Shown here: one piece after another, positions 1 to 64,000 of the stretch
How positions within the stretch are numbered: the stretch's first letter is position 1
How the letters are laid out: each line of letters opens with the position of its first letter
Assembly: GCA_028716945.1 (NCBI GenBank)
Contig: JAQUOT010000001.1
Coordinates: 1 to 64,000, forward strand
Source: Candidatus Nanoarchaeia archaeon
GTDB taxonomy: Archaea; Nanobdellota; Nanobdellia; SCGC-AAA011-G17; JAFCDX01
Direction of reading: 5' to 3'
Length of the DNA: 64,000 nucleotides
Made by a program: the position numbers and the translations under genes
The notes under the pieces: generated by a model
What the model saw: the letters and a program-made list of their open reading frames with translations, nothing else
Told to the model about the DNA's origin: nothing
The model's database searches: none

Positions 1-169
1 TCCAATTTGCAGGAGCTGAGAATGTTGCAACTCCACCAACTATTGAAATTATTATATTTGTATTTCCAGAATATGTCCAAGTCATTTCAGAATCTAAATT
101 ATCTACATCAGAAACATAAGGATTTAAATCTAAAGTTGTAGATATATCTTCTGCAAATGTTACATCAGG
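1..169. repeat. Direct repeat copy 1 inside the adhesin gene
   Basis: Bases 1-169 are identical to 2728-2896 (169 of 169 by eye). The offset of 2727 bases is exactly 909 codons, so both copies encode the same residues. Identity stops at base 170; on the other side it may continue beyond the window edge. Other modules of this protein are only similar to each other, so this pair is a recent duplication or gene-conversion product. Confidence 0.9.
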
Positions 170-3100
170 TATATTATTTACTATTGGAGCATCATTTACA
201 GAATTAACATAAACTATTACTTCATCTGAAACACATGCATCATCTGCATTTGAAGGAAGATTATCTACTCCCCAATCACAAGCAGTAAATGTAAATGTTT
301 CTTGTCCTGTCCATTCAGGATTTATTAATGAAAAAGTTACATCGTGAGTTGTAGGATTTATTACTATTTGAATATGTGGAATAGGTGTACTTGTTGAAGC
401 AGTCCATTTTATTTCAGAATCTGTATTTTCTACATCAGTTATAAAACTGTTTAAATTTAGTAAAGTAACTGGAGGAGAATTTTCTATCATTTGTATATTT
501 GGTATATCTGAAATTATTGGAATATCATTTACACAATCTATATTTACAGTTATATCTTGTGAAGCAGATAGTCCTTCTGTATCTGTTACTGTTAATGTAA
601 CTGTATCTGGAGTTGCAGTACATTTATTTGCTATTGGTGTAAATGTAATTATTTTTTGAGCGGTATTAAATGAAGTTGTATATATTGTTGTATCTACACC
701 TGAAACAGACCATACTAAATCTTCTTGAGCATCTTCAAAATCATGACCATAAGTTTCTAAATTTAAAGTCCAAGCAGGATCATCTTCACTTTTTACTTGA
801 TTATCAATTGTTGGAGCTATCCAAGGTTTATCATTAACTGAATTTACAACTATCATTACTTCATCTGAAACACATAAAGGTATTGCAGTACCACATGCAG
901 TAAATGTTACAAAATCAACACCATGCCAGTTAGCTAATATTGGAGTAACTATAACTTTTCTAGTTAAAGGATCTTTAGTTACAGTTATTAAACTTGTATC
1001 TACATCTGTAAAAGTCCATACAATATTTGCATCAAGAGTATCTGGATCTGCTACATAATCATCTAAACTCCAAAGAGTTGTATAAACTGTATCTTCTAAA
1101 ACATTTAATATGTCTGGAATAGGTGTAATTACAGGAGCATCTCCAACTTCTTCTACAGTAATTAAAGAATCATCAAAATCACATAAATCATCTGCATTAC
1201 CTACAATTTTATCTTGTCCTGAATCACAAGATGTAAATCTAATTATTTCTGAACCAACCCAATTTGTATCTGGAATTAATAATACTTCATGAGTTGTTGG
1301 ATTAATATCAACTTTAATATGTGTATTTCCTGAATAAGTCCATCTTAATTCTGAATCTAAATTGTCTACATCATTAACATAATCATCAAGATCTACAAAA
1401 TGATATACAGAATCTTCAGGTATATTTTGATTAGGTATGTCATTAGGTGCGTCTGAAATTACAGGAGCATCATTTACAGGAGTTACAGTTACAATTGTCA
1501 TATTTGTATCAAAAGCTCCACTTAGATCTGTTGCAGTAAATGTAATTGTTTCTGCTCCAAACCAATCTGCAGGTGCAGAGAATGTAACAATATTACCTGT
1601 TATTGAAATAATAATATTTGTTTGACCTGCTGCTGTCCAAGTTATAGTATCTCCATCTATATCAGTTACATAAGAAGTTAAATCTAAAGTTGTAGAAGTA
1701 TCTTCAGCAAATTGTACATCTGGAATTTCTGGATTAATTATTGGTTTATCATTTACTGGAGTAACAGTTACATCAACATTTTGTGTAGCAGCACATAATC
1801 CTGCAGGATCACAAACTTTTAAAGTAATAGTTTCAGTTCCTATCCAATCAGCTTTTGGCATTAAAACTAAAATATTATCTTGTATTAATACGATATTTAT
1901 ATTTGTATTTCCTGTCCAAGACCATATTAATTCTGAATCTGTATTATCTACATCAGAAACATAATCATTTAATTTTATTGAATAAGTTGTATCTTCTAAA
2001 AACATTATTGGAGCAATAGTTGTCATTATTGGAATATCATTTACAGGAGTTACAGCAACTACAATTTGATCTGAAACTATTCCACCATGTCCATCATTTG
2101 CTGTAAATATAGTATCCTCATAACCAAAATAATCTAAATTAGGAGTAAATGTAATCGTTCCATCTGAATTTATTTCTATATTCATATTTGAACTTGTTGA
2201 AGCACTCCAACTAATTGGATCTTCATCAACATCAGAAACATAATCATTCAAACTCCAACTAGTGGTATAAATAACATCTTCATCAAAAGTTACATCTGGA
2301 ATAGTAGTAATTACAGGTAAATCATTTACAGGAGTTACTATTACTGGTAAATCATCTGAATCATATAAATCATCTGCTGTATTTGCAGTACCATCTTGTC
2401 CCAAATCATAAGCAGTAAATGTAATTGTTTCTGATCCATACCAATCTTTTTTAGGAGTAAAAACAGCAACGTTATTTGCTACTATATTAACTGCAATATT
2501 TATATTTCCTGAATAAGTCCATCTTATTTGTGCATCGGTATTATCTACATCTGTTACAAAATCATTTAAATTTACAGAACCCATTGTATCTTCATCAAAA
2601 GTTAATGTAAATGGAGCAATTGTTACTTCAGGTTTATCATTTATAGGATTTACTTTTACAATTATTTGGTCTGAACTACATAAAGGTTCTAAATCACACG
2701 CAGTAAATGTAACTATTTCTTGACCATTCCAATTTGCAGGAGCTGAGAATGTTGCAACTCCACCAACTATTGAAATTATTATATTTGTATTTCCAGAATA
2801 TGTCCAAGTCATTTCAGAATCTAAATTATCTACATCAGAAACATAAGGATTTAAATCTAAAGTTGTAGATATATCTTCTGCAAATGTTACATCAGGAATA
2901 TCAGAAACTATAGGTGCATCATTTTTATCAGCAATTGTTACTAAAACATTTTGTGATATACTTGCTCCTTCTGAATCTGTTAAAGTAAATGAAATTGTAT
3001 CTGTACCAACAACATCTGAATTTACTAATTGGAATATTGCAATGTGAGTTACAGGATCTATATTAACAATTAATAAAGCTGGATCAACATCTGTAACAGA

Positions 3101-6100
3101 CCATACTAAATCTTCTTGAGCATCTTCTACATCAAAACCATATTTATCTAAATCTATTCCCCAGGGAGCAGAACCTTCAATCTTAAATTGATTTGGTATT
3201 ACTGGATTTATGTAAGGAACATCATTCACACAATTTAAGGTTACAATTATATCTTGTGTTGCAATTCCACCATCTGAATCTTTTAAAGTTAAAGTTATAT
3301 CATCAGAACCGCATGCATTTGCTATAGGAGTAAATGTAATAACATTTAAATCAGAATCAAATGAAGTTGTAAATAATGTAGTATCTACGCCTGAAACACT
3401 CCAATCTAAATCTGAATCTGTATCTTCAATATCATTTTCATAATTAGCTAGATTTAAAATCCAAGGTGCTGCATCTTCATCTACTGTTTGGTCTGGAATA
3501 GGATTTCCAAGTGTATCTTCTATCCAAGGAAGATCATTTATTGATCTAACAGTTACTGTTAAAGTATCTTCACCGTATGATCCATCTGAATCAGTTACTC
3601 TTATTGTTATATCTTCTTGACCAAACCAATTTGCATTTGGTACAAATTTAATTGTTTTTGCAACTTTATTAAATTCAACAGCTATATTTACATTTCCAGA
3701 TGCACTCCATTCTAATTGATCAAAAGAATCTTCTACATCAGAAACATAACTATCTATATTTGTAATAGTATAATTTGTATCTTCATCAAAAATAATGTCA
3801 TGTATATCATCTAATACCGGAGCATCATTTACTGGATTTACAGTTACTGTAATGCTATCAGATCCAAATAAATTACCAATATCTGTTGCTGTGAAGGTAA
3901 TTGTTTCAGGACCACCATTCCAATTTGCGGGTGCTGTAAAAGTAATTGTTTTATCATTATTTATTTTTACTTGAACAAAATTATTTCCAGAATATGTCCA
4001 GGTTATTTCATTTAAAATATTATCAACATCTTGCAATATAGTAGGATCATTCAAACTCCAAGTTGTAGTGTAAGTTGTATCTTCATCAAAATTAATATCT
4101 GTAACTAAAATGTTTACTATTGGTGCATCGTTCATTGGAACTACAGTTACAAAAATAGTTTCTGAGTCACAAGCATTTTCTAAATCACATGCTGTAACAG
4201 TCAAAGTAGCATGACCAAAATAATCTTGTGCTAAATCATATGAAAGAGTATTATCTGCATTTATTATTGCATCAACTATTTCAGGTTTATCAGAACTTAT
4301 AGTCCAATGCATTTCTGCAGGAGTATTATCAACATCATTAACGTAATTATCTAAATCAATTTGAGGTTTTGCTGTTTCTGGCATATCTTCGTACATTTGT
4401 ACAGGAGGTATTGTAGAAACAATTGGTGCATCATTTACTGGAGTTATTGTTATAGTAAAATTATCTTCAGCATAGAATCCACCTGCATCAGTTACTCTTA
4501 CTGTAACATTTGAACTACCAACTTGGTTTAAACCAGTTGTACATTCTATCCACCTATTATCGTCTCCAAAGATTATATTATGTTCTATTTCACAATCTAC
4601 AATACCCGGATTTGTTTCTGAAACTATAGTAAATAATAAATCCTGATCTTGAGTTTCAACATCGTTTGCATATTGCCATAAATCAATTAATCTTTCATTT
4701 AATCCTGAATCTTCTTCTACAGTTCTATCAGGTAATCCTATTAATGTTGGAGGATTATTTACATAAACAACTGTTACTCTGAAAATATCTTCTGCAGACA
4801 ATCCACTAGCATCAGTTACTCTTACTGTAACATCAGAAGTTCCAAATTGATTTTGTTGGGTAGTACAATCTATCCATGCTCCTGTTGCATCATTTCTTAT
4901 AACACAACCAACAATATGCGTATTACTTTCTCTAACTATTGTATAAGTTAGTTGAGCATCGGAAGTTTCTGCATCATTTACATAATTCCATAAGTTAATA
5001 AGATTTTGATTCAATCCAGAATTTTCCATTATTCTTACATCGGGTAATAAAGGACTTATAACTGGGGCGGTATTTACTGGAGGAACAATTGTTACAGTTG
5101 AAGTATCAGAATCAACATCAGTTCCACCATTTCCATCATTTACTGTTGCAGTACAAGTTATTACATCTCCATTTGCTTCTCCAGTTACTGAAGCTAGATT
5201 TAATGTATTAGTTGCAAATGCAGCAAGACTGTATGCACCAGTTGTAGTCCAAACATAACTAATTGTAAGAATATCTCCTACATCAGGGTCTGTTGCTGTA
5301 GCTGTACAGGTTAATGTTCCATCAATTAAAACAGGATTTGGTGTTAAAGAAGCAGTTATTGTAGGAGGATTATTTGCTCCAACATTTGTTTCATTATTAT
5401 CTAAGGTATTAATACAACCAGTATCTGCAGACCAATCAATAAATCCATCTCCATCGTTATCAATACCATCAGAACATTGAGTTGCTCCATTATTTGTTTC
5501 ATCATTATCACTTGCATTATAAATTCCTGAAGAAGTATAACAACCTGCATCTTGTGCATCAATATAACTATCACCATCGTTATCAATACCATCTGAACAA
5601 GCATAAGTTATATTTAATGGTGTTACAGTTACTCTTACTGTATCTTCTGCAAATAATTGACCATCAGATACTCTTATTACAATATCAGAATAACCACTTT
5701 GTCCTGGTTGTGTTGTACAATCTAACCAAGCACCATCTACTGCAGATCTTATTACACAATTTACAATAGCAGCATTACTTTGACTAAATATAGTATAAAA
5801 TAATTGATTGTTTGGTGTTTCAGTATCATGAGCAGAATTCCAAATATTTAATAGATCTGAATTTAATCCGGAATCTTGAATTATTGTTACATCCGGTAAT
5901 AAAGGATTATAATAGGGTCTTGTATTTACAGGCATAGCTGAAATTGTAACGCTTGCTTCTCCTACTTTAACAAGAGTAGAAGATACTACTTTCCATGCTT
6001 CACATTTTGCAACACCAGAAACAGTATTAGTTGGTTGTAATGGATTAGCAGCTATATTTTGTTGTGTTACTCCAGTACCTTTCCAGTGTGCAGTAAATCC

Positions 6101-6265
6101 AGTAGTCAATCCATCAAGAGAACAAGTCAAAGGATCATTATCATTTGGATTTACAGGACTAATTGTTACTGTTGCTGCTAAAACACTTGAACTTAAAATT
6201 AATAAAAAGAATATAGTACAAACTAAATTAAATTTCTTTATTCCAAATATGTTTTTTGTATTCAT
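1..6265 (-). CDS. Giant secreted tandem-repeat adhesin-like protein (partial, C-terminus beyond window)
   Basis: One uninterrupted reading frame runs from ATG at 6265 off the left edge (over 2080 codons); I translated it through and saw no stop. The N-terminus has a signal peptide (MNTKNIFGIKKFNLVC, hydrophobic core, cleavage near SSSVLA). The rest is about 17 Ig/cadherin-like modules with a period near 95-100 residues, most ending in V-T-V-T-P-V-N-D-x-P, the hallmark of tandem-95/cadherin-like surface repeats. Two short CSDGIDNDGDG stretches resemble calcium-binding loops. Its ATG shares one base with the stop of the upstream gene (TAATG), so the two are probably translationally coupled. Likely cell-surface attachment or contact with a host or partner; the ligand is unknown. 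The C-terminal anchor is not visible. Family assignment is firm, function is inferred. Confidence 0.85.
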   Translation of the reverse strand, partial: MNTKNIFGIKKFNLVCTIFFLLILSSSVLAATVTISPVNPNDNDPLTCSLDGLTTGFTAHWKGTGVTQQNIAANPLQPTNTVSGVAKCEAWKVVSSTLVKVGEASVTISAMPVNTRPYYNPLLPDVTIIQDSGLNSDLLNIWNSAHDTETPNNQLFYTIFSQSNAAIVNCVIRSAVDGAWLDCTTQPGQSGYSDIVIRVSDGQLFAEDTVRVTVTPLNITYACSDGIDNDGDSYIDAQDAGCYTSSGIYNASDNDETNNGATQCSDGIDNDGDGFIDWSADTGCINTLDNNETNVGANNPPTITASLTPNPVLIDGTLTCTATATDPDVGDILTISYVWTTTGAYSLAAFATNTLNLASVTGEANGDVITCTATVNDGNGGTDVDSDTSTVTIVPPVNTAPVISPLLPDVRIMENSGLNQNLINLWNYVNDAETSDAQLTYTIVRESNTHIVGCVIRNDATGAWIDCTTQQNQFGTSDVTVRVTDASGLSAEDIFRVTVVYVNNPPTLIGLPDRTVEEDSGLNERLIDLWQYANDVETQDQDLLFTIVSETNPGIVDCEIEHNIIFGDDNRWIECTTGLNQVGSSNVTVRVTDAGGFYAEDNFTITITPVNDAPIVSTIPPVQMYEDMPETAKPQIDLDNYVNDVDNTPAEMHWTISSDKPEIVDAIINADNTLSYDLAQDYFGHATLTVTACDLENACDSETIFVTVVPMNDAPIVNILVTDINFDEDTTYTTTWSLNDPTILQDVDNILNEITWTYSGNNFVQVKINNDKTITFTAPANWNGGPETITFTATDIGNLFGSDSITVTVNPVNDAPVLDDIHDIIFDEDTNYTITNIDSYVSDVEDSFDQLEWSASGNVNIAVEFNKVAKTIKFVPNANWFGQEDITIRVTDSDGSYGEDTLTVTVRSINDLPWIEDTLGNPIPDQTVDEDAAPWILNLANYENDIEDTDSDLDWSVSGVDTTLFTTSFDSDLNVITFTPIANACGSDDITLTLKDSDGGIATQDIIVTLNCVNDVPYINPVIPNQFKIEGSAPWGIDLDKYGFDVEDAQEDLVWSVTDVDPALLIVNIDPVTHIAIFQLVNSDVVGTDTISFTLTDSEGASISQNVLVTIADKNDAPIVSDIPDVTFAEDISTTLDLNPYVSDVDNLDSEMTWTYSGNTNIIISIVGGVATFSAPANWNGQEIVTFTACDLEPLCSSDQIIVKVNPINDKPEVTIAPFTLTFDEDTMGSVNLNDFVTDVDNTDAQIRWTYSGNINIAVNIVANNVAVFTPKKDWYGSETITFTAYDLGQDGTANTADDLYDSDDLPVIVTPVNDLPVITTIPDVTFDEDVIYTTSWSLNDYVSDVDEDPISWSASTSSNMNIEINSDGTITFTPNLDYFGYEDTIFTANDGHGGIVSDQIVVAVTPVNDIPIMTTIAPIMFLEDTTYSIKLNDYVSDVDNTDSELIWSWTGNTNINIVLIQDNILVLMPKADWIGTETITLKVCDPAGLCAATQNVDVTVTPVNDKPIINPEIPDVQFAEDTSTTLDLTSYVTDIDGDTITWTAAGQTNIIISITGNIVTFSAPADWFGAETITFTATDLSGAFDTNMTIVTVTPVNDAPVISDAPNDIPNQNIPEDSVYHFVDLDDYVNDVDNLDSELRWTYSGNTHIKVDINPTTHEVLLIPDTNWVGSEIIRFTSCDSGQDKIVGNADDLCDFDDSLITVEEVGDAPVITPIPDILNVLEDTVYTTLWSLDDYVADPDTLDANIVWTFTDVDTSLITVTKDPLTRKVIVTPILANWHGVDFVTFTACGTAIPLCVSDEVMIVVNSVNDKPWIAPTIDNQVKSEDDPAWTLNLETYGHDFEDAQEDLVWSVSGVDTTIYTTSFNTAQKIITFTPIANKCTATPDTVTLTVTDTEGLSASQDITVNIDCVNDIPIISDIPNIQMIENSPPVTLLNLNSFITDVENTDSEIKWTASTSTPIPHIQIVINPTTHDVTFSLINPEWTGQETFTFTACDWGVDNLPSNADDACVSDEVIVYVNSVNDAPIVNNIPDVTFAEDISTTLDLNPYVSDVDNLDSEMTWTYSGNTNIIISIVGGVATFSAPANW
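2728..2896. repeat. Direct repeat copy 2 inside the adhesin gene
   Basis: Second copy of the 169-base segment found at 1-169, in the same frame. It covers the strand-rich core of one Ig/cadherin-like module. Toward higher coordinates the two copies diverge at once. Confidence 0.9.
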
Positions 6266-9200
6266 TAGTGTAATAATCTTTCAATTTGTAATGGTTTGAT
6301 TGGATTTCCTAAAACTATTGCAGCTCCAAGCTCAAAACCCTCTTTATTATAAGTTGTATTGGTACTAGGATAAACCCATTCTTTTTGATTCCAATCAGCA
6401 AATACTTTTACATACCAATCAGGAAGCAATGAGAATGAATCTTCAATACCTAAAACTGTTTTTTGTAATTCTCCATCAATAGGATAACTTCCATACGCTC
6501 TTAAAATATTTTTAGTTACTAAATCCTTATTTTTTAAACTCCATTCAAAAGTACCTACAATATTATTTCCTGTTAAAATTTTATTATTTGTCCAATCTAC
6601 ATTTTCTGTATATTGTTCCCATCCTAAACTTGATTTTATTGCAGGATCTTTAAATTCAGATGATAATCCAGCAACTGTACTAAATTGACTCATTTTTTTA
6701 TTATAAGTTTCATTATTCATTTCATCTTTTTGGTTTATATTAGTATCATCATATACAACCCCAGCATATGCTCCAACAGTTCCTGGTCCTACATTAACAA
6801 CTTGAGCATTAACATATCCAACAACTTCATTGGTATTTACTTTTTGAGTTATTTTTTGATCATACACTTTAATATCTAAAGGACTTTCTTTGTAAACATA
6901 TCCAGCAAATATTTCTGTTCCTTCTAATAAATTAGCAAATTCTCCTTTGTAGAATCCACCAACACTAAATGGTTTTTTTCTAAGTTTAACATTTTCACTT
7001 GATTCATCTTGCTGACCATATGTAAATTGAGCAGCTAATGAACTGTTATCAGTTAATTCTACTTTTCCATTTAATCTAGTTTCCCATCCATTTATTTTAT
7101 AATCATCAGAACCACCATTTTCTTTTATATTTGAATTTCCATTTATGAAAAGACCTGCTGCAGATATTCCAATTTTTGGAGATTCTGTTTTTTTAGCAGA
7201 ATTATCTTTTTGGGTTTCATCTTCTGGAATAAATGGATTTGTTGAATTATTTTGTGGATTAGTAGTTGGAGTATTTGTTTTGTTAGTATTTTTAGTATTA
7301 GGGTTTGACACATTCTTATCTTTCTTTTGAGGAGTTTGTTTTGTAGATGGATTTTGTGGTGTTGCATAGTTATCATTTTTATTTTCAGGACATTTATTTT
7401 CAGCTCCTTTTTTATTAGCTCCACAAACTTCTAATTTTCCCCCTAATTCTACTGGGATTGAATGACCCATATAATGAATAAATACAGGAGTATCTGCATC
7501 TGGACTAAAGGTTAATATTCTTGATTTAATTTCTTCTAAAGTAATTCCATCTTTCATTTCAAAAGTAGAATACTGCCATTCACTATTTTTCATATATTTA
7601 ATAGTTAATTCTTCTGTTTCGTGAGTAGCATTATAACCTGACATAGATACAGTTATATTATCGAATGATCCAACATTTCCTAAATCTAATTTTCCAGTTT
7701 TTTTATCTACTGCTTCTTCTAAAGTTTTTGTTTTATCATTTATTTTTATAAATACATTTTCTACTCTTCCTGTCAATAAATATAATCTATCAATATCGTC
7801 TTCAATTTTTGCTTCTATAACTACATCTGATGCATTTTTGATTTTAAATCTAAAAGAATCTCTTCCTATTCCTTTTTTTAATTTTTTACAATCAGTAAGT
7901 CCTCCAACTTTGTCAAGGTTACATAATCTTACTTCTTCTGTTTCTTTTGGAGCAAGTACATGATAATTTTGATAATTTCTAAATAATTCTGTTCTATTAT
8001 CTGCTGCGTCTCTAGTAGCATATTTTGATTGTGCATCATTCAAATCAATTTCTTGGAAATCACCAATGAAAGGTTTTGTTGCAAGTTTAATATTGTATTC
8101 GTCTGAAGCATTTGTTGTATCATTTTGAGTAGATTGAGATTGTTCTTGAACTGGTTTCTGTGCATTTTCTTCAGCTTGACGTTCACGCGCTTCTTTTTCA
8201 GGAGCTAGAACTGTTGAATCATCTTGTACTGTTGGTTTTGGTTCTTCTTTTGAAACAGGAACTATATTTTTTTCTTCTATTTTTTCTTCTTTTTGTTCAG
8301 AAGTTTTTACACATTTAGAAGCATTATATTTTCCTACAGAAGATAAAACATACTCTTTTCCATTGCTATCTTTACCAATTATTCCAACTCTTAAATTCTC
8401 TTGTCCAGAATAATTAGCAAGACTTATGTAAGCTTTTCCATCTTTTATTTCTTGTTTAGTTTCTTCTAAAACATTAAAAGTATTCATATCGATTAAAGCT
8501 GCTTCTAATTCTGAGAATTCTGAATTTGAAAGATTTTTATTTAATTCTATCGCATATCCATTATCAACACAGGATACACTTGCTATTCCACGTTCTGCTG
8601 CGTATAAAGGTTTGTTGTGTCTAAAAATATATTTTCCATCTTTTGTTTTTATAATTTTTTTCTTGTGTTGTTTAACTTCTTGTTTTGGTTTTTCTGTTTC
8701 TTGTGGTGCTTGTGCAAGTACTGGTTGCACAGGGCCTTGTACTGGTTGTACTGGTCCTTGCATAGGTGCTGGATAATTTGCTGTTATTGAAGGAACAGTT
8801 AATTCTTGTGCTGGCATTGGAGCAATAGGTGCTTCTTTTAATTCGCCTTGATAATTTTCTTCTTGTTTATCTTTAGAAGGAAGATAACTTCCGATAGGTG
8901 CACAACCACCCAAATGAGTACATGCTTCATAACCCCCCAAAGTAAGACTTAATAACATCGCTGCTATTACACCTGTTTTTTTAATTCTATACCAACATCC
9001 TCTAGGTTGTATTGGTGACATTGAAATATCATCAACTTTTTCTTCAAGATTTTCAGGAGCTTTTGGTACTTCTGCAGAAGGATTTATTTCGGGATTAATA
9101 TTTTTTGATGCATCTTTTATTCTATCTTCGTCTGCTTTATCTGCTCTTGCTTTTGCATTTTTGTAAACTTCATCTTCTTCAGAATGATCTATAGGAATTT

Positions 9201-9279
9201 CTTCTACATTAAAATTAACTTCGCCCGGTTTAGATACAGGTACAGGTAAATTATCTTTCTTTTCTGGTTCTACTGCCAT
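6265..9279 (-). CDS. Single-pass membrane protein with beta-barrel-like C-terminal domain
   Basis: 1004 residues. Residues 1 to about 100 are charged and lack a signal peptide. A hydrophobic segment (TGVIAAMLLSLTLGG, near residue 105) is the only clear membrane helix. A Pro/Gln/Lys-rich linker, a mixed beta region and a Thr/Asn/Pro linker follow. The last 260-290 residues alternate hydrophobic and polar positions in strands of 9-12 residues separated by turns (for example FSVGGFYKGEFANL, GTVGAYAGVVYDD, WYVKVFADWNQKEW), as in bacterial outer-membrane barrels. No family is recognised. The ribosome-binding sequence GGGTGGGGGTTAG lies upstream of the ATG, behind a strong TATA box and a candidate operator. 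It overlaps the giant adhesin start by one base, so it may anchor or export that protein; this is inference. Confidence 0.75.
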   Translation of the reverse strand: MAVEPEKKDNLPVPVSKPGEVNFNVEEIPIDHSEEDEVYKNAKARADKADEDRIKDASKNINPEINPSAEVPKAPENLEEKVDDISMSPIQPRGCWYRIKKTGVIAAMLLSLTLGGYEACTHLGGCAPIGSYLPSKDKQEENYQGELKEAPIAPMPAQELTVPSITANYPAPMQGPVQPVQGPVQPVLAQAPQETEKPKQEVKQHKKKIIKTKDGKYIFRHNKPLYAAERGIASVSCVDNGYAIELNKNLSNSEFSELEAALIDMNTFNVLEETKQEIKDGKAYISLANYSGQENLRVGIIGKDSNGKEYVLSSVGKYNASKCVKTSEQKEEKIEEKNIVPVSKEEPKPTVQDDSTVLAPEKEARERQAEENAQKPVQEQSQSTQNDTTNASDEYNIKLATKPFIGDFQEIDLNDAQSKYATRDAADNRTELFRNYQNYHVLAPKETEEVRLCNLDKVGGLTDCKKLKKGIGRDSFRFKIKNASDVVIEAKIEDDIDRLYLLTGRVENVFIKINDKTKTLEEAVDKKTGKLDLGNVGSFDNITVSMSGYNATHETEELTIKYMKNSEWQYSTFEMKDGITLEEIKSRILTFSPDADTPVFIHYMGHSIPVELGGKLEVCGANKKGAENKCPENKNDNYATPQNPSTKQTPQKKDKNVSNPNTKNTNKTNTPTTNPQNNSTNPFIPEDETQKDNSAKKTESPKIGISAAGLFINGNSNIKENGGSDDYKINGWETRLNGKVELTDNSSLAAQFTYGQQDESSENVKLRKKPFSVGGFYKGEFANLLEGTEIFAGYVYKESPLDIKVYDQKITQKVNTNEVVGYVNAQVVNVGPGTVGAYAGVVYDDTNINQKDEMNNETYNKKMSQFSTVAGLSSEFKDPAIKSSLGWEQYTENVDWTNNKILTGNNIVGTFEWSLKNKDLVTKNILRAYGSYPIDGELQKTVLGIEDSFSLLPDWYVKVFADWNQKEWVYPSTNTTYNKEGFELGAAIVLGNPIKPLQIERLLH

Positions 9280-9302
9280 TTAGACTAACCCCCACCCTAT
9301 TT

Positions 9303-9345
9303 TATCACTACAAAATGATACCACATCCTATATATAAATGTTTCT
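9303..9345 (-). promoter_or_regulatory. Promoter and candidate operator of the surface operon
   Basis: On the minus strand a BRE-like GAAAC precedes the TATA box ATTTATATATAGG (about 9328-9339). Downstream of it, 9303-9320 forms an imperfect palindrome (plus strand TATCACTACAAAATGATA). The half-sites resemble the TATCAC/GTGATA operator reported for TrmB-like regulators of Thermococcales and match similar sites at other envelope genes here. Confidence 0.6.
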
Positions 9346-9396
9346 AAGAAATTTTCCTAATTCTGATATTTAAACCTTTCTATGAAAATATGAAAA

Positions 9397-9537
9397 CGCC
9401 GAGGGTGGGATTTGAACCCACACGTCCGAAGGACACCAGATCTTTGCGCAGATTATACTTTCATCTTCAGCTGATTGCTTAATCAGTATACGCTAATAAT
9501 AGCAATCTGGCGCAATACCAGGTTATGCGACCTCGGC
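9397..9537 (-). tRNA. tRNA-Ser(GCU) with a 58-nt intron
   Basis: The acceptor stem GCCGAGG/CCTCGGC closes the ends. The discriminator is G, the anticodon stem is CCAGA/TCTGG, the loop reads TTGCTA...A with anticodon GCT, and there is a 13-nt variable arm (TGTCCTTCGGACG); together these identify serine. The T arm is GTGGG-TTCAAAT-CCCAC. A 58-nt insertion at 9442-9499 lies at the canonical position after base 37. CCA is not encoded. Exact splice sites need a bulge-helix-bulge fold to confirm. Confidence 0.92.
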
Positions 9538-9624
9538 ATAGAATTCAAAAGAAATTTTAATTTATAAAGTTACTTATTTTAGAGTACAATAAAGAATATA
9601 AAAGAATTATTAGTCGAATTTTAT

Positions 9625-9951
9625 ATGATAGAAACGAGAGCAGAGAGATATGGAAGAAATTTAGGTATACAAATAGAATATGTTATTAGTACTTTACCAA
9701 AAAATCAAAGAGAAAATTATAAAACAAAATTTCTTAAAGAGGTTAAAAATTATTCTTTCAAATCAAGAAAAAAGGGACAACCAAAAAATGAAGGTTGTGT
9801 AAAAGAATTAGATGATTTAGAAAATATAGACGTAAAAACTCCAGAAGATTTAGCAAAGTTAGTAAAAGAAGGTTTTCATTTAATGTATCAAAAAGGAACT
9901 TCTGAAAGAGTTTTCAAAGCTATGCTTAAATATTTAGAAGATTTATCTTAA
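9625..9951 (+). CDS. Hypothetical 108-aa helical protein
   Basis: No family recognised. The protein is soluble, charged and mostly helical, with a basic middle (KSRKKGQPK) and no membrane segment or cysteine motif. It is probably leaderless: an AT-rich TATA-like stretch lies about 25-30 nt upstream of the ATG. Its last 9 bases overlap the end of the convergent aCPSF1 gene. Codon use matches the neighbours, so it is likely a real gene of unknown role. Confidence 0.6.
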   Translation: MIETRAERYGRNLGIQIEYVISTLPKNQRENYKTKFLKEVKNYSFKSRKKGQPKNEGCVKELDDLENIDVKTPEDLAKLVKEGFHLMYQKGTSERVFKAMLKYLEDLS

Positions 9952-11838
9952 TCTAATAACTTCTAAGTTCTTTGGAGCATTTGTTTCTAGATTGTAAGTC
10001 TTGTGTAAAGAACTAGCTAAGTCTAAACATTTAGAATTTTCTCCGTGTTGAACAATAATTTTCTTTGGTCTTGGTTCTAATCTATGTACAAAATTCATTA
10101 ATTGATCTCTTGAAGAATGTCCTGAAAATCCTTTGATAGAATGTACTTCCATTTTAACACTAATAACTTCTGGTTTTTCATTGTTACCTAAGTTAATTTC
10201 TTTTTCTCCGTGTTCAATTCTTCTTCCTAAAGAACCTTCACCTTGATAACAAGTAAATATGATTGAATTATTTTTATTATCTGCTAATTTCTTGAAGTAA
10301 TCAACAATAGGACCACCTTGCATCATTCCTGAAGTTGCCATAATAACACACGGACCTTCTTCATTAACAACCTGTTCCATTTCTTTTTGAGAACCAACCA
10401 TCTTGAAAACATCTGATAAAAATGGATTTTTATTTTCATGGAAAATCTGTTTTTTTATTTTTGTATTGAAAAAATCAGGATAAGCAGTATGAATTGCAGT
10501 AATATCCCAACACATTCCTTGAATATATATTGGAATTTTTTCTAATTTTCCTTCACGAATTATTCTTTCTATAATTAACATAACTTCTTGTGATCTTCCA
10601 ACACCTAAGATAGGCATAATTATTTTTCCATGTCTTGCAACAGTTTCTTGAATAACTTTGATCAATTGATCTTCAGATTCTTGTCTAGAAATTTGTTTGT
10701 CATCTTTTCCACCATAAGTAGATTCAATAATACAAGTTTCTAATCTTGGGAATTTTGTTGAAGCAGGATTTAATAAATTAGAAGTTTCATAATTCATATC
10801 TGAAGTATACAACAAATTATGTAATCCTTCACCAATATGTAAATGTGCCATTGCTGATCCTAATGCGTGTCCTGAATTATACAAAGTTAATCTTACATCT
10901 GGAGTAATATCAGTAACTTCTTCGAAATCTAAACAAATTGTATGTTTAACCATTTCTTTAATATCAGAACTTGAGTACATTGGTTTTTTTCCTTCTTTTT
11001 GAGCTATAGCAATTACATCTAAACATAACAAAGCCATAATATCTCTTGTTGGTTCTGTACAATAAGTTGGTCCGGTAAATCCATATTTGTATAATAAAGG
11101 AATCATTGCCATGTGATCTACGTGAGCGTGAGTTGCAATTACTGCATCTAAATCAGAAATACTAAATTCTGGTGCTTCTATCAATGGAAATTGATCATTT
11201 TCATTAGCTACGTTTATTCCACAATCCATTAAAATTCTTGATTCCTGTGTTTGCAATAATAAACAAGATCTTCCAACTTCTCTAGCTGCTCCTAAAAAAG
11301 AAACTCTAACCCATTCATGTTTTCTTTCTTTAGTATAACCTTCATAAACTCTTTTTCCAACTTTGTTTAAGAATTTTTTTCTGTAATCGTTATTTTCATA
11401 TAAAACTTTTCTAATATTTTCTATGATTATACTTCTAATTGCAGGAGTTCTTTTAATTAAAGGCACCCATAAAGTTTGTTTTCTAATTTCTCTTAATAAT
11501 TCTCCACCTTTTCCAATAGCTACTCCAGGTTTTTCAACTTCTATTGTAACTACACTTCTTTGAACATCAAAAATTACTTGAGCTAACCCACAATCTTTAG
11601 GTAATAATTCTTTAATTATTTTTTCTGCGTCTTCTAAACCCAAAACCAAAGAGGGATCACATCTTAATTCAATTCTTTTTTTGATTTTATCAACTATTTC
11701 TCTTATTAATCCATTAGGTTCTAGGAAAAATTCCTTGTTTTTTGTATAAAGAACTATATTTGCTCCTTCAAAAAAGGATCCAGAAATATTCGCCTTGCTA
11801 GGCAATTGTTTCATTATCTCGTCTAATATATTTACCAT
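9943..11838 (-). CDS. aCPSF1-type beta-CASP ribonuclease (KH + metallo-beta-lactamase)
   Basis: 631 residues, the usual length of archaeal aCPSF1/FttA. The N-terminus has two KH-like modules (GxxG-like IGKGG near residue 108). The metallo-beta-lactamase core carries HAHVDH near residues 237-242 and later His/Asp ligands (SGHALGS, TSDMNYE). The beta-CASP region ends with a conserved SGHSS and a C-terminal HGE. The family is a 5'-3' exonuclease/endonuclease that cleaves 3' ends and drives factor-dependent transcription termination on U-rich sites. It follows the proteasome beta gene after 44 nt on the same strand. Function by family is secure. Confidence 0.95.
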   Translation of the reverse strand: MVNILDEIMKQLPSKANISGSFFEGANIVLYTKNKEFFLEPNGLIREIVDKIKKRIELRCDPSLVLGLEDAEKIIKELLPKDCGLAQVIFDVQRSVVTIEVEKPGVAIGKGGELLREIRKQTLWVPLIKRTPAIRSIIIENIRKVLYENNDYRKKFLNKVGKRVYEGYTKERKHEWVRVSFLGAAREVGRSCLLLQTQESRILMDCGINVANENDQFPLIEAPEFSISDLDAVIATHAHVDHMAMIPLLYKYGFTGPTYCTEPTRDIMALLCLDVIAIAQKEGKKPMYSSSDIKEMVKHTICLDFEEVTDITPDVRLTLYNSGHALGSAMAHLHIGEGLHNLLYTSDMNYETSNLLNPASTKFPRLETCIIESTYGGKDDKQISRQESEDQLIKVIQETVARHGKIIMPILGVGRSQEVMLIIERIIREGKLEKIPIYIQGMCWDITAIHTAYPDFFNTKIKKQIFHENKNPFLSDVFKMVGSQKEMEQVVNEEGPCVIMATSGMMQGGPIVDYFKKLADNKNNSIIFTCYQGEGSLGRRIEHGEKEINLGNNEKPEVISVKMEVHSIKGFSGHSSRDQLMNFVHRLEPRPKKIIVQHGENSKCLDLASSLHKTYNLETNAPKNLEVIRLR

Positions 11839-11882
11839 TTTTCAGAATAATTTATAATCAAATTTAATTTTAGAGTGTGAAT

Positions 11883-12533
11883 TTATTTTAAGTTCATCTT
11901 TAATTCTTTTTTGTAAACTTTTTTAATGCCTTTTTCAGTTATAGAAATTACATCAATTCCATCACCTGAATTTGCATCTCTTAATATTGCTGAGTTTATT
12001 GCTTTAATACACAAATCAGTTCCTTCTTCTAAAGTCATATTTTCTTTAAATAAAGTATCTAAAACAGGTAATGCTCCTGCTGTGCTTCCTGATCCAGATG
12101 CTACATATTCTTTTACTTCTGAAACAGAACCATCTGGGAAAATATCATGCATATGTATTCCTGAATCATCTCTTCCTGCAATTATAAAATGTGCAACTCC
12201 AGGTATTGCTGAGAATTTTCTAATGTTTTGATAAACCATTCTAGCCAATAAATTTGCTGCTTCACTTATACTTATTCTTCTTCCCATTCTCATTTCTTTA
12301 ATTTTTAATTCTGATCTTAGTAATTTTATTAATAATTGGACATCTGAAACATTTCCAGCTGTAGTAACTGCTATATCTTCAGTAACAAAAACTATTTTAT
12401 CGGTCTTTCTATCAAAAATATAACCACCGCCCAAAGTTGCTCTTTTATCTGCACCTAAAATAATTCCATCTTTACAGACAATTCCAACTGTGGTTGTTCC
12501 TGTTTTTCTAACTTGTCTATCTTTATCTTCCAT
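11883..12533 (-). CDS. psmB: Proteasome beta subunit
   Basis: N-terminal nucleophile hydrolase of the 20S core. The propeptide ends in KTG and the mature chain begins TTTVGIV, so autocleavage exposes the catalytic Thr. In mature numbering Asp17 is present and Lys34 aligns with the canonical Lys33; the SGSGS loop and the D-x-x-SGDGIDV region are also present. I place the start at ATG 12533 (216 residues, 12-residue propeptide) because the TATA box at 12562-12572 puts the transcription start near 12542, downstream of the alternative TTG at 12560. It lies directly upstream of aCPSF1. The alpha subunit is not in this window. Confidence 0.95.
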   Translation of the reverse strand: MEDKDRQVRKTGTTTVGIVCKDGIILGADKRATLGGGYIFDRKTDKIVFVTEDIAVTTAGNVSDVQLLIKLLRSELKIKEMRMGRRISISEAANLLARMVYQNIRKFSAIPGVAHFIIAGRDDSGIHMHDIFPDGSVSEVKEYVASGSGSTAGALPVLDTLFKENMTLEEGTDLCIKAINSAILRDANSGDGIDVISITEKGIKKVYKKELKMNLK

Positions 12534-12580
12534 TTTAGAATCAGCTAATTTAGTTAACAATTATTTATTTATAAATGTTT

Positions 12581-12961
12581 CTATTGACCAATCTTTCCGT
12601 CATTGTTTAAATCTGGAATCTTTAAACTATTATTTACTTGTAAATTTCTTTGAGTATAAGCTAAATCTAAATTTTTATTAATATCATAAACTGCATTTCT
12701 ACATACATCAACTAAATTATAATCTAAATTGCTTGATTCTACTTCTTGTTTACATAAATTAGTAATATTATCTCCTTTTTGCATAGAATAATTCACTGTA
12801 GGACCATTAACAATTTTTTGATAATTCTCATGTTTATCATATATTTTTCTAGCAGGAAAATAAGATGCAACAATTATTCCAACCCCCAAAGCGATTAATG
12901 CTAAATTTTCTAAAAAATTAGATTTTTGAAATCTATTTTTTCTATGCATACTATTTGCCAT
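12581..12961 (-). CDS. Small membrane-anchored protein with LysM-like C-terminus
   Basis: About 126 residues from ATG 12961. This start is preferred over an upstream GTG because GTGGTGAGG lies about 9 nt before it. A basic N-terminus precedes one membrane helix (NLALIALGVGIIVASYF). The outer part has a LysM-like layout: a QKGDNITNLC start and an SLKIPDL end, with two cysteines between. The final DLNNDGKIG resembles a single calcium-binding loop. The LysM call is weak. Its 5' end overlaps the end of the preceding gene, so the two form an operon. Confidence 0.6.
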   Translation of the reverse strand: MANSMHRKNRFQKSNFLENLALIALGVGIIVASYFPARKIYDKHENYQKIVNGPTVNYSMQKGDNITNLCKQEVESSNLDYNLVDVCRNAVYDINKNLDLAYTQRNLQVNNSLKIPDLNNDGKIGQ

Positions 12962-13277
12962 TTTGATTAACCTCACCACTTAACTCATAAGTATCAAGTC
13001 TGTATAAATATCCAAGCGCCTTATTTAATTTTTGTGATATAACAGCATGTCTATCTTGCCTTTGATTAAAAAGTAAAATAACTGGACTTTGATAAGGTGT
13101 TTCTGTAACTGCATCATGAATCTCAGCTACATCAAGACCAATTAAATTAAAACCTTCTTTTTTAGCATCAGCAATTAATACTTCTAAGGGTGCTTCATTT
13201 TCTCCATTTACTCTTCCAGCACCTTCTCTAAATTGACTATAACCAGAAAGTTGTTCTATTAATTTTATAATTTTCAT
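12951..13277 (-). CDS. Hypothetical 108-aa protein, first gene of an envelope-type operon
   Basis: No family recognised. It is a soluble alpha/beta protein without cysteines or membrane segments. The 3' end overlaps the next gene by 11 bases. A strong promoter (CGAAAGG followed by TTTATATATTA) lies upstream, with a candidate operator at 13297-13315 in the leader. This places it in the proposed surface regulon although it does not look exported itself. Confidence 0.6.
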   Translation of the reverse strand: MKIIKLIEQLSGYSQFREGAGRVNGENEAPLEVLIADAKKEGFNLIGLDVAEIHDAVTETPYQSPVILLFNQRQDRHAVISQKLNKALGYLYRLDTYELSGEVNQNGK

Positions 13278-13296
13278 TTTTATTCTCTCTTATTTT

Positions 13297-13337
13297 GTAA
13301 CTACTATTAAGTAACATATATAATATATAAACCTTTC
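13297..13337 (-). promoter_or_regulatory. BRE/TATA promoter with candidate operator
   Basis: On the minus strand a BRE-like CGAAAGG is followed by TTTATATATTA (about 13320-13330). The downstream site (plus strand GTAACTACTATTAAGTAAC, 13297-13315) is an imperfect inverted repeat. It closely matches sites at 33839 and 36781. Confidence 0.6.
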
Positions 13338-13372
13338 GGTTCAAGAAAACTGTATTTAAAAGCTATAATGGC

Positions 13373-13768
13373 TTACTTAAAGTATATTTCAGGCGATGAC
13401 AAACTTAATAGTCCAATATACAACTCTTCTAAATCATGGTAATTTAATTCCAATTTTTTAATTTCCCCTTTTTTTAAAAACATCTCAGCAAAATAAGTTT
13501 CTTTATCCCCAGAATCTGTATTTATTTTTGCCAAGATATAAGAAGAATGATGTTCGTCTCCAATTAAAGCAAGCTGTCCTTTATATTTTTCTACTATAAC
13601 TCTTTTTTCTAGTCCTGATTCTGGTAAATCAACTTTTTCAAAATGTGGAGGCAAAAATGTTCTTTCTCTAAGAGAAATATTTAATCTAGATCTTATTTTT
13701 TTAACTATTCCTTGTTCTCTTTTTTCTTGTTTTAATCTTTCATCCAATTCTTTAAGATTTACTACCAT
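13373..13768 (-). CDS. Hypothetical soluble protein (about 131 aa)
   Basis: No family recognised. The N-terminal third is basic and helical (KELDERLKQEKREQ, then KKIRSRLN) and the rest is mixed alpha/beta. It lies just downstream of the CCA-adding enzyme gene. A TATA-like element (13788-13797) sits about 24 nt before the second in-frame ATG (13768), which fits leaderless initiation there; ATG 13777 is the alternative. It may also be read through from the upstream gene. Confidence 0.55.
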   Translation of the reverse strand: MVVNLKELDERLKQEKREQGIVKKIRSRLNISLRERTFLPPHFEKVDLPESGLEKRVIVEKYKGQLALIGDEHHSSYILAKINTDSGDKETYFAEMFLKKGEIKKLELNYHDLEELYIGLLSLSSPEIYFK

Positions 13769-13799
13769 ATTATTCATATAACCTAAAGATATAAAAAGC

Positions 13800-15047
13800 T
13801 TACGTAAATTTAATATCTTTTAATTTATCCTTTAAAGAAGGGCTTTTTAGCAAAGCATTCAAATAATCCTGAAATTCTGTGTGTTTCCTCTTGAGTTTAA
13901 CATAAATTTTCTTGTTTTCTGTGAAGAATTCATTTGAATTCCATTTTTCTTTGAACTTTTTAACATGCTCTTCTTCTGTAATAGGAGGACCAAAATGCTT
14001 TTCATATTCAGCAATGTTTCCTTTTTTAACTACAAACCAGAAATATGCTTTATTCTCTTTCTTATTCCAATCCCAATTAGCTTCTTTTATTTCAAACTCT
14101 TTCAAATTAGATTTTAAAAATTCAAAAGCCTTTAACAATTTAGTACCAACAATATCATCTCGTCCTTTTTTAGGTTTGACAATTAGAGTTAGTGCATTTT
14201 TAGGTATTTTTAATTTCTTTACAAAGAATTCATTATAAACTTTTTCTGTATCAATATGTTTAGGTTTTATAAATTTCAAATATCTCTTACAGGTTTCTTT
14301 AAATAATTCAAATTTTTCTGTAGATAAAGCAGCACAGGCATTTCTTTCTTTTTGTAAAGGGTCTATTACAATTAAAGGGCTTAATTTAGATTCATTTAAT
14401 CTTACAACTTTTCTATTTTTAGTATCAATAACTTGTTGAGGTTTCCAGCTAATCGCATGCTTAACTAATTCTTCAAAAGAGCCATAATAAATTGTTAATA
14501 TTTCAAGAACATAACCTGAAAATCCCTTGATATAAGATTCTGCACCATAACAACTACAAGCCTTGCAAAATTCCTTTGTTAATCTTATTTCATCTCCAAG
14601 ATTTTTAGATTTAACATTGGAATTTACCCAATTAACATGTAAAGGACTAACATCCATAATATTTTTTGCTTCTTCAGGAGTTTTTATATTTAAAACAGGA
14701 ACTATTTCAAATTTGTAATTATTAATATTCATTTGATAATAATTTCTTGAAGCAGGAATTTTTTTAATTCCAAAAAATAAACTTTTCCATAAAAAAGCAT
14801 TTCTTAGTTTTTTTCTAAGGGTTTCAGAAATTGTTTCAGGATCATATCTTTTATTGAATAATACAAAAATATCTATATCATAATCATCTTTTAACCAAGT
14901 ATTTTTTGCAAAGCTTCCTCCAATAGTGGCTTGAGCTGCAACTAATTGATGATTTAATCTTTCTATAAATATTCTAGTTAAGTTTTCAACCTTTTTTTGC
15001 TCTTTTTCAGAAGGCTTTATTTCGTCTAGTATGTAACTATAATCCAT
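13800..15047 (-). CDS. cca: CCA tRNA nucleotidyltransferase (class I, archaeal)
   Basis: 415 residues, close to the usual 430-450. The N-terminal nucleotidyltransferase motif is IGGSFAKNTWL followed by DYDIDIFV, whose two Asp residues (DID) bind the catalytic metals; a third acidic position lies in the YKFEIVPVL strand. The helical middle and C-terminal tail-body region fits archaeal CCA enzymes. It adds CCA to tRNA 3' ends. At least tRNA-Ser and tRNA-Ile here lack encoded CCA and depend on it. It is leaderless: the TATA box at about 15069-15077 is 26 nt before the ATG. Confidence 0.95.
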   Translation of the reverse strand: MDYSYILDEIKPSEKEQKKVENLTRIFIERLNHQLVAAQATIGGSFAKNTWLKDDYDIDIFVLFNKRYDPETISETLRKKLRNAFLWKSLFFGIKKIPASRNYYQMNINNYKFEIVPVLNIKTPEEAKNIMDVSPLHVNWVNSNVKSKNLGDEIRLTKEFCKACSCYGAESYIKGFSGYVLEILTIYYGSFEELVKHAISWKPQQVIDTKNRKVVRLNESKLSPLIVIDPLQKERNACAALSTEKFELFKETCKRYLKFIKPKHIDTEKVYNEFFVKKLKIPKNALTLIVKPKKGRDDIVGTKLLKAFEFLKSNLKEFEIKEANWDWNKKENKAYFWFVVKKGNIAEYEKHFGPPITEEEHVKKFKEKWNSNEFFTENKKIYVKLKRKHTEFQDYLNALLKSPSLKDKLKDIKFT

Positions 15048-15081
15048 AATATATTAAGAAAATAACTAAATAAAAAGGTTT

Positions 15082-15531
15082 CTACTTATAATATCTATCC
15101 ATATATTGCTTTATTTCTTTAATAGATAAGGGGTAACTTAGTCCTCGCCTTAAATTATCTTTTAAAGCAGCCATAACTTCTCTTCCATGCCCTTTCTTTA
15201 TCATCAAGATATTTGCTTCTGTTTCTATTCTTTTTCTGGTCTTTGAAGAAAAAATATAAAAGAGGTAATTGAAATTATTTTTTATTATTCCTTCTTTTTT
15301 GAAAAGTTCTAAATGACATAACTCATGAAAAATTATTCTTTTAACAACTTTCTCAGGAAATTTCCTTAGTTGTTTACTAAGGTATAAAGTCGCTCCCCAA
15401 GGAAAATATCTTACATGCGCCTTATATTTTACATTTTTTTCTTTAATGATAATCCTTTCTCTAGCTAAATTTTGAAAATCTTTTTTAATAAGATTAGAAA
15501 CAATTTTATTATACTTTCCAATATAATTCAT
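15082..15531 (-). CDS. Putative HExxH zinc metallopeptidase
   Basis: 149 residues from ATG 15531. The TATA box (15551-15560, with BRE GAAACC) lies 25 nt before this codon, which rules out the upstream in-frame ATG at 15549. The core is IIFHELCHLELF, an HExxH zinc site, with RIETEANILM downstream as a possible source of the third ligand. No signal peptide or clear membrane helix. It resembles the small SprT/WLM-like minimal peptidases in layout, but I cannot assign a family. Substrate unknown. Confidence 0.7.
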   Translation of the reverse strand: MNYIGKYNKIVSNLIKKDFQNLARERIIIKEKNVKYKAHVRYFPWGATLYLSKQLRKFPEKVVKRIIFHELCHLELFKKEGIIKNNFNYLFYIFSSKTRKRIETEANILMIKKGHGREVMAALKDNLRRGLSYPLSIKEIKQYMDRYYK

Positions 15532-15565
15532 AGTTATAATAAATTTCAAACAAATAAAAAGGTTT

Positions 15566-16384
15566 CTAAATCAATAAACTAACAAAATAACCTATAAAAC
15601 ATCCAGCACTTAAGAAAGGCATTGCAGGATAGAATTTTTTCTTTTCAGCAAATAATAGTAATATTCCTAAAGCAATTGAAATAAATAAAACAGTGATTAA
15701 AGCATTAAGATAAGTTGATATTTTTAAGATTGTTCCAGCAAATAATAAAGTAAATCCAATATCTCCTCCACCCAGTATTGCCGATTTTCCTTTTCCAGTA
15801 GGTATTAACAATCCAGCAAAGATTTGAATTTTGGATTGATATTTAGCTAATTTTACCATATGTTTTGTTTTCCAGACAGCAATCATATCATATATTGAAA
15901 TTATTATTAATAAAACAGAGATTGAAAATAAATTTAAAACAGGAACAAATATAGAAGCTAATCCTCCATACATAAATATCTCTCCCAGATTATGGAGATA
16001 AACATTTGGCTTAAAAACTTTTAATCCAGCTAAAACTACTGCAAAAATTAAGGCAATATAACTGGGAAGATTTAGTTTATTTATAAAAACTGAAAAAGTA
16101 ATTAATAATGAAAAAGATATTCCAATAAAAAACCATGTTTTCCACAAATTATTTGCTCTAAATTTAATTAATAATAAAGCTAATGCACTTGCTATTAAAA
16201 TTGCAATTGTTAAAGGTATGAAAGAAGTTTGCTCTTCAAATTGAGGTTTTTCAATATTATAAGGAAGATCTTGAACAACACCTGCATGAGGAACAACATA
16301 ATAATTAACAACATATAATCCAATTAATTGTGTAACAATAAACAATAAAATCATTAAAGAAGTAATCTTTACATTATATTTCAT
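15566..16384 (-). CDS. Presenilin/signal-peptide-peptidase-like intramembrane aspartyl protease
   Basis: 272 residues with about nine hydrophobic helices. The two catalytic aspartate motifs of family A22 are present: SIYDMIAVW (YD) and LGGGDIGF (GxGD), followed by PAMPF, the counterpart of the PAL motif. Archaeal homologues (PSH) cleave single-pass membrane peptides such as signal-peptide remnants within the bilayer. With so many secreted proteins encoded nearby, signal-peptide clearance is a plausible role. Leaderless: BRE GAAAACC and TATA TTTAAAAAC lie about 25 nt before the ATG. Confidence 0.9.
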   Translation of the reverse strand: MKYNVKITSLMILLFIVTQLIGLYVVNYYVVPHAGVVQDLPYNIEKPQFEEQTSFIPLTIAILIASALALLLIKFRANNLWKTWFFIGISFSLLITFSVFINKLNLPSYIALIFAVVLAGLKVFKPNVYLHNLGEIFMYGGLASIFVPVLNLFSISVLLIIISIYDMIAVWKTKHMVKLAKYQSKIQIFAGLLIPTGKGKSAILGGGDIGFTLLFAGTILKISTYLNALITVLFISIALGILLLFAEKKKFYPAMPFLSAGCFIGYFVSLLI

Positions 16385-16496
16385 ATTATTATAAAAATTT
16401 GTTTGTTTTTAAAGGTTTTCACACCATTTTTGGTTAGTTAAAATAAAATTAATGCGGGGTGGAAAGATATATAAATAATAAAATCTTTAATGATTA

Positions 16497-17066
16497 ATGG
16501 ATATAAACAAAATTTCTAAAAAAGATATGGGGTATATTATAGGTTTATTTTTAGGAGACGGATATAAAAATTATAATAAAAATGATAGACATTATAGAGT
16601 AGAATTTTATTTAAATTCGTTAAAAGATTTAGATATCTTGAAAAGAATGAATCTTATTTTAAAAAAAATGGAATTAACTCCATTCACATTAAAAGATAAA
16701 AGATGTAATTCAATTAAGATTTATGTTAATTCAAAAGAATTTTTTAATTTTATTGAAAATGAAGTAAATATGTTAAAAAAATTAAAGTTAAATAAAGATT
16801 ATAAAATGGGTTTAATATCTGGATTTATAGATGCTGAAGGATATGTTGGACATGGAGATATAGTATTAACTCAAGGAGATAAACAAACCCTATTATTTTT
16901 TCAAAAAATTTGCGAAAATTATGATCTTAAAAATAGGATTTACTGGAGTAAAAGCTATGGAATGGGAAAAGGTGTTTGGAGATTAAGAGTTTCCACAACA
17001 TTTAAATACCTCTCTCATAATTCTTGTAAAGTAAATAGGATATATCCAAATAATATATCTTTATAG
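16497..17066 (+). CDS. LAGLIDADG homing endonuclease abutting initiator tRNA-Met
   Basis: 189 residues with two LAGLIDADG-type helices: YIIGLFLGDGY near residue 13 and LISGFIDAEGYV near residue 106. The acidic catalytic residues D and E are in place, so it looks like an active two-motif enzyme. It is free-standing rather than inside an intron. Its stop codon TAG (17064-17066) supplies the first two bases (AG) of the tRNA starting at 17065. A TATA box near 16469-16478 fits leaderless initiation. It probably cleaves a tRNA-linked site; the target is inferred from position only. Confidence 0.85.
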   Translation: MDINKISKKDMGYIIGLFLGDGYKNYNKNDRHYRVEFYLNSLKDLDILKRMNLILKKMELTPFTLKDKRCNSIKIYVNSKEFFNFIENEVNMLKKLKLNKDYKMGLISGFIDAEGYVGHGDIVLTQGDKQTLLFFQKICENYDLKNRIYWSKSYGMGKGVWRLRVSTTFKYLSHNSCKVNRIYPNNISL

Positions 17067-17155
17067 CAGAGTGGAGAAGCTAGGAGTTCTCGCAGGGCCC
17101 ATAAATAAGTTGGGATACCCTGAGGTCGATGGTTCAAATCCATCCTCTGCTACCA
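17065..17155 (+). tRNA. Initiator tRNA-Met(CAU) with 13-nt intron and encoded CCA
   Basis: Acceptor AGCAGAG/CTCTGCT gives the A1-U72 pair typical of archaeal and eukaryotic initiators. The anticodon stem CAGGG/CCCTG has the three G-C pairs of initiators. The D stem GAGA/TCTC and the T arm GATGG-TTCAAAT-CCATC are intact. The loop reads CCCATA...A, so the anticodon is CAT with C rather than U at position 33. A 13-nt intron (17104-17116) lies after base 37; its TGGG can pair with CCCA of the loop. A TATA-like GGATATATCC lies about 25 nt upstream, inside the nuclease gene. Confidence 0.88.
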
Positions 17156-17165
17156 TATTTTCAAA

Positions 17166-17822
17166 ATGACAACTATACTAGGAATTGATGAAGCAAGAAA
17201 AGGTCCCATTATAGGGGATATGGTAATCTGCGGGGTATTAATAGAAGACTATGATGAAGAAAAACTTAAAAATTTAGGTGTTAAAGACAGCAAATTATTA
17301 ACTCCAATCCAAAGAGAGAAACTTTTTCCAAAAATATTAAAAATTATTAAAAAACATAAATTAGTTATCATCAGCCCACAAGAAATAGATTCTGCATTAA
17401 ATTCTCAGGAGTTTAATCTAAATAGATTAGAAGCTATAAAAACAGCTATGATTATTAATGAATTAAAACCAGATAAAGCAATCATAGATTGTCCTTCACC
17501 CAATAAAGAATCTTATAAAAATTATTTAAGTATTTTCTTAAAACATAAACCAGAATTATTATTAGAATGGAATGCTGAACGTTATCCTGCTGTAGCTGCT
17601 GCAAGTATCTTAGCAAAAGTTACTGGTGATGAACGACTAGAAAAATTAAAAAAACAATATAATATTGAATTTGGTTCGGGATATATGTCAGATGAAAGAA
17701 CTCAGAAATTCTTAGAAGCAAATCACTCTGATCCAAAGTTTGATAAAATATTTAGAAAGTCTTGGCTTCCTTATCAAAACCATAAATTAAAACAAAGAAA
17801 TTTAATGGATTTTAAAAAGTAA
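17166..17822 (+). CDS. rnhB: Ribonuclease HII
   Basis: 218 residues, a normal length. It cleaves RNA in RNA-DNA hybrids and single embedded ribonucleotides. The catalytic D8-E9 pair is in GIDEARKGPIIG; further acidic residues follow in AIIDCPSP and TGDERL. The helical AERYPAVAAASILAKV block is diagnostic of the family. Odd point: the usual DEAGRG motif reads DEARKG, so two of the three GRG residues that contact the RNA-DNA junction differ. The gene starts 11 bases after the tRNA-Met CCA and may be co-transcribed with it. Confidence 0.92.
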   Translation: MTTILGIDEARKGPIIGDMVICGVLIEDYDEEKLKNLGVKDSKLLTPIQREKLFPKILKIIKKHKLVIISPQEIDSALNSQEFNLNRLEAIKTAMIINELKPDKAIIDCPSPNKESYKNYLSIFLKHKPELLLEWNAERYPAVAAASILAKVTGDERLEKLKKQYNIEFGSGYMSDERTQKFLEANHSDPKFDKIFRKSWLPYQNHKLKQRNLMDFKK

Positions 17823-17876
17823 TTTATACCTCCCTAAAACAAAAAAGAATTAAATTAATTATTAATAAAGCTTTAC

Positions 17877-18560
17877 TTATTTTTTTTGCGAACGTACCCA
17901 AGAGGCATAACCACCCCCGTTGCCATCACGGCAGAAACCAGCAACACTCAACCCGCCGACGTTGCAGTCGGAACCCAGCGCGGTATATCTTTTAACATCT
18001 TGAGTTGTAGGATTTAAAGCAAAAACATAAGGTTGATTCTTGCTTATTTTTTCTGCAACTCTTGCAACAACATCTTGTGCAAAATCTTTATCTCCAACTT
18101 GAGCTAGAATATAAGGATTTTTAACTAATTCTGAAATAGATTGACTTCCTGTCTTAAATCCATAAGGAACAACTCTCACCGAGTTATCTCCATCTTTAAA
18201 TCTTTTTAACAATTTTTTTCTATCTGAAGGCATTTTTCCATTAATATTATCATAAACTATAACATTTTCAGAACCCCATAAATTCTCTGTTGAAGTCCAA
18301 AAATAATTATTTCTAAATTTTGATAAGAGTTCTTTACAATGAGCTTCGTCTGTATTCTGCAAAGCTAAATCTACTAAAGAAAATGTTTGTGCTGTAGTTG
18401 ATCTTAATGCTTTTTCTTGAGTTATTTTATTCATAACTGTTTGATAATCATTAGGTCCTATAAAAGGTAATCCAAAAGTTATAATTTCTTTAAGGTGAGG
18501 AACATCAATTTCAATTCTAGCTACTCTTATTTTTCCGTTTCCATTAAGTGCGATTTCCAT
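17877..18560 (-). CDS. Candidate DGR target protein with hypervariable C-terminus
   Basis: 227 residues, no signal peptide. The middle (FWTSTENLWGSE, then NSVRVVPYGF) recalls DUF1566/C-type-lectin-like domains that often serve as targets of diversity-generating retroelements; this match is by eye and tentative. The last 33 codons differ sharply in composition from the rest of the gene and the window (see the variable-region entry). The protein ends WVRSQKK. A divergent promoter with BRE GAAAC and TATA TTTTTAAAC sits in the 18561-18677 gap shared with smc. No reverse transcriptase is in the window, so diversification is inference. Confidence 0.6.
   Translation of the reverse strand: MEIALNGNGKIRVARIEIDVPHLKEIITFGLPFIGPNDYQTVMNKITQEKALRSTTAQTFSLVDLALQNTDEAHCKELLSKFRNNYFWTSTENLWGSENVIVYDNINGKMPSDRKKLLKRFKDGDNSVRVVPYGFKTGSQSISELVKNPYILAQVGDKDFAQDVVARVAEKISKNQPYVFALNPTTQDVKRYTALGSDCNVGGLSVAGFCRDGNGGGYASWVRSQKK
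17888..17983 (-). other. Candidate DGR variable region (GC-rich, A-depleted)
   Basis: By count, 60 of 96 bases are G or C, against a strongly AT-rich background. On the coding strand only 9 of 96 are A. Of the 32 codons from Thr193 to Ser224, 24 end in C or T and 12 end in C, unlike neighbouring genes. This is the pattern expected when AAC/AAT codons of a template repeat are randomised to NNC/NNT by adenine-directed mutagenesis, at the 3' end of a gene where variable regions sit. The template repeat and reverse transcriptase would lie elsewhere. Confidence 0.5.
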
Positions 18561-18677
18561 ATCTTTTAGAATAAATTAGTGTTTAAAAATGTTTCTATTT
18601 TAAAGAGGTAACATAACCAAAAGTATAAAATTAAAGGTATAAAAGTATTTAAATAATTAAAGAAAGCCAGAATATTA

Positions 18678-21600
18678 ATGGTTACAATACAAAAACTAAA
18701 AATGAGGGGGTTTAAGTCATTTGCAAAACCAATTGAAATGTTCTTTCCTCAAGGTTTTTCTGCTATTGTAGGAGCTAATGGTTCTGGTAAATGTGTAACT
18801 AAAGATACTTCAATTCAATTAGCAGACGGCTCTTTAGTCAAAATAGGAGAATTAGTTGAAAACAAACTCAAAGAAAATTCTTATAAAAACATAGAAGATG
18901 GTTTTATCATAAATGGAGACAATACAGAAATATTAACTTTAGATACAAAAACCTTAAAGATTAAAAAGGTTCCAGTTAAAGCTTATGTAAAAAGAAGTTC
19001 ACCAAACCAGCTGATTAAAATAAAAACAAGATCTGGAAGAGAAATCACTTCTACTAAATATCATCCGCTATTCATCTTAGATAATAATAAAATAAGGAGC
19101 ATTAAAGCTGAAGAATTAAAAAAAGGAATAAAAATTGCGGTTCCTAGAAAAATTGAAACTACTCCAAAAACAAAATATTTTTATGAATTATTAGATTTAA
19201 TAGCCCCTGAAGATAAAATTTATGTTCCTTATAATAAAAAGTATAAAGAAATTTTATATAAAATTAAAGGTTATAAAGAATGGGGAGATCTTTCTAAAAA
19301 AATTGATATTCCTTTATATGTGTTAAGAGGATTGATAAATAAACAAGCAATTAATTTTTCATATCTTGTAAGAATATTAAGACAATACTATAATGATAAA
19401 GAAATAATAAAATTAATCCCACATGCAAAATCAAGAGCAAATGATAAAATTGTTTATAAATTTCCTTGGAAAAATTCTAAAGAATTATCCAGATTATTGG
19501 GATATCTACTTGCTGAAGGAAGATTGCCTCCAACATCAAACCAAATATGGTTCACAAATGGAACACAAGAAATTGTTGCAGATTATAAAAATTTAATAGA
19601 CAAAATATTTGAAGTTAATGCTACAATAAATGAATATAAACCAAATGTTTGGGATGTACTAGCTTATTCTACTTTTATAAGAACTATTTTAAACAAACTT
19701 GGAATGTCTATTGGAACAACAAAAGACAAAACAATAACAAATCTTTTCTTAAGCCATAGTTCTGATAAAGAGCTGTCAGAATTATTAAATGGATTATATT
19801 GCGGAGATGGCTATGTTTCAAAAAGTTCAATAGAAATAACAACTAAAAGCAAAAATTTAGCATTTGCAATAGAAAATATACTTTCTAGGTTAAGTATAAC
19901 TTACAGATCAAATTATGTTGTAAAAATTGCTACAAATTCTGGATTCAGTGGAGTTTATAAAACTATAACAATTTATGGAGCAGATAATTTTTTAAAATTC
20001 AATTATTATATTAAATTAAAACATAAAGCAAAACAAAAAAGAATTGAAAATTTATTAAATGCAAAAATTAATCCAAATATAGATTTATTAGAAATTAATT
20101 CTTTAATAAAAGAAATTGTAAAAGATTTAAAAATAAATGTCAAATCAACTAAGAAAACCTATCCAAGACTATCCTCTTATGTTTATAATCAATGCACTCC
20201 TTCAGTTTATGGAGTAAAACTACTAATAAAAAATATTTTTATTCCAAGAGCGCAATCACAAGGAACTCTTTCACAATCTTTAATAAATCTCTGCTTGTTA
20301 TGCAATTCAGATATTTACTGGGATGAAATAACTGAAATTAAAACTATAAACTCAAAAGAAAAATGGGTTTATGATTTATCTATAGATAAACATCATAATT
20401 TTATAGCAAATAATATAATAGTCCATAATAGTAACGTTGTAGATGCATTATGTTTTGTATTAGGTAAAAGCTCTGCTAAAGGCCTTAGAGCTGAGAAATC
20501 TGCTAATTTAATCTACAATGGGGGTAAGCATGCAGATCCTGCTAAAGAAGCCCAAGTTGACATGATATTTAATAATCAAAAAAAAGAATTAGCAATAAAA
20601 TCAGAATATGGAAATTTAGAAGAGGTAAAAATTTCTAGAATTGTAAGACAAAATGGACAAAGTATTTACAAAATAAATGATAAAACAGTAAACAGACAAG
20701 AAATTGTTGAAATGTTATCAAGTGCTTCTATAGATCCAGAAGGGCATAATATTATTTTACAAGGAGATATAATTCATTTTGCAGAAATGCGTACAGAAGA
20801 TAGAAGAAAAGTTATTGAAGAAGTTGCAGGCATTTCTATTTATGAAGACAAAAAAGAAAAGTCTTTAAGAGAACTTGAGAAAGTACAAGAAAAATTAAAT
20901 GAAGCAGGAATAATTTTAACTGAGAGAAGTGCTAACTTAAGAGAATTAAAAAAAGATAGAGACCAGGCATTAAAATATAAAGAATTAGAACAAAAGATTA
21001 AAGACCATAAAGCTTCTTTGATAAAATCTCAAATTAAAAAAAGAGAAGAAAGAAAAGCTTCTATAGAAAACGAAGTCAAAGATAATGAATCAAAGATTTC
21101 TAAAGTCAATGAACAAGTAACTCAACTAAAATCAGAAATACATAAATTAGATTCTAGTATTAAAAATATTACAGTTACTATAGAAGACAAAGGAGAAATA
21201 GAACAAAGAGAACTAAGAAAGAAGATTGAAGAATTCAAGACTAAAATTGCTAGAGATGATGAAAGATTATTAGTATGTAAAGAACAATTAACTAAACTAG
21301 ATCAAAGAAATAAACAAATTAAACTTGATTCTTCTGGAACAGATGAAAAAATATCAGAATTAAAAGATAAAAAGAAAAAAACAGAAGAAGAATTAAAAGA
21401 TTTAATCCAAGAACAATCAAGAATTTTAAAAGATTTAGAGCATTCCAAATCTAAATTTAGTGTGTCTTATGAAACAATGGCTGACAAAGCAGTAGAAAGA
21501 ATTGTTAATTTGGGTGATGAAGAAGTTTATGGAACTGTTGGAGATTTAGCTGAAATTCCAGATAAATATGCTTTGGCTTTAGAAGTAGCTGCTGGTGGAA

Positions 21601-23126
21601 GAATAAAAAGTATTGTTGTTGAAGATGATTTTACTGCTCAAAGATGTATAGATGTTCTTAAAAAAGAAAAACTAGGTACTTGTACATTCTTACCATTGAA
21701 TAAAATTAAACCAAAAACAAACAGTATGGATTTAAAAAATATAAAAGGAAAAAATGGAATTGTTGATTTAGCTATAAACTTAGTAAAATATAATTCTAAA
21801 TTTGATACTATTTTCAAATATGTCTTTGGTTCTACATTAATTATGGAGGATTTAGAAACTGCTAGAAGATTAATAGGACAAATAAGAATGGTTACTTTAG
21901 ATGGAGATTTAGTAGAAACTTCTGGTGCAATGATTGGAGGATATAGAAGACTTGGAGGTTTAGGAAAGACTTCAAGAAATAAGATAAAGAACCTTGGTAC
22001 AAGCTTAGAAGAATTAGAAAAAGAAAAATATGATATTGAAAGAAAAATATTTGAATTAAGTTCAGAGAAAAAAGGATTAGATTTACAAATAGAAAGTTTA
22101 TTTTTACCTGAAAATGACAGAGCTTTAAAGATATTAAAAGAAAATGAAAAAGAAAAGATAGAATTTACAAAAGAATTAGACCATTTAAATGATGAATTAA
22201 AAACTGCTAGAAATAATTTAAAAGAATGCGAAGAACAAGAAAAGAAATTCTTTAATAATTTTAAGAATTTATCTTCACAGAGATCAAAATATAATGATAA
22301 AATACAAGAATTTGAGACTAAAATCATAAGAGAACAAGAAAAAATAAGAAATTATGAAACTATTATTAACAATTTGAATATTACTAAAGCTAAAACTATT
22401 GGAGAATTAGAAGGTTTGGATAAAGAATTTGAAGAATTTAAAGTTGAATTTGAAGAGGGTAAAATAAAAATATTAACGAGTGTTTCTATAGATGAATTAA
22501 CTCTAAGAATAAGAGAAGATGAAAGAGCTTTAAGGAATATTGGTAATGTTAATCTAAGAGCATTAGAAATTTATGAAAATCTTGAAAAAGAATATAATGG
22601 TCTTCTTGAAAGAGCAGATAAATTAAAAAAAGAAAAAGAAGATGTTTTATTAATGATAGATGAAATTGAAAAGAGAAAGATTGGATTATTTATGAATACT
22701 TTTAATGAATTAAATAAAAACTTTATACAAATATTTTCCAGTTTAACTACAAAAGGTACTGCCCATTTAGAAATAGAAAATCCAGAAAATCCTTTTGAAG
22801 CAGGTGTTGAAATAAAAGTTAAAGTTGTAGGAAATAAATTCCTTGATATTAAGAGTTTATCTGGTGGAGAAAAAACTTTAACTGCTTTAGCATTTATATT
22901 TTCTATACAAGAACACAAACCTGCAAACTTCTATTTATTAGATGAAGTAGATGCTGCTTTAGACAAGACAAACTCAGAATTATTATCTAGGTTAATTAAA
23001 AAATACTCAGAAAAAGCACAATATATTGTTATATCTCACAATGACCATATTATCACAGAATCAGACCAATTATATGGAATAACAATGCAAGAAGGTATTT
23101 CTAAAGTAGTTAGCTTGAAGGTTTAA
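18678..23126 (+). CDS. smc: Chromosome segregation ATPase SMC, interrupted by an intein
   Basis: 1482 residues as encoded, 936 after removal of a 546-residue intein. The Walker A sequence GANGSGK (residues 32-38) is split from its Ser by the intein and resumes SNVVDAL at 585. A coiled coil follows, then the hinge (EEVYGTVGDLAEIPDKY, near 947) and a second coiled coil. The signature LSGGEK (near 1394), Walker B FYLLDEVDAALD (near 1418) and the IVISHND switch complete the head. It holds and compacts DNA loops during segregation. The mature length is below the usual 1150-1200, implying shortened arms. Its 3' end overlaps a convergent gene by 17 bases. Confidence 0.97.
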   Translation: MVTIQKLKMRGFKSFAKPIEMFFPQGFSAIVGANGSGKCVTKDTSIQLADGSLVKIGELVENKLKENSYKNIEDGFIINGDNTEILTLDTKTLKIKKVPVKAYVKRSSPNQLIKIKTRSGREITSTKYHPLFILDNNKIRSIKAEELKKGIKIAVPRKIETTPKTKYFYELLDLIAPEDKIYVPYNKKYKEILYKIKGYKEWGDLSKKIDIPLYVLRGLINKQAINFSYLVRILRQYYNDKEIIKLIPHAKSRANDKIVYKFPWKNSKELSRLLGYLLAEGRLPPTSNQIWFTNGTQEIVADYKNLIDKIFEVNATINEYKPNVWDVLAYSTFIRTILNKLGMSIGTTKDKTITNLFLSHSSDKELSELLNGLYCGDGYVSKSSIEITTKSKNLAFAIENILSRLSITYRSNYVVKIATNSGFSGVYKTITIYGADNFLKFNYYIKLKHKAKQKRIENLLNAKINPNIDLLEINSLIKEIVKDLKINVKSTKKTYPRLSSYVYNQCTPSVYGVKLLIKNIFIPRAQSQGTLSQSLINLCLLCNSDIYWDEITEIKTINSKEKWVYDLSIDKHHNFIANNIIVHNSNVVDALCFVLGKSSAKGLRAEKSANLIYNGGKHADPAKEAQVDMIFNNQKKELAIKSEYGNLEEVKISRIVRQNGQSIYKINDKTVNRQEIVEMLSSASIDPEGHNIILQGDIIHFAEMRTEDRRKVIEEVAGISIYEDKKEKSLRELEKVQEKLNEAGIILTERSANLRELKKDRDQALKYKELEQKIKDHKASLIKSQIKKREERKASIENEVKDNESKISKVNEQVTQLKSEIHKLDSSIKNITVTIEDKGEIEQRELRKKIEEFKTKIARDDERLLVCKEQLTKLDQRNKQIKLDSSGTDEKISELKDKKKKTEEELKDLIQEQSRILKDLEHSKSKFSVSYETMADKAVERIVNLGDEEVYGTVGDLAEIPDKYALALEVAAGGRIKSIVVEDDFTAQRCIDVLKKEKLGTCTFLPLNKIKPKTNSMDLKNIKGKNGIVDLAINLVKYNSKFDTIFKYVFGSTLIMEDLETARRLIGQIRMVTLDGDLVETSGAMIGGYRRLGGLGKTSRNKIKNLGTSLEELEKEKYDIERKIFELSSEKKGLDLQIESLFLPENDRALKILKENEKEKIEFTKELDHLNDELKTARNNLKECEEQEKKFFNNFKNLSSQRSKYNDKIQEFETKIIREQEKIRNYETIINNLNITKAKTIGELEGLDKEFEEFKVEFEEGKIKILTSVSIDELTLRIREDERALRNIGNVNLRALEIYENLEKEYNGLLERADKLKKEKEDVLLMIDEIEKRKIGLFMNTFNELNKNFIQIFSSLTTKGTAHLEIENPENPFEAGVEIKVKVVGNKFLDIKSLSGGEKTLTALAFIFSIQEHKPANFYLLDEVDAALDKTNSELLSRLIKKYSEKAQYIVISHNDHIITESDQLYGITMQEGISKVVSLKV
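18792..20429 (+). mobile_element. Intein with LAGLIDADG endonuclease in the SMC P-loop
   Basis: In-frame insertion of 546 residues that starts with Cys39 and ends in His-Asn before a Ser extein residue, the standard splicing junction. Block A reads CVTKDTSIQLADGS, block B TSTKYHPLF (T-x-x-H), and the C-terminal blocks read WVYDLSIDKHHNFIANN and VHN. Between them lie two LAGLIDADG-type helices, LLGYLLAEGR (near residue 275) and LLNGLYCGDGY (near 375), so it looks full length and probably homing-competent. Insertion between K and S of the P-loop makes SMC activity depend on splicing. Confidence 0.95.
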
Positions 23127-23415
23127 TTATCTTTTTTGTTGTTTGATCAAATAAGTATTTCTCTAAATCACCAAAAGTTTTAACAGTTCTTGGTATAGGA
23201 ATTCTCATCCCACATTCTCCACAATATAATACCCTAAAATCTTTTGATATAATTGGAGAATGGATAATCCCACCATCTTCTTCATGATACCCTATGCCTC
23301 TAATAGGGAACTCTTGTGTAGCATCATAAGGTTTACTAACAGGAGATCCTACTGATGTTTCCACCAATAAAACTCCTTCAATTTCAGATATTTTAATTCT
23401 ATAACGATCAGTCAT
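23110..23415 (-). CDS. Hypothetical 101-aa protein with half zinc ribbon
   Basis: A single YCGECGMRIPIP knuckle (CxxC) sits in the C-terminal half of a beta-rich protein. With no second Cys pair, a full zinc ribbon would need dimerisation. The family is not recognised. It is the last gene of a four-gene minus-strand run from 26162, starts 15 bases after the preceding stop with GGAGAAG as ribosome-binding site, and overlaps the end of smc by 17 bases. Confidence 0.6.
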   Translation of the reverse strand: MTDRYRIKISEIEGVLLVETSVGSPVSKPYDATQEFPIRGIGYHEEDGGIIHSPIISKDFRVLYCGECGMRIPIPRTVKTFGDLEKYLFDQTTKKIIKPSS

Positions 23416-23430
23416 TTTATCTTCTCCATT

Positions 23431-24120
23431 TTATTTTAAACGCACACCTAAATAAACTTGTTCATCTAAATCACATTTAGAATAACTTAAAGTTTCTCTA
23501 CAAAATAAATTTACATTACCCGTCCCAGGTTTAGAAATTAATCTAAAGTTATGATAAGCTGTACCTAAACGAGGTTTTTGCCTTAATAAAACATATAATT
23601 CTTTAATATTTCCAAAGAACCAATTATTAATTTCCATAATTTTATTAAAATCTAGTTCAATAAATCTTTCCAAGACATTAGATTTATTTTTCTCATTAAT
23701 GTCTTGTGTATCTATTTTTGATGAACGTTCATTTTTCATATCTTTATAATGTATAAGTTTATCTTTACCCTCACTATTAAATTTTATCCAAGAGAAAGTA
23801 TAAATAATACCATCAACTTGAAAATTATTTATCATACTATCTTTTATTTCTTCTCTTTTATTTTCATCTTTAATTGTCTGGACTGCATCAAGAACAGCAT
23901 AAAATAAGGGTAAATCTGCAGGATAAAATTTTTTGGCTTTTTCACTTTCTTTGAAAAAAGATATAATTTTTTTATTTCCATTAAGTATAATATTATCAGG
24001 TAAGTCTAAAACATCAACGCGTTTCTTTAGTATATCAACAGATCTTTGTTTTCCTCTATAGTTAATATCCAATGTCCAAAAATCCTTATAACCCGACCAA
24101 AATTTTTCTATTTCATTCAT
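23431..24120 (-). CDS. Hypothetical 229-aa soluble protein
   Basis: No family recognised. Aromatic-rich N-terminus (FWSGYKDFW), charged helical middle and a C-terminus with two cysteines (LFCRETLSYSKCD); no signal peptide or membrane helix. The start overlaps the stop of the upstream surface protein by four bases (ATGA), implying translational coupling. Partner and role are unknown. Confidence 0.6.
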   Translation of the reverse strand: MNEIEKFWSGYKDFWTLDINYRGKQRSVDILKKRVDVLDLPDNIILNGNKKIISFFKESEKAKKFYPADLPLFYAVLDAVQTIKDENKREEIKDSMINNFQVDGIIYTFSWIKFNSEGKDKLIHYKDMKNERSSKIDTQDINEKNKSNVLERFIELDFNKIMEINNWFFGNIKELYVLLRQKPRLGTAYHNFRLISKPGTGNVNLFCRETLSYSKCDLDEQVYLGVRLK

Positions 24121-26162
24121 CTTTTCTTCTCCAATAATTTATTCTTTTTCCAGAGTTTTTTCTTTTTAAATACCTTTCTTTTAATAGGTTTGCTTTTCTT
24201 AATAATTATCTTCCTCTTAACTACTTTTTTTCTAACGACTTTTTTCTTAGGAACGCCTATTTTCTCAAACTTTTGAACAATATCTTCCCAAGGAGTATCA
24301 TCATGAGTTTCTTCTTGTACTTCTAATGGTACTGAAGGAATTGTTTGTTGTATAGGCATTAATTCAGTTTCAACTTCTTCTGAAAATATACTTTCTGCTT
24401 TTTTATGGAATTTTGTTTTTATTATTATAATTATTAAGAATAATAAGATAAATGCAACAATAATATAATATTTGTATTTGTTCATTAAATCAATAAGTTT
24501 CTTTCCTGTATCTTTCTCTGTAGTAGCAATTTTTGTAAATTTATTTATTGTTAGACTTGCAATTTCATCTTCTATAGAATTTAATTTTACTTCTATATCA
24601 GATATTCCATCATCAGTTATATCAACGAATTTAGAATTTCCAACAGTTAATAAAACATAATTAGTTTTGTTTGAGTTTATTGCAATTAAAACACTTTCAT
24701 TTTCTATACTATTCAAAGTTACAATATGTTCTTCATCATTATAATCAAAACTTTCTTCATCTCCAACAGCTAAATCCAAATCTGCTAATTTTTCTGTAGT
24801 TTTTGTATTTAACATTCCAGTTATTGGTGCTAAATCTTCTGGAGCACAACTTGTTTCATTAACAGGTTCTTTATTAATAATATTTTTAACATAATTTTTA
24901 GCTCTTGTATAATAACCAGTAATTTTATTTGTTAAATCAAATCCAGTCTCATTAGTGCTTTCTCCAGAACATTGTTTTTCAGTTAAAACAACTAATTCCA
25001 TTTCATCAGAAGATTTTACTTTTGAACTTAATGTAGATTCTAATTTAAATTTATAAGTTCCAGGTTTTATAAAAGAATTATTTACTTTTAATAAAACAAC
25101 TTCTTCTTGCCCAGGACTTACTGTTACAGTTTTTGTATTAAATATTATAAATTCTGGTGCATCTAAACTTAAAGTATAAGTATTTGCAATAGAACCACTA
25201 TTTTTTATTGTTGCAGTAAAGGTATCTGTTACCGGGCTGCAAATTTCTTCTTTCTTGCTTAAAAATGCAACTTCACCAAAATTACAAGATTTTACTTCTG
25301 CTTTGATTATACCTTTTGCTTTTGTATTTCCTTTATCAGGATCTATTGTTAATTTAACATCAAAAATTCCTTTAATATTATAATCTGGTTCTAAAATTAA
25401 ATTAAACTTTTGTGAAGTCTTTGCAGGTATAATTAAAGATTTTTTATCTAAATGAACCCATTTTGGAGCATCTTTAGAAATATCAAATTTATTTATTTCA
25501 TCTCCAGTATTTTCTATAATTATTGGAATTATATCTTGACTATGATCACAAATATCTGCATAATTTCTATCAATATAAACTGTAAAATTATAATTTGGTT
25601 TTACTTTTACTGTTTTTGTTGTATTTTTTATGGTTACTGGTTTTTCTTGAACAACTGTTTTTATTACTGGTTTTTCAACAACTACTCTTTTTTCAATTAT
25701 TTTAGGAACTTCAACTATTTTTTCTATTATGATTGGTTTTTGTGTTTGTATTTGTGTTGTTGGTTGTGAAATTTTAGTTGGTTTAGCTATATTACAATCA
25801 TTGATAATAATAGAATGATGGGCCTTCTCTAAAGAAGATCCTGAAACAACATCTATGTATAGATCATATTTTCCTGGAGGTGTATTAGACATGGGTGTTA
25901 CATACGTATAGATAGAACGTATATCTCCAGGCTTAAGTACAAAGCCTTTTGGTATTGAAGCAGACCAAGGCAATGCACTACCATATAAATCTACTGTGTA
26001 CTGTTGCTCAGAATTCCCATCATTCTTAATAATATCTAAAAAAAGATGAGTATTTTCAGGACACAAAGAAACTTCATTAGTTTCAGAAATTATTGATGCA
26101 TTTACATTTAGAATTACTATTAAAAAAACTGATAATACTATTATTAATTGTTTAAAGTACAT
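24117..26162 (-). CDS. Membrane-anchored surface protein with repeated Ig-like (NEW3/CARDB-like) domains
   Basis: 681 residues. A signal peptide (QLIIVLSVFLIVILNVNA) leads to three or four beta-sandwich modules with the pattern C-P-E/C-S-P, then I-x-N-x-G, then x-L-x-P-G, typical of NEW3/CARDB-like archaeal surface proteins. A Val/Lys/Glu-rich linker separates the first two. One C-terminal helix (YYIIVAFILLFLIIIIIK) precedes a cytoplasmic tail ending in a dense Lys/Arg tract that could contact nucleic acid or ribosomes. The ribosome-binding sequence is CGGGGGTTAG and a candidate operator lies at 26178-26199. Surface exposure is well supported; ligand unknown. Confidence 0.8.
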   Translation of the reverse strand: MYFKQLIIVLSVFLIVILNVNASIISETNEVSLCPENTHLFLDIIKNDGNSEQQYTVDLYGSALPWSASIPKGFVLKPGDIRSIYTYVTPMSNTPPGKYDLYIDVVSGSSLEKAHHSIIINDCNIAKPTKISQPTTQIQTQKPIIIEKIVEVPKIIEKRVVVEKPVIKTVVQEKPVTIKNTTKTVKVKPNYNFTVYIDRNYADICDHSQDIIPIIIENTGDEINKFDISKDAPKWVHLDKKSLIIPAKTSQKFNLILEPDYNIKGIFDVKLTIDPDKGNTKAKGIIKAEVKSCNFGEVAFLSKKEEICSPVTDTFTATIKNSGSIANTYTLSLDAPEFIIFNTKTVTVSPGQEEVVLLKVNNSFIKPGTYKFKLESTLSSKVKSSDEMELVVLTEKQCSGESTNETGFDLTNKITGYYTRAKNYVKNIINKEPVNETSCAPEDLAPITGMLNTKTTEKLADLDLAVGDEESFDYNDEEHIVTLNSIENESVLIAINSNKTNYVLLTVGNSKFVDITDDGISDIEVKLNSIEDEIASLTINKFTKIATTEKDTGKKLIDLMNKYKYYIIVAFILLFLIIIIIKTKFHKKAESIFSEEVETELMPIQQTIPSVPLEVQEETHDDTPWEDIVQKFEKIGVPKKKVVRKKVVKRKIIIKKSKPIKRKVFKKKKLWKKNKLLEKKR

Positions 26163-26177
26163 ATCTAACCCCCGATT

Positions 26178-26215
26178 TTATCCACTGGTGAGGGTATACA
26201 TTATTTATAAGCATT
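26178..26215 (-). promoter_or_regulatory. Promoter with weaker operator match
   Basis: On the minus strand the TATA box is GCTTATAAATAATG (about 26202-26215). The plus-strand sequence downstream of it, 26178-26199, contains ATCCACTGGTGAGGGTATAC, a weaker match to the motif shared by the envelope genes. Confidence 0.4.
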
Positions 26216-26249
26216 CATATATTAGAATTGTAGTTTTATAAAATAATAA

Positions 26250-27710
26250 TTAAATAGAAAAAATCTTCCTTATTGTTGATTTGGCTTCTTCAATTTGCAT
26301 TTCACTTAGTTTTAATTTCCCTTCAGGAGTCCTTTCTGGTTCACTTATAATAGAATAAATTCTTTCTTTAGCTTTTGCCTGTTTTTTCATTCCTTCAGGC
26401 AAATCTGGAAATATATTTATTGCTTTATGAATATCTTCAGGAAATTTCCCAGGGTCAGCAGTTTCATAAACCACCGATAATTTATTGTTTCTCCATCCTA
26501 AGACTTTCTGCAGAGCTCTCCAACCTACCGCTCCATGTGGATCAAGAATAATATTAAAAGGAACATAAACATCTTGAATTGTTTGGTAATGTTCTGAATT
26601 AGTTACGCCTACTGATATGATATCTTTTTTCATGGCTTTTAAATCGGGCATAATATCAATAACCCCATCCCTTATAACTTTTTTAGATACCATATCTCTT
26701 TCATCATACATGTGCCCGCCATAAAAATCAACTAATCTAGCTAAATTACTTGGATGAGAAACATTCATGGCAGAGGAAGGCGAATGTTTAGTAGCTTTAA
26801 CCACATATTCCCCCGTCTCAAGGAAATCTGGAAATGCTGTATTTTCATTTACTCCACAAACAATTGAAGAAATTGGAAGTCCCATTTCTTTTGCAATTAA
26901 TGTACCCATCATATCTCCAAAATTTCCTGAAGGCACACTTGTAATCATTGGCTCTCCATTTTCTGCAATTTTTGAATAAGCAAAGAAAGGATAAACTGCT
27001 TGAGGTAATAATCTTCCTATACTAATTGAATTTGCAGAAGTAAATCTCTCTTCATCTTTAAATATTTCCCCTGCGAATTTTTTATCTCCTAAGAGAGTTT
27101 TTATTAATGCCTGACAAACATCAAAATCTCCATTTACTTCAAAAGCATAAATATTTTTATGTAATGTCGTCATTTGCCTTCTCTGACCGGCACTAATCGA
27201 ATCTTTTGGAAAAAAAACAATATTTTCAACATTGTTCAAACCATGTAAAGCATCGGCTACTGCCCCACCTGTATCTCCACTAGTTGCTACCATAACTGTT
27301 CTCTTAAGATTTTTTTCTCCTAAAAAATAATTAAGGGTTCTACCAAAAAATCTTGCAGCATAATCCTTAAAAGAATATGTTGGACCTTTAGTTAACCACA
27401 TAATATGTGTTTTTCCTTTGACAAAATCAACTTGTGTTGGAATTTTATCTTTATTATACGCATCCTCTAACAATGCTTCAAGTTTTTGAGAAGGAATTTC
27501 AGAAGTAAGGAAAGGGTTCAGAACCATAAAAGCAATCTGTGCATAAGACAGATGAGCCATCTCTTTTATTTGTTGGAGTGAAAGTTTAGGAATATCTTTT
27601 CTATCCATCATATATAATCCGTAATTAGAAGCCATACCTTTAAGAAGAGCAGTTTGAAAATCCACTACTTCTAATTTATTATTTGTGCTATAATATGTAA
27701 CTGGTTTCAT
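26250..27710 (-). CDS. thrC: Threonine synthase
   Basis: 486 residues, a normal size for the long form. It converts O-phosphohomoserine to threonine with PLP. The PLP lysine sits in TYSFKDYAARFF; the phosphate-binding loop SGDTGGAV, the SANSIS(I)GRLLPQ block and SVPSGNFGD(M)M are all present. Leaderless: the TATA box (about 27733-27745) is about 25 nt before the ATG. No other threonine-pathway gene is nearby, so the substrate must come from elsewhere in the genome or by uptake. Confidence 0.95.
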   Translation of the reverse strand: MKPVTYYSTNNKLEVVDFQTALLKGMASNYGLYMMDRKDIPKLSLQQIKEMAHLSYAQIAFMVLNPFLTSEIPSQKLEALLEDAYNKDKIPTQVDFVKGKTHIMWLTKGPTYSFKDYAARFFGRTLNYFLGEKNLKRTVMVATSGDTGGAVADALHGLNNVENIVFFPKDSISAGQRRQMTTLHKNIYAFEVNGDFDVCQALIKTLLGDKKFAGEIFKDEERFTSANSISIGRLLPQAVYPFFAYSKIAENGEPMITSVPSGNFGDMMGTLIAKEMGLPISSIVCGVNENTAFPDFLETGEYVVKATKHSPSSAMNVSHPSNLARLVDFYGGHMYDERDMVSKKVIRDGVIDIMPDLKAMKKDIISVGVTNSEHYQTIQDVYVPFNIILDPHGAVGWRALQKVLGWRNNKLSVVYETADPGKFPEDIHKAINIFPDLPEGMKKQAKAKERIYSIISEPERTPEGKLKLSEMQIEEAKSTIRKIFSI

Positions 27711-27826
27711 CTTAAATTATTAAAATGGAATATATTTATAAATCTTTTGTTTTGTTGCCACTAATTAGTAAAGTATATACCTTTCTCTAGAATATTTAAA
27801 AATTAATAAAAAAAGAAAAAAAGAAA

Positions 27827-29152
27827 TTAAAAGTTTGGATAATAGTAATAAGTTTGACCTTCAGTTAAACTTGGTTCTTCTTTCTTGCCTTTAGCACTTT
27901 TAACTGCTAAAACAATACCAAGAGCCACTATTACTAATACTAACAATGCTGTAATTCCCCATAATACGTTTTTCAAATTAATTCCACTAGCATTTGCTTT
28001 AACATCAGCACCTAATGAAATTTCTTTAACAACGTCACTACCGGATTTTACTTTTGCTGTAAACATATACAAGCCTTCGCTAGCTTCTTTGTTTGCTGTG
28101 ATATATACAAAAGCTTCTCCTACACCATTTGGACTTACTGTCACAACAGCTGGATCTACTCTTGAACTACCCCATGAATCTGTTCCAACAACTTCAACAT
28201 TGTAACTTTCAACTTTGTTTCCAAGGTTTGCTAATGTAAATCTATAAATTACACCTTCTCCTTGTTTAAGTTCTTTAGTCACTGTATCTACATTAACAAG
28301 ATTTCCTATACTTGTTCCTGCGGTACTAGTTGTAGTTGTAATTCCAGTACTTGCATCTGCTTTAGCTACATATAAGTAATATGTACTTTCAGTAGATTTG
28401 TGAAGTTTATCATATTCAGCTGTAACTTTCAACTGATAAGATCCTTCTTTTGCAGTGTCTGGTATTTTCAACATTAATTCACTGGAGGTACTAACGTGAC
28501 TTTCATCACAATCATTTTCATCACAGTAATCATCTGAATTTAATTTATCAACATAGTCTTTTACTTCTATGCCTAATTCAGGTATTGCTAACTTAACTCT
28601 TATGTCTCTTTCATTTGAAGACCCTAGGTTTTCAACTCTAACCTTTGCATACAAAGCTTTTCCAGCTTGTACTGTTAAGCCAGGATTAAAAATTACATCT
28701 TGGATCTTAACTTGGTTTTCTAAAGGTGTTATCATTAACGCATATTGTGCTGAAGCGTATTCAACTGCTTCATCATCATCGTAAAGAACGATGTGTAAAG
28801 TATAGTCATCTGTTGCATCTAAATCTTCTGGAATTTCTAATTCAAGAGATTTTATGTATGTAACATTTGCTAATGTGTTGAATCTATCTGTAGTTGCTTC
28901 AACTTCGTCATATTTGTATCCACCAATCCAAGCTTTTACTTTTACTTTATCTTGGTTGGTTGATCCGCCTTTAAGTTCAACTCTAATGTCAACAATGTCT
29001 CCTCTGTCAGCATGTATAACTGCGTTATTTGCATCTAACTCTACTCCACTAACTTGTACTTCAGTTATTGAAAGAGCTTGTGCACTTACTGCACTTACAA
29101 ACAATGCAATTACTAGTAATAATACTGCGCTCAAACATTTTGTCATGTTCAT
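27827..29152 (-). CDS. S-layer-like surface protein with C-terminal membrane anchor
   Basis: 441 residues. A clear signal peptide (CLSAVLLLVIALFVSAVSAQA) precedes three or four beta-sandwich domains of the COG1361 type and an acidic stretch (DDYCDENDCDES) likely to bind calcium. The C-terminal helix (VLWGITALLVLVIVALGIVLAV) is followed by a short tail ending YYYYPNF. The base composition is visibly richer in G+C than in the neighbours, as for a highly expressed gene. The leader of about 50 nt contains GGGGGTTAATT. It is a good candidate for an abundant envelope protein. Confidence 0.8.
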   Translation of the reverse strand: MNMTKCLSAVLLLVIALFVSAVSAQALSITEVQVSGVELDANNAVIHADRGDIVDIRVELKGGSTNQDKVKVKAWIGGYKYDEVEATTDRFNTLANVTYIKSLELEIPEDLDATDDYTLHIVLYDDDEAVEYASAQYALMITPLENQVKIQDVIFNPGLTVQAGKALYAKVRVENLGSSNERDIRVKLAIPELGIEVKDYVDKLNSDDYCDENDCDESHVSTSSELMLKIPDTAKEGSYQLKVTAEYDKLHKSTESTYYLYVAKADASTGITTTTSTAGTSIGNLVNVDTVTKELKQGEGVIYRFTLANLGNKVESYNVEVVGTDSWGSSRVDPAVVTVSPNGVGEAFVYITANKEASEGLYMFTAKVKSGSDVVKEISLGADVKANASGINLKNVLWGITALLVLVIVALGIVLAVKSAKGKKEEPSLTEGQTYYYYPNF

Positions 29153-29198
29153 TTTTTAATTAACCCCCATGTTAATTGTTTTAACCAACTCTTTTCAT

Positions 29199-29243
29199 TT
29201 TGTAGTAGTTATGTTCCATATATAAACTTTATGGTGATAACAG
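29199..29243 (-). promoter_or_regulatory. Promoter of the S-layer-like gene with operator-like sites on both sides
   Basis: The minus-strand TATA box AAAGTTTATATATGG spans about 29216-29230. CATAACTACTACAAAATG lies downstream (near 29197-29214) and GTTATCACCAT upstream (29231-29243). Both resemble the shared envelope motif, and the TATA box sits between them. Confidence 0.5.
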
Positions 29244-29277
29244 TTAGTAGTTTTTCACTACCAACTTCTACGAATAT

Positions 29278-31872
29278 TTAATTACTTTCACTTAATTTCC
29301 GTACAATCAAATAAATTCCAATCAATAATGCCAATACAAATAGTGACAAAAATGTAAATTCTAAAATTGATAACCAGTCTATTTCTTTTCCTTGTTTATT
29401 TGTAGTAGTTACATCTATTTGGAAATCAGAATTCTGTACTTCTAAATCAGAATATCTTACAGCCTTAGTGTAATCATTATAAAACTCAACTTTAGCGTTA
29501 TAATCGCCTGAAACTGCATTCTTTGGTATATCTAAACTATATTGTTTTAGTGTCGCACCAAATGGTGACAATTCATTTACACTATATATTTCTTCTAAAC
29601 CTAAATCAGCTATGCTTATTTTTACTTTCAAATTGTTTTCATCATAACTTCCATAGTTTTTTAATTGAATGTCTAGTGTCACTCTGTCTCCAGGAGACAA
29701 TTTTTCTTTGTCTGGAATTATAGAAACAATTCCTAAACTGTGTGGATTTGTTCCAGCTGTTGAATCTTGATCATTATCCCCATCTTCATCATCAGTTTCA
29801 TTTGAATCTACATGTATTGTGATTGTTGCATTAGCACTATCTCCATCATTATCTGTTACTATCAATCTAACATGATATGTTCCAGCATTTTCAAAAGTAT
29901 GTATTGGGTTTGCTAAAGTACTAAAATGAGTCTCATCAAAATTCCATAAATAAGTAAAAGGAGCATTTCCATTTACAGTTGAATTAAAGTGTACTTCTAG
30001 TTCTTCTTCTCCAGTTGTAGGGCTTGCAGTTATTGTAACTTGAGGTATTACATCACCAACAGTTACATATCTACTATAACTATCTTGCAATCCATCATTG
30101 TCTGTTACTGTTAAACCCATATGATAAATTCCTTCTTGAGCATAAGTATGATTTATATTTACTCCACTACCAACATTTCCATCTCCAAAGTTCCAAGCAT
30201 AACTAACAATTGTTCCATCTGCATCAGAAGAGTTTGAAGCATTAAATGAAACAATTTGTCCTTCATTTGGATTTGTTGGTGTAAAATTAAAATTAGCTAC
30301 AGGATCTATTAAATCTGTTTGATTAGTATCTTCTGCAACTACTATTTGAACTAATTTAGTATCTTGTGCACCGTCATCATCTGTAACAGTTAAAGTTGCA
30401 TTATAAGTTCCAGGGAAATAATAAATATGTCCTATCCAAGGTGCTTCAAAATTATAACTAAGAGTAATTCCGTCTCCAAAATTCCAACTCCATTCTACAA
30501 TTTGTCCGTCTGGATCATATGAAAGTGAAGAATTAAATAAAACTTCTTGCTCTTCTATTGGATTTAAAGGATTATAAGTGAAATTTGAAATAGGTGCTAA
30601 ATTTGTTTGATTGGTTTGATTTGAAGGTAATACAGTTATTTGTAAAACATCTGTATCTTGTAATCCATCATTGTCTGTTACTAATAAAGTAATATTATAA
30701 ATTCCTGTTTGATTATATGTATATATTGGATTTGAACCAAATATATCTATAATATTATCTCCATTAACATCCCATTCATAAGAAACAATATGTCCGTCTA
30801 AATCATAAGAAGCACTTCCATTAAAGTGTACTAATTGATTTACATAAACAGTTTGATCAGGACCAGCAATTGCTATTGGATATACATCACTATTACAATC
30901 ATGTACTATAACTTGTAAATGATCCATATTTTGTAATCCATCGTTATCAGTTACTGTTAAAGTTGCTGTATATTCACCAATTTGAGTATAATTATGATTT
31001 ACAATAGCTCCATTTGCAGCCGTACTATCTCCAAAGTTCCAAGCATAGCTAACAATTGTTCCATCATTATCATAACTTCCTAAACTAGAAAATTGTGTAT
31101 TTTCATTTAAACAAATAATTTTATCTGAACCTGCTTCTGCTATTGGTTCTTGTAATGGTGTTGGAACATCAACGTGAATATTTAATGAATTTGTTGAACT
31201 TAATTTTGTATTTTGATTACACATTGTATCAACAACATCTGTTTCTATTGAAATAATATAATCTCCTTCCATTGCAGAAGTAACTACTTGGAAAACAACA
31301 GTTTCTGTGCTATCAATATATACTTTTTTTGATTGTAAGACTTCATAAGCAACAATTCCATTTTTAATTATCTTTAATTTAACATTAGTATCTGCATCAA
31401 AGAAATTTCTAAATTCTTCAGGTCTGAATCTTGGAGCTCCTTGAGCAGCGCCATGTAAAGCACTATCTATAACTGCAGTTACAGTAATCAAATCTCCTTG
31501 TTCAGGAGTGCTATCTGAAACAGTAATGGAATTAACTGCAGCTTTGCAATTTTCTTTCTTAACAAAATTAAGTACATTTATTCCATTATATTTGTTAACT
31601 GTAAAAGCATAAGGTAAATATCCATCTTTGTATAAATATTCGGCATAATATTTTTCATCATAGAAAGTAAAAGTATATGAGTTTGAATTTGTATATGAAT
31701 TTAATATTTGACTTGGATTTGAACAAGTACTATCTGCATTGCAATTATAAGCTTGTACACTAAATCCAGGTTGATCCATATTAAAAGTGTTTGAATATTG
31801 AGCAGCAAAAACACTAGCTAAAATCAATACAAAACATAAAAATAATTTTGCTAATTTATTAAATAATTTCAT
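29278..31872 (-). CDS. PKD-repeat surface protein with C-terminal membrane anchor
   Basis: 864 residues. Signal peptide LAKLFLCFVLILASVFAAQ. Residues 30-240 form a unique beta-rich head. About five PKD domains follow, each with an AWNFGD/EWSWNFGDG-like motif and a LTVTDNDGLQD end, with a degenerate one (YLWNFDE) last. A CARDB-like module (DRVTLDIQLKNYGSYDENN) precedes the terminal helix (FTFLSLFVLALLIGIYLIV). Only one base separates its ATG from the stop of 31874-33811, so it is the second gene of an operon. It is probably a surface or carbohydrate-binding protein; ligand unknown. Confidence 0.85.
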   Translation of the reverse strand: MKLFNKLAKLFLCFVLILASVFAAQYSNTFNMDQPGFSVQAYNCNADSTCSNPSQILNSYTNSNSYTFTFYDEKYYAEYLYKDGYLPYAFTVNKYNGINVLNFVKKENCKAAVNSITVSDSTPEQGDLITVTAVIDSALHGAAQGAPRFRPEEFRNFFDADTNVKLKIIKNGIVAYEVLQSKKVYIDSTETVVFQVVTSAMEGDYIISIETDVVDTMCNQNTKLSSTNSLNIHVDVPTPLQEPIAEAGSDKIICLNENTQFSSLGSYDNDGTIVSYAWNFGDSTAANGAIVNHNYTQIGEYTATLTVTDNDGLQNMDHLQVIVHDCNSDVYPIAIAGPDQTVYVNQLVHFNGSASYDLDGHIVSYEWDVNGDNIIDIFGSNPIYTYNQTGIYNITLLVTDNDGLQDTDVLQITVLPSNQTNQTNLAPISNFTYNPLNPIEEQEVLFNSSLSYDPDGQIVEWSWNFGDGITLSYNFEAPWIGHIYYFPGTYNATLTVTDDDGAQDTKLVQIVVAEDTNQTDLIDPVANFNFTPTNPNEGQIVSFNASNSSDADGTIVSYAWNFGDGNVGSGVNINHTYAQEGIYHMGLTVTDNDGLQDSYSRYVTVGDVIPQVTITASPTTGEEELEVHFNSTVNGNAPFTYLWNFDETHFSTLANPIHTFENAGTYHVRLIVTDNDGDSANATITIHVDSNETDDEDGDNDQDSTAGTNPHSLGIVSIIPDKEKLSPGDRVTLDIQLKNYGSYDENNLKVKISIADLGLEEIYSVNELSPFGATLKQYSLDIPKNAVSGDYNAKVEFYNDYTKAVRYSDLEVQNSDFQIDVTTTNKQGKEIDWLSILEFTFLSLFVLALLIGIYLIVRKLSESN

Positions 31873-31873
31873 T

Positions 31874-33811
31874 TTAGAATAAACCTACAAGTCCCCCAGC
31901 TAATTCTCCAGCTTCTCCTGCTCCAACCACTCCGCCATCCAAAGTTCCTTGACTTACAGCTAATTCCAAAGCTTTTTCTAAAGGCATTGTTGCAACAGTA
32001 ATTCCATAAGTTGCTCCTGCAGTAGCAGCAGCACCTATTGTGAACCATTTTAATGCAGTTTTTGGTGTATTTGTAACAGCTTCAAAGAATGAAATAATTT
32101 TTACATCTAAATTTCCATTAGCATCTCTTCCTACAATATAACCAAGATATAGATTTTCTTCTTCTTTTTCAACGCCATCTCTTTGAATATAATGAGGCAT
32201 TCTTATTTTAATATGATTTAATAAATCTCCTTTAGCATAAGTATATTTAGTTGTACCAAAAGAAGCATTTGTTACCTTGTCTTCTAAACTAGTTTTTCCT
32301 TCTAAATTTATTTCATAATAATTTCCAAAAATTTGATGTAATCTCACAGGAGAGAAATCTCCTTTCTTAACTTGATTATAATTTATTTTTCCTGTTCTTA
32401 TTTGTGCTGCTAATTCTGGGCTATTTACTTTTACTAAATAAGGAGTATATCCATTTTCATTTTTTGTTCTTACCCAAAATTTATGATCTTCATTTACACT
32501 TATAGTAGATGTTTTTCCTTGAGCGTATCTCTTTTGAATATCTTCTGTACAATTTTGTGGTTTTCCTGATAACCATTGTGTAAATACTTCTGCATTAAAA
32601 GCATAAGGTTTATTTGAATTTGATTTTGTTAAGTCCTCTTCAGTAATTTTAGAATCAGGATTTTCTGAGCCCATTAAAAATTCTAATCCAACTGTAGCAC
32701 TCTTTAATTTTCCACTATCTGAATATTCAATTCTTACAGAAGCTTTTTCAGGTTGATGTGCTCTTAATAAAATACTATTATTTGATTGAGAATGGTCCAT
32801 ACTAGTATGAGCCATTGGCATTTCTTTAAGTATTTTATAATTTGGATCAACAGGTTTTAACACAACCCAATTTCCAACATTTGCTTTTGTTTTTCCATAA
32901 CTAGAACTTAATGCTTTTATTGGTTCTGAACAATTTTCAGCACAATACACTGGGAATTTAGAATTATCTTGTGTAGTTCCTTGTCCAGTTGAACCTGTCC
33001 CAGTTTCATCTGATGGAATTGTGGGAGGGAGAGCAGAGCTTCCATTATCAGAAGCTCTGTCTCTATTAGTTTGATTTTTTTCTGGGGCGGTAGAAAGATT
33101 TTTATAAGAAGCCAATATTTCATCACCTGAAGCAATTGCAACTTTATAATCTACTAAGTTCTTAGGTACATTTTTAAAAGTAGCACTTCCATTTACAATA
33201 GGAACTTTGTAACAACGATCTTTAGATTTTAATATTCCTTCTAGATTATTACCACCATTATAATTTAATGATTCTCCTTTGATTTCAAAATAAACTTCTT
33301 TTACATCTGGATTCTCTTCAGAAATTGTTTCATACATTTTATTTATATCATTTTCTTCAACGAAAAAATATTCCCCTTTTGAATCAGTATATGTTGGTCC
33401 ATCTGAAACAGTATACCCATTTCTTCCTGGATGTCTATAATGATTACCATCACAAAATTGTGAGGTTTGTTTAGGAGTTTCAACTTTGGTTGGTTTAGAA
33501 ATCTTATTTTCAACTTTGGTTGCAATTGGTTGAAGGTTTTCTTGAATATATCCTGGTTGGAGTGCTGCATCTTCTGATTCTCCAGCATCCATACTTGCAG
33601 CTAATTTAAAAGCCTCTATTTGATCTTGGCTATATACTTTTTCTGGGAAAGAAGGTTCAATACCATCATAATTTTGAGCAACAACTGCAATTGGTTTTTG
33701 ATTTTCATATCCAGATTCAGCTTTCGCTTTATAACCAGAACTTTGACTTAATAGATAACCCGCAATAATTAAAGGAGTTACTGCCTTTCTAATATAATTT
33801 GGAACTTTCAT
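31874..33811 (-). CDS. Large secreted or membrane-associated protein of unknown family
   Basis: 645 residues. The N-terminus has a basic start and a hydrophobic helix (VTPLIIAGYLLSQSSGYKAKA), a signal peptide or anchor. Low-complexity Pro/Ser/Thr/Gly linkers (GTGSTGQGTTQDN) separate beta-rich regions, with cysteines near FCDGNHYRHPGR, RCYK and YCAENC. The last 60 residues are Ala/Gly-rich and hydrophobic and may be a second membrane segment. First gene of the operon with the PKD protein, with operator-like sites on both sides of its TATA box. Family not recognised. Confidence 0.65.
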   Translation of the reverse strand: MKVPNYIRKAVTPLIIAGYLLSQSSGYKAKAESGYENQKPIAVVAQNYDGIEPSFPEKVYSQDQIEAFKLAASMDAGESEDAALQPGYIQENLQPIATKVENKISKPTKVETPKQTSQFCDGNHYRHPGRNGYTVSDGPTYTDSKGEYFFVEENDINKMYETISEENPDVKEVYFEIKGESLNYNGGNNLEGILKSKDRCYKVPIVNGSATFKNVPKNLVDYKVAIASGDEILASYKNLSTAPEKNQTNRDRASDNGSSALPPTIPSDETGTGSTGQGTTQDNSKFPVYCAENCSEPIKALSSSYGKTKANVGNWVVLKPVDPNYKILKEMPMAHTSMDHSQSNNSILLRAHQPEKASVRIEYSDSGKLKSATVGLEFLMGSENPDSKITEEDLTKSNSNKPYAFNAEVFTQWLSGKPQNCTEDIQKRYAQGKTSTISVNEDHKFWVRTKNENGYTPYLVKVNSPELAAQIRTGKINYNQVKKGDFSPVRLHQIFGNYYEINLEGKTSLEDKVTNASFGTTKYTYAKGDLLNHIKIRMPHYIQRDGVEKEEENLYLGYIVGRDANGNLDVKIISFFEAVTNTPKTALKWFTIGAAATAGATYGITVATMPLEKALELAVSQGTLDGGVVGAGEAGELAGGLVGLF

Positions 33812-33838
33812 TTTTATATTGATTTTTACCCCTAATAT

Positions 33839-33901
33839 GTAACCACTATGGAGTAAATATCTATATATAAACCTTTCGTTTTAACATCACTATATAGTAA
33901 G
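33839..33901 (-). promoter_or_regulatory. Promoter flanked by two operator-like sites
   Basis: BRE CGAAAGG and TATA TTTATATATAG (minus strand, about 33861-33879). Plus-strand GTAACCACTATGGAGTAAA (33839-33857) lies downstream and ATCACTATATAGTAAG (33886-33901) upstream. This is the clearest double-site promoter in the window, suggesting regulation by a factor that brackets the TATA box. Confidence 0.6.
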
Positions 33902-33929
33902 AACACTAAAATTACCTAAAAATTAGCTT

Positions 33930-34658
33930 TTAATTTTTATTATATTCTTTTCCAGTTAACTTTTTAATGAATTTATTGTATATATCGTAGAATTTTTTCT
34001 TTTCTAATTTCATGTCTTCAGGAGAAAGATTACTGCAATAGTTTTCAGGAACTTTATCTGAAAGGTACATTTGCGCTTGTTCTTCTGTTCCCATACTTAA
34101 AACTTTTTGTTCTAATTGATATAATTTACTATCACAGTCATTTATTTTTTGCTGTCTTTCAGCTTCTTTTTGCTTCATTATAGCTTCTAGTCTTGCTGAC
34201 TCTGCTTTTTCTGCTTCGGTTTTAAAGTAGTTTCCTTTTTCACCTAATTTTTTATCTAACCTTATTTTAAGTTCTTCATCGAATAAATGTGCAAAACCTT
34301 TTCCACCCAATACTCCTGCCAAAGCATATCTTTTCCAGGTTGGAATTTCTTTTAGTTTTTCGTCGAAAAAAGCATTGTATTCTGTTGTTAGATCTTTATT
34401 TATTTCACTTTTTTCTTCTTTATTTAATTTATCAAAATATTTACTAAAATCTTTGCTTTTTATAGAATTAACAGAATATTCGACCATTGCTCTTTCTTTA
34501 GTTTGAATTTCATCTTGAATTTTCCTTGCTTGATATCCTGCCCAACCAAATGCAGAAACTCCGCCTAAACCCAATATTCCTAAGGTAATTATACCCCATT
34601 TGAGTATTCCTTTACCCCATCTTACGGGCGCACTATTTATTATTTCTGGAACTGTCAT
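33930..34658 (-). CDS. Membrane-anchored protein with cytoplasmic-like helical domain
   Basis: 242 residues. One N-terminal helix (GILKWGIITLGILGLGGVSAFGW) is followed by a charged helical domain with a coiled-coil stretch (KTEAEKAESARLEAIMKQKEAERQQK) and two cysteines (NDCDSKLY, NYCSNL). No family recognised. Its own promoter has operator-like sites at 34679-34700 and 34720-34740 around the TATA box, which groups it with the envelope regulon. Confidence 0.6.
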   Translation of the reverse strand: MTVPEIINSAPVRWGKGILKWGIITLGILGLGGVSAFGWAGYQARKIQDEIQTKERAMVEYSVNSIKSKDFSKYFDKLNKEEKSEINKDLTTEYNAFFDEKLKEIPTWKRYALAGVLGGKGFAHLFDEELKIRLDKKLGEKGNYFKTEAEKAESARLEAIMKQKEAERQQKINDCDSKLYQLEQKVLSMGTEEQAQMYLSDKVPENYCSNLSPEDMKLEKKKFYDIYNKFIKKLTGKEYNKN

Positions 34659-34678
34659 TTTATATTAAAATATTATAT

Positions 34679-34740
34679 TACTACTAGTTTATCACACTAA
34701 TATATAAAACTTTCTATAGTATCATCTCTTTAGTGGTAAC
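34679..34740 (-). promoter_or_regulatory. Promoter with operator-like sites on both sides of TATA
   Basis: The TATA region (minus strand AGAAAGTTTTATATATTA, about 34699-34717) has TTATCACACTAAT on the plus strand below it and TATCATCTCTTTAGTGGTAAC (34720-34740) above it. The upper site matches the shared motif in the opposite orientation. Confidence 0.5.
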
Positions 34741-34758
34741 ATAATTTAAGAATAAAAA

Positions 34759-34948
34759 TGGTGGGGATGCAGGGAATCGAATTACAGAAGTATAAAATCT
34801 CTCTTATACTTTCCCTGAACTAAGGGTAACTTCATCAAGCGATGATCTATCGTACCCCGTTTATATCATTGTCTTTCGACTCATCGCTCCAATTCTGGAG
34901 CCCTTTATTTTCGGTGACTTATAGTCTTTACCGTTGAACTACATCCCC
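34759..34948 (-). tRNA. tRNA-Trp(CCA anticodon) with three apparent introns and encoded 3' CCA
   Basis: Acceptor GGGGATG/CATCCCC, then A and an encoded CCA. The anticodon stem AAGGG/CCCTT encloses loop CTCCAG...A, giving anticodon CCA. The T stem CAGGG/CCCTG encloses TTCGATT. Three insertions explain the 190-nt length: 17 nt at 34906-34922 before the anticodon stem, 67 nt at 34828-34894 in the anticodon loop after base 37, and 31 nt at 34782-34812 at the start of the T loop. Removing all three leaves exactly 72 nt plus CCA. The middle intron can form a 7-bp GCGATGA/TCATCGC helix and a GTC-GAAA-GAC hairpin. The D stem is weak, so the first boundary is the least certain. Confidence 0.85.
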
Positions 34949-35998
34949 ATCCAAAATATTTGGAATCTGGCTTAATTCGCCTTTTTCCAAAATTATAATG
35001 GTATTATCTCCTATTAAAACTTTATCTTTTTTTGGTTTTTGATTACATATTAAAAATCCTAAGTTACAAGAACTGTCCTCTAAATACCGATTTAATTGGT
35101 TTATTTGGGACATAGATATTTCTTTAGATTTATAATCTTTTATTTCTATTATTGCTTTTTTATGATTTCTTTCAAATACTATATCTGCAACACCTCTTTT
35201 AGTTTTTACTAATCTGTTGACTTTACCATAACCTCCCAGTTTAAAAGCTATTTTATCCTCAAAAGTTTTTGCTCTGTCTCTTACAGACTTTAAAACAATA
35301 CCATATAATTTTAATCTTTCATAAGGAAACTTTATTTTCGCTTGAGAATATGCTTCAAAAATCCCATTATTAAATATGTCTTGAACATGGGTTTTACAAA
35401 ATGCATTAATTTCTCTTTGAGTACAAAAAGGATTTTTCTTAATAAAATTAATTATTTCTTGTTTCTTTTTTGTTTTACGTTTTTCTTGTTTAGAGATATA
35501 ATTTATTCCTGCAGATTTGTATATCTCTTTAAAGGTTTTAAAATAAGTATAAGGTTTTGTTCTTGTTTTTTTACTTAAATCAGTAATATTTAATATAGGA
35601 TCTTTTTTAATACACTTAATTATTGCTTTAATTTTCTCTTTTTTTGAACGATTATCTATGTTTCTGGGATAATTTATTCCAGCAGTTTCAAAAGCCTCAT
35701 TAATATTTTTAAAGAATTTAGAGGAATTTATTTTAGTTATTTTTCTTATATCTTGAGTCGTAGATTTAGGATATTTTTTAATATAATCTAATATTATTTT
35801 TATTTTTTCTTCTCTCGTCTTTCTTTTAAAATTTCTTGGAGGTAACACTTTCGCATCCTTAAATGCAGATTCCATATTTGAGTATACTCTTTCTAATTTT
35901 ATCCCTAAATCCTCTTTTATTTCTTTATATGTAGTTTTAGGATGTTCTCTTATAAACTTTTTAATTTTTTCTTTTTTATAATTTAAATCATAAGACAT
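34928..35998 (-). CDS. PD-(D/E)XK nuclease with four HTH-like repeats, overlapping tRNA-Trp
   Basis: 356 residues. Residues 1-210 are four repeats of about 52 residues, each starting KKEKI.. and ending in an A-G-I-x-Y/F-P-like turn, with a helix-turn-helix look; they probably bind DNA. The C-terminal domain has a PD-(D/E)XK core: D272 in GVADIVF and E285-I-K287 in AIIEIKD, followed by a helix and GFLICNQKP. The last six codons (GDVVQR) and stop are the 5' 21 bases of tRNA-Trp. Leaderless: TATA about 36015-36027. It may be a homing-type or restriction-like nuclease; the tRNA target is inferred from position. Confidence 0.75.
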   Translation of the reverse strand: MSYDLNYKKEKIKKFIREHPKTTYKEIKEDLGIKLERVYSNMESAFKDAKVLPPRNFKRKTREEKIKIILDYIKKYPKSTTQDIRKITKINSSKFFKNINEAFETAGINYPRNIDNRSKKEKIKAIIKCIKKDPILNITDLSKKTRTKPYTYFKTFKEIYKSAGINYISKQEKRKTKKKQEIINFIKKNPFCTQREINAFCKTHVQDIFNNGIFEAYSQAKIKFPYERLKLYGIVLKSVRDRAKTFEDKIAFKLGGYGKVNRLVKTKRGVADIVFERNHKKAIIEIKDYKSKEISMSQINQLNRYLEDSSCNLGFLICNQKPKKDKVLIGDNTIIILEKGELSQIPNILDGDVVQR

Positions 35999-36091
35999 AT
36001 GTGATAAAAGGCACCATTATATTTAAATGTGTCTAGTGTACTGAACCCCCAACAATAAAAACTAGAATTAAAAAGTATTTAAATATTTAGT

Positions 36092-36430
36092 TTAGCAATT
36101 TCCTTGCTCAAGATTCTTTACCCCATTATCCAAATACCCTTGTAAAGTCAAATCTTCATCTTTACTCTCTTTATCACCATATATTTCAAATTCACAATAA
36201 GTAATAAGTTGATGTAATTTAACATCAAGTGATCTAGAATCAATACAACTCATAGCAATCCTTGTTGCTTCTTCTAAACAACCAAAATTCCGTATGTCCT
36301 CTTTATATTGTTTCCAGATGATTTTTGTTTTTTTAGGATCTTTATAAAAATGAAATAAATCCTCTGCAGAAAGAGTAAAAATAGGTCTTTTGTTTTCTTT
36401 AGGATCTAAATAAACTATTCTTGATTTCAT
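36092..36430 (-). CDS. Hypothetical 112-aa protein
   Basis: No family recognised. It is acidic and helical with four cysteines spread along the chain and no membrane segment. Its start overlaps the stop of the upstream membrane-protein gene by four bases (ATGA), so the two products are likely made together. Confidence 0.55.
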   Translation of the reverse strand: MKSRIVYLDPKENKRPIFTLSAEDLFHFYKDPKKTKIIWKQYKEDIRNFGCLEEATRIAMSCIDSRSLDVKLHQLITYCEFEIYGDKESKDEDLTLQGYLDNGVKNLEQGNC

Positions 36431-36777
36431 TTTTTCTTTTTGTCTTTTAAATGATTTAACTGCTTTTCAACCTTATCTGTTAAAATTATAGATTTCTTTG
36501 TATCATTAATTAATCTGTCTAATTCACTTTTAAAAGCATCTTCTGTATTTATAGATTTTACTTTTTGCATAGGTTTTGTTTCCAAATATAATGGTTTTAG
36601 AACAACTATCTTTTGTTCTCTAAATATTAAAATTGAAGTAAATATCATAACTAATCCTAAAATTAATAATATTTGTAAAACCGGTAAGCTTGATTCTTCT
36701 AAAATAAGTAATATTCCTATTAAAATTGTTAATAAACAAATCATTATCCATAAACCAAAAGTCTTTTTATATTTCAT
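36427..36777 (-). CDS. Small two-helix membrane protein
   Basis: 116 residues. Two adjacent membrane helices (LWIMICLLTILIGILLILEE and LQILLILGLVMIFTSILIF) form an N-terminal hairpin, followed by a charged helical cytoplasmic tail ending KDKKKK. No family recognised. The promoter carries a perfect GTTACT-N7-AGTAAC palindrome between TATA and start codon, which links it to the envelope regulon. Confidence 0.6.
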   Translation of the reverse strand: MKYKKTFGLWIMICLLTILIGILLILEESSLPVLQILLILGLVMIFTSILIFREQKIVVLKPLYLETKPMQKVKSINTEDAFKSELDRLINDTKKSIILTDKVEKQLNHLKDKKKK

Positions 36778-36780
36778 TTT

Positions 36781-36820
36781 GTTACTATTCTAAAGTAACT
36801 ATATGATATATAAACTTTTC
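36781..36820 (-). promoter_or_regulatory. Promoter with perfect palindromic operator candidate
   Basis: 36781-36799 reads GTTACTATTCTAAAGTAAC: two 6-bp inverted arms around 7 bases. It lies just before the ATG at 36777. On the minus strand the TATA box is GAAAAGTTTATATATCAT (about 36803-36820). It is the best palindrome among the shared sites. Confidence 0.65.
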
Positions 36821-36830
36821 TATTAAAGAA

Positions 36831-37001
36831 TTAATCCATGTCCATACCAGTTATTTCTTTTATGGTCTTTCTTACCTTGGCCTTATCTACGTTATCTAAA
36901 GTATTTGGCTTAGATTCTTCAGTTTTAGAAGCTTTTTCAAGCATTGTTTCAACCCACTCTTTATATTTTGCTCTTGCGTTCTCTTTATTGTAATAAGCCA
37001 T
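36831..37001 (-). CDS. Small 56-aa charged protein
   Basis: ATG at 37001, stop TAA at 36831-36833. The protein starts MAYYNKENARAKYKEWVE and ends KEITGMDMD; it is charged, helical and soluble. A good TATA box (ATATTTATATATTATT, about 37019-37034) lies 25 nt before the ATG, so a leaderless start is supported and the ORF is probably real. No family recognised. Confidence 0.6.
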   Translation of the reverse strand: MAYYNKENARAKYKEWVETMLEKASKTEESKPNTLDNVDKAKVRKTIKEITGMDMD

Positions 37002-37035
37002 ATAATAGTAAGAACTTAATAATATATAAATATTA

Positions 37036-37728
37036 TCAATATGTTTTAACTACTTCTTTAATCTCATCTTCAGCTATAGAACACCCATGTAATTTTAAAG
37101 CCCATAATAACCCATCTACGAACTCTTTTGTAATGTTTTTAACAAAAGGACTTGGTTTTACAAATTCCTTAAACAAACCCATTTCATAAGCTATTAACAT
37201 TAATTCCGTAGATCTAATAATTTTTATATTTTTAACCCTTTGTTTAAATAAATCTAAATTTTTCTTATTAACTGTTATTTTTGTATGTAATTTCTTTTCT
37301 AATAATTCAAGTAGTTTAGTTGGATTTTCAATTAATATTCTGGCTGTTCTTTCATCTACTACAAAAGTTTCTGCTTCTGTTGTTAAAGCTAAAGCTATTG
37401 CTCCAACTTCTCCCGTATGCATAATTTCTATAGGTTGATTTTTAGAAAAATAAATATTATTTGTAATTTCCAATAATTCATTGGCTTTTTGTTCTATTTC
37501 AGGATTCCATTGAACTTTTAAAATATTTTCATTAAACTCTTCTAAAACTGTTAAAGCTTCTAATTTAAATTTTTTTGATGTTAAAGGTTTATCTAATATT
37601 TCTTGTCTTACAGGCATTGGAATTAAAAAATCTCCTTGATATTTTTGTTTTAATGGTTTCAAAGTCCATAATAAATTATTCATTGCTAAATTTATCAATG
37701 GACTTGTATCAAATATAATTGGTTTCAT
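37036..37728 (-). CDS. PIN-domain ribonuclease-like protein
   Basis: 230 residues from ATG 37728, preferred because it overlaps the upstream stop by four bases (ATGA) and starts directly with the PIN signature MKPIIFDTSPLINLA. Conserved acidic residues of the fold follow (VRQEILDKP; HTGEVGAIALAL; FVVDERTARIL), enough for a Mg-dependent nuclease site. The C-terminus is helical. Paired with an upstream helical/HTH protein, it resembles a VapBC-like toxin-antitoxin unit or a housekeeping PIN pair; the choice is open. Confidence 0.75.
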   Translation of the reverse strand: MKPIIFDTSPLINLAMNNLLWTLKPLKQKYQGDFLIPMPVRQEILDKPLTSKKFKLEALTVLEEFNENILKVQWNPEIEQKANELLEITNNIYFSKNQPIEIMHTGEVGAIALALTTEAETFVVDERTARILIENPTKLLELLEKKLHTKITVNKKNLDLFKQRVKNIKIIRSTELMLIAYEMGLFKEFVKPSPFVKNITKEFVDGLLWALKLHGCSIAEDEIKEVVKTY

Positions 37729-38288
37729 TCGAACACCTTTCTTGCATAATTCATTCTTTCTTTTATTGAAATTGTTCTTGATAATGGAACATCTGAAATG
37801 CCTGTAGTCCCTACATAATTCATTAATTCCCATTGGGTTATTCCTAATAATTCTGCTGTTCTTGCTAATGAAATTCCGTGTTCATAAATTCTTGAAGCTT
37901 TGTTAATTTTTGCTTCTTCGAATACTTCTTGTATATAATCTCTTAATTTTTCATCTAAATTAGAAATTCCATATAAAATATTTTTCATTGCAGTTTCATA
38001 TGCTTCAGAATCATTTTTTCTCAGATATTTTATTGATAATTTTAAATTATCTTTTGTTAAAGAATAAAATTTATCCCAATCTTTGTATTCATTGTAATTT
38101 CTTTCAAATATTTTTGAAAAGGAATAAACCATTACTGCAACAGAAATAGAATCAGGATCTTGTGCTATTGAAGCGCTGTGTAAAGTATGATTACTTAAAT
38201 CCCTTAATAATTTAATATCTTTGTCTAGAATTGCTTTATAAGATTTGTCTAGAATACCAATTATATTGTTTTTTACCTCTTTTTCCAT
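37725..38288 (-). CDS. Helical protein with C-terminal HTH, partner of the PIN protein
   Basis: 187 residues. The first 125 are helical without a known motif. A helix-turn-helix-like stretch follows (ASRIYEHGISLARTAELLG, then ITQWELMNYVG), as in UPF0175/antitoxin-like regulators. Coupled by a 4-base overlap to the PIN gene. It probably binds DNA and/or the PIN protein; inferred from arrangement. Confidence 0.65.
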   Translation of the reverse strand: MEKEVKNNIIGILDKSYKAILDKDIKLLRDLSNHTLHSASIAQDPDSISVAVMVYSFSKIFERNYNEYKDWDKFYSLTKDNLKLSIKYLRKNDSEAYETAMKNILYGISNLDEKLRDYIQEVFEEAKINKASRIYEHGISLARTAELLGITQWELMNYVGTTGISDVPLSRTISIKERMNYARKVFE

Positions 38289-38375
38289 AAAATATAACTA
38301 ATTTAAGAATATAAAAATTTAACTAATCTTTTAGCAAACTTTATATAATATAGTTGTTCTGTACTGTAAATTAAA

Positions 38376-38699
38376 ATGTTAGAAGAAAAGAAAATTTATA
38401 TAAACAATGAAAAAGGAGATTGTCCTGAATTTAGAGAATATCTTGAAAAGTTAAGTGCAGAAAAAAATCCTTTTATTTGTCCATATTTAAAAGTCCTTCC
38501 AATAAATATTACTATAAAAAACTATGGAGATCAAGGACCTCCTTCTAGGTATTATATAGGAGATTTAACGTGTACTGGAAGAAAGGGAGTTTCTTTTAAA
38601 TGTAGGGGTTTTGAAAAACCAAAAATTAATCAAGAAGGAAATTTAGAAGCAAAATGTGACTGGCCTTTTAATAATATTATTATATTAAAATTAAAATAA
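38376..38699 (+). CDS. Hypothetical cysteine-containing protein (107 aa)
   Basis: No family recognised. Five cysteines (GDCPEF, FICPYL, LTCTG, FKCRGF, AKCDW) could bind a metal or Fe-S cluster. No signal peptide or membrane helix. The TATA-like ACTTTATATAATA lies about 30 nt upstream. The stop is directly adjacent to the end of the convergent zinc-ribbon gene. Confidence 0.55.
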   Translation: MLEEKKIYINNEKGDCPEFREYLEKLSAEKNPFICPYLKVLPINITIKNYGDQGPPSRYYIGDLTCTGRKGVSFKCRGFEKPKINQEGNLEAKCDWPFNNIIILKLK

Positions 38700-39077
38700 T
38701 TATTTCTCTTCTCCAGCGTTTTTAAAAGCATAATCCAAATTAATTATGTATTTTCCGTCTTCTAATTTGTAAACCAAAGGTTGTTTTTTTAACAATTTAG
38801 TCAAATCAATTTCATATTGGCCAGGTCTTAAAACTCTTATAGCTTCTATATCAAGAACAACAGGTTTATCATCTTCGAATTTATCTTTTACAAATTCTTG
38901 TATATCTTTTTCTATTTCTACTCTTTCTTCTTTAGTCAAATCTATTGCTATTGTTTTAGCTTCTTCTATCTCTTTTGCCCTAATATAAAAAAAGAATTTA
39001 CTACCGCAAGTACAACCTTTTAATAATTCTTGAGAACCATCAGGGTATGATATTCCGCATCTAACACATTGGTGCAT
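38700..39077 (-). CDS. OapC/ArvC-like zinc-ribbon protein
   Basis: 125 residues. The N-terminal zinc ribbon MHQCVRCGISYP...KGCTCGSKFFF has two CxxC/CxC knuckles. A helical linker and a conserved C-terminal beta module (RPGQYEIDLTKLL...GKYIINLDYAF) match the archaeal family found with an Era-like GTPase and a DUF2073 protein. Third gene of the three-gene operon, two bases after the previous stop. In Haloferax the GTPase partner (OapA/ArvA) is reported to be needed for extracellular vesicle formation; the zinc-ribbon protein's own role is unknown. Confidence 0.8.
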   Translation of the reverse strand: MHQCVRCGISYPDGSQELLKGCTCGSKFFFYIRAKEIEEAKTIAIDLTKEERVEIEKDIQEFVKDKFEDDKPVVLDIEAIRVLRPGQYEIDLTKLLKKQPLVYKLEDGKYIINLDYAFKNAGEEK

Positions 39078-39079
39078 TT

Positions 39080-39454
39080 TTATTTTCTTGTTGTGAACAA
39101 CAGGATCTTATTAGGATCTTTCCTCATTTCTTTTACTATTGAAGCAGGACCTATAACAGTTAATCCTTGTCTTCTTCCAAGTAAAAAAGAAGCCATGTCC
39201 AATCTTAATTTACTTAAACCTTGTACTGTTTTTGTACTTGGATTTAATGTAGCAATTTCTATACCCTTAAATCTTTTATTTATTTGCTCCATTGTCATTT
39301 TAATTAAAGCTGCTTCTTCCTCTGCTTTTAATCTTCCATCAAGTACTAGAATTTTATTTGATTTTACTATACTTAGTAATTTGTTTACTTTTTCTTCTTC
39401 ATCCAATCTATCCAATTCGTGTTGTTGTAAAAATTGTAGTGTTAAGGTTCTCAT
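39080..39454 (-). CDS. OapB/ArvB-like DUF2073 protein
   Basis: 124 residues with the family's middle (SNKILVLDGRLKAEEEAALI) and C-terminal TVIGPASIVKEMRKDP. Its start overlaps the GTPase stop by four bases. The invariant order GTPase - DUF2073 - zinc ribbon across archaea supports the call and suggests one complex. Molecular activity is unknown. Confidence 0.8.
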   Translation of the reverse strand: MRTLTLQFLQQHELDRLDEEEKVNKLLSIVKSNKILVLDGRLKAEEEAALIKMTMEQINKRFKGIEIATLNPSTKTVQGLSKLRLDMASFLLGRRQGLTVIGPASIVKEMRKDPNKILLFTTRK

Positions 39455-40080
39455 CTTGCTAGTCTTACTATTGATTTGTAAAAATCCTCCATATTTGTTC
39501 CCTTTAATGCTGACACTCCAACAACATCATATTGTGGGAAAGCGTCTTTTATCTTTTTAAGGCTTGCCTTTTTTAAATCAATTTTATTTCCTACCAATAA
39601 CACAGGTACTTTTCTTGCTGCTAAATTACCTATGATTGTTAAATTAACTTGAGTATAAGGATTTTTTGTTGCATCCATAACAACTAAAACACAATCCATA
39701 TTATCTAACCATTTTATTGCTTCAATAACTCCAGATGTTGCTTCTTTTGCTCTTTTCTTTGCAACTTTTGAATTCAATTTAAATTTTAAAAATTCTTTGT
39801 AATCAATTTTTGTTGCAATTCCAGGAGTATCAATCAAATTAAATGTTAAAGCTTTTCTTCCAGCCTTCACTGTAACTTTTTCTTTCATCTGGATTTCTCT
39901 TGTTTCATGAGGAACTGCTGATACAGAACCTAAAGGCTCTCCTAACCAATCTTCAGAAATTCTATTTGCGATCGACGTTTTGCCAGCATTAGTCGGTCCA
40001 TAAATACCTAATTTGATAGTCTTCTGTTTACCAAAAATACTAAAGAGAACATCTAATAACCCCTTTAACCCCTCTGACAT
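39451..40080 (-). CDS. Era-like small GTPase (OapA/ArvA-like)
   Basis: 209 residues. G1 GIYGPTNAGKTS, G3 DTPG (LIDTPGIATK), G4 GNKIDL and G5-like VSALKG are all present, so it should bind and hydrolyse GTP. No membrane helix. First gene of the operon with DUF2073 and zinc-ribbon partners. The Haloferax homologue is reported to drive extracellular vesicle formation, so a role in membrane remodelling is a reasonable expectation. Confidence 0.88.
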   Translation of the reverse strand: MSEGLKGLLDVLFSIFGKQKTIKLGIYGPTNAGKTSIANRISEDWLGEPLGSVSAVPHETREIQMKEKVTVKAGRKALTFNLIDTPGIATKIDYKEFLKFKLNSKVAKKRAKEATSGVIEAIKWLDNMDCVLVVMDATKNPYTQVNLTIIGNLAARKVPVLLVGNKIDLKKASLKKIKDAFPQYDVVGVSALKGTNMEDFYKSIVRLAR

Positions 40081-40142
40081 AATTATTAAAGAACTTCAAA
40101 TATTTATAAGCTTTTTGATGATACTTTTGAGTTAAAAAGAAA

Positions 40143-40376
40143 TTAATTATCAGAACTTATTTTTTTTTCTAATTCTGAAATAGTTTTTGTTAGTTTTTCG
40201 ATCTCTTCATCATGTTTTTTAGCAAGCATAATATTTTGTTCTCCTAAAGCCGAATAAAGATAGGATAAAGCACCACAAGTAATTATTGGATCGAAATCTA
40301 AAATAGTTCCTGTAAACATTAAACCCATACCCAAATATCTACCAAATTTGGCCCAGGTTTTATAATTTTCTGCCAT
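40143..40376 (-). CDS. Small membrane/coiled-coil protein (77 aa)
   Basis: A hydrophobic stretch (YLGMGLMFTGTILDF, then IITCGALSYLYSAL) is followed by a coiled coil (EEIEKLTKTISELEKKIS). No family recognised. Last gene of a run starting with the TrmB-type regulator, two bases after the preceding stop. Confidence 0.55.
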   Translation of the reverse strand: MAENYKTWAKFGRYLGMGLMFTGTILDFDPIITCGALSYLYSALGEQNIMLAKKHDEEIEKLTKTISELEKKISSDN

Positions 40377-40378
40377 TT

Positions 40379-40747
40379 TTATTGTTTCTCCACTTTCTTT
40401 TCTAAAACAACAGGGGTGTTATATTTATCATCTTCCAGTTCACATTTAAAATGTGGTTGTAAATCACATTTAATTTTCATATCTTTAGATTCAATTGGAA
40501 AAATATAATCTTCTGGAGAATTATTTGCATCTATTTGTATATACCCCTTATTTTGAGTTATGTTTATTTCAAGTTGCGAAGGAATTCTTTGAATTTTTTT
40601 AAGAGCTTCTCTTTCTCCACCCTTATATATTACTGCTCCTCCCAACACAATTAGAGTCGCACCTAAAATAATCGATACACTGCTTTTATAAATTTCAGAA
40701 TATATAGAAAAATGATCTTTTATAGATTGAATTTTTTCACTTAACAT
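40379..40747 (-). CDS. Single-pass membrane protein (122 aa)
   Basis: One helix (SSVSIILGATLIVLGGAVIY) precedes a beta-rich outer domain with two cysteines (KIKCDLQPHFKCEL) that could form a disulfide. GTAGGAG lies before the ATG. Nine bases separate it from the regulator gene upstream. No family recognised. Confidence 0.6.
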   Translation of the reverse strand: MLSEKIQSIKDHFSIYSEIYKSSVSIILGATLIVLGGAVIYKGGEREALKKIQRIPSQLEINITQNKGYIQIDANNSPEDYIFPIESKDMKIKCDLQPHFKCELEDDKYNTPVVLEKKVEKQ

Positions 40748-40756
40748 TTTTTACTC

Positions 40757-41569
40757 CTACTGTTTTTTCCAAAGATTAGTAAACATAGAATTTAAAGAAT
40801 TAACAAAATAAGGTGAACTTACCCATATTGCATTATCATAAGATTCATGTATAGTAGCATCATCTGCTAACATTAAAACTGCTTCTGCATTATCTATTGT
40901 AACAAATCTTGAATTGCCATTATCATTTTTTATTTTTGCAAATTGGCTTAATTCTTTTATAATTTCTTTGTTTTCATTAGTAACAGGAGAAACAATTCTT
41001 ATATCAATTCCTCTTTTTGCAGCTTTTTTAATAGATTCTTTTAAATTATTATATTTTCTTATTAAACCTGGTGCTGAGGTAACAATATTAACTGATTTTT
41101 TAGAATTATCAATCAAAGTTGATAAATGATCATACATATTTGTTCTTCCTTTTAAAAATCCTGAAATTGTAGTAGGGTCAACATGTTTGATTCCCACATT
41201 ATACAGTAAACTTAATTCCTTATATAGGTCTGTACTTTCTATTCCAGTTAATGATTTTAATTGAACATCAGCTTCTTCGTAAACCTTTTTCTTTAGTCTC
41301 CTAAAGACTTCTTCAGGTTTAACAGCAATGTATTTTATTGGTTTACCCAATTTCATAATTACAAAGCCTCTCTTTTCAAGAGATTCTAAAACATCGTATG
41401 ATCTTGATCTAGGAACTTCAGAAATATCAGATAATTCACCTGCGGTTGCAACACCTTTTGATAAAAGTGCTGTCCAAATTTTTACTTCGTAAATATTTAG
41501 ATTAAATGCAGATCTTAATTTCTTAATGAAATTTTCTTGTACTATCATTTTTTCTTCTCTATCACTCAT
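40757..41569 (-). CDS. TrmB-family transcriptional regulator
   Basis: 270 residues. The N-terminal winged helix carries the TrmB signature (LNIYEVKIWTALLSKGVATAGELSD, then VPRSRSYDVLESLEKRGFV). The C-terminal domain (VNIVTSAPGLIRKYNN; VSSPYFVNSLN) is the PLD-like/ligand-binding module of this family. The leader contains GAGGAAC before the ATG and an operator-like site at 41593-41613, so it may regulate itself. Because the same motif lies at envelope genes, it is a candidate regulator of that set; the effector is unknown. Confidence 0.88.
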   Translation of the reverse strand: MSDREEKMIVQENFIKKLRSAFNLNIYEVKIWTALLSKGVATAGELSDISEVPRSRSYDVLESLEKRGFVIMKLGKPIKYIAVKPEEVFRRLKKKVYEEADVQLKSLTGIESTDLYKELSLLYNVGIKHVDPTTISGFLKGRTNMYDHLSTLIDNSKKSVNIVTSAPGLIRKYNNLKESIKKAAKRGIDIRIVSPVTNENKEIIKELSQFAKIKNDNGNSRFVTIDNAEAVLMLADDATIHESYDNAIWVSSPYFVNSLNSMFTNLWKKQ

Positions 41570-41592
41570 TTTTGTTCCTCGTTTTGATTGAA

Positions 41593-41635
41593 ATCACTAC
41601 TACAGAGTAGAACCCGTTATTTATAAAGCTTTCTA
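41593..41635 (-). promoter_or_regulatory. Promoter of the TrmB-type regulator with operator-like site
   Basis: Minus-strand BRE/TATA AGAAAGCTTTATAAATAA spans about 41617-41635. Plus-strand ATCACTACTACAGAGTAGAAC (41593-41613) follows downstream and includes CTAC/GTAG inverted arms. It fits autoregulation. Confidence 0.55.
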
Positions 41636-41685
41636 TTTTAATATATCTATTACAGTATATAATATACTAAGAAGGCTTTAAAAAT

Positions 41686-41746
41686 TTATTTAAAAAAAGA
41701 TTTCAATTGTTTTTTAGCTAGTTCTCTTTTTTTCTGATGTTCTTTT
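41686..41746 (-). pseudogene. Displaced 3' end of trpS
   Basis: Encodes KEHQKKRELAKKQLKSFFK and a stop. The first 14 residues equal the C-terminal KEHQKKRELAKKQL of the intact TrpRS at 42705-43814. At the DNA level 41702-41746 matches 42727-42771 at 43 of 45 positions, in the same orientation. It has no start and is not a gene, but marks the far edge of the Fic cassette. Confidence 0.85.
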
Positions 41747-41752
41747 GAAGAG

Positions 41753-41816
41753 ATTACCTTACCCCTACATTTTATTAAAAATAGTAAAATTTATAAATAT
41801 GTAGAGGTAAGGTTAT
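41753..41816. promoter_or_regulatory. 18-bp inverted repeat flanking the fic promoter
   Basis: Arms 41753-41770 and 41799-41816 match at 16 of 18 positions (core ACCTTACCYCTACAT). The AATTTATAAATA TATA element lies between them at about 41788-41799, right before the ATG at 41819. It could be an operator for autorepression or a cruciform. It is unrelated to the envelope motif. Confidence 0.7.
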
Positions 41817-41818
41817 AT

Positions 41819-42703
41819 ATGATATTAAAGAAGAAATTAATAGGAAACCAAGTATATTATTATCTAGAGCACAGTATAAGAAAAGATGATAAAATCTTGA
41901 AAAAGGAGATTTATCTAGGCAAACAACTCCCTAAAAATTTAGATGATATAAAAAAGAAGTTTATTTTTGATTTATACAAAGAAAAATGGTTTGATAATTT
42001 TAGTATTATAAAACAAAATCATTCTAAAGAAGAAAAATTGATGCCAAAATCTGCTAAAGAAAAAGAACTTGAGAATTTTATAGTTAAATTCACTTATAAT
42101 ACACAGAGAATTGAAGGAAGCAAATTAAGTTTAAGAGATACTGCAAACTTATTAGAAAAAGGGATTAATCCAAAAGAAAAACCTGTAAGGGATATAAGAG
42201 AAGCTGAAAACCATCAGAAAATTTTCTTTGAAATTTTAAACTATAAAAAAGATTTATCTTTGCAGATAATTTTACAATGGCATAAAGAATTATTTCATGG
42301 AACAAAAGAAGATATTGCTGGAAAAATTAGAAAACATCAAGTATTGATATCAGGAAGCAAGTTTATACCTCCTTTACCTGCAGAACTAGATTTTTTATTA
42401 AAAGAATTTTTTAAATGGTATAATGAAAATAAGAATAAAATAAATCCTGTTGAACTGGCTGCTTTAACTCATTTAAAATTTGTAACCATACATCCTTTCT
42501 CAGATGGAAATGGAAGAATATCAAGATTAATGATGAATTTTGTATTAAATAAGAATAAAATGCCCATGCTGGATATTGCTTATATTAATAGAAATAGTTA
42601 TTATAATTCCTTAGAAAGATCCCAAGTAAAGAAAAATGAGTTAATATTCTTACAATGGTTCTTTAAAAGATATTTAACTGAATTTAAAAGATTTTTGAAA
42701 TAA
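41819..42703 (+). CDS. Fic-domain AMP transferase (class II, self-inhibited)
   Basis: 294 residues. Residues 1-75 are a basic, DNA- or partner-binding-like region. The inhibitory helix has TQRIEG (T95-x-x-x-E99-G100), the [S/T]xxxE[G/N] motif that blocks ATP in class II Fic proteins. The active site HPFSDGNGRISR (H225) is complete. Such enzymes transfer AMP or other nucleotide moieties to proteins. It sits alone on the plus strand inside minus-strand genes, bracketed by duplicated trpS ends, with its own inverted-repeat promoter: a mobile cassette. Target unknown. Confidence 0.9.
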   Translation: MILKKKLIGNQVYYYLEHSIRKDDKILKKEIYLGKQLPKNLDDIKKKFIFDLYKEKWFDNFSIIKQNHSKEEKLMPKSAKEKELENFIVKFTYNTQRIEGSKLSLRDTANLLEKGINPKEKPVRDIREAENHQKIFFEILNYKKDLSLQIILQWHKELFHGTKEDIAGKIRKHQVLISGSKFIPPLPAELDFLLKEFFKWYNENKNKINPVELAALTHLKFVTIHPFSDGNGRISRLMMNFVLNKNKMPMLDIAYINRNSYYNSLERSQVKKNELIFLQWFFKRYLTEFKRFLK

Positions 42704-42704
42704 A

Positions 42705-43814
42705 TTAAATTTTGTAAATAAATTTATTCAATTGTTTTTTTGCTAATTCTCTTTTTTTCTGATGTTCTTTTAAGAAAGTATTTATTTTATCAATAGCAAT
42801 TTGTTTTAGTTCTCCAGATAATAATTTTCCAGATTTATAATCATTATATATTTTTTCTAATTTTTTATCATCAGGTTCAAATAACATTCGTAAATATTGG
42901 AAACTAACGTCAATGTCTGGATTTCCACCTTTCTTCCTGTGTTCTTCTAAGGTAGATTGTCCTCCTGAAAAAGCATATTTTTTAATTTTAGCTTCAACTT
43001 CTTTATGACTATCTGTAGGAGAAATATAAGAGGTAGGATCTGAAGCAGACATTTTTCCTCCGCTTAATCCTGGAATAAATAAATTATAAGTTGAACTTAG
43101 TTGAATAAATTTAAAATCTTTTATTCTTAAAGCCATATCTCTTGCTATCCTTAGATGGGCGTCTTGATCAGAACCTACTGGAATTAATACAGGACATGGA
43201 CCTTCAAATTCAGGTAATTGAGCATGCAACATATCTGCAGCTTGTAATAATGAAGATAACATTTTTCCAGGACTAATTTCACCATATACAGCTTTGAATT
43301 CATTAAAAGTAGCATGTTTTGCTAATAAATTTTGTAATCTATAATAAGCATTTGATTTTTCTGCATCTTTACTTCTTTCACTTTGGAAATAAATTTCACA
43401 ATTTTTTGGATTTAAACCCAAAGCAATATAATTAAGAATATAATCTTCTGCAATTTTTCTACTATCTTCTAAAGATTGTCCTCTAGCATTGTAAGCTTCT
43501 AAATCTGCAACAGCAATGTATACTTTAGCTCCTAACTTTTGATAAAAAACCATTTGTTTTGCTACAATTAAATGACCTAAATGAAATTTTCCTGTTGGCA
43601 TCATTCCAGTCATCATAACGAATTTTTTCTTATTTTTTACTGCTTCTAAAATTCTTTGAATATCTCTATGGGCAAAAACAACTTTTCTTCTGAATAAAAT
43701 TTCTTTTTCAAAAACATCTGGAAGTTCTTTTAAATGATTTAATCCAAATTCATTTATTAATTTATCATAATCGATATTTCCTTTGACTTCCCAAGGTGTA
43801 ACTATATTTTTCAT
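42705..43814 (-). CDS. trpS: Tryptophanyl-tRNA synthetase
   Basis: 369 residues, class Ic. The N-terminus TPWEVKGNIDYDKLINEFG is typical of archaeal/eukaryotic TrpRS. The HIGH-like motif is PTGKFHLGHL and the KMSKS-like loop is GGKMSASDP. It charges tRNA-Trp, whose gene is at 34759-34948. The start overlaps the parvulin stop by four bases. The last 15 codons fall in the direct repeat with the displaced remnant, so its present C-terminus may have been brought in with the Fic cassette. Confidence 0.95.
   Translation of the reverse strand: MKNIVTPWEVKGNIDYDKLINEFGLNHLKELPDVFEKEILFRRKVVFAHRDIQRILEAVKNKKKFVMMTGMMPTGKFHLGHLIVAKQMVFYQKLGAKVYIAVADLEAYNARGQSLEDSRKIAEDYILNYIALGLNPKNCEIYFQSERSKDAEKSNAYYRLQNLLAKHATFNEFKAVYGEISPGKMLSSLLQAADMLHAQLPEFEGPCPVLIPVGSDQDAHLRIARDMALRIKDFKFIQLSSTYNLFIPGLSGGKMSASDPTSYISPTDSHKEVEAKIKKYAFSGGQSTLEEHRKKGGNPDIDVSFQYLRMLFEPDDKKLEKIYNDYKSGKLLSGELKQIAIDKINTFLKEHQKKRELAKKQLNKFIYKI
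42727..42771 (-). repeat. Direct repeat in the 3' end of intact trpS (partner of 41702-41746)
   Basis: 45 bases, 2 mismatches to the copy 1025 bases away. Together the copies bracket the Fic gene, as attL/attR-like repeats do when a cassette inserts into the 3' end of a gene and replaces it. Confidence 0.8.
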
Positions 43815-44089
43815 TTTGCCTCTAAAACTTTTATAATATGATAACCAAATTGTGTTTTAACTATAATTAATTTTCCTGGGGCTGTTTCAAACGCAGCTTT
43901 TTCAAATTCTTTTACCATTTGATTTCTTCCAAACCAGCCTAAATCTCCGCCTTTCTTTTTACTAGGACATAAAGATTTTTCCATAGCAATAGCTTCAAAG
44001 CTCGCACCATTATTTATTTGTTCTAGAATTGATTTAGCTTCTTGTTCAGTTTTTACTAAAATATGTGCTGCATGTACTTTTTGTGGCAT
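43811..44089 (-). CDS. Parvulin-type peptidyl-prolyl isomerase
   Basis: 92 residues, a minimal PpiC domain. It carries AAHILVKTE, the GGDLGWFGRNQMVKEFE block and a final TQFGYHIIKV, all parvulin hallmarks. No signal peptide, so a cytoplasmic folding helper. Coupled to trpS by a 4-base overlap. Confidence 0.93.
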   Translation of the reverse strand: MPQKVHAAHILVKTEQEAKSILEQINNGASFEAIAMEKSLCPSKKKGGDLGWFGRNQMVKEFEKAAFETAPGKLIIVKTQFGYHIIKVLEAK

Positions 44090-44132
44090 GTTTAATCCTT
44101 TAAAGTAAATATCTACTTATATAAAAATATAA

Positions 44133-45596
44133 TCATAATCTTCTCTTGGTTGCTTGATTAGCTACATAAGCAAAGAATCCAAGTATAAAGGCAAATCCAA
44201 CCAAAATCAAGAATGCAGGCCATTGGTCTTTTATTGGAGACCCAAATAAGATTACTTTCTTTAATGCAGATTCTGTTAATACAAATGGGTTTACAAATAA
44301 TATTATATCTCTAACCCAAGAAGGTAAGCTTTCTAAAGGTAATATTGTATTTGAAAAGAATAATAATACGCTTGCTATAGATATTGAAGCTAAATTACTT
44401 GTTTCACTTGATTTGAAACTATAACCAATTATCATACCAATTAAAATAAAGACTACTGAACTTAAAGCTAAAATTAAAAACGCAAATAAAGCCGCTAATA
44501 AAAATGATTGTGAAAAGAAGAATAATGAAGCAACTACTATAACTAATAATTCTATAAGAACAATTATCCAGTATGAAAAGAAATTACCTAATAAAAATAT
44601 AAAATCTGAAGTAGGTGTTATGAAATTTCTGAAATAAGCATATGTTGTTTTTTCATTTATTAAAGAGGTAGAGGATAATAACATTGATACAAACATTACA
44701 ATTAATACTAATAAAGTTGGAAATAAATAATTTAAATTTGCTCCTTGTGTAGTTATAGGTTCTATTTTGGTTTTAATTGGACTTACAATATTTTCTGCAT
44801 CTTTTACTTCTATACCAGAAACACTATTTATTATATTTGTTACAACAGTAGTTAAAGAACTTAAGTCTTCTTGGCTTTGTGTTGCAACGCCTTCAAGTTC
44901 AGTTATTTTTGTTGTTGAGGTTTTTAATATATCCTGAGTTTCTTCAAGAGTATTTTTAATACTAGTAGCATAAGTTCCAGTTAAATTATTTTCTTTAAAT
45001 TCTAAAGAAATATTTTCCATATCCATCAATTCTAAACCTTTAAAGGAAGTTGACATTTCTGTTAAACTATTTTTAATTTCGTTGGTATTAGATGATGCTG
45101 CTTCTAAAGCAGATTTCTTTTCTACAAGAGAAACTCTTGCATTTTCTAATCTAGTCAATATATTTCCAGTCATTTCCTTGCTTAAAGCAGTTGATTTTAT
45201 TTCTAATTGTGAAGAAACAGTATCAATTATGTTATAAACCAAATTCATTCTTGAATAGTCTACATAAAAAATTATATTGTCTGAAGTTGTAACTTTTAAA
45301 TCTGGAGGGAAAACCGCACATACATTAAATTCTCCGGCCTTAACTCCATTAATACAATTGTCCTGTGTTTCTAATTCATAAACAGAAAATTTTGTTTTTA
45401 ATTGTTCTAATACAGAGTTTGTTAAATCAGAATGTGCACTTGTATAAACACCAAGTCTTACATCATTTAATCCAGAGGAATTAAAAGCTAATCCAACCAA
45501 TAAAATCAATAACAAAGGTCCAAGTACAACTACTAAAGCAGAAGTCTTAGATCTAATTAAAATCTTTAAGTTTTTTGAAATAATACTTCCTATCAT
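44133..45596 (-). CDS. ABC-2 type export permease
   Basis: 487 residues. The N-terminal helix (TSALVVVLGPLLLILLVGLAF) is followed by a long extracytoplasmic domain of about 240 residues with coiled-coil stretches. Five or six membrane helices follow (from LFPTLLVLIVMFVSMLL to FLILVGFAFILGFFAYV). This is the ABC-2/YhgE-like layout of exporters. One base separates it from the ATPase gene. Substrate unknown; polymer, lipid or peptide export is possible. Confidence 0.85.
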   Translation of the reverse strand: MIGSIISKNLKILIRSKTSALVVVLGPLLLILLVGLAFNSSGLNDVRLGVYTSAHSDLTNSVLEQLKTKFSVYELETQDNCINGVKAGEFNVCAVFPPDLKVTTSDNIIFYVDYSRMNLVYNIIDTVSSQLEIKSTALSKEMTGNILTRLENARVSLVEKKSALEAASSNTNEIKNSLTEMSTSFKGLELMDMENISLEFKENNLTGTYATSIKNTLEETQDILKTSTTKITELEGVATQSQEDLSSLTTVVTNIINSVSGIEVKDAENIVSPIKTKIEPITTQGANLNYLFPTLLVLIVMFVSMLLSSTSLINEKTTYAYFRNFITPTSDFIFLLGNFFSYWIIVLIELLVIVVASLFFFSQSFLLAALFAFLILALSSVVFILIGMIIGYSFKSSETSNLASISIASVLLFFSNTILPLESLPSWVRDIILFVNPFVLTESALKKVILFGSPIKDQWPAFLILVGFAFILGFFAYVANQATKRRL

Positions 45597-45597
45597 T

Positions 45598-46548
45598 TTA
45601 AGACATTAAACCTTTTTCACCTCTTACTATAGATTCAAAAATAATATTCAATGACATTCTTTCTATACTAACATGTTCTATTTTTTCTCTTCCTAGTCTA
45701 GACAATCTCATTATAATATTAAGAAGAGCTTCTCCTTTTGGTGTAAAAATTAAAATCTTTTCTCCTTCGTAATCAACATCTTCTACTTTTCCTCCAGCTT
45801 GTATTATTTTTTTAACAAAAGCTTGGTAATTTCTTGATTCTAATTGTAATTTTACAATTTCATTCTTACCATATTCTCTTTCTATTGCTACAGGAGAACC
45901 AATTTTCAATAATTTTCCTTTGTGTAAAATAGCAATAACATCACATAATTCTTCAACTTCTTCTAATAAATGAGAAGTAATTATTATTGTAGTTCCTGCT
46001 TCATTTATTCTTCTTATCAAATTTAATAATTCTTTTCTTAATATAGGATCTAAATCTTCGGTTGGTTCGTCTAAGATTAGTACAACTGGTTTGTGTATTA
46101 AAGCGCAGGCAATATCTAATCTTCTTTTCATTCCTGTAGATAAAGAACCACCAAGAGTTTTCTTTGCATAAGTTAATTCTACTAAATCCAATAATTTTCT
46201 TACACGTTCTTTTAATTCTTTTCTTGGAATACTATATAATTTTCCAAAATAATATAAATTTTCTTCTACTGTTAGTTTAGGGTAAAAAGATCCTGCTTGC
46301 GTTGCAAAACCAAATCTTGTTTCAACACCCCTCATATCTTTAAAAATATCCAAACTTTGAAATAGAATAGTACCTTTTTCAGGTTTTAAAAATCCAATTA
46401 AGGTATTTAATAAAGTAGTTTTACCAGAACCATTTTCACCAATTATACCAAATATTTTATTATAAGGAATTTCTAGATTTAAATTGTCAAGAACAGTATT
46501 TTTACCAAAAATCTTTGTAAGATTCCTTATTTCAATAAACCCTGCCAA
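45598..46548 (-). CDS. ABC transporter ATP-binding protein (exporter type)
   Basis: 316 residues. Walker A GENGSGKTTL, Q-loop (FGFATQAGS), signature LSTGMKRRL, Walker B VVLILDEPTEDLDP and the switch His in ITSHLLEE. The start is TTG at 46548, with GAGGTG about 5 nt upstream. It powers the ABC-2 permease encoded next to it. Confidence 0.93.
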   Translation of the reverse strand: MAGFIEIRNLTKIFGKNTVLDNLNLEIPYNKIFGIIGENGSGKTTLLNTLIGFLKPEKGTILFQSLDIFKDMRGVETRFGFATQAGSFYPKLTVEENLYYFGKLYSIPRKELKERVRKLLDLVELTYAKKTLGGSLSTGMKRRLDIACALIHKPVVLILDEPTEDLDPILRKELLNLIRRINEAGTTIIITSHLLEEVEELCDVIAILHKGKLLKIGSPVAIEREYGKNEIVKLQLESRNYQAFVKKIIQAGGKVEDVDYEGEKILIFTPKGEALLNIIMRLSRLGREKIEHVSIERMSLNIIFESIVRGEKGLMS

Positions 46549-46600
46549 ACATACACCTCTTTAGTTATAATTATCTATAAAAACTAATATTTAAAGGTTA

Positions 46601-47806
46601 TTATTTAGAAGTTATTATCTCTATTACATCCCCGGATTTTAAATTGTATTCTTTACCTACAGCCATTCTTTTTTTAACATCCATTGCCTTTACAAAAGTA
46701 TCTCCTATTGTAGTATGAATTTTATAAGCAAATTGTAGAGCAGTAGTTCCTGGTTCCATTAAAAAACAATCTGGCAATGTTCTTCCTTCAGAATCTTGTA
46801 ATTTTTTCATTCCTCCAGGGAAGATTGCTAAATACTTTAAAAAGTCAAATACTGCTTTATCTAATAATTCTTGTATACCTGTGCTTTTGTATTTATCTAA
46901 AATATTTTTTTGAATGAAATTTAGAGCATTTAGTTGTTGTTCTGATAAAACTTTCTTACCTTTGTCTGTTATTTCAAATGACATTGATCCAGGAATATAA
47001 TCTATTAGACCTGCTTTTGCTGCTTCTTTCAAAGCTAATTCAGACTCTGCAGAACAAGGAACTATTAATAATCCTGGGAATTTTTTCTTTGCTTCTTCAA
47101 AGTATTTTTCAGAGCCAGGAACATCAATTTTATTCGCTGCAATTATAATTGGTTTTGATAATTTTCTTAATTCTTTACATAAACTTAGTAAATTATTTTC
47201 AGACCAAGCTTCAGGGGTCTCTTTATTTAAATTTAAATTTCTAATAGATGATTCAACTTGATCTTCATTTACTCTCAATCCAGATAATTGTTTTGCAATA
47301 GCTTTTACAATTTCTCTTTTTTCTTGTTTAGCTTGACGTACAAATTTATCCCAACCTTTTCCAAGAATATTATAAAACCATAAGTCAATTTCTTCTTCTA
47401 AAAATTCTATATCTTTACAAGGATTATATGAGAGTTTATCAACAGATTCTCCATTCTCATTTGTACTTCCAGAAATATCAACTACATGAATTAATACGTC
47501 TGCTTGTCTTAAATCGTCTAGGAATTGATTTCCAAGGCCTTTACCCTCATGTGCACCAGGAACTAAACCAGCTACATCTAACAAATCAACAGGGACAAAT
47601 CTTATTCCACTAAGACAATATCCAAATCTGGGATTACATTTAACATTGAAAAATTTCTCAGGACATTCTGTTCTTACAAAACCTATTCCATGATTTGGTT
47701 TTATTGTTGTGAAAGGATGGGGAGCAATAGCTACATCTGCTAGTGTACTTGCCTTAAAAAAAGTAGATTTACCACTTGAAGGCTTACCAACAATTCCGAT
47801 TAACAT
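46601..47806 (-). CDS. Obg/YchF-family GTPase with TGS domain
   Basis: 401 residues. G1 GIVGKPSSGKST, G3 DVAGLVPGA and G4 NKID are present, and the C-terminal TGS domain (AYKIHTTIGDTFVKAMD...GDVIEIITS) is intact. This matches the archaeal YchF-like/Obg-like family that binds ribosomes. Leaderless or with a very short leader: the TATA-like TTTATATAG lies just upstream. Confidence 0.92.
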   Translation of the reverse strand: MLIGIVGKPSSGKSTFFKASTLADVAIAPHPFTTIKPNHGIGFVRTECPEKFFNVKCNPRFGYCLSGIRFVPVDLLDVAGLVPGAHEGKGLGNQFLDDLRQADVLIHVVDISGSTNENGESVDKLSYNPCKDIEFLEEEIDLWFYNILGKGWDKFVRQAKQEKREIVKAIAKQLSGLRVNEDQVESSIRNLNLNKETPEAWSENNLLSLCKELRKLSKPIIIAANKIDVPGSEKYFEEAKKKFPGLLIVPCSAESELALKEAAKAGLIDYIPGSMSFEITDKGKKVLSEQQLNALNFIQKNILDKYKSTGIQELLDKAVFDFLKYLAIFPGGMKKLQDSEGRTLPDCFLMEPGTTALQFAYKIHTTIGDTFVKAMDVKKRMAVGKEYNLKSGDVIEIITSK

Positions 47807-47877
47807 AAAAATACCAAGAAAGAGCTATATAAAAAACTTTTTAAAGTAACTAAAACTAAATTCTTTATGAGCTGTGA

Positions 47878-47987
47878 GCCTGTAGCTCAGCCTGGTTTAG
47901 AGTACCGGTCTTATATGACCAAATCAGGTCCAAATACCTTTGGGCTAAGTTAGCCGGTGGTCCGGAGTTCAAATCTCCGCAGGCTCA
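47878..47987 (+). tRNA. tRNA-Ile(UAU) with 34-nt intron
   Basis: Acceptor GAGCCTG/CAGGCTC, discriminator A, no encoded CCA. D arm GCTC...GAGT, anticodon stem CCGGT/GCCGG (one G-U), T arm CGGAG-TTCAAAT-CTCCG. The loop CTTATA...A gives anticodon TAT, which reads AUA as isoleucine. The intron is 47918-47951 after base 37. Most archaea instead read AUA with a CAU tRNA modified to agmatidine by TiaS. Confidence 0.88.
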
Positions 47988-48063
47988 TTTTTTATTATAA
48001 CTAGATAGTAATAACAAATAGGAATATTTATATATCTCTTCTTAGATATAATAGTCTATTAAA

Positions 48064-48465
48064 ATGATAAATGACAAAAAAATAGCAAAGCCAAACTGGA
48101 TTATAGACTTATTAAAATATCCATTAAATATTAGAGAAGAAGATATTGAAATAGACGGAACTCCTAAAAAACATTTAGTAATTCAAAATGAAAAGGAAGT
48201 GTTAGGCATAATTTTAGGAGACACGAGTCAATTAGTTGTATCTTATCTTTCTTTAGATCAAGAAATAAGTAAGATTACTTTACACGGTTGCCCTGCTGAA
48301 ATAAAAAGTTGGGAAGAACAATTAGATAAAAGTTATAGTAACCAAGTACCTTATTTCTCATTGAAATTAGATTCAAAACTTGCTCAAAAAATAAGTGAAT
48401 ATTTAGCTCAATCAATGTGTCTTAATAAAGAGATTTCTAGAAGAGAAAAAATTTATCCAAATTAA
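48064..48465 (+). CDS. Hypothetical 133-aa protein
   Basis: No family recognised. Soluble alpha/beta protein, without membrane segments or a metal motif. TATA AATATTTATATATC at about 48023-48035. Its end touches the end of a convergent gene (48466). Confidence 0.55.
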   Translation: MINDKKIAKPNWIIDLLKYPLNIREEDIEIDGTPKKHLVIQNEKEVLGIILGDTSQLVVSYLSLDQEISKITLHGCPAEIKSWEEQLDKSYSNQVPYFSLKLDSKLAQKISEYLAQSMCLNKEISRREKIYPN

Positions 48466-48849
48466 CTATAATTTATTATAATTTTCCCAAGGACCATAAT
48501 TTCTTAATATTATTTTTCTGTTTATAGCATTAATATCCCAGTTTTCAATATAATTCCTACCTTCATGATAAAGTATATCATCTATAAATAATTTTATTAT
48601 TTTATTTGCAATATCAACTTCAAAATGCCAAGCAACCCTTTCTGATTTACCTCCTTTTGGACTAACCCAAAAATCACCATTTTTTTCTTTTTCATAATTT
48701 AATTTACTTTGTGCAATCATAAAAATTATTTTATTATATTTATCTTTATTTTGTTTTATGTATTTATCTCTCTTTAATCTGTTTAGTGCTTGATCAGAAA
48801 TTAGAATTCTCATTGTAAATTCTTCTGCCTCTTTTGCTATAATTCCCAT
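48466..48849 (-). CDS. Hypothetical 127-aa protein
   Basis: No family recognised. A beta-rich C-terminal half (VAWHFEVDIANKIIKLFIDDILYHEG) follows a basic helical N-terminus. The strand-helix layout faintly recalls RelE/ParE-like folds, but no catalytic motif is seen and there is no antitoxin partner. The start may be the second Met (residue 13). Confidence 0.5.
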   Translation of the reverse strand: MGIIAKEAEEFTMRILISDQALNRLKRDKYIKQNKDKYNKIIFMIAQSKLNYEKEKNGDFWVSPKGGKSERVAWHFEVDIANKIIKLFIDDILYHEGRNYIENWDINAINRKIILRNYGPWENYNKL

Positions 48850-48911
48850 ATAAGTTATAAACTTAAAGCATATATAAATTTTATTAAAAAAAGAAAAAAG
48901 AAGGAGGGTAA

Positions 48912-49037
48912 TTACTTAAGCCAGTGTAGTTTTTTTTCTTCTTTCACACGGAGTATTTCGAGGTATCTTAACTCACTGTCTTTTATGGAGGTGTAAAAAT
49001 CACCCAACTCTTTTTTACGAGGTGCACTTAACTTCAT
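48912..49037 (-). CDS. Small basic 41-aa protein
   Basis: ATG 49037, stop 48912-48914. It begins MKLSAPRKKELGDFY and ends EEKKLHWLK. A TATA box (plus strand ATAAATA, 49061-49067) lies 26 nt before the ATG, the leaderless spacing used throughout the window. A T-rich run follows the stop on the coding strand (terminator-like). The segment has more G+C than other spacers. Family unknown. Confidence 0.6.
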   Translation of the reverse strand: MKLSAPRKKELGDFYTSIKDSELRYLEILRVKEEKKLHWLK

Positions 49038-49150
49038 ATCATTCTTACTATAATTTACTTATAAATACCCTATGAAGACATTTTAAATAAAACAAATCTG
49101 GAAACAAAATTCATAAGCTTTTTAAAGCATCCAACTTAAAAGTAATTAAA

Positions 49151-49900
49151 ATGGTCTCTTTCGCATTTATACCTGCCTGGTTTAATGGTTATTCTTTTGT
49201 AATTTTTGAATTTATCTCTATGTTAGTATTATTCTCAATTGCTTTTTACTCTTATAGATTATATAAATTTTGTAAGAATAAATCCTATAAAGATTTAGCA
49301 ATTGCATTTAGTTTAATTGGAATTGCATTCATAGCAAAGTTATCAACCAATATAATTGTTTATTATAAAATTCTTGAAACGCAAGATTTTGGTTTATTTA
49401 CTTTAACTTTTCAAACAATGCAAGCATCTACAATATTTTATATTATTGGCTTTTTCTTTTATAGATTTTTAATGTTATTAGGTTTTTACATGTTTTATTT
49501 AGTTATTACAAAATCAGAAGAAAACACTTTATTCACAATTTTCTTTATTGTTGTAACTAGTTTATTTAGTACAAATTCTTATACAATATTTTACATAACT
49601 ACCTTAATTTTTACAGCTACCATAGCTAGATTCTATATGAAAAATTACAAAGAAAAGAAAGTCCAAAATACAAAATTTTTGGCAATTTCTTTTGGTTTAA
49701 TAGCTTTTAGCCAAGTTTTATTTGCAATTAGTGAATATACAGAATATTTATATATAGGAGGAGAACTATTACAATTAGCGGGTTATTTAGTGTTATTACG
49801 TATGTTCATGAGGTTGATTAAATCTGGGGGTTCAAAGAATAAAAAATGTCAAAAAAGCGAACAAGGATTGAAATCATTAACGACATCCTTAATGTTATAG
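49151..49900 (+). CDS. Seven-helix membrane protein paired with a winged-helix regulator
   Basis: 249 residues with about seven hydrophobic helices and short loops; a basic tail begins near residue 227 (RLIKSGGSKNKKC). No family name can be assigned. Its last 55 bases overlap, in another frame, the start of the downstream wHTH gene, so the two products are likely co-made. A sensor-regulator pair is a possible reading. TATA CTTTTTAAAG 25 nt upstream gives a leaderless start. Confidence 0.65.
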   Translation: MVSFAFIPAWFNGYSFVIFEFISMLVLFSIAFYSYRLYKFCKNKSYKDLAIAFSLIGIAFIAKLSTNIIVYYKILETQDFGLFTLTFQTMQASTIFYIIGFFFYRFLMLLGFYMFYLVITKSEENTLFTIFFIVVTSLFSTNSYTIFYITTLIFTATIARFYMKNYKEKKVQNTKFLAISFGLIAFSQVLFAISEYTEYLYIGGELLQLAGYLVLLRMFMRLIKSGGSKNKKCQKSEQGLKSLTTSLML

Positions 49901-50115
49901 CTGAAAAGCAAAAAATTAAACCTACCCATTTAATGTATAAATCCAATCTTTCTCATACCTTAATGAAGTCTTATTTAGAAGAGTTGATAGTTAAAGAAAT
50001 GGTTCAAAAAGTTAATAATAAAGAATATGAATATTTAGTTATTACAGAAAAAGGAATAGAATTCATTGGTAAATTCAAAAAAATGAAAGAATTTGAAGAG
50101 ACTTTTGGTCTTTAG
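49846..50115 (+). CDS. Small winged-helix DNA-binding protein (89 aa)
   Basis: RTRIEIINDILNVIAEKQKIKPTHLMYKSNLSHTLMKSYLEELIVKEMVQ is a typical archaeal winged helix (I quote only its ends as landmarks: RTRIEIINDIL and EMVQ); the wing contains EYLVITEKGIEFI. No other domain. It overlaps the upstream membrane-protein gene by 55 bases. Likely a transcriptional regulator. Confidence 0.75.
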   Translation: MSKKRTRIEIINDILNVIAEKQKIKPTHLMYKSNLSHTLMKSYLEELIVKEMVQKVNNKEYEYLVITEKGIEFIGKFKKMKEFEETFGL

Positions 50116-50150
50116 AAATCTTTAAATATTAAATATATTCTTTGAAAAAT

Positions 50151-50375
50151 ATGGAAAAATTAGAAAAAGTATTAGCACATAGTCCAATACCCGTAGTTGG
50201 AGAAATTGCAATGTATAGAACTAATTTAAGAGAATTAGGAAATGTTAAATTAGATGGGGACTTAAAAGTTAAAACAGTTATGAAAACATATGATGGAAGA
50301 GTATTTGTATATAGCACTTGGATTGCTGTAGCTTTAACTGCAGGTATTTTATTATATCCTTATTTAAAAAAATAA
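50151..50375 (+). CDS. Small single-pass membrane protein (74 aa)
   Basis: ATG 50151 is chosen over TTG 50142 because the GAAATC-TTTAAATA promoter (about 50116-50128) is 25 nt upstream of it. A soluble N-terminus precedes a C-terminal helix (TWIAVALTAGILLYPYL), so it is tail-anchored. No family recognised. Confidence 0.55.
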   Translation: MEKLEKVLAHSPIPVVGEIAMYRTNLRELGNVKLDGDLKVKTVMKTYDGRVFVYSTWIAVALTAGILLYPYLKK

Positions 50376-50388
50376 GAAAAAGAAGAAT

Positions 50389-50739
50389 TTATTTATAAAT
50401 TTGTTTTTCTACGAAATCGCCTATAACTGGCAATTTGAATTTTTCGCCTTGGAATGCTTTTACCATTAGCACTATCCATAATACAAATCCAAGTAGTTCA
50501 AGTAACATACCCACTAACCAACCTAGAATAGGTATCATAAACAATACCATTGTAACAACAAATAGTCCTGCGAATGTTAACAATGACTGCAATGCATGGA
50601 ATTTTACAAATTTATTGTTCTTTTCTAATATTAAAAAAACAATACCTGTTATAAAAGTCAAAACATAACAAAGCAATCCCTCTACGTTTTCATCCAAACC
50701 TAATGCGGTTTTAGAAGTTTTAACACTTTTTGTTGCCAT
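50389..50739 (-). CDS. DUF4870/Tic20-like membrane protein
   Basis: 116 residues from ATG 50739; GGGGGTAAAA lies just before it, which rules against the longer ORF start at 50769. The layout is typical of this family: GLDENVEGLLCYVLTFITGIVFLILEKNNKFVKFHALQS, of which GLLCYVLTFITGI and FVKFHALQS are the landmarks, then two further helices. Three membrane helices, no enzymatic motif. Confidence 0.8.
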   Translation of the reverse strand: MATKSVKTSKTALGLDENVEGLLCYVLTFITGIVFLILEKNNKFVKFHALQSLLTFAGLFVVTMVLFMIPILGWLVGMLLELLGFVLWIVLMVKAFQGEKFKLPVIGDFVEKQIYK

Positions 50740-50801
50740 TTTTACCCCCTTAATTAATATAAAATACAACCAAATTTAGTTTAAAAACGTTTCTATTTCA
50801 A

Positions 50802-51560
50802 TTAATCAGCTTGTTCCCATAAATTATTAAAAACCTTAATCAGATTCTCTGCTAATTTTTCATCTTCTATTAATAATATGCCACCAAATAATAATGCGTC
50901 TTCACAAACAAGTTTTAATAAAACCTTTTTTCTGTCAATTATATCACACCTTATAAAATCAGTATCAATTTTTCTTATTTGAAATTTTTTGGGATATTTT
51001 TTATTTAAGTTGGCTATAATCTTTGGAAGTACAATCTTTTTAGGATAAATTGATTTGAATATTATACCTCTTAAAATTGCCTTTTTAATTTCTTTTTCCC
51101 AGATTAATTTACTTTCCCTATTTGTTCCTGGTTTATGATGAATATTTAATATTTGTAAGACCTCTTTTTCTGCTCCATTAAAAGCTCTTAATTGAATTTG
51201 TTTATTATCATTTATTGTAGTTCCTATTTGAAAAAAGTTTGTAATTTCTCCTTTCTTTTTGTCTATATTTGTTACTAAATTTCTAAGTTTACTTATAACA
51301 ACATTTTCTTTTTCTTGTTTTTCTTTAATTAATTTAGAAATTAAATTAGAAGCGTTTTCTGTATATATTAACTTGGGTCTAGAGTTAGTTTCTTTTATCA
51401 ATCCTTTTTGTTTTAGAGATTTAACAATAGAATATACTTTTCCAAAAGGAATCCCTGATTTTTTACTCAGATTTTCTAAAGATAATTTTTCTTTTAGTAA
51501 TATTTCTAAGGCTTTACTTTCATAATAACTTAACCCCAAGGTTTGTAATTCTTGAATCAT
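50802..51560 (-). CDS. TrmB-like transcriptional regulator
   Basis: 252 residues. The winged helix LQTLGLSYYESKALEILL with the recognition segment SGIPFGKVYSIVKSLKQKGLI matches the TrmB type. The C-terminal region is a mixed alpha/beta sensor domain without a known ligand motif. It is transcribed divergently from 51626, and the two appear to share one TATA element at 51595-51605. Confidence 0.8.
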   Translation of the reverse strand: MIQELQTLGLSYYESKALEILLKEKLSLENLSKKSGIPFGKVYSIVKSLKQKGLIKETNSRPKLIYTENASNLISKLIKEKQEKENVVISKLRNLVTNIDKKKGEITNFFQIGTTINDNKQIQLRAFNGAEKEVLQILNIHHKPGTNRESKLIWEKEIKKAILRGIIFKSIYPKKIVLPKIIANLNKKYPKKFQIRKIDTDFIRCDIIDRKKVLLKLVCEDALLFGGILLIEDEKLAENLIKVFNNLWEQAD

Positions 51561-51594
51561 TTTTAACTCTAATTAAGTGTGAAAGATGCTGAAT

Positions 51595-51605
51595 ACTATT
51601 TAAAG
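51595..51605. promoter_or_regulatory. Shared TATA element between divergent genes
   Basis: CTATTTAAAGG is 25 nt before the ATG at 51626 on the plus strand and about 26 nt before the likely transcript start for the minus-strand gene at 51560. One near-symmetric AT element may serve both directions. Confidence 0.4.
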
Positions 51606-51625
51606 GTTTTGAAATCAATTAGGTT

Positions 51626-52498
51626 ATGGAAGATAAATTACCTAACCTTTCAGATAGAAAATTAATTGATCTACTTGAATGTCGAGATATACCAGATACT
51701 AGAAAAATCCAAAAAATAGTTTTAGACCATATAGTAGATTCTCATCCTTCTGAAATAAAAGCTAAAGAAGAAAATGCACAAACTTATATAATAAATCAAA
51801 GAGAAGAAAGATGGTATTCATGGAAAGAAATAAATACTTTATCAAGATTAATCCCAAAAGAAATAAAAAAAGAGATATATTCTTTAGCGATTCCTCTTTC
51901 TACAGCTTTTGGAGAATTTTGGAATTATAAAGACAAAACAGGAAAACATATTGGAACATATTATAGTGATTGGGTTAATGGTCCTTGTGGTATAAATCCT
52001 ATACATATTACCTCTTTAAAAAACATAGATAAAATTTGGAGTATATTATCTAAATTTGAATTAAAAATAGAACGTTATTCTTCAGATATTAAATTATGTG
52101 AGCTTGATAGAAATCCAGAAGGAATAATTGTTCCATACAGATGGAATTTTGATCAGAATTATGATAGTCCTAGTTGGAAAATAAGTAAACATATTTTCTT
52201 AGCTTGGGATAAACCAATCTTTGTAATACCCTATTTTTTTATCAAAGATATTAGATATAAAGAAATAGAAAGAAAAAAAACAAGCATAGACCATTTTAGT
52301 ATTACAGAAAAATTAACTAAATGTAAAGATTTTACAATGTACACCGCTTCATTCTGTAATGCCCATTTAAAAAAATCAGAGAGTTGGATTAAAAAGGAAG
52401 TAAAATCTAGAAACGAACATAAAGCTCTTAGAAAAGTTGAAAATAAAGTTATGAAAATTGGAGAACCAGTTTTAATTTATGATCCGGGGTGGGTATAA
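51626..52498 (+). CDS. Hypothetical 290-aa protein
   Basis: No family recognised. Trp/Tyr-rich soluble protein (RWYSWKEINTL, FWNYKDKTGKH, YRWNFDQNYDSPSW). No signal peptide or membrane helix. The downstream gene starts immediately after its stop (TAA-ATG), so the two form an operon. It is leaderless. Confidence 0.55.
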   Translation: MEDKLPNLSDRKLIDLLECRDIPDTRKIQKIVLDHIVDSHPSEIKAKEENAQTYIINQREERWYSWKEINTLSRLIPKEIKKEIYSLAIPLSTAFGEFWNYKDKTGKHIGTYYSDWVNGPCGINPIHITSLKNIDKIWSILSKFELKIERYSSDIKLCELDRNPEGIIVPYRWNFDQNYDSPSWKISKHIFLAWDKPIFVIPYFFIKDIRYKEIERKKTSIDHFSITEKLTKCKDFTMYTASFCNAHLKKSESWIKKEVKSRNEHKALRKVENKVMKIGEPVLIYDPGWV

Positions 52499-52909
52499 AT
52501 GGAAAAACTACAATTAGAAATTTTGGTAACATCTTATAATATAACTTATAAAAAAGGAAAAACAGAACATGACGACCCTGTTCCTGGGGCTTCTCACTTT
52601 TCTATTAAAGAATCAGAAAAATATGGGCCTTATTATTTTATAAAAGATGTTAAAGAGAAGTTATGCACATTAATTTCAGAAAAAGAAGAAAGGGGTTGGA
52701 AAGAATATGGATCCTGTGAATTAGATGAATTTAGTTTAAATAAGGAGAAATCGTATCATATATTCTTAAAACACACAGAATCAGAATATGAAATTATTTA
52801 TGAGATAAATAAGACAAAAGTTCCTTTTAACTCTCTTCCTAAAGAAACAAAAGATGAAATAAATAAAAAATCATTTGATGATTTAATGTATTTTCAATAT
52901 GGATTATAA
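52499..52909 (+). CDS. Hypothetical 136-aa protein
   Basis: No family recognised. Acidic and Lys-rich, soluble. Starts at the base after the upstream stop. It ends 3 bases before the stop of convergent polX. Confidence 0.55.
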   Translation: MEKLQLEILVTSYNITYKKGKTEHDDPVPGASHFSIKESEKYGPYYFIKDVKEKLCTLISEKEERGWKEYGSCELDEFSLNKEKSYHIFLKHTESEYEIIYEINKTKVPFNSLPKETKDEINKKSFDDLMYFQYGL

Positions 52910-52912
52910 AAA

Positions 52913-54610
52913 TTAAATCTTCTTTAAAAACTCTTTTAAAGGTAAGGTATTAACAATATCTTTTGAAGTGCACCAACCTCTTCTTGCTTGAGCAATACCA
53001 TATTTTATATTATTTAAAGATTTTACAGAATGTGAATCTGTATCTATAACTAATTTAACTCTATTTTCAATTGCTCTTTTTATATTTATATCATTTAAAT
53101 CTAATCTATCAAGACTTGAATCAATTTCAAGGATTTTATTTTTATCAGAACAAAATTTGAATATTTTATTCAAATCAACTTCATAAGGAGCTCTCTGATT
53201 TAATAATCTTCCAGTTGGATGTACTAAAATATTTGCATTTTCATTGTCCAAAGCATTCAAAATTCTTTTAGTCATATCTTGTTTTGACATTTTAAAACCA
53301 TTATGTATTCCTATTAAAACAACATCTAATTTTTTTAATATATTATCAGAGTAATCTAAATCCCCATTTTTTAAAATATTAACTTCAGAACCAGATAAAA
53401 TTTTAATGCCTTTTATTTTTTTATTTAGATTTTTAATTTCTTCAATTTGTTTTAATAATTGACTCTCAGACAAGCCATTTACAATCGCACTTGATTTTGA
53501 ATGATCTGTTATAGCAATATATTCATGACCTAAAGATTTTGCTGCATTTGCCATTTCTAAAATAGAAGCAGTTCCATCTGTAGCTTTAGTATGAATATGT
53601 AAATCTCCTTTAATTTCATTATAAGAAATTATGTTAGGTATTTTTTTAATTAATTCTCCTCTATTTTCTCTTAATTCAGGTTCGATATAAGGAAAACCTA
53701 ATTTGTTATAAATTTCTTTTTCTGTTCTTGAAGCAACTACTTTTTTTCCCTTGAATAAACCATATTCAGATAATTTGTATCCTTTCTTGATTGCAATTTT
53801 TCTTAAAGCAATACTATGATCTTTACTTCCTGTAAAATATTGCAAAGCAGAACCAAATTGATTTTTATTTACAACTCTTAGGTCACATTGAATATCTTCT
53901 TCTAGAATTACGCTTGCTCTTGTTTCTCCTTTAGCTAATATTCTTCTTACTTCTGGAAATTTAACAAAAGTTTCAATTACTTTTTTATGATTGGTAGAAG
54001 TTACTAAAATATCTACATCTCCAATTGTTTCCTGCATTCTCCTTAAAGAACCAGCAATTTCAACTTGATTAACTTCTTTTAATTTCTGTAATTTTTCTTT
54101 TACCAAAGTTGCAATAGGATAAGCTATTCCTAGTAAAAATCTCTTTTTGCTTTCTTTTAATAATTCAATGGATTTGAAAATATTTTCTTCTGTTTTTTCT
54201 CCAAAACCATATATATTTTCTAGTTTTCTTTTTTGAATTGCTTTTTGCAAGTCAGAAACATTCTTTATATCTAATTCTTTGTATAATTTTCTTATTTTTT
54301 TAGGTCCTAACCCAGAAATATTCATTAATTCAGAAAAACCTTTTGGCATTGAGCTTTTTAATTTTTCATATTCGTGTATTTTTCCAGTTTTAATATATTC
54401 TTCAATTTTTAAAGCCAAAGCTTCTCCAATTCCAGGAATTTCTTGTAATCCTTTTAATCCTTCATTTTTATAAATCTCTTTTACATCTTTTGTCAAAGAT
54501 TCAATAGAACGAGCTGCATTTCTGTATGCTCTTGGCTTCCATTCAACCTCTTTTATTTCAAGTATATCTGCTATTTCATAGAAGATTCTTGAAATCTCCA
54601 AATTAAGCAT
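52913..54610 (-). CDS. polX: PolX-type DNA polymerase beta with PHP domain
   Basis: 565 residues, a normal length. Helix-hairpin-helix motifs (LQEIPGIGEALA, NISGLGPKKIRKLY) bind DNA. The polymerase active site is AGSLRRMQETIGDVDILV, with a third acidic strand in IQCDLRVV. The C-terminal PHP domain starts KGDLHIHTKATDG and keeps SEVNIL, VLIGIHNG, HPTGR and DTDSH metal ligands, so it should have 3'-5' exonuclease/AP-site activity. The role is gap filling in base-excision repair. Confidence 0.95.
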   Translation of the reverse strand: MLNLEISRIFYEIADILEIKEVEWKPRAYRNAARSIESLTKDVKEIYKNEGLKGLQEIPGIGEALALKIEEYIKTGKIHEYEKLKSSMPKGFSELMNISGLGPKKIRKLYKELDIKNVSDLQKAIQKRKLENIYGFGEKTEENIFKSIELLKESKKRFLLGIAYPIATLVKEKLQKLKEVNQVEIAGSLRRMQETIGDVDILVTSTNHKKVIETFVKFPEVRRILAKGETRASVILEEDIQCDLRVVNKNQFGSALQYFTGSKDHSIALRKIAIKKGYKLSEYGLFKGKKVVASRTEKEIYNKLGFPYIEPELRENRGELIKKIPNIISYNEIKGDLHIHTKATDGTASILEMANAAKSLGHEYIAITDHSKSSAIVNGLSESQLLKQIEEIKNLNKKIKGIKILSGSEVNILKNGDLDYSDNILKKLDVVLIGIHNGFKMSKQDMTKRILNALDNENANILVHPTGRLLNQRAPYEVDLNKIFKFCSDKNKILEIDSSLDRLDLNDINIKRAIENRVKLVIDTDSHSVKSLNNIKYGIAQARRGWCTSKDIVNTLPLKEFLKKI

Positions 54611-54649
54611 ATTATTTAAAAGAACTCAGATTTATTAAATTTTTTATTT

Positions 54650-54919
54650 TCATTTAATATAATCTTCTATTTCTTTTAATTTTTTAATATTCAGTTGATA
54701 AGCATTTCCATATTTAGTTTTTCCATATAAAATAACTAATTCTTCTTTTACAAGGTCCTTAAGAACTTCTTCAATAAATCCTTTCAAATCAGGAGGAATT
54801 CCAGAAGCTAATCTTTCATATAATAAATGCCCTTTGCTAAATGCCTGATTTGAATATAATTTTTTTATAATGTTTTTCTTAATTTTTAAATAATCTTGTC
54901 TGCTTAATTTTTTACCCAT
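54650..54919 (-). CDS. Small wHTH-like protein (89 aa)
   Basis: The fold by eye is winged helix (GKKLSRQDYLKIKKNI..LKDLVKEELVILYGKTKYGNAYQLN, with FIEEVLKDLVKEELV as the landmark). No family name. Its promoter is divergent from 55031 and has a TATA box near 54935-54946. Confidence 0.5.
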   Translation of the reverse strand: MGKKLSRQDYLKIKKNIIKKLYSNQAFSKGHLLYERLASGIPPDLKGFIEEVLKDLVKEELVILYGKTKYGNAYQLNIKKLKEIEDYIK

Positions 54920-55030
54920 ATAACTTATAAAGGAGAATTTATATATAAATTTTAGTATTGTAATTAATAAAAATAGCTTATATAGGCTAAAAATAGAAAC
55001 ATTTATATAGTTATATATTTAACAAATATC

Positions 55031-55357
55031 ATGGAAAATAAAACAATCTTTTTACAAATATTCGGAGACTCTCCAATACTTAGAGTTCTAGATTTTTTAA
55101 TAGTTAATGAAGACTTTGATTATAGTATGACTGATATTGCTAATCTATCTGAAATTGGTTATTCCACGCTTAAACTTTTTTGGAATAGATTAGAAAAAGA
55201 AAAAATAATAATCAAGACTAGAATAGTTGGAAAAGCTAAGATGTATAAACTTAATTTAAATAATCCTATAATAAAAAAATTTAGAGATTTTTATTGGGAA
55301 ACCACAAAACAAAGAATACATGAAAGTATAGAAGAAGAAATATTAATTAAACACTAA
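55031..55357 (+). CDS. Winged-helix transcriptional regulator (108 aa)
   Basis: ILRVLDFLIVNEDFDYSMTDIANLSEIGYSTLKLFWNRLEKEKIIIKTR is a standard wHTH; landmarks are SMTDIANLSEIGYSTL and the wing KAKMYKLN. The C-terminal helix may dimerise. Leaderless: GAAAC and TTTATATAG are 26 nt upstream. Confidence 0.8.
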   Translation: MENKTIFLQIFGDSPILRVLDFLIVNEDFDYSMTDIANLSEIGYSTLKLFWNRLEKEKIIIKTRIVGKAKMYKLNLNNPIIKKFRDFYWETTKQRIHESIEEEILIKH

Positions 55358-55405
55358 ATTTTTTATTTTCACAAGCTTTAAAAATATATTGTTTATTAGA
55401 AAACT

Positions 55406-55714
55406 ATGAAAAAAGTGTTAATTATCTTATTAGTACTAAGTATATTTTTAGTTTCTGGTTGTGTTAAAACCATTTCTGAAGCAAAAGATGATAAATATCT
55501 TAATAAAACTATAAAAGTTATTGGTCAAGTAAATAACAAAGTAGGCAGCGTTGAAGAATCTGGTTTTTCTTTAGTAGACAATGATACCTATATTTTAGTG
55601 CAGTCCAAATTCATGCCAGATAAAGGATCAAATATTACAGTTAAAGGAATATTAAAAAAAGGTAAATCTGGTTATTGGATAGCAACAGAAGAAATATATG
55701 AAAACGACAACTAA
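55406..55714 (+). CDS. Lipoprotein with OB-fold-like domain
   Basis: 102 residues. The signal peptide LIILLVLSIFLVSGC has a lipobox (VSGC), so it is anchored outside. The mature part (KTIKVIGQVNNKVG; ILVQSKFMPDKGSNITVKGIL) follows the five-strand OB pattern of NirD/tRNA-anti-like small proteins. It overlaps the start of kae1 by 17 bases. Confidence 0.65.
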   Translation: MKKVLIILLVLSIFLVSGCVKTISEAKDDKYLNKTIKVIGQVNNKVGSVEESGFSLVDNDTYILVQSKFMPDKGSNITVKGILKKGKSGYWIATEEIYENDN

Positions 55715-56690
55715 TAAAGGTCATCTCATTTGTTTAGGTATAGAAAGCACCGCTCATACTTTTGGTGCGGCCGTTGTAAGTTCAAAAAAAGAAATTCTAA
55801 GCGATGTAAGAGACATGTATACTTCTGAAACAGGAATAATACCTGTAGAAGCGGCAAGACATCATGAAAAATTACAAAGGCAGATGATTCAAGAAGCCAT
55901 ACAAAAATCAGGACAGAAAAAAATTGATTTAGTTGCATTTTCTCAAAGTCCTGGATTACCTCCTTGTTTGAAAGTAGGAATGTTGGCAGCAAAAGAAATT
56001 GCTAAAGAATTAAATGTTCCAATAATTGGAGTAAATCATATTGTTGCTCATTTAATTTCTGGACATTTATTTACACAAGCAAAAAATCCTGTTTATGTTT
56101 TTTGTTCAGGAGCAAACACACAAATTATTGCATTAGAAGGAGGATATTTTAGAATATTTGGAGAAACTTTAGATTCTGGTTTAGGAAATTCATTAGATAA
56201 ATTTGGTAGAGGAATAGGTTTAGGATTTCCAGCAGGACCAAAAATAGAAGCGCTTGCAGAAAAAGGAAAATTCATTGAATTGCCATATGTTGTAAAAGGA
56301 ATGGATTTAAGTTTTGCAGGAATTGTTACAAGTGCTGTTGATAAATTCAAAAAAGGAGCAAAAGAAGAAGATTTATGCTTTTCAATGCAAGAAACTTTAT
56401 TTTCAATGTTAACAGAAGTTACTGAAAGAGCTCTAGCACATACAGGAAAAAAAGAAGCAGTCTTAATTGGTGGAGTTGCAGCAAATAAAAGATTATGTGC
56501 TATGTTAGATGTTATGTGTAAACAAAGAGGAGCTAAATTTTTCCAAGTTCCTTTGAAATACTGCGGGGATCAAGGTGTTATGATTGCATATCAAGGTATT
56601 TTAGAACACTTAGCAGGAAAACAAGATTCAATTAATAAAATAGATATAAATCCTTATCAAAGAGTAGATGAAATCAAAGTATTTTGGTAA
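55698..56690 (+). CDS. kae1: tRNA N6-threonylcarbamoyladenosine synthase subunit Kae1
   Basis: 330 residues. Metal ligands are in NHIVAHLISGH (H114, H118). The ASKHA motifs GIESTAHTFG, DSGLGNSLDKFGR, FPAGPKIEALA and LIGGVAANKRL are present. It transfers threonylcarbamoyl to A37 of ANN-decoding tRNAs with the KEOPS partners. There is no fused Bud32 kinase, unlike in many euryarchaea. FCSGANTQ replaces the usual SGGNTQ, a minor change. Confidence 0.95.
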   Translation: MKTTTNKGHLICLGIESTAHTFGAAVVSSKKEILSDVRDMYTSETGIIPVEAARHHEKLQRQMIQEAIQKSGQKKIDLVAFSQSPGLPPCLKVGMLAAKEIAKELNVPIIGVNHIVAHLISGHLFTQAKNPVYVFCSGANTQIIALEGGYFRIFGETLDSGLGNSLDKFGRGIGLGFPAGPKIEALAEKGKFIELPYVVKGMDLSFAGIVTSAVDKFKKGAKEEDLCFSMQETLFSMLTEVTERALAHTGKKEAVLIGGVAANKRLCAMLDVMCKQRGAKFFQVPLKYCGDQGVMIAYQGILEHLAGKQDSINKIDINPYQRVDEIKVFW

Positions 56691-56703
56691 TAAATTTAAA
56701 AAA

Positions 56704-57234
56704 TTAAGAAGCTTTTTTTTCTTTAATAACTTCTTCATTGTCAAAAGTTTTAAGCATCACTAACGAAACATACACCCCATAATCATTATCTCCATATAAA
56801 GGATTTATGATTACAGCATTATATTTATCTTTAGAAGGGGTTTTACCAAAAAATTTAAAACTTTTAGATTCAAATGCTAAAGCAGGAGGGAATCCTTCAC
56901 CATCATCGGATTTATACAAAAGAAAATGTACATCTTCTAATAAATTTGGATATTTTACATGTCTACTAACTCTAATAGTAGTTTCATCTTCAAGTGTTTT
57001 AATCTCTTTATCTTCCCAGTTATATACATCAGATAAGGTATATTGTTTTTTATTTAAGTCTACAAATCTATGTAATACCCAATCTGAATCAGACGATATT
57101 CCAAGAGGTAAAAGAGGTGTAAATCCCTGCCTTTCAAGAAATTCATATATTGCTAGAATATTGTCTCCTTGAATTGAATTCTGAAAACTTTCATGCAATA
57201 ATTTTTCTAAGTCGGGTGAAAGCAATTTATTCAT
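56704..57234 (-). CDS. Hypothetical 176-aa protein
   Basis: No family recognised. Soluble, acidic, one beta-rich middle (TTIRVSRHVKYPNLLEDVHFLLYKSDDGEG). No neighbour link: it is convergent with kae1 and divergent from the small acidic gene. Confidence 0.55.
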   Translation of the reverse strand: MNKLLSPDLEKLLHESFQNSIQGDNILAIYEFLERQGFTPLLPLGISSDSDWVLHRFVDLNKKQYTLSDVYNWEDKEIKTLEDETTIRVSRHVKYPNLLEDVHFLLYKSDDGEGFPPALAFESKSFKFFGKTPSKDKYNAVIINPLYGDNDYGVYVSLVMLKTFDNEEVIKEKKAS

Positions 57235-57348
57235 AATAAGATTATAGTGGAAAATTTAATAAACCTTTCTTAAAAATCATGTTTCGAAAGGTTTTTAAAT
57301 GACTAACTTAACGAAAAAGTAACCATAAAAAGGTAGGGAGGTTATTCA

Positions 57349-57462
57349 ATGTCAATAGAAATATTAAAATTGGATACAGAAGACGAATTTGGTTCAGACG
57401 GTATTGATGATGATCCAACAGAAGACCCAATAGACGATGATAGCGATTCTGGTATAGAATAA
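57349..57462 (+). CDS. Small highly acidic 37-aa protein
   Basis: ATG 57349 to TAA 57462. After MSIEILKLDTE, most residues are Asp/Glu/Ser/Gly. A strong promoter (CGAAAGG and TTTTTAAA, about 57283-57296) and a good Shine-Dalgarno GGGAGG 7-8 nt before the ATG support expression. The acidic, probably disordered protein could mimic DNA or bind a basic partner. No family. Confidence 0.65.
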   Translation: MSIEILKLDTEDEFGSDGIDDDPTEDPIDDDSDSGIE

Positions 57463-57548
57463 GCTCTTTCTTATATTTTTATTTTAATTCTTTTTTATTA
57501 TTAATTACTATGCAAAAATATTTAAACTAAGGTAATTTAGTTGGATTA

Positions 57549-58922
57549 ATGAAAACAATTATAGGATTAGAGGTGCATGTAGAATTAGATACAGACACTA
57601 AACTCTTCTGTTCATGTACAAATAAAGGCAAAGACCCAAATGATTCTTGTTGTGAAATTTGTTTAGGTATGCCAGGTTCTAAACCTGTTTTAAACAAAAA
57701 AGCTTTAAATTATGCCTTAAGAATTTGTCTAGCTTTAAAATGTAATATTGCAAAACAAGTTATTTTTTCAAGAAAAACTTATTTCTATCCAGATATGGCT
57801 AAGAATTATCAGATTACACAATATGAAATTCCAGTAGGTTCTGGAGGTTCAATAACTATTAATAATAAAGAAATAAATCTAACAAGAATACATTTAGAAG
57901 AAGATCCTGCTGCTTTAATTCATCAAGGAAGCTCAACTTTAATAGATTATAATAGATCGGGACATCCTTTAATAGAAATAGTTACAGAACCAGAAATTGA
58001 AAGCCCAGAAGAAGCAAGAGAATTTTTAAAAAAATTAATTACAACTTTAAACTATTTAGGTATTTTTGATGAAAAAAATGGAATTATAAAAGCTGACGCA
58101 AATATTTCAATGCAAGGTTCTGAAAGAGTTGAAATAAAAAATATTACTGGTTTTAAAGAAATTGAACGAGCTTTAAATTATGAAGTCCTAAGACAACAAG
58201 AAATGATTAAACAAGGACAAAAAATTAAAAGAGAAACTAGAGGTTGGGATTCAGACAAAGGAATAACCTCTTTCCAAAGAAGTAAAGAGCAAGAAGAAGA
58301 TTATGGTTATATATTAGATTCTGATTTAGTTCCAATAGATTTAACTGAAGATTATTTAAAAGAAATTAAAAAAGACATTCCTGAATTAGCTCATGAAAAA
58401 ATACAGAAATATATCAAAAATTATAATATTAAAAAAGAAGACGCAGAAGTAATTGCTTCAGAATATTTACTTGCCGACTTGTTTGAGAAAGTTGCTAAGA
58501 AAATTAATCCAGAATTAGCCGCTAAATGGTTACGTAGAGAATTAATGAGAGTTGTTTCTTATAATAAATTAGATTTACATGATTTAGAAATAGATGAAAC
58601 ACATTTAATTGAATTATTAGAATTAATTGAGAAAAAACAAATTACAGAACAAGTTGGTCAAAGAATTATAGAACAATTAATAGAAAAACCTTTCAGTCCA
58701 AAAGAATACGTTAAAAAACAAGGAATCAAAGTTGTTTCTTCTGATAAAGAGCTTGAAGAAATTTGTAAGAAAGCAATTTCCGAAAATAAAAAAGCAGTAG
58801 ACGATTACAAAAAAGGAAATGAAAAATCAATACAATTTATTGCAGGACAAGTAATGAGAGCTACTAAAGGACAAGCTGAACCTCATAAAGTTCAAGAAAT
58901 ATTAAAAAAATTATTAAAATAA
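57549..58922 (+). CDS. gatB: Asp/Glu-tRNA amidotransferase subunit B
   Basis: 457 residues. GLEVHVELDTDTKLFCSC opens the protein; the zinc site is C-x-C...CCEICLG, and YFYPDMAKNYQITQYE, HLEEDPA and the C-terminal YqeY-like helical domain (QFIAGQVMRATKGQAEP) are typical of the GatCAB B subunit. It binds misacylated Asp-tRNA-Asn or Glu-tRNA-Gln for amidation. GatA and GatC are not adjacent. Leaderless: TATA at about 57518-57527. Confidence 0.96.
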   Translation: MKTIIGLEVHVELDTDTKLFCSCTNKGKDPNDSCCEICLGMPGSKPVLNKKALNYALRICLALKCNIAKQVIFSRKTYFYPDMAKNYQITQYEIPVGSGGSITINNKEINLTRIHLEEDPAALIHQGSSTLIDYNRSGHPLIEIVTEPEIESPEEAREFLKKLITTLNYLGIFDEKNGIIKADANISMQGSERVEIKNITGFKEIERALNYEVLRQQEMIKQGQKIKRETRGWDSDKGITSFQRSKEQEEDYGYILDSDLVPIDLTEDYLKEIKKDIPELAHEKIQKYIKNYNIKKEDAEVIASEYLLADLFEKVAKKINPELAAKWLRRELMRVVSYNKLDLHDLEIDETHLIELLELIEKKQITEQVGQRIIEQLIEKPFSPKEYVKKQGIKVVSSDKELEEICKKAISENKKAVDDYKKGNEKSIQFIAGQVMRATKGQAEPHKVQEILKKLLK

Positions 58923-58934
58923 AAAAGAAAATTT

Positions 58935-59234
58935 TTATTTTTGTTCTACTTTAGATTCTAAGCTTCTTGGAACTGCTTGGCTTTTTACTGTGTTTAATAC
59001 TCTATCATATCTAACCCAATCATTTCCTACTTTCTCAAATACTGTTTGTGTATTGTTATTACCTTGAACAACCAAATATTGTTCGTGATTAAAAGGTACT
59101 GTAGTCACAAAATTAGGCATTGCATTTATCTTAGCTTTATACTTATGGTTATCATATCCACAATACAATGCAACTATTGCCCCTGCTAAAATTGCTGTTC
59201 CAGCTATACCTGCTACTAAACTTTTGTAATCCAT
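58935..59234 (-). CDS. Small single-pass membrane protein (99 aa)
   Basis: N-terminal helix (LVAGIAGTAILAGAIVALYCGY), then a short extracytoplasmic beta-rich domain. It has a canonical ribosome-binding site GAGGTGATAGGAG, unlike the longer surface genes. Not recognised. Confidence 0.6.
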   Translation of the reverse strand: MDYKSLVAGIAGTAILAGAIVALYCGYDNHKYKAKINAMPNFVTTVPFNHEQYLVVQGNNNTQTVFEKVGNDWVRYDRVLNTVKSQAVPRSLESKVEQK

Positions 59235-59316
59235 TTTTTACTCCTATCACCTCTAATATCTAGAATGAAGCAAAACTTATAAAGGTTTTCACAAAATTTT
59301 TAATTTAAAAAGTTAT

Positions 59317-60210
59317 CTAAAACAAATTCTTGAAGAAATTAATTATTTTATCAAAGAAACCTAATTGCTTACATATTCCATTAGAACAAGAATTAATACA
59401 CTCGTAACTTTTAGTACAATTTTCTAAATCTTGTTTTTGTTCAACCCAAGTTATATTTTCACAATAAGTTTTATTTGTTATACTACCTATAGGAACACAT
59501 TTTCCTTCTAATCCACAACCTTCTTCTGTAGAATTATGATTACATACTTTTCTTGGATCTCCTGCACAAAAATCTATAGTACAAGGACTTTTATCATCAC
59601 AATCTGCATCTGTTTTACATTGGTCGGGTTTTGGACAATCTTTATCATATTGGTAAGTACATCCTGCAGGACAACAACCATCTGCTTTTTTACATTCAGT
59701 TATTTTAACGTATTTACATTCTGCTGGACTTCCTTCGCAAGTGTCTTTTGTACATGAAATATTATCAGAACAATCCCAATCAAATTCGCATTTGTTTAAA
59801 AATTTATCAGAACACCTATTTGAAATACATGCTTCAGACTTTTTACTACAATTACAATCAGTACAACAATTTCTATAACTTTCATTATCATCACATATCG
59901 CATCTCCGCAATTAAAAGGAACATAAATTTTTACCATTGCTCTAGCAGGACTATCAAATACTCCATCAACTGCAATCCAAACCCCAGAAACAACTCCATC
60001 TGTTATAATTGCTTTTAATTCTCCATCAACGTCAAATATTGCTTTTGTTCCTCCAGTACTAACTAGAGTAATAGTTTTTCCATTTTCAACGATTTTTTGT
60101 CCAGCATCTATAAATCCTAAATCTTTAGCAGTAATATTAGTCCAATCCATAGCAAAAGCTATGTTTAGTAAAATCAATATAAAGAATAGATACACCAAAC
60201 TTTTTTTCAT
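59317..60210 (-). CDS. Cysteine-rich secreted protein
   Basis: 297 residues from ATG 60210; the TATA at 60229-60240 is 25 nt upstream, so the longer ORF start at 60297 is rejected. Signal peptide SLVYLFFILILLNIAFA. A beta domain (residues 25-110) precedes repeated Cys modules of the type C-x-x-D-x-D-C-x-D-x-x-x-C-T-x-D-x-C, and a hydrophobic C-terminus (FDKIINFFKNLF). Many disulfides are expected, which fits the thioredoxin-CcdA gene nearby. Confidence 0.75.
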   Translation of the reverse strand: MKKSLVYLFFILILLNIAFAMDWTNITAKDLGFIDAGQKIVENGKTITLVSTGGTKAIFDVDGELKAIITDGVVSGVWIAVDGVFDSPARAMVKIYVPFNCGDAICDDNESYRNCCTDCNCSKKSEACISNRCSDKFLNKCEFDWDCSDNISCTKDTCEGSPAECKYVKITECKKADGCCPAGCTYQYDKDCPKPDQCKTDADCDDKSPCTIDFCAGDPRKVCNHNSTEEGCGLEGKCVPIGSITNKTYCENITWVEQKQDLENCTKSYECINSCSNGICKQLGFFDKIINFFKNLF

Positions 60211-60245
60211 AGAAGTAATAATAATCTTATTATTTATAAGTTTTA

Positions 60246-61145
60246 TTAAAGCATAGGATGTACTATTAAATATAATCCTATTAACATAATTATACAAGCC
60301 AAAGTCCTAAATAATAAATGTTTTTCTTTGAAGAATCCTCCACCCAAAACAGTTGTTATTAAAGTAGATAATCTTTTAATAGGTATTACTAAAGAAACTA
60401 AAGCAATTTGTATTGCTAAATAATAAAATGCTGCTGCAAGTAATCCAAACAAAGCAGAAATAAAAATAGGCCATCTTGCTCTATTTAAAGTATCAAAAAG
60501 TTCTTTTATAGAATTTTTATGTTCTTTATCTTTTGGGAAAAATATTTGTATAATTAACATTTCAATTGCCATAAAGGCATATACAAAGAATAAAATAGTT
60601 ATAGGATCTATCATATGTTTATTAAAAGCATATTTTTCACCAATTGCCGAAAATGAAACCAAAACTAAACTTAAAAAAGCATACTGTAAATATCTAGAAT
60701 GTTTTACTCTTTTAAAGAAATATTCATAATTAAGCAAGTTACCATTGCATTCTAAAACATAAGTTCCAAAAATTAAAATAATAATCCCAATTATCTGTAA
60801 CAACACTAATTTTTCACCCAAGAAAATATAAGAAATAATAACTAAAAACAAAGGACTTAAATTTTTAAGAGGAAAAACATTGCTTATTTCTAATTTTCTT
60901 AAAGATTTTGTATCAAATATATCTGCTTCTAACCCAATCAAAGAAATTAAAAACAATAAAATATATACCATAAAAGGCAATTCAAAATTTACAAAAGGGA
61001 TGAGTAATAAAACAAAAATTCCTTCAAAGAATTTTAATATCGTCAAAAATCGTATTGAATGTTCTTTTATTAAAGTTTTTTTTCTTATTAAATAAGTTAT
61101 AGACGTACAAAGAGCAGCGGCCAATGAATAAATTATCCATAACAT
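60246..61145 (-). CDS. EamA/DMT-family transporter
   Basis: 299 residues, ten membrane helices in two five-helix halves (first from MLWIIYSLAAALC, second from YLQYAFLSLVLVSF). ATG 61145 lies one base after the upstream permease stop and is preferred to the overlapping ATG at 61160. The family exports amino acids, nucleosides or drugs. Substrate open. Confidence 0.85.
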   Translation of the reverse strand: MLWIIYSLAAALCTSITYLIRKKTLIKEHSIRFLTILKFFEGIFVLLLIPFVNFELPFMVYILLFLISLIGLEADIFDTKSLRKLEISNVFPLKNLSPLFLVIISYIFLGEKLVLLQIIGIIILIFGTYVLECNGNLLNYEYFFKRVKHSRYLQYAFLSLVLVSFSAIGEKYAFNKHMIDPITILFFVYAFMAIEMLIIQIFFPKDKEHKNSIKELFDTLNRARWPIFISALFGLLAAAFYYLAIQIALVSLVIPIKRLSTLITTVLGGGFFKEKHLLFRTLACIIMLIGLYLIVHPML

Positions 61146-61146
61146 T

Positions 61147-62271
61147 TTATATAAATGCAAAGATTATTCCTAAAATTAATGCTATTGCTATTGCCCCCAT
61201 TACAAAAACATTTTTAGTTATTTTATATTCTGGTTTTCTATCTCCAAGTTTTTCTGCTTTCTTAGCCATTAGTAAAATCATTAATCCAGTAAAACCTCCA
61301 GATAAAGCTCCTGCATAATTTAGTACAGTATTGAAACTAGCAAATTTTCTAACTATTAAAAATATTAATAAAGGTAAAAACGTAGCAAATAAAAATGATA
61401 AATCTTTTTTTATTTTGAAATCATAGTTTAAAACTTCTCTCAAAGCTAAAGATATTGCTAAAAATGAAGTAAACATTGCAAAAACAGCAAATAAATTACC
61501 AAGAACAAAACCAATTTTACCAATATGGCTACTTAATCCGATTGTAGCAATTTCGGTTGTATTTACTCCAGTAACCCCTATAATAATTAATGGAAATAAA
61601 ATATAAACTACTGCAGGAATTGCCAATCCAATCATAATTGCTTTTTTAAATAATTTTCTTTTGTTTATTAGAATTTCGTGAGCTTCAGGTATTGCCAAAA
61701 ACCCTAAATAAGCAAATAAAACTGTTCCATAAGGAATAAAAATATTTTTTATATTAAAACCAGTATAATTTAAGATTGAGATATGATTAAAAGAAAAGAT
61801 TCCTATAACTATAACTATTACTAAAATTAAACCAGAAACTAAAAATTCTGATTCTGCTATGCTTTTAATTCCCTTGTATACTAGAAAAGAACCAACCGCA
61901 AAGAAAATAAAACTCCATAACAATGGATCTCCTCCAAGCAAAGTAGATAAAGATTTACCTTCACCAATTAAATAAGCAATTAATGCACCTAAATCACCAA
62001 TCAACAAAGCAAAAAACATCAAATATTTTCCTTTTTCCCCAAGATATTTATTAGCATAACCAGTTAACTGATGTTTTCCTTTTGTTCTTAAAACAACTTC
62101 TCCTAAATAAAAATTAAGTATTAAAATTAAAATTCCTATTAAAATTATATCAACTAAACCTGTAAAAAATCCTGCTTTCGCAACAACATAAGGTATTCCA
62201 AGAACTCCAGCTCCAATAACGCAACCAGTTATAGTTGCTATTGCTTCGAGTAATAAAGTCTTATCCTTCAA
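61147..62271 (-). CDS. Amino-acid permease (aromatic/AAAP-type)
   Basis: 374 residues, eleven membrane helices. The first helix carries GCVIGAGVLGIPYVVAKAG, the unwound substrate-binding segment of the APC superfamily. The start is TTG at 62271 with GAGGTG 7 nt upstream. Probably imports amino acids that the cell cannot make; the exact substrate is unknown. Operon with the EamA transporter. Confidence 0.88.
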   Translation of the reverse strand: MKDKTLLLEAIATITGCVIGAGVLGIPYVVAKAGFFTGLVDIILIGILILILNFYLGEVVLRTKGKHQLTGYANKYLGEKGKYLMFFALLIGDLGALIAYLIGEGKSLSTLLGGDPLLWSFIFFAVGSFLVYKGIKSIAESEFLVSGLILVIVIVIGIFSFNHISILNYTGFNIKNIFIPYGTVLFAYLGFLAIPEAHEILINKRKLFKKAIMIGLAIPAVVYILFPLIIIGVTGVNTTEIATIGLSSHIGKIGFVLGNLFAVFAMFTSFLAISLALREVLNYDFKIKKDLSFLFATFLPLLIFLIVRKFASFNTVLNYAGALSGGFTGLMILLMAKKAEKLGDRKPEYKITKNVFVMGAIAIALILGIIFAFI

Positions 62272-62442
62272 TATAACACCTCTTTAAGATTTAATTGGTT
62301 TAAATTGTTTATAAAAGTTTTGTTAGAATAAAATAGAGATAATCACCTCTTTTTTACACCTCTCAAGACAATAAGTCAATTTTTACAGTTTATAAACATT
62401 TTGATAGCATAAATTTATATATTTATAGGAAAAGATAGTACT

Positions 62443-63117
62443 ATGATAATTTCACAGATTATTAATTTTGTATTACATATGGATGATAGTTTAATTGTAT
62501 GGACATTTAAATATGGAACATTCATTTATGGTTTATTATTTTTGATAATATTAGGAACAGGATTTGTATTTACTCCATTTTTACCAGGAGATTCTTTAAT
62601 ATTTGCCGCAGGAACATTAGCAGCACAAGGAGTTTTGAATCCTTTTTATTTAGTTATTGTATTAACTTTAGCCGCAGTTCTTGGAGATATAATAAATTAT
62701 TATCTTGGAAAACATGTAGGAAATTTATTAATAAGAAAAAAGTATGTTAAACAAGAACATATTGATAAAACTCATCATTTTTATGAAAAATATGGTGGAA
62801 AAACAATTATAATTGCTAGATTTGTTCCAATTGTAAGAACTTTTGCTCCTTTTGTTGCAGGTATAGCAAAAATGAAATATTCTAGATTTAGTTTTTATAA
62901 TATAACTGGAGCTGCAATGTGGGCAACTGGTTTTGTTTCTTTAGGTTATTTCTTTGGTAATTTGCCTTTTGTAAGAGAAAATTATAGTGTAGTAATTGTT
63001 GGAATAATTTTTGTTTCTTTACTTCCTGTAATAATAGAGGGACTAAGACACCATATTAAAAAAAGAAATAAACCAGAAAATATAGCTGAACTATCTAAAC
63101 TAGTTAATAAAAATTAA
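62443..63117 (+). CDS. DedA-family membrane protein
   Basis: 224 residues. FTPFLPGDSLIFAAG, GDIINYYLGKHVG and ARFVPIVRTFAPFVAGIAKM match the DedA/VTT signatures, with about five helices plus re-entrant loops. Homologues move polyprenyl phosphates or phospholipids. The TATA is at about 62409-62422; the start is leaderless. Its stop overlaps the convergent gene's stop. Confidence 0.93.
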   Translation: MIISQIINFVLHMDDSLIVWTFKYGTFIYGLLFLIILGTGFVFTPFLPGDSLIFAAGTLAAQGVLNPFYLVIVLTLAAVLGDIINYYLGKHVGNLLIRKKYVKQEHIDKTHHFYEKYGGKTIIIARFVPIVRTFAPFVAGIAKMKYSRFSFYNITGAAMWATGFVSLGYFFGNLPFVRENYSVVIVGIIFVSLLPVIIEGLRHHIKKRNKPENIAELSKLVNKN

Positions 63118-64000
63118 AGCCACCCAAAAATAACACTAGCTAACATTACAATACCTAAAAGTAAAATAATTGAACCCGTAATTAAATGTAAAGTTCTTAA
63201 TTTTCTTGTTCTCCATTCTTCTGCTTTTTCTGTTGTAGTAATTCCAAAATAAACTGCAAGAGTAATGATTAACATAGGTAAAACAAATATTAAATTATAT
63301 AACAATAATAAAGGAACCGCATTTGCTCTTGTTGCTGCTTTAGCTAATAAACCTAATATAACAATGTAAGGACCAGAAGTACAAGGTAATAAAAATAAAC
63401 TTACTAAAATCCCTATACCGAAAGCACCAGGAACAGAAGCTACACTTTTAACAAGAGATTTCATTCTTGGTCTCCAAGACAAAGGAACTTCCATAATAAA
63501 CCATTTACCATACCACAAATAATCTTTCAAATTAAATAATCCAACTAAAATTGCTAAAATAGAAACTACAATGTAAATTATATGAATAATTCCTGAATAT
63601 TGTATTGCTGAATATAAACCAAAACCCATTAATAAATAAGAAATGAATATAGCTGCACTAAAAGCAAGACCTGCAAACAAAGCTTTTTTCTTGTTTCCTG
63701 CAACTAAAATGGTTGTTAATAAAATTATTAATACTGCAAATTCACATGGATTAATTGAATCAACTGCCGCAGCAGAAATTACAGCAGGGATTGTTAATTT
63801 ATCCCATATTCCTGTTTGTTGCTCTTGTTTTATTTCACATTTTTCTAGAGAACATTTTTGTATTTGTTCTATTATTCCATCTTTAACTTCTTGAGATTCT
63901 CCTACAAAGAATTTATCTCCAATGAAAATTGTTGGAACACCCTCAACTTTAGTTCCATACGCTGTTGCTAATTGTTGTAAATATTCTCTATCTTTTTCAT
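63114..64000 (-). CDS. Thioredoxin-like domain fused to CcdA/DsbD membrane domain (partial, N-terminus beyond window)
   Basis: The frame stays open from 63114 to the right edge. The N-terminal visible part is thioredoxin/glutaredoxin-like (VEGVPTIFIGDKFFVGES); its CxxC lies beyond the window. Six membrane helices follow with the two CcdA cysteines, INPCEF and LLPCTSGPY, that pass electrons across the membrane. It probably reduces or oxidises extracytoplasmic disulfides. Confidence 0.88.
   Translation of the reverse strand, partial: EKDREYLQQLATAYGTKVEGVPTIFIGDKFFVGESQEVKDGIIEQIQKCSLEKCEIKQEQQTGIWDKLTIPAVISAAAVDSINPCEFAVLIILLTTILVAGNKKKALFAGLAFSAAIFISYLLMGFGLYSAIQYSGIIHIIYIVVSILAILVGLFNLKDYLWYGKWFIMEVPLSWRPRMKSLVKSVASVPGAFGIGILVSLFLLPCTSGPYIVILGLLAKAATRANAVPLLLLYNLIFVLPMLIITLAVYFGITTTEKAEEWRTRKLRTLHLITGSIILLLGIVMLASVIFGWL

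Follow-up and report, generated by a model that had tools for sequence, protein, structure and literature searches.

An AvpA-like candidate target of a diversity-generating retroelement, with no template found, in an archaeal genome with two complete retroelements

In diversity-generating retroelements (DGRs), a reverse transcriptase (RT) copies the RNA of a template repeat (TR) with errors at adenines, and the 3′ end of a target gene is then overwritten with the resulting cDNA. In the phage BPP-1, efficient retrohoming requires a hairpin downstream of the variable region (VR) (PMC3240598), and in the DUSEL4 DGRs a hairpin at this place is conserved (PMC4372165). Paul et al. 2015 (PMC4372165) also described partial DGRs of Nanoarchaeota, consisting of a target and its VR without RT, and read them as fossils or remote targets. 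The method of a large DGR survey would, by its own account, not detect remote targets (PMC8144416), so such genes are undercounted.

In this study, we analysed the first 64 kb (the window) of contig C1 in an archaeal assembly, which comprises 803,636 bases in two contigs, is 97.57% complete and is not closed. The features discussed below are the following.

17877..18560, (-) strand: candidate DGR target gene for an AvpA-like variable protein of 227 aa, identified from its ORF, its homologues and the match of its structure model to 5ioo/AvpA
17895..17987, (-) strand: putative VR, codons 192-222 of 227 and thus near the 3′ end of the gene, delimited by codon-for-codon alignment with the TR of a related genome (G002), the differences being concentrated at TR adenines
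17895..17903, (-) strand: IMH-like end of the VR, TCTTGGGTA, of the VR type GGGTA and not of the TR type GAATA, with a function suggested by PMC4372165
17880..17894, (-) strand: probable post-VR tail, CGTTCGCAAAAAAAA, which resembles the CGCAAAA tail after other VRs

Composition and predicted fold of the window gene

A sequence-only reading of this DNA had singled out the composition of 17888-17983, and our recount on the coding (-) strand gave the same figures (G+C 60/96, A 9/96, and C or T as the third base of 24 of 32 codons). Its placement of an A-poor, GC-rich segment at the 3′ end of the gene also held, although not its extent: the segment was said to be the last 33 codons, and it covers codons 193-224, which are followed by QKK and the stop. 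The G+C content of the window is 27.8%, and 96-nt stretches with at least 55 G+C are confined to 17883-17993. Away from its 3′ end, the gene contains 21-31 G+C and 33-43 A per 96-nt step. At third codon positions, C/(C+T) rises from 0.07 in the gene body to 0.48 in the GC-rich segment.

The paired VRs of this clade mostly end in GGGGTA or NGGGTA, and their TRs in GGAATA or NGAATA. The window VR ends in TTGGGTA, like the NGGGTA of paired VRs and unlike the TGGGGT motif of DUSEL4 (PMC4372165). No hairpin with a GAA loop, which is usual after other VRs, was found downstream of the window VR. Since this hairpin is likewise missing after some TR-paired VRs, such as that of G002, its absence is weak evidence against activity.

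The same reading had likened the protein to DUF1566 and C-type lectins, and only the second likeness survived, for the predicted model. A Pfam search of the protein detected neither DUF1566 nor any other domain, the sole hit being a sub-threshold one to Sa_NUDIX (E 0.075). The AlphaFold model (pLDDT 80.6, pTM 0.82, with VR blocks at pLDDT 58-71) had a single PDB match below 1e-3, which was 5ioo (E 6.3e-6, TM 0.59/0.63, full length, 17% identity in the structural alignment). This structure is AvpA, a DGR variable protein of Nanoarchaeota with a C-type lectin fold (PMC5006420), and such a fold holds for the model of the window protein. Searching a viral structure library with the model returned nothing significant.

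The stop codon of the window gene is 54 nt from a convergent gene, so that there is no TR or RT 3′ of it, unlike in its relatives. An SMC gene at 18678-23126 (+) is split at its GxNGSGK ATP-binding motif by an intein that carries a LAGLIDADG domain. A LAGLIDADG_3 ORF at 16497-17155 (+), immediately upstream of a tRNA-Ala (anticodon cgc, 17065-17155, ARAGORN), possibly encodes an intron endonuclease.

Related targets and their templates

Homologues of the window protein were found in 10 of 61 genomes by protein search, and the family was found in 18 of the 103 genomes of the order by profile search, while single-protein scans of genome-contig and viral-contig collections returned no relatives. 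The homologues come from related archaea named as Nanoarchaeota or Pacearchaeota. Of those extending to the C-terminus, the majority carry this A-poor, GC-rich segment at their end. In five genomes, a TR lies near the homologous target, and 84 of the 85 TR-VR mismatches are at template A, distributed as follows.

G040: 7 mismatches at A, 0 at other positions
G047: 18 at A, 0 at other positions, for each of two targets
G002: 15 at A, 0 at other positions
G084: 14 at A, 0 at other positions
G085: 12 at A, 1 at another position

Aligned with the G047 TR (with one codon gap), the window VR differs at 22 of 29 A positions and at 17 of 64 other positions (p 9.8e-6), and the same test against three other related TRs gave p values of 0.0002-0.0011; because the window VR is A-poor by observation, these values are partly dependent on that composition, and the independent part is the conservation of non-A positions (47/64 kept, as compared to 7/29 A positions). 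Together with the homologous TR-VR pairs and the AvpA fold match, the A-position test bears out the central proposal of the sequence-only reading, and the view that the segment is a DGR VR in the 3′-terminal part of a gene of C-type-lectin type is well supported by both sequence comparison and the predicted model.

An automatic scan of 61 RT loci returned 45 best repeat pairs with 632 mismatches at A and 57 at other positions, a few of these pairs being clearly not TR-VR pairs, and the named relatives of the RTs are mostly from 'Candidatus Pacearchaeota' and 'Nanoarchaeota' genomes. No DGR RT was detectable in 9 of the 18 genomes that carry the window gene family (84-97% complete); missing assembly could account for some of these nine, not obviously for all.

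The homologous target of G002 (C112, L034, 10179-11167 (-)), with its VR and TR, has all 15 mismatches at A, and an SMC gene lies near it, as one adjoins the window gene. This contig of 16.3 kb carries no RT and the RTs of G002 are on contigs C92 and C50, so a TR and an RT can be apart. In the DGR cassette on C92 (L052, 2676-4727 (-)), the VR protein apparently exceeds the TR reading by two residues, and template and target may therefore have drifted apart. In G016, a DGR target on C16 (L054, 1891-5765 (+); VR 3887-3966, TR 6710-6789; 18 mismatches at A and one other) is flanked by an AAA_5 ATPase gene and by a large gene, VWA-like by eye and with no Pfam match, an arrangement reminiscent of MoxR/vWA conflict systems (PMC10907252). 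The DGR RT of G016, near the start of this contig, is broken into two frames.

Retroelements of the same genome and the search for a template

The genome contains two RVT_1 reverse transcriptases, both outside the window, and no TR was found inside it, as the sequence-only reading had stated for both components. Each RT sits in a full DGR cassette (L012, L013) with a target gene carrying a VR and with a TR, and the TR-VR mismatches are all at template A (10/10 and 13/13). The RTs carry GNLTSQ, which we take to be the form of the QGxxxSP motif seen in DGR RTs, and YVDDF, taken as the catalytic motif. Among solved structures the closest to them is 8ub7 (E 8e-42), presumably the Bordetella phage DGR RT. 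These cassettes show that DGR machinery exists in this genome. Like the window gene, they have an A-poor, GC-rich VR towards the 3′ end of the target with a GGGTA-type end, whereas, unlike the window gene, they have a TR and an RT alongside. The window protein shows no confident relation to their target proteins.

The suggestion that the window gene is a remote target was not sustained by the elements at hand: when the two TRs were searched with A read as N, each matched only itself and its own VR, its one partner, and neither matched the window VR. The two intact DGRs serve other genes. A genome-wide search for a template next to a DGR RT, which had been proposed as a check, succeeded for the RTs and failed for the template. 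BLAST and two A-tolerant patterns allowing 3 mismatches detected no cognate TR in the assembly, which is 97.6% complete. A looser scan, with positive controls scoring 48 and 59, remained at control level in the window and nine other loci of this genome, including both RT loci, and an order-wide pattern search, which took in the 102 other genomes, gave, beyond the VR itself, only A-rich matches, at or below the reversed control. A weak BLAST match near the RT on C2 (C2:42812-42828), which at first resembled a template, is A-rich and falls on the stop codon of the query (133-149). The window gene is accordingly found without a complete cassette: there is no DGR RT at the locus and no cognate TR was found in this non-closed assembly.

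Two further members of the window gene family are present on C2. One, at 127509-128213 (L082 1453-2208 (+)), is a second VR-like target, with GC 45/93, A 16/93 and 23 of 31 codons ending in C or T in its VR-like segment; it has no TR within its 3.7-kb locus and ends in TTTTGGAATC instead of GGGGTA. The other, at 104354-104968 (L014 4346-5005 (-)), is a paralogue without the GC-rich, A-poor 3′ segment.

Present state of the variable region and comparison with known systems

That the window VR descends from adenine-directed rewriting off an AAC/AAT-rich template is supported by homology and by the pattern of differences. The gene's own template, and its RT if there was once one in cis, may then have been lost or detached, and the present VR would most likely be a frozen variant of a protein that may bind a ligand. 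We favour, with some reserve, an AvpA-like DGR target that has been cut off from its template (and from a cis RT, if any) and is now a single frozen variant; the missing post-VR hairpin and the nine family genomes in which no DGR RT was detectable also speak for it. Several points weigh against it. The third-position C/(C+T) of the window VR is comparable with that of several TR-paired VRs and shows no drift towards the AT-rich background, as would be expected if rewriting is recent or still under way. The hairpin is absent after some TR-paired VRs as well, the assembly is not closed, and part of the A-position signal follows from the A-poor composition itself.

In the main rival reading, a third TR, located in sequence missing from the assembly and using its own RT or one of the two known RTs in trans, may still rewrite the VR. 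Besides the codon usage shared with TR-paired VRs, the two-contig state and 97.6% completeness of the assembly, the presence of RTs in the genome and the G002 pair on its RT-less contig leave room for such an active target. However, the TR searches of the assembly were negative with only ~2-3% estimated to be missing, the only two RTs each already belong to a cassette, and the post-VR hairpin is missing. We consider continued rewriting rather unlikely, and a frozen or recently cut off target more likely than an active one with an unassembled third cassette. It is very improbable that the cognate TR is present but diverged beyond the reach of the 3-mismatch searches, since in nearly every other pair the mismatches are almost confined to A and the looser scan, which covered the window and nine other loci, stayed at control level, despite the G002 cassette on C92 with its apparent two-residue difference. 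Least credible of all is a GC- and glycine-rich C-terminal domain that arose by transfer or codon selection, for although the genome has no detected TR and glycine-rich coding alone can give A-poverty, homologues with the same segment of 31-32 codons have nearby TRs, the window keeps the non-A positions of the G047 TR and not its A positions, and the fold matches a solved DGR variable protein.

The frozen target may not be an isolated case. It is tempting to speculate from the 9 of 18 RT-less genomes that, across the order, DGR-made proteins often outlive the retroelement, with RT and template lost and one variant fixed, or are targets of rewriting in trans from elements that the genome does not contain, and that the window gene is one of many; at present we hold this wider view to be doubtful. 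The gene family lends itself to testing whether DGR products freeze after element loss or are rewritten at a distance. In an archaeal genome of 0.8 Mb, the window documents a template-less DGR target alongside two intact DGRs.

The window VR would follow the VR/TR/IMH logic described for the BPP-1 DGR of Bordetella phage, a phage system whose required post-VR hairpin is not seen here (PMC3240598). With AvpA (5ioo, PMC5006420), the window protein shares the predicted fold over its full length and a VR near the C-terminus, but AvpA has 46 residues after the VR and the window protein five. The partial DGRs of DUSEL4 (PMC4372165) have reported cis-acting elements, whereas neither hairpin nor TR was found for the window gene; like it, they combine a VR bearing marks of adenine-directed mutagenesis and no RT on site with complete DGRs elsewhere in the genome. 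Orphan VRs have been known in archaea since 2015, and the window gene is a further case of that kind.
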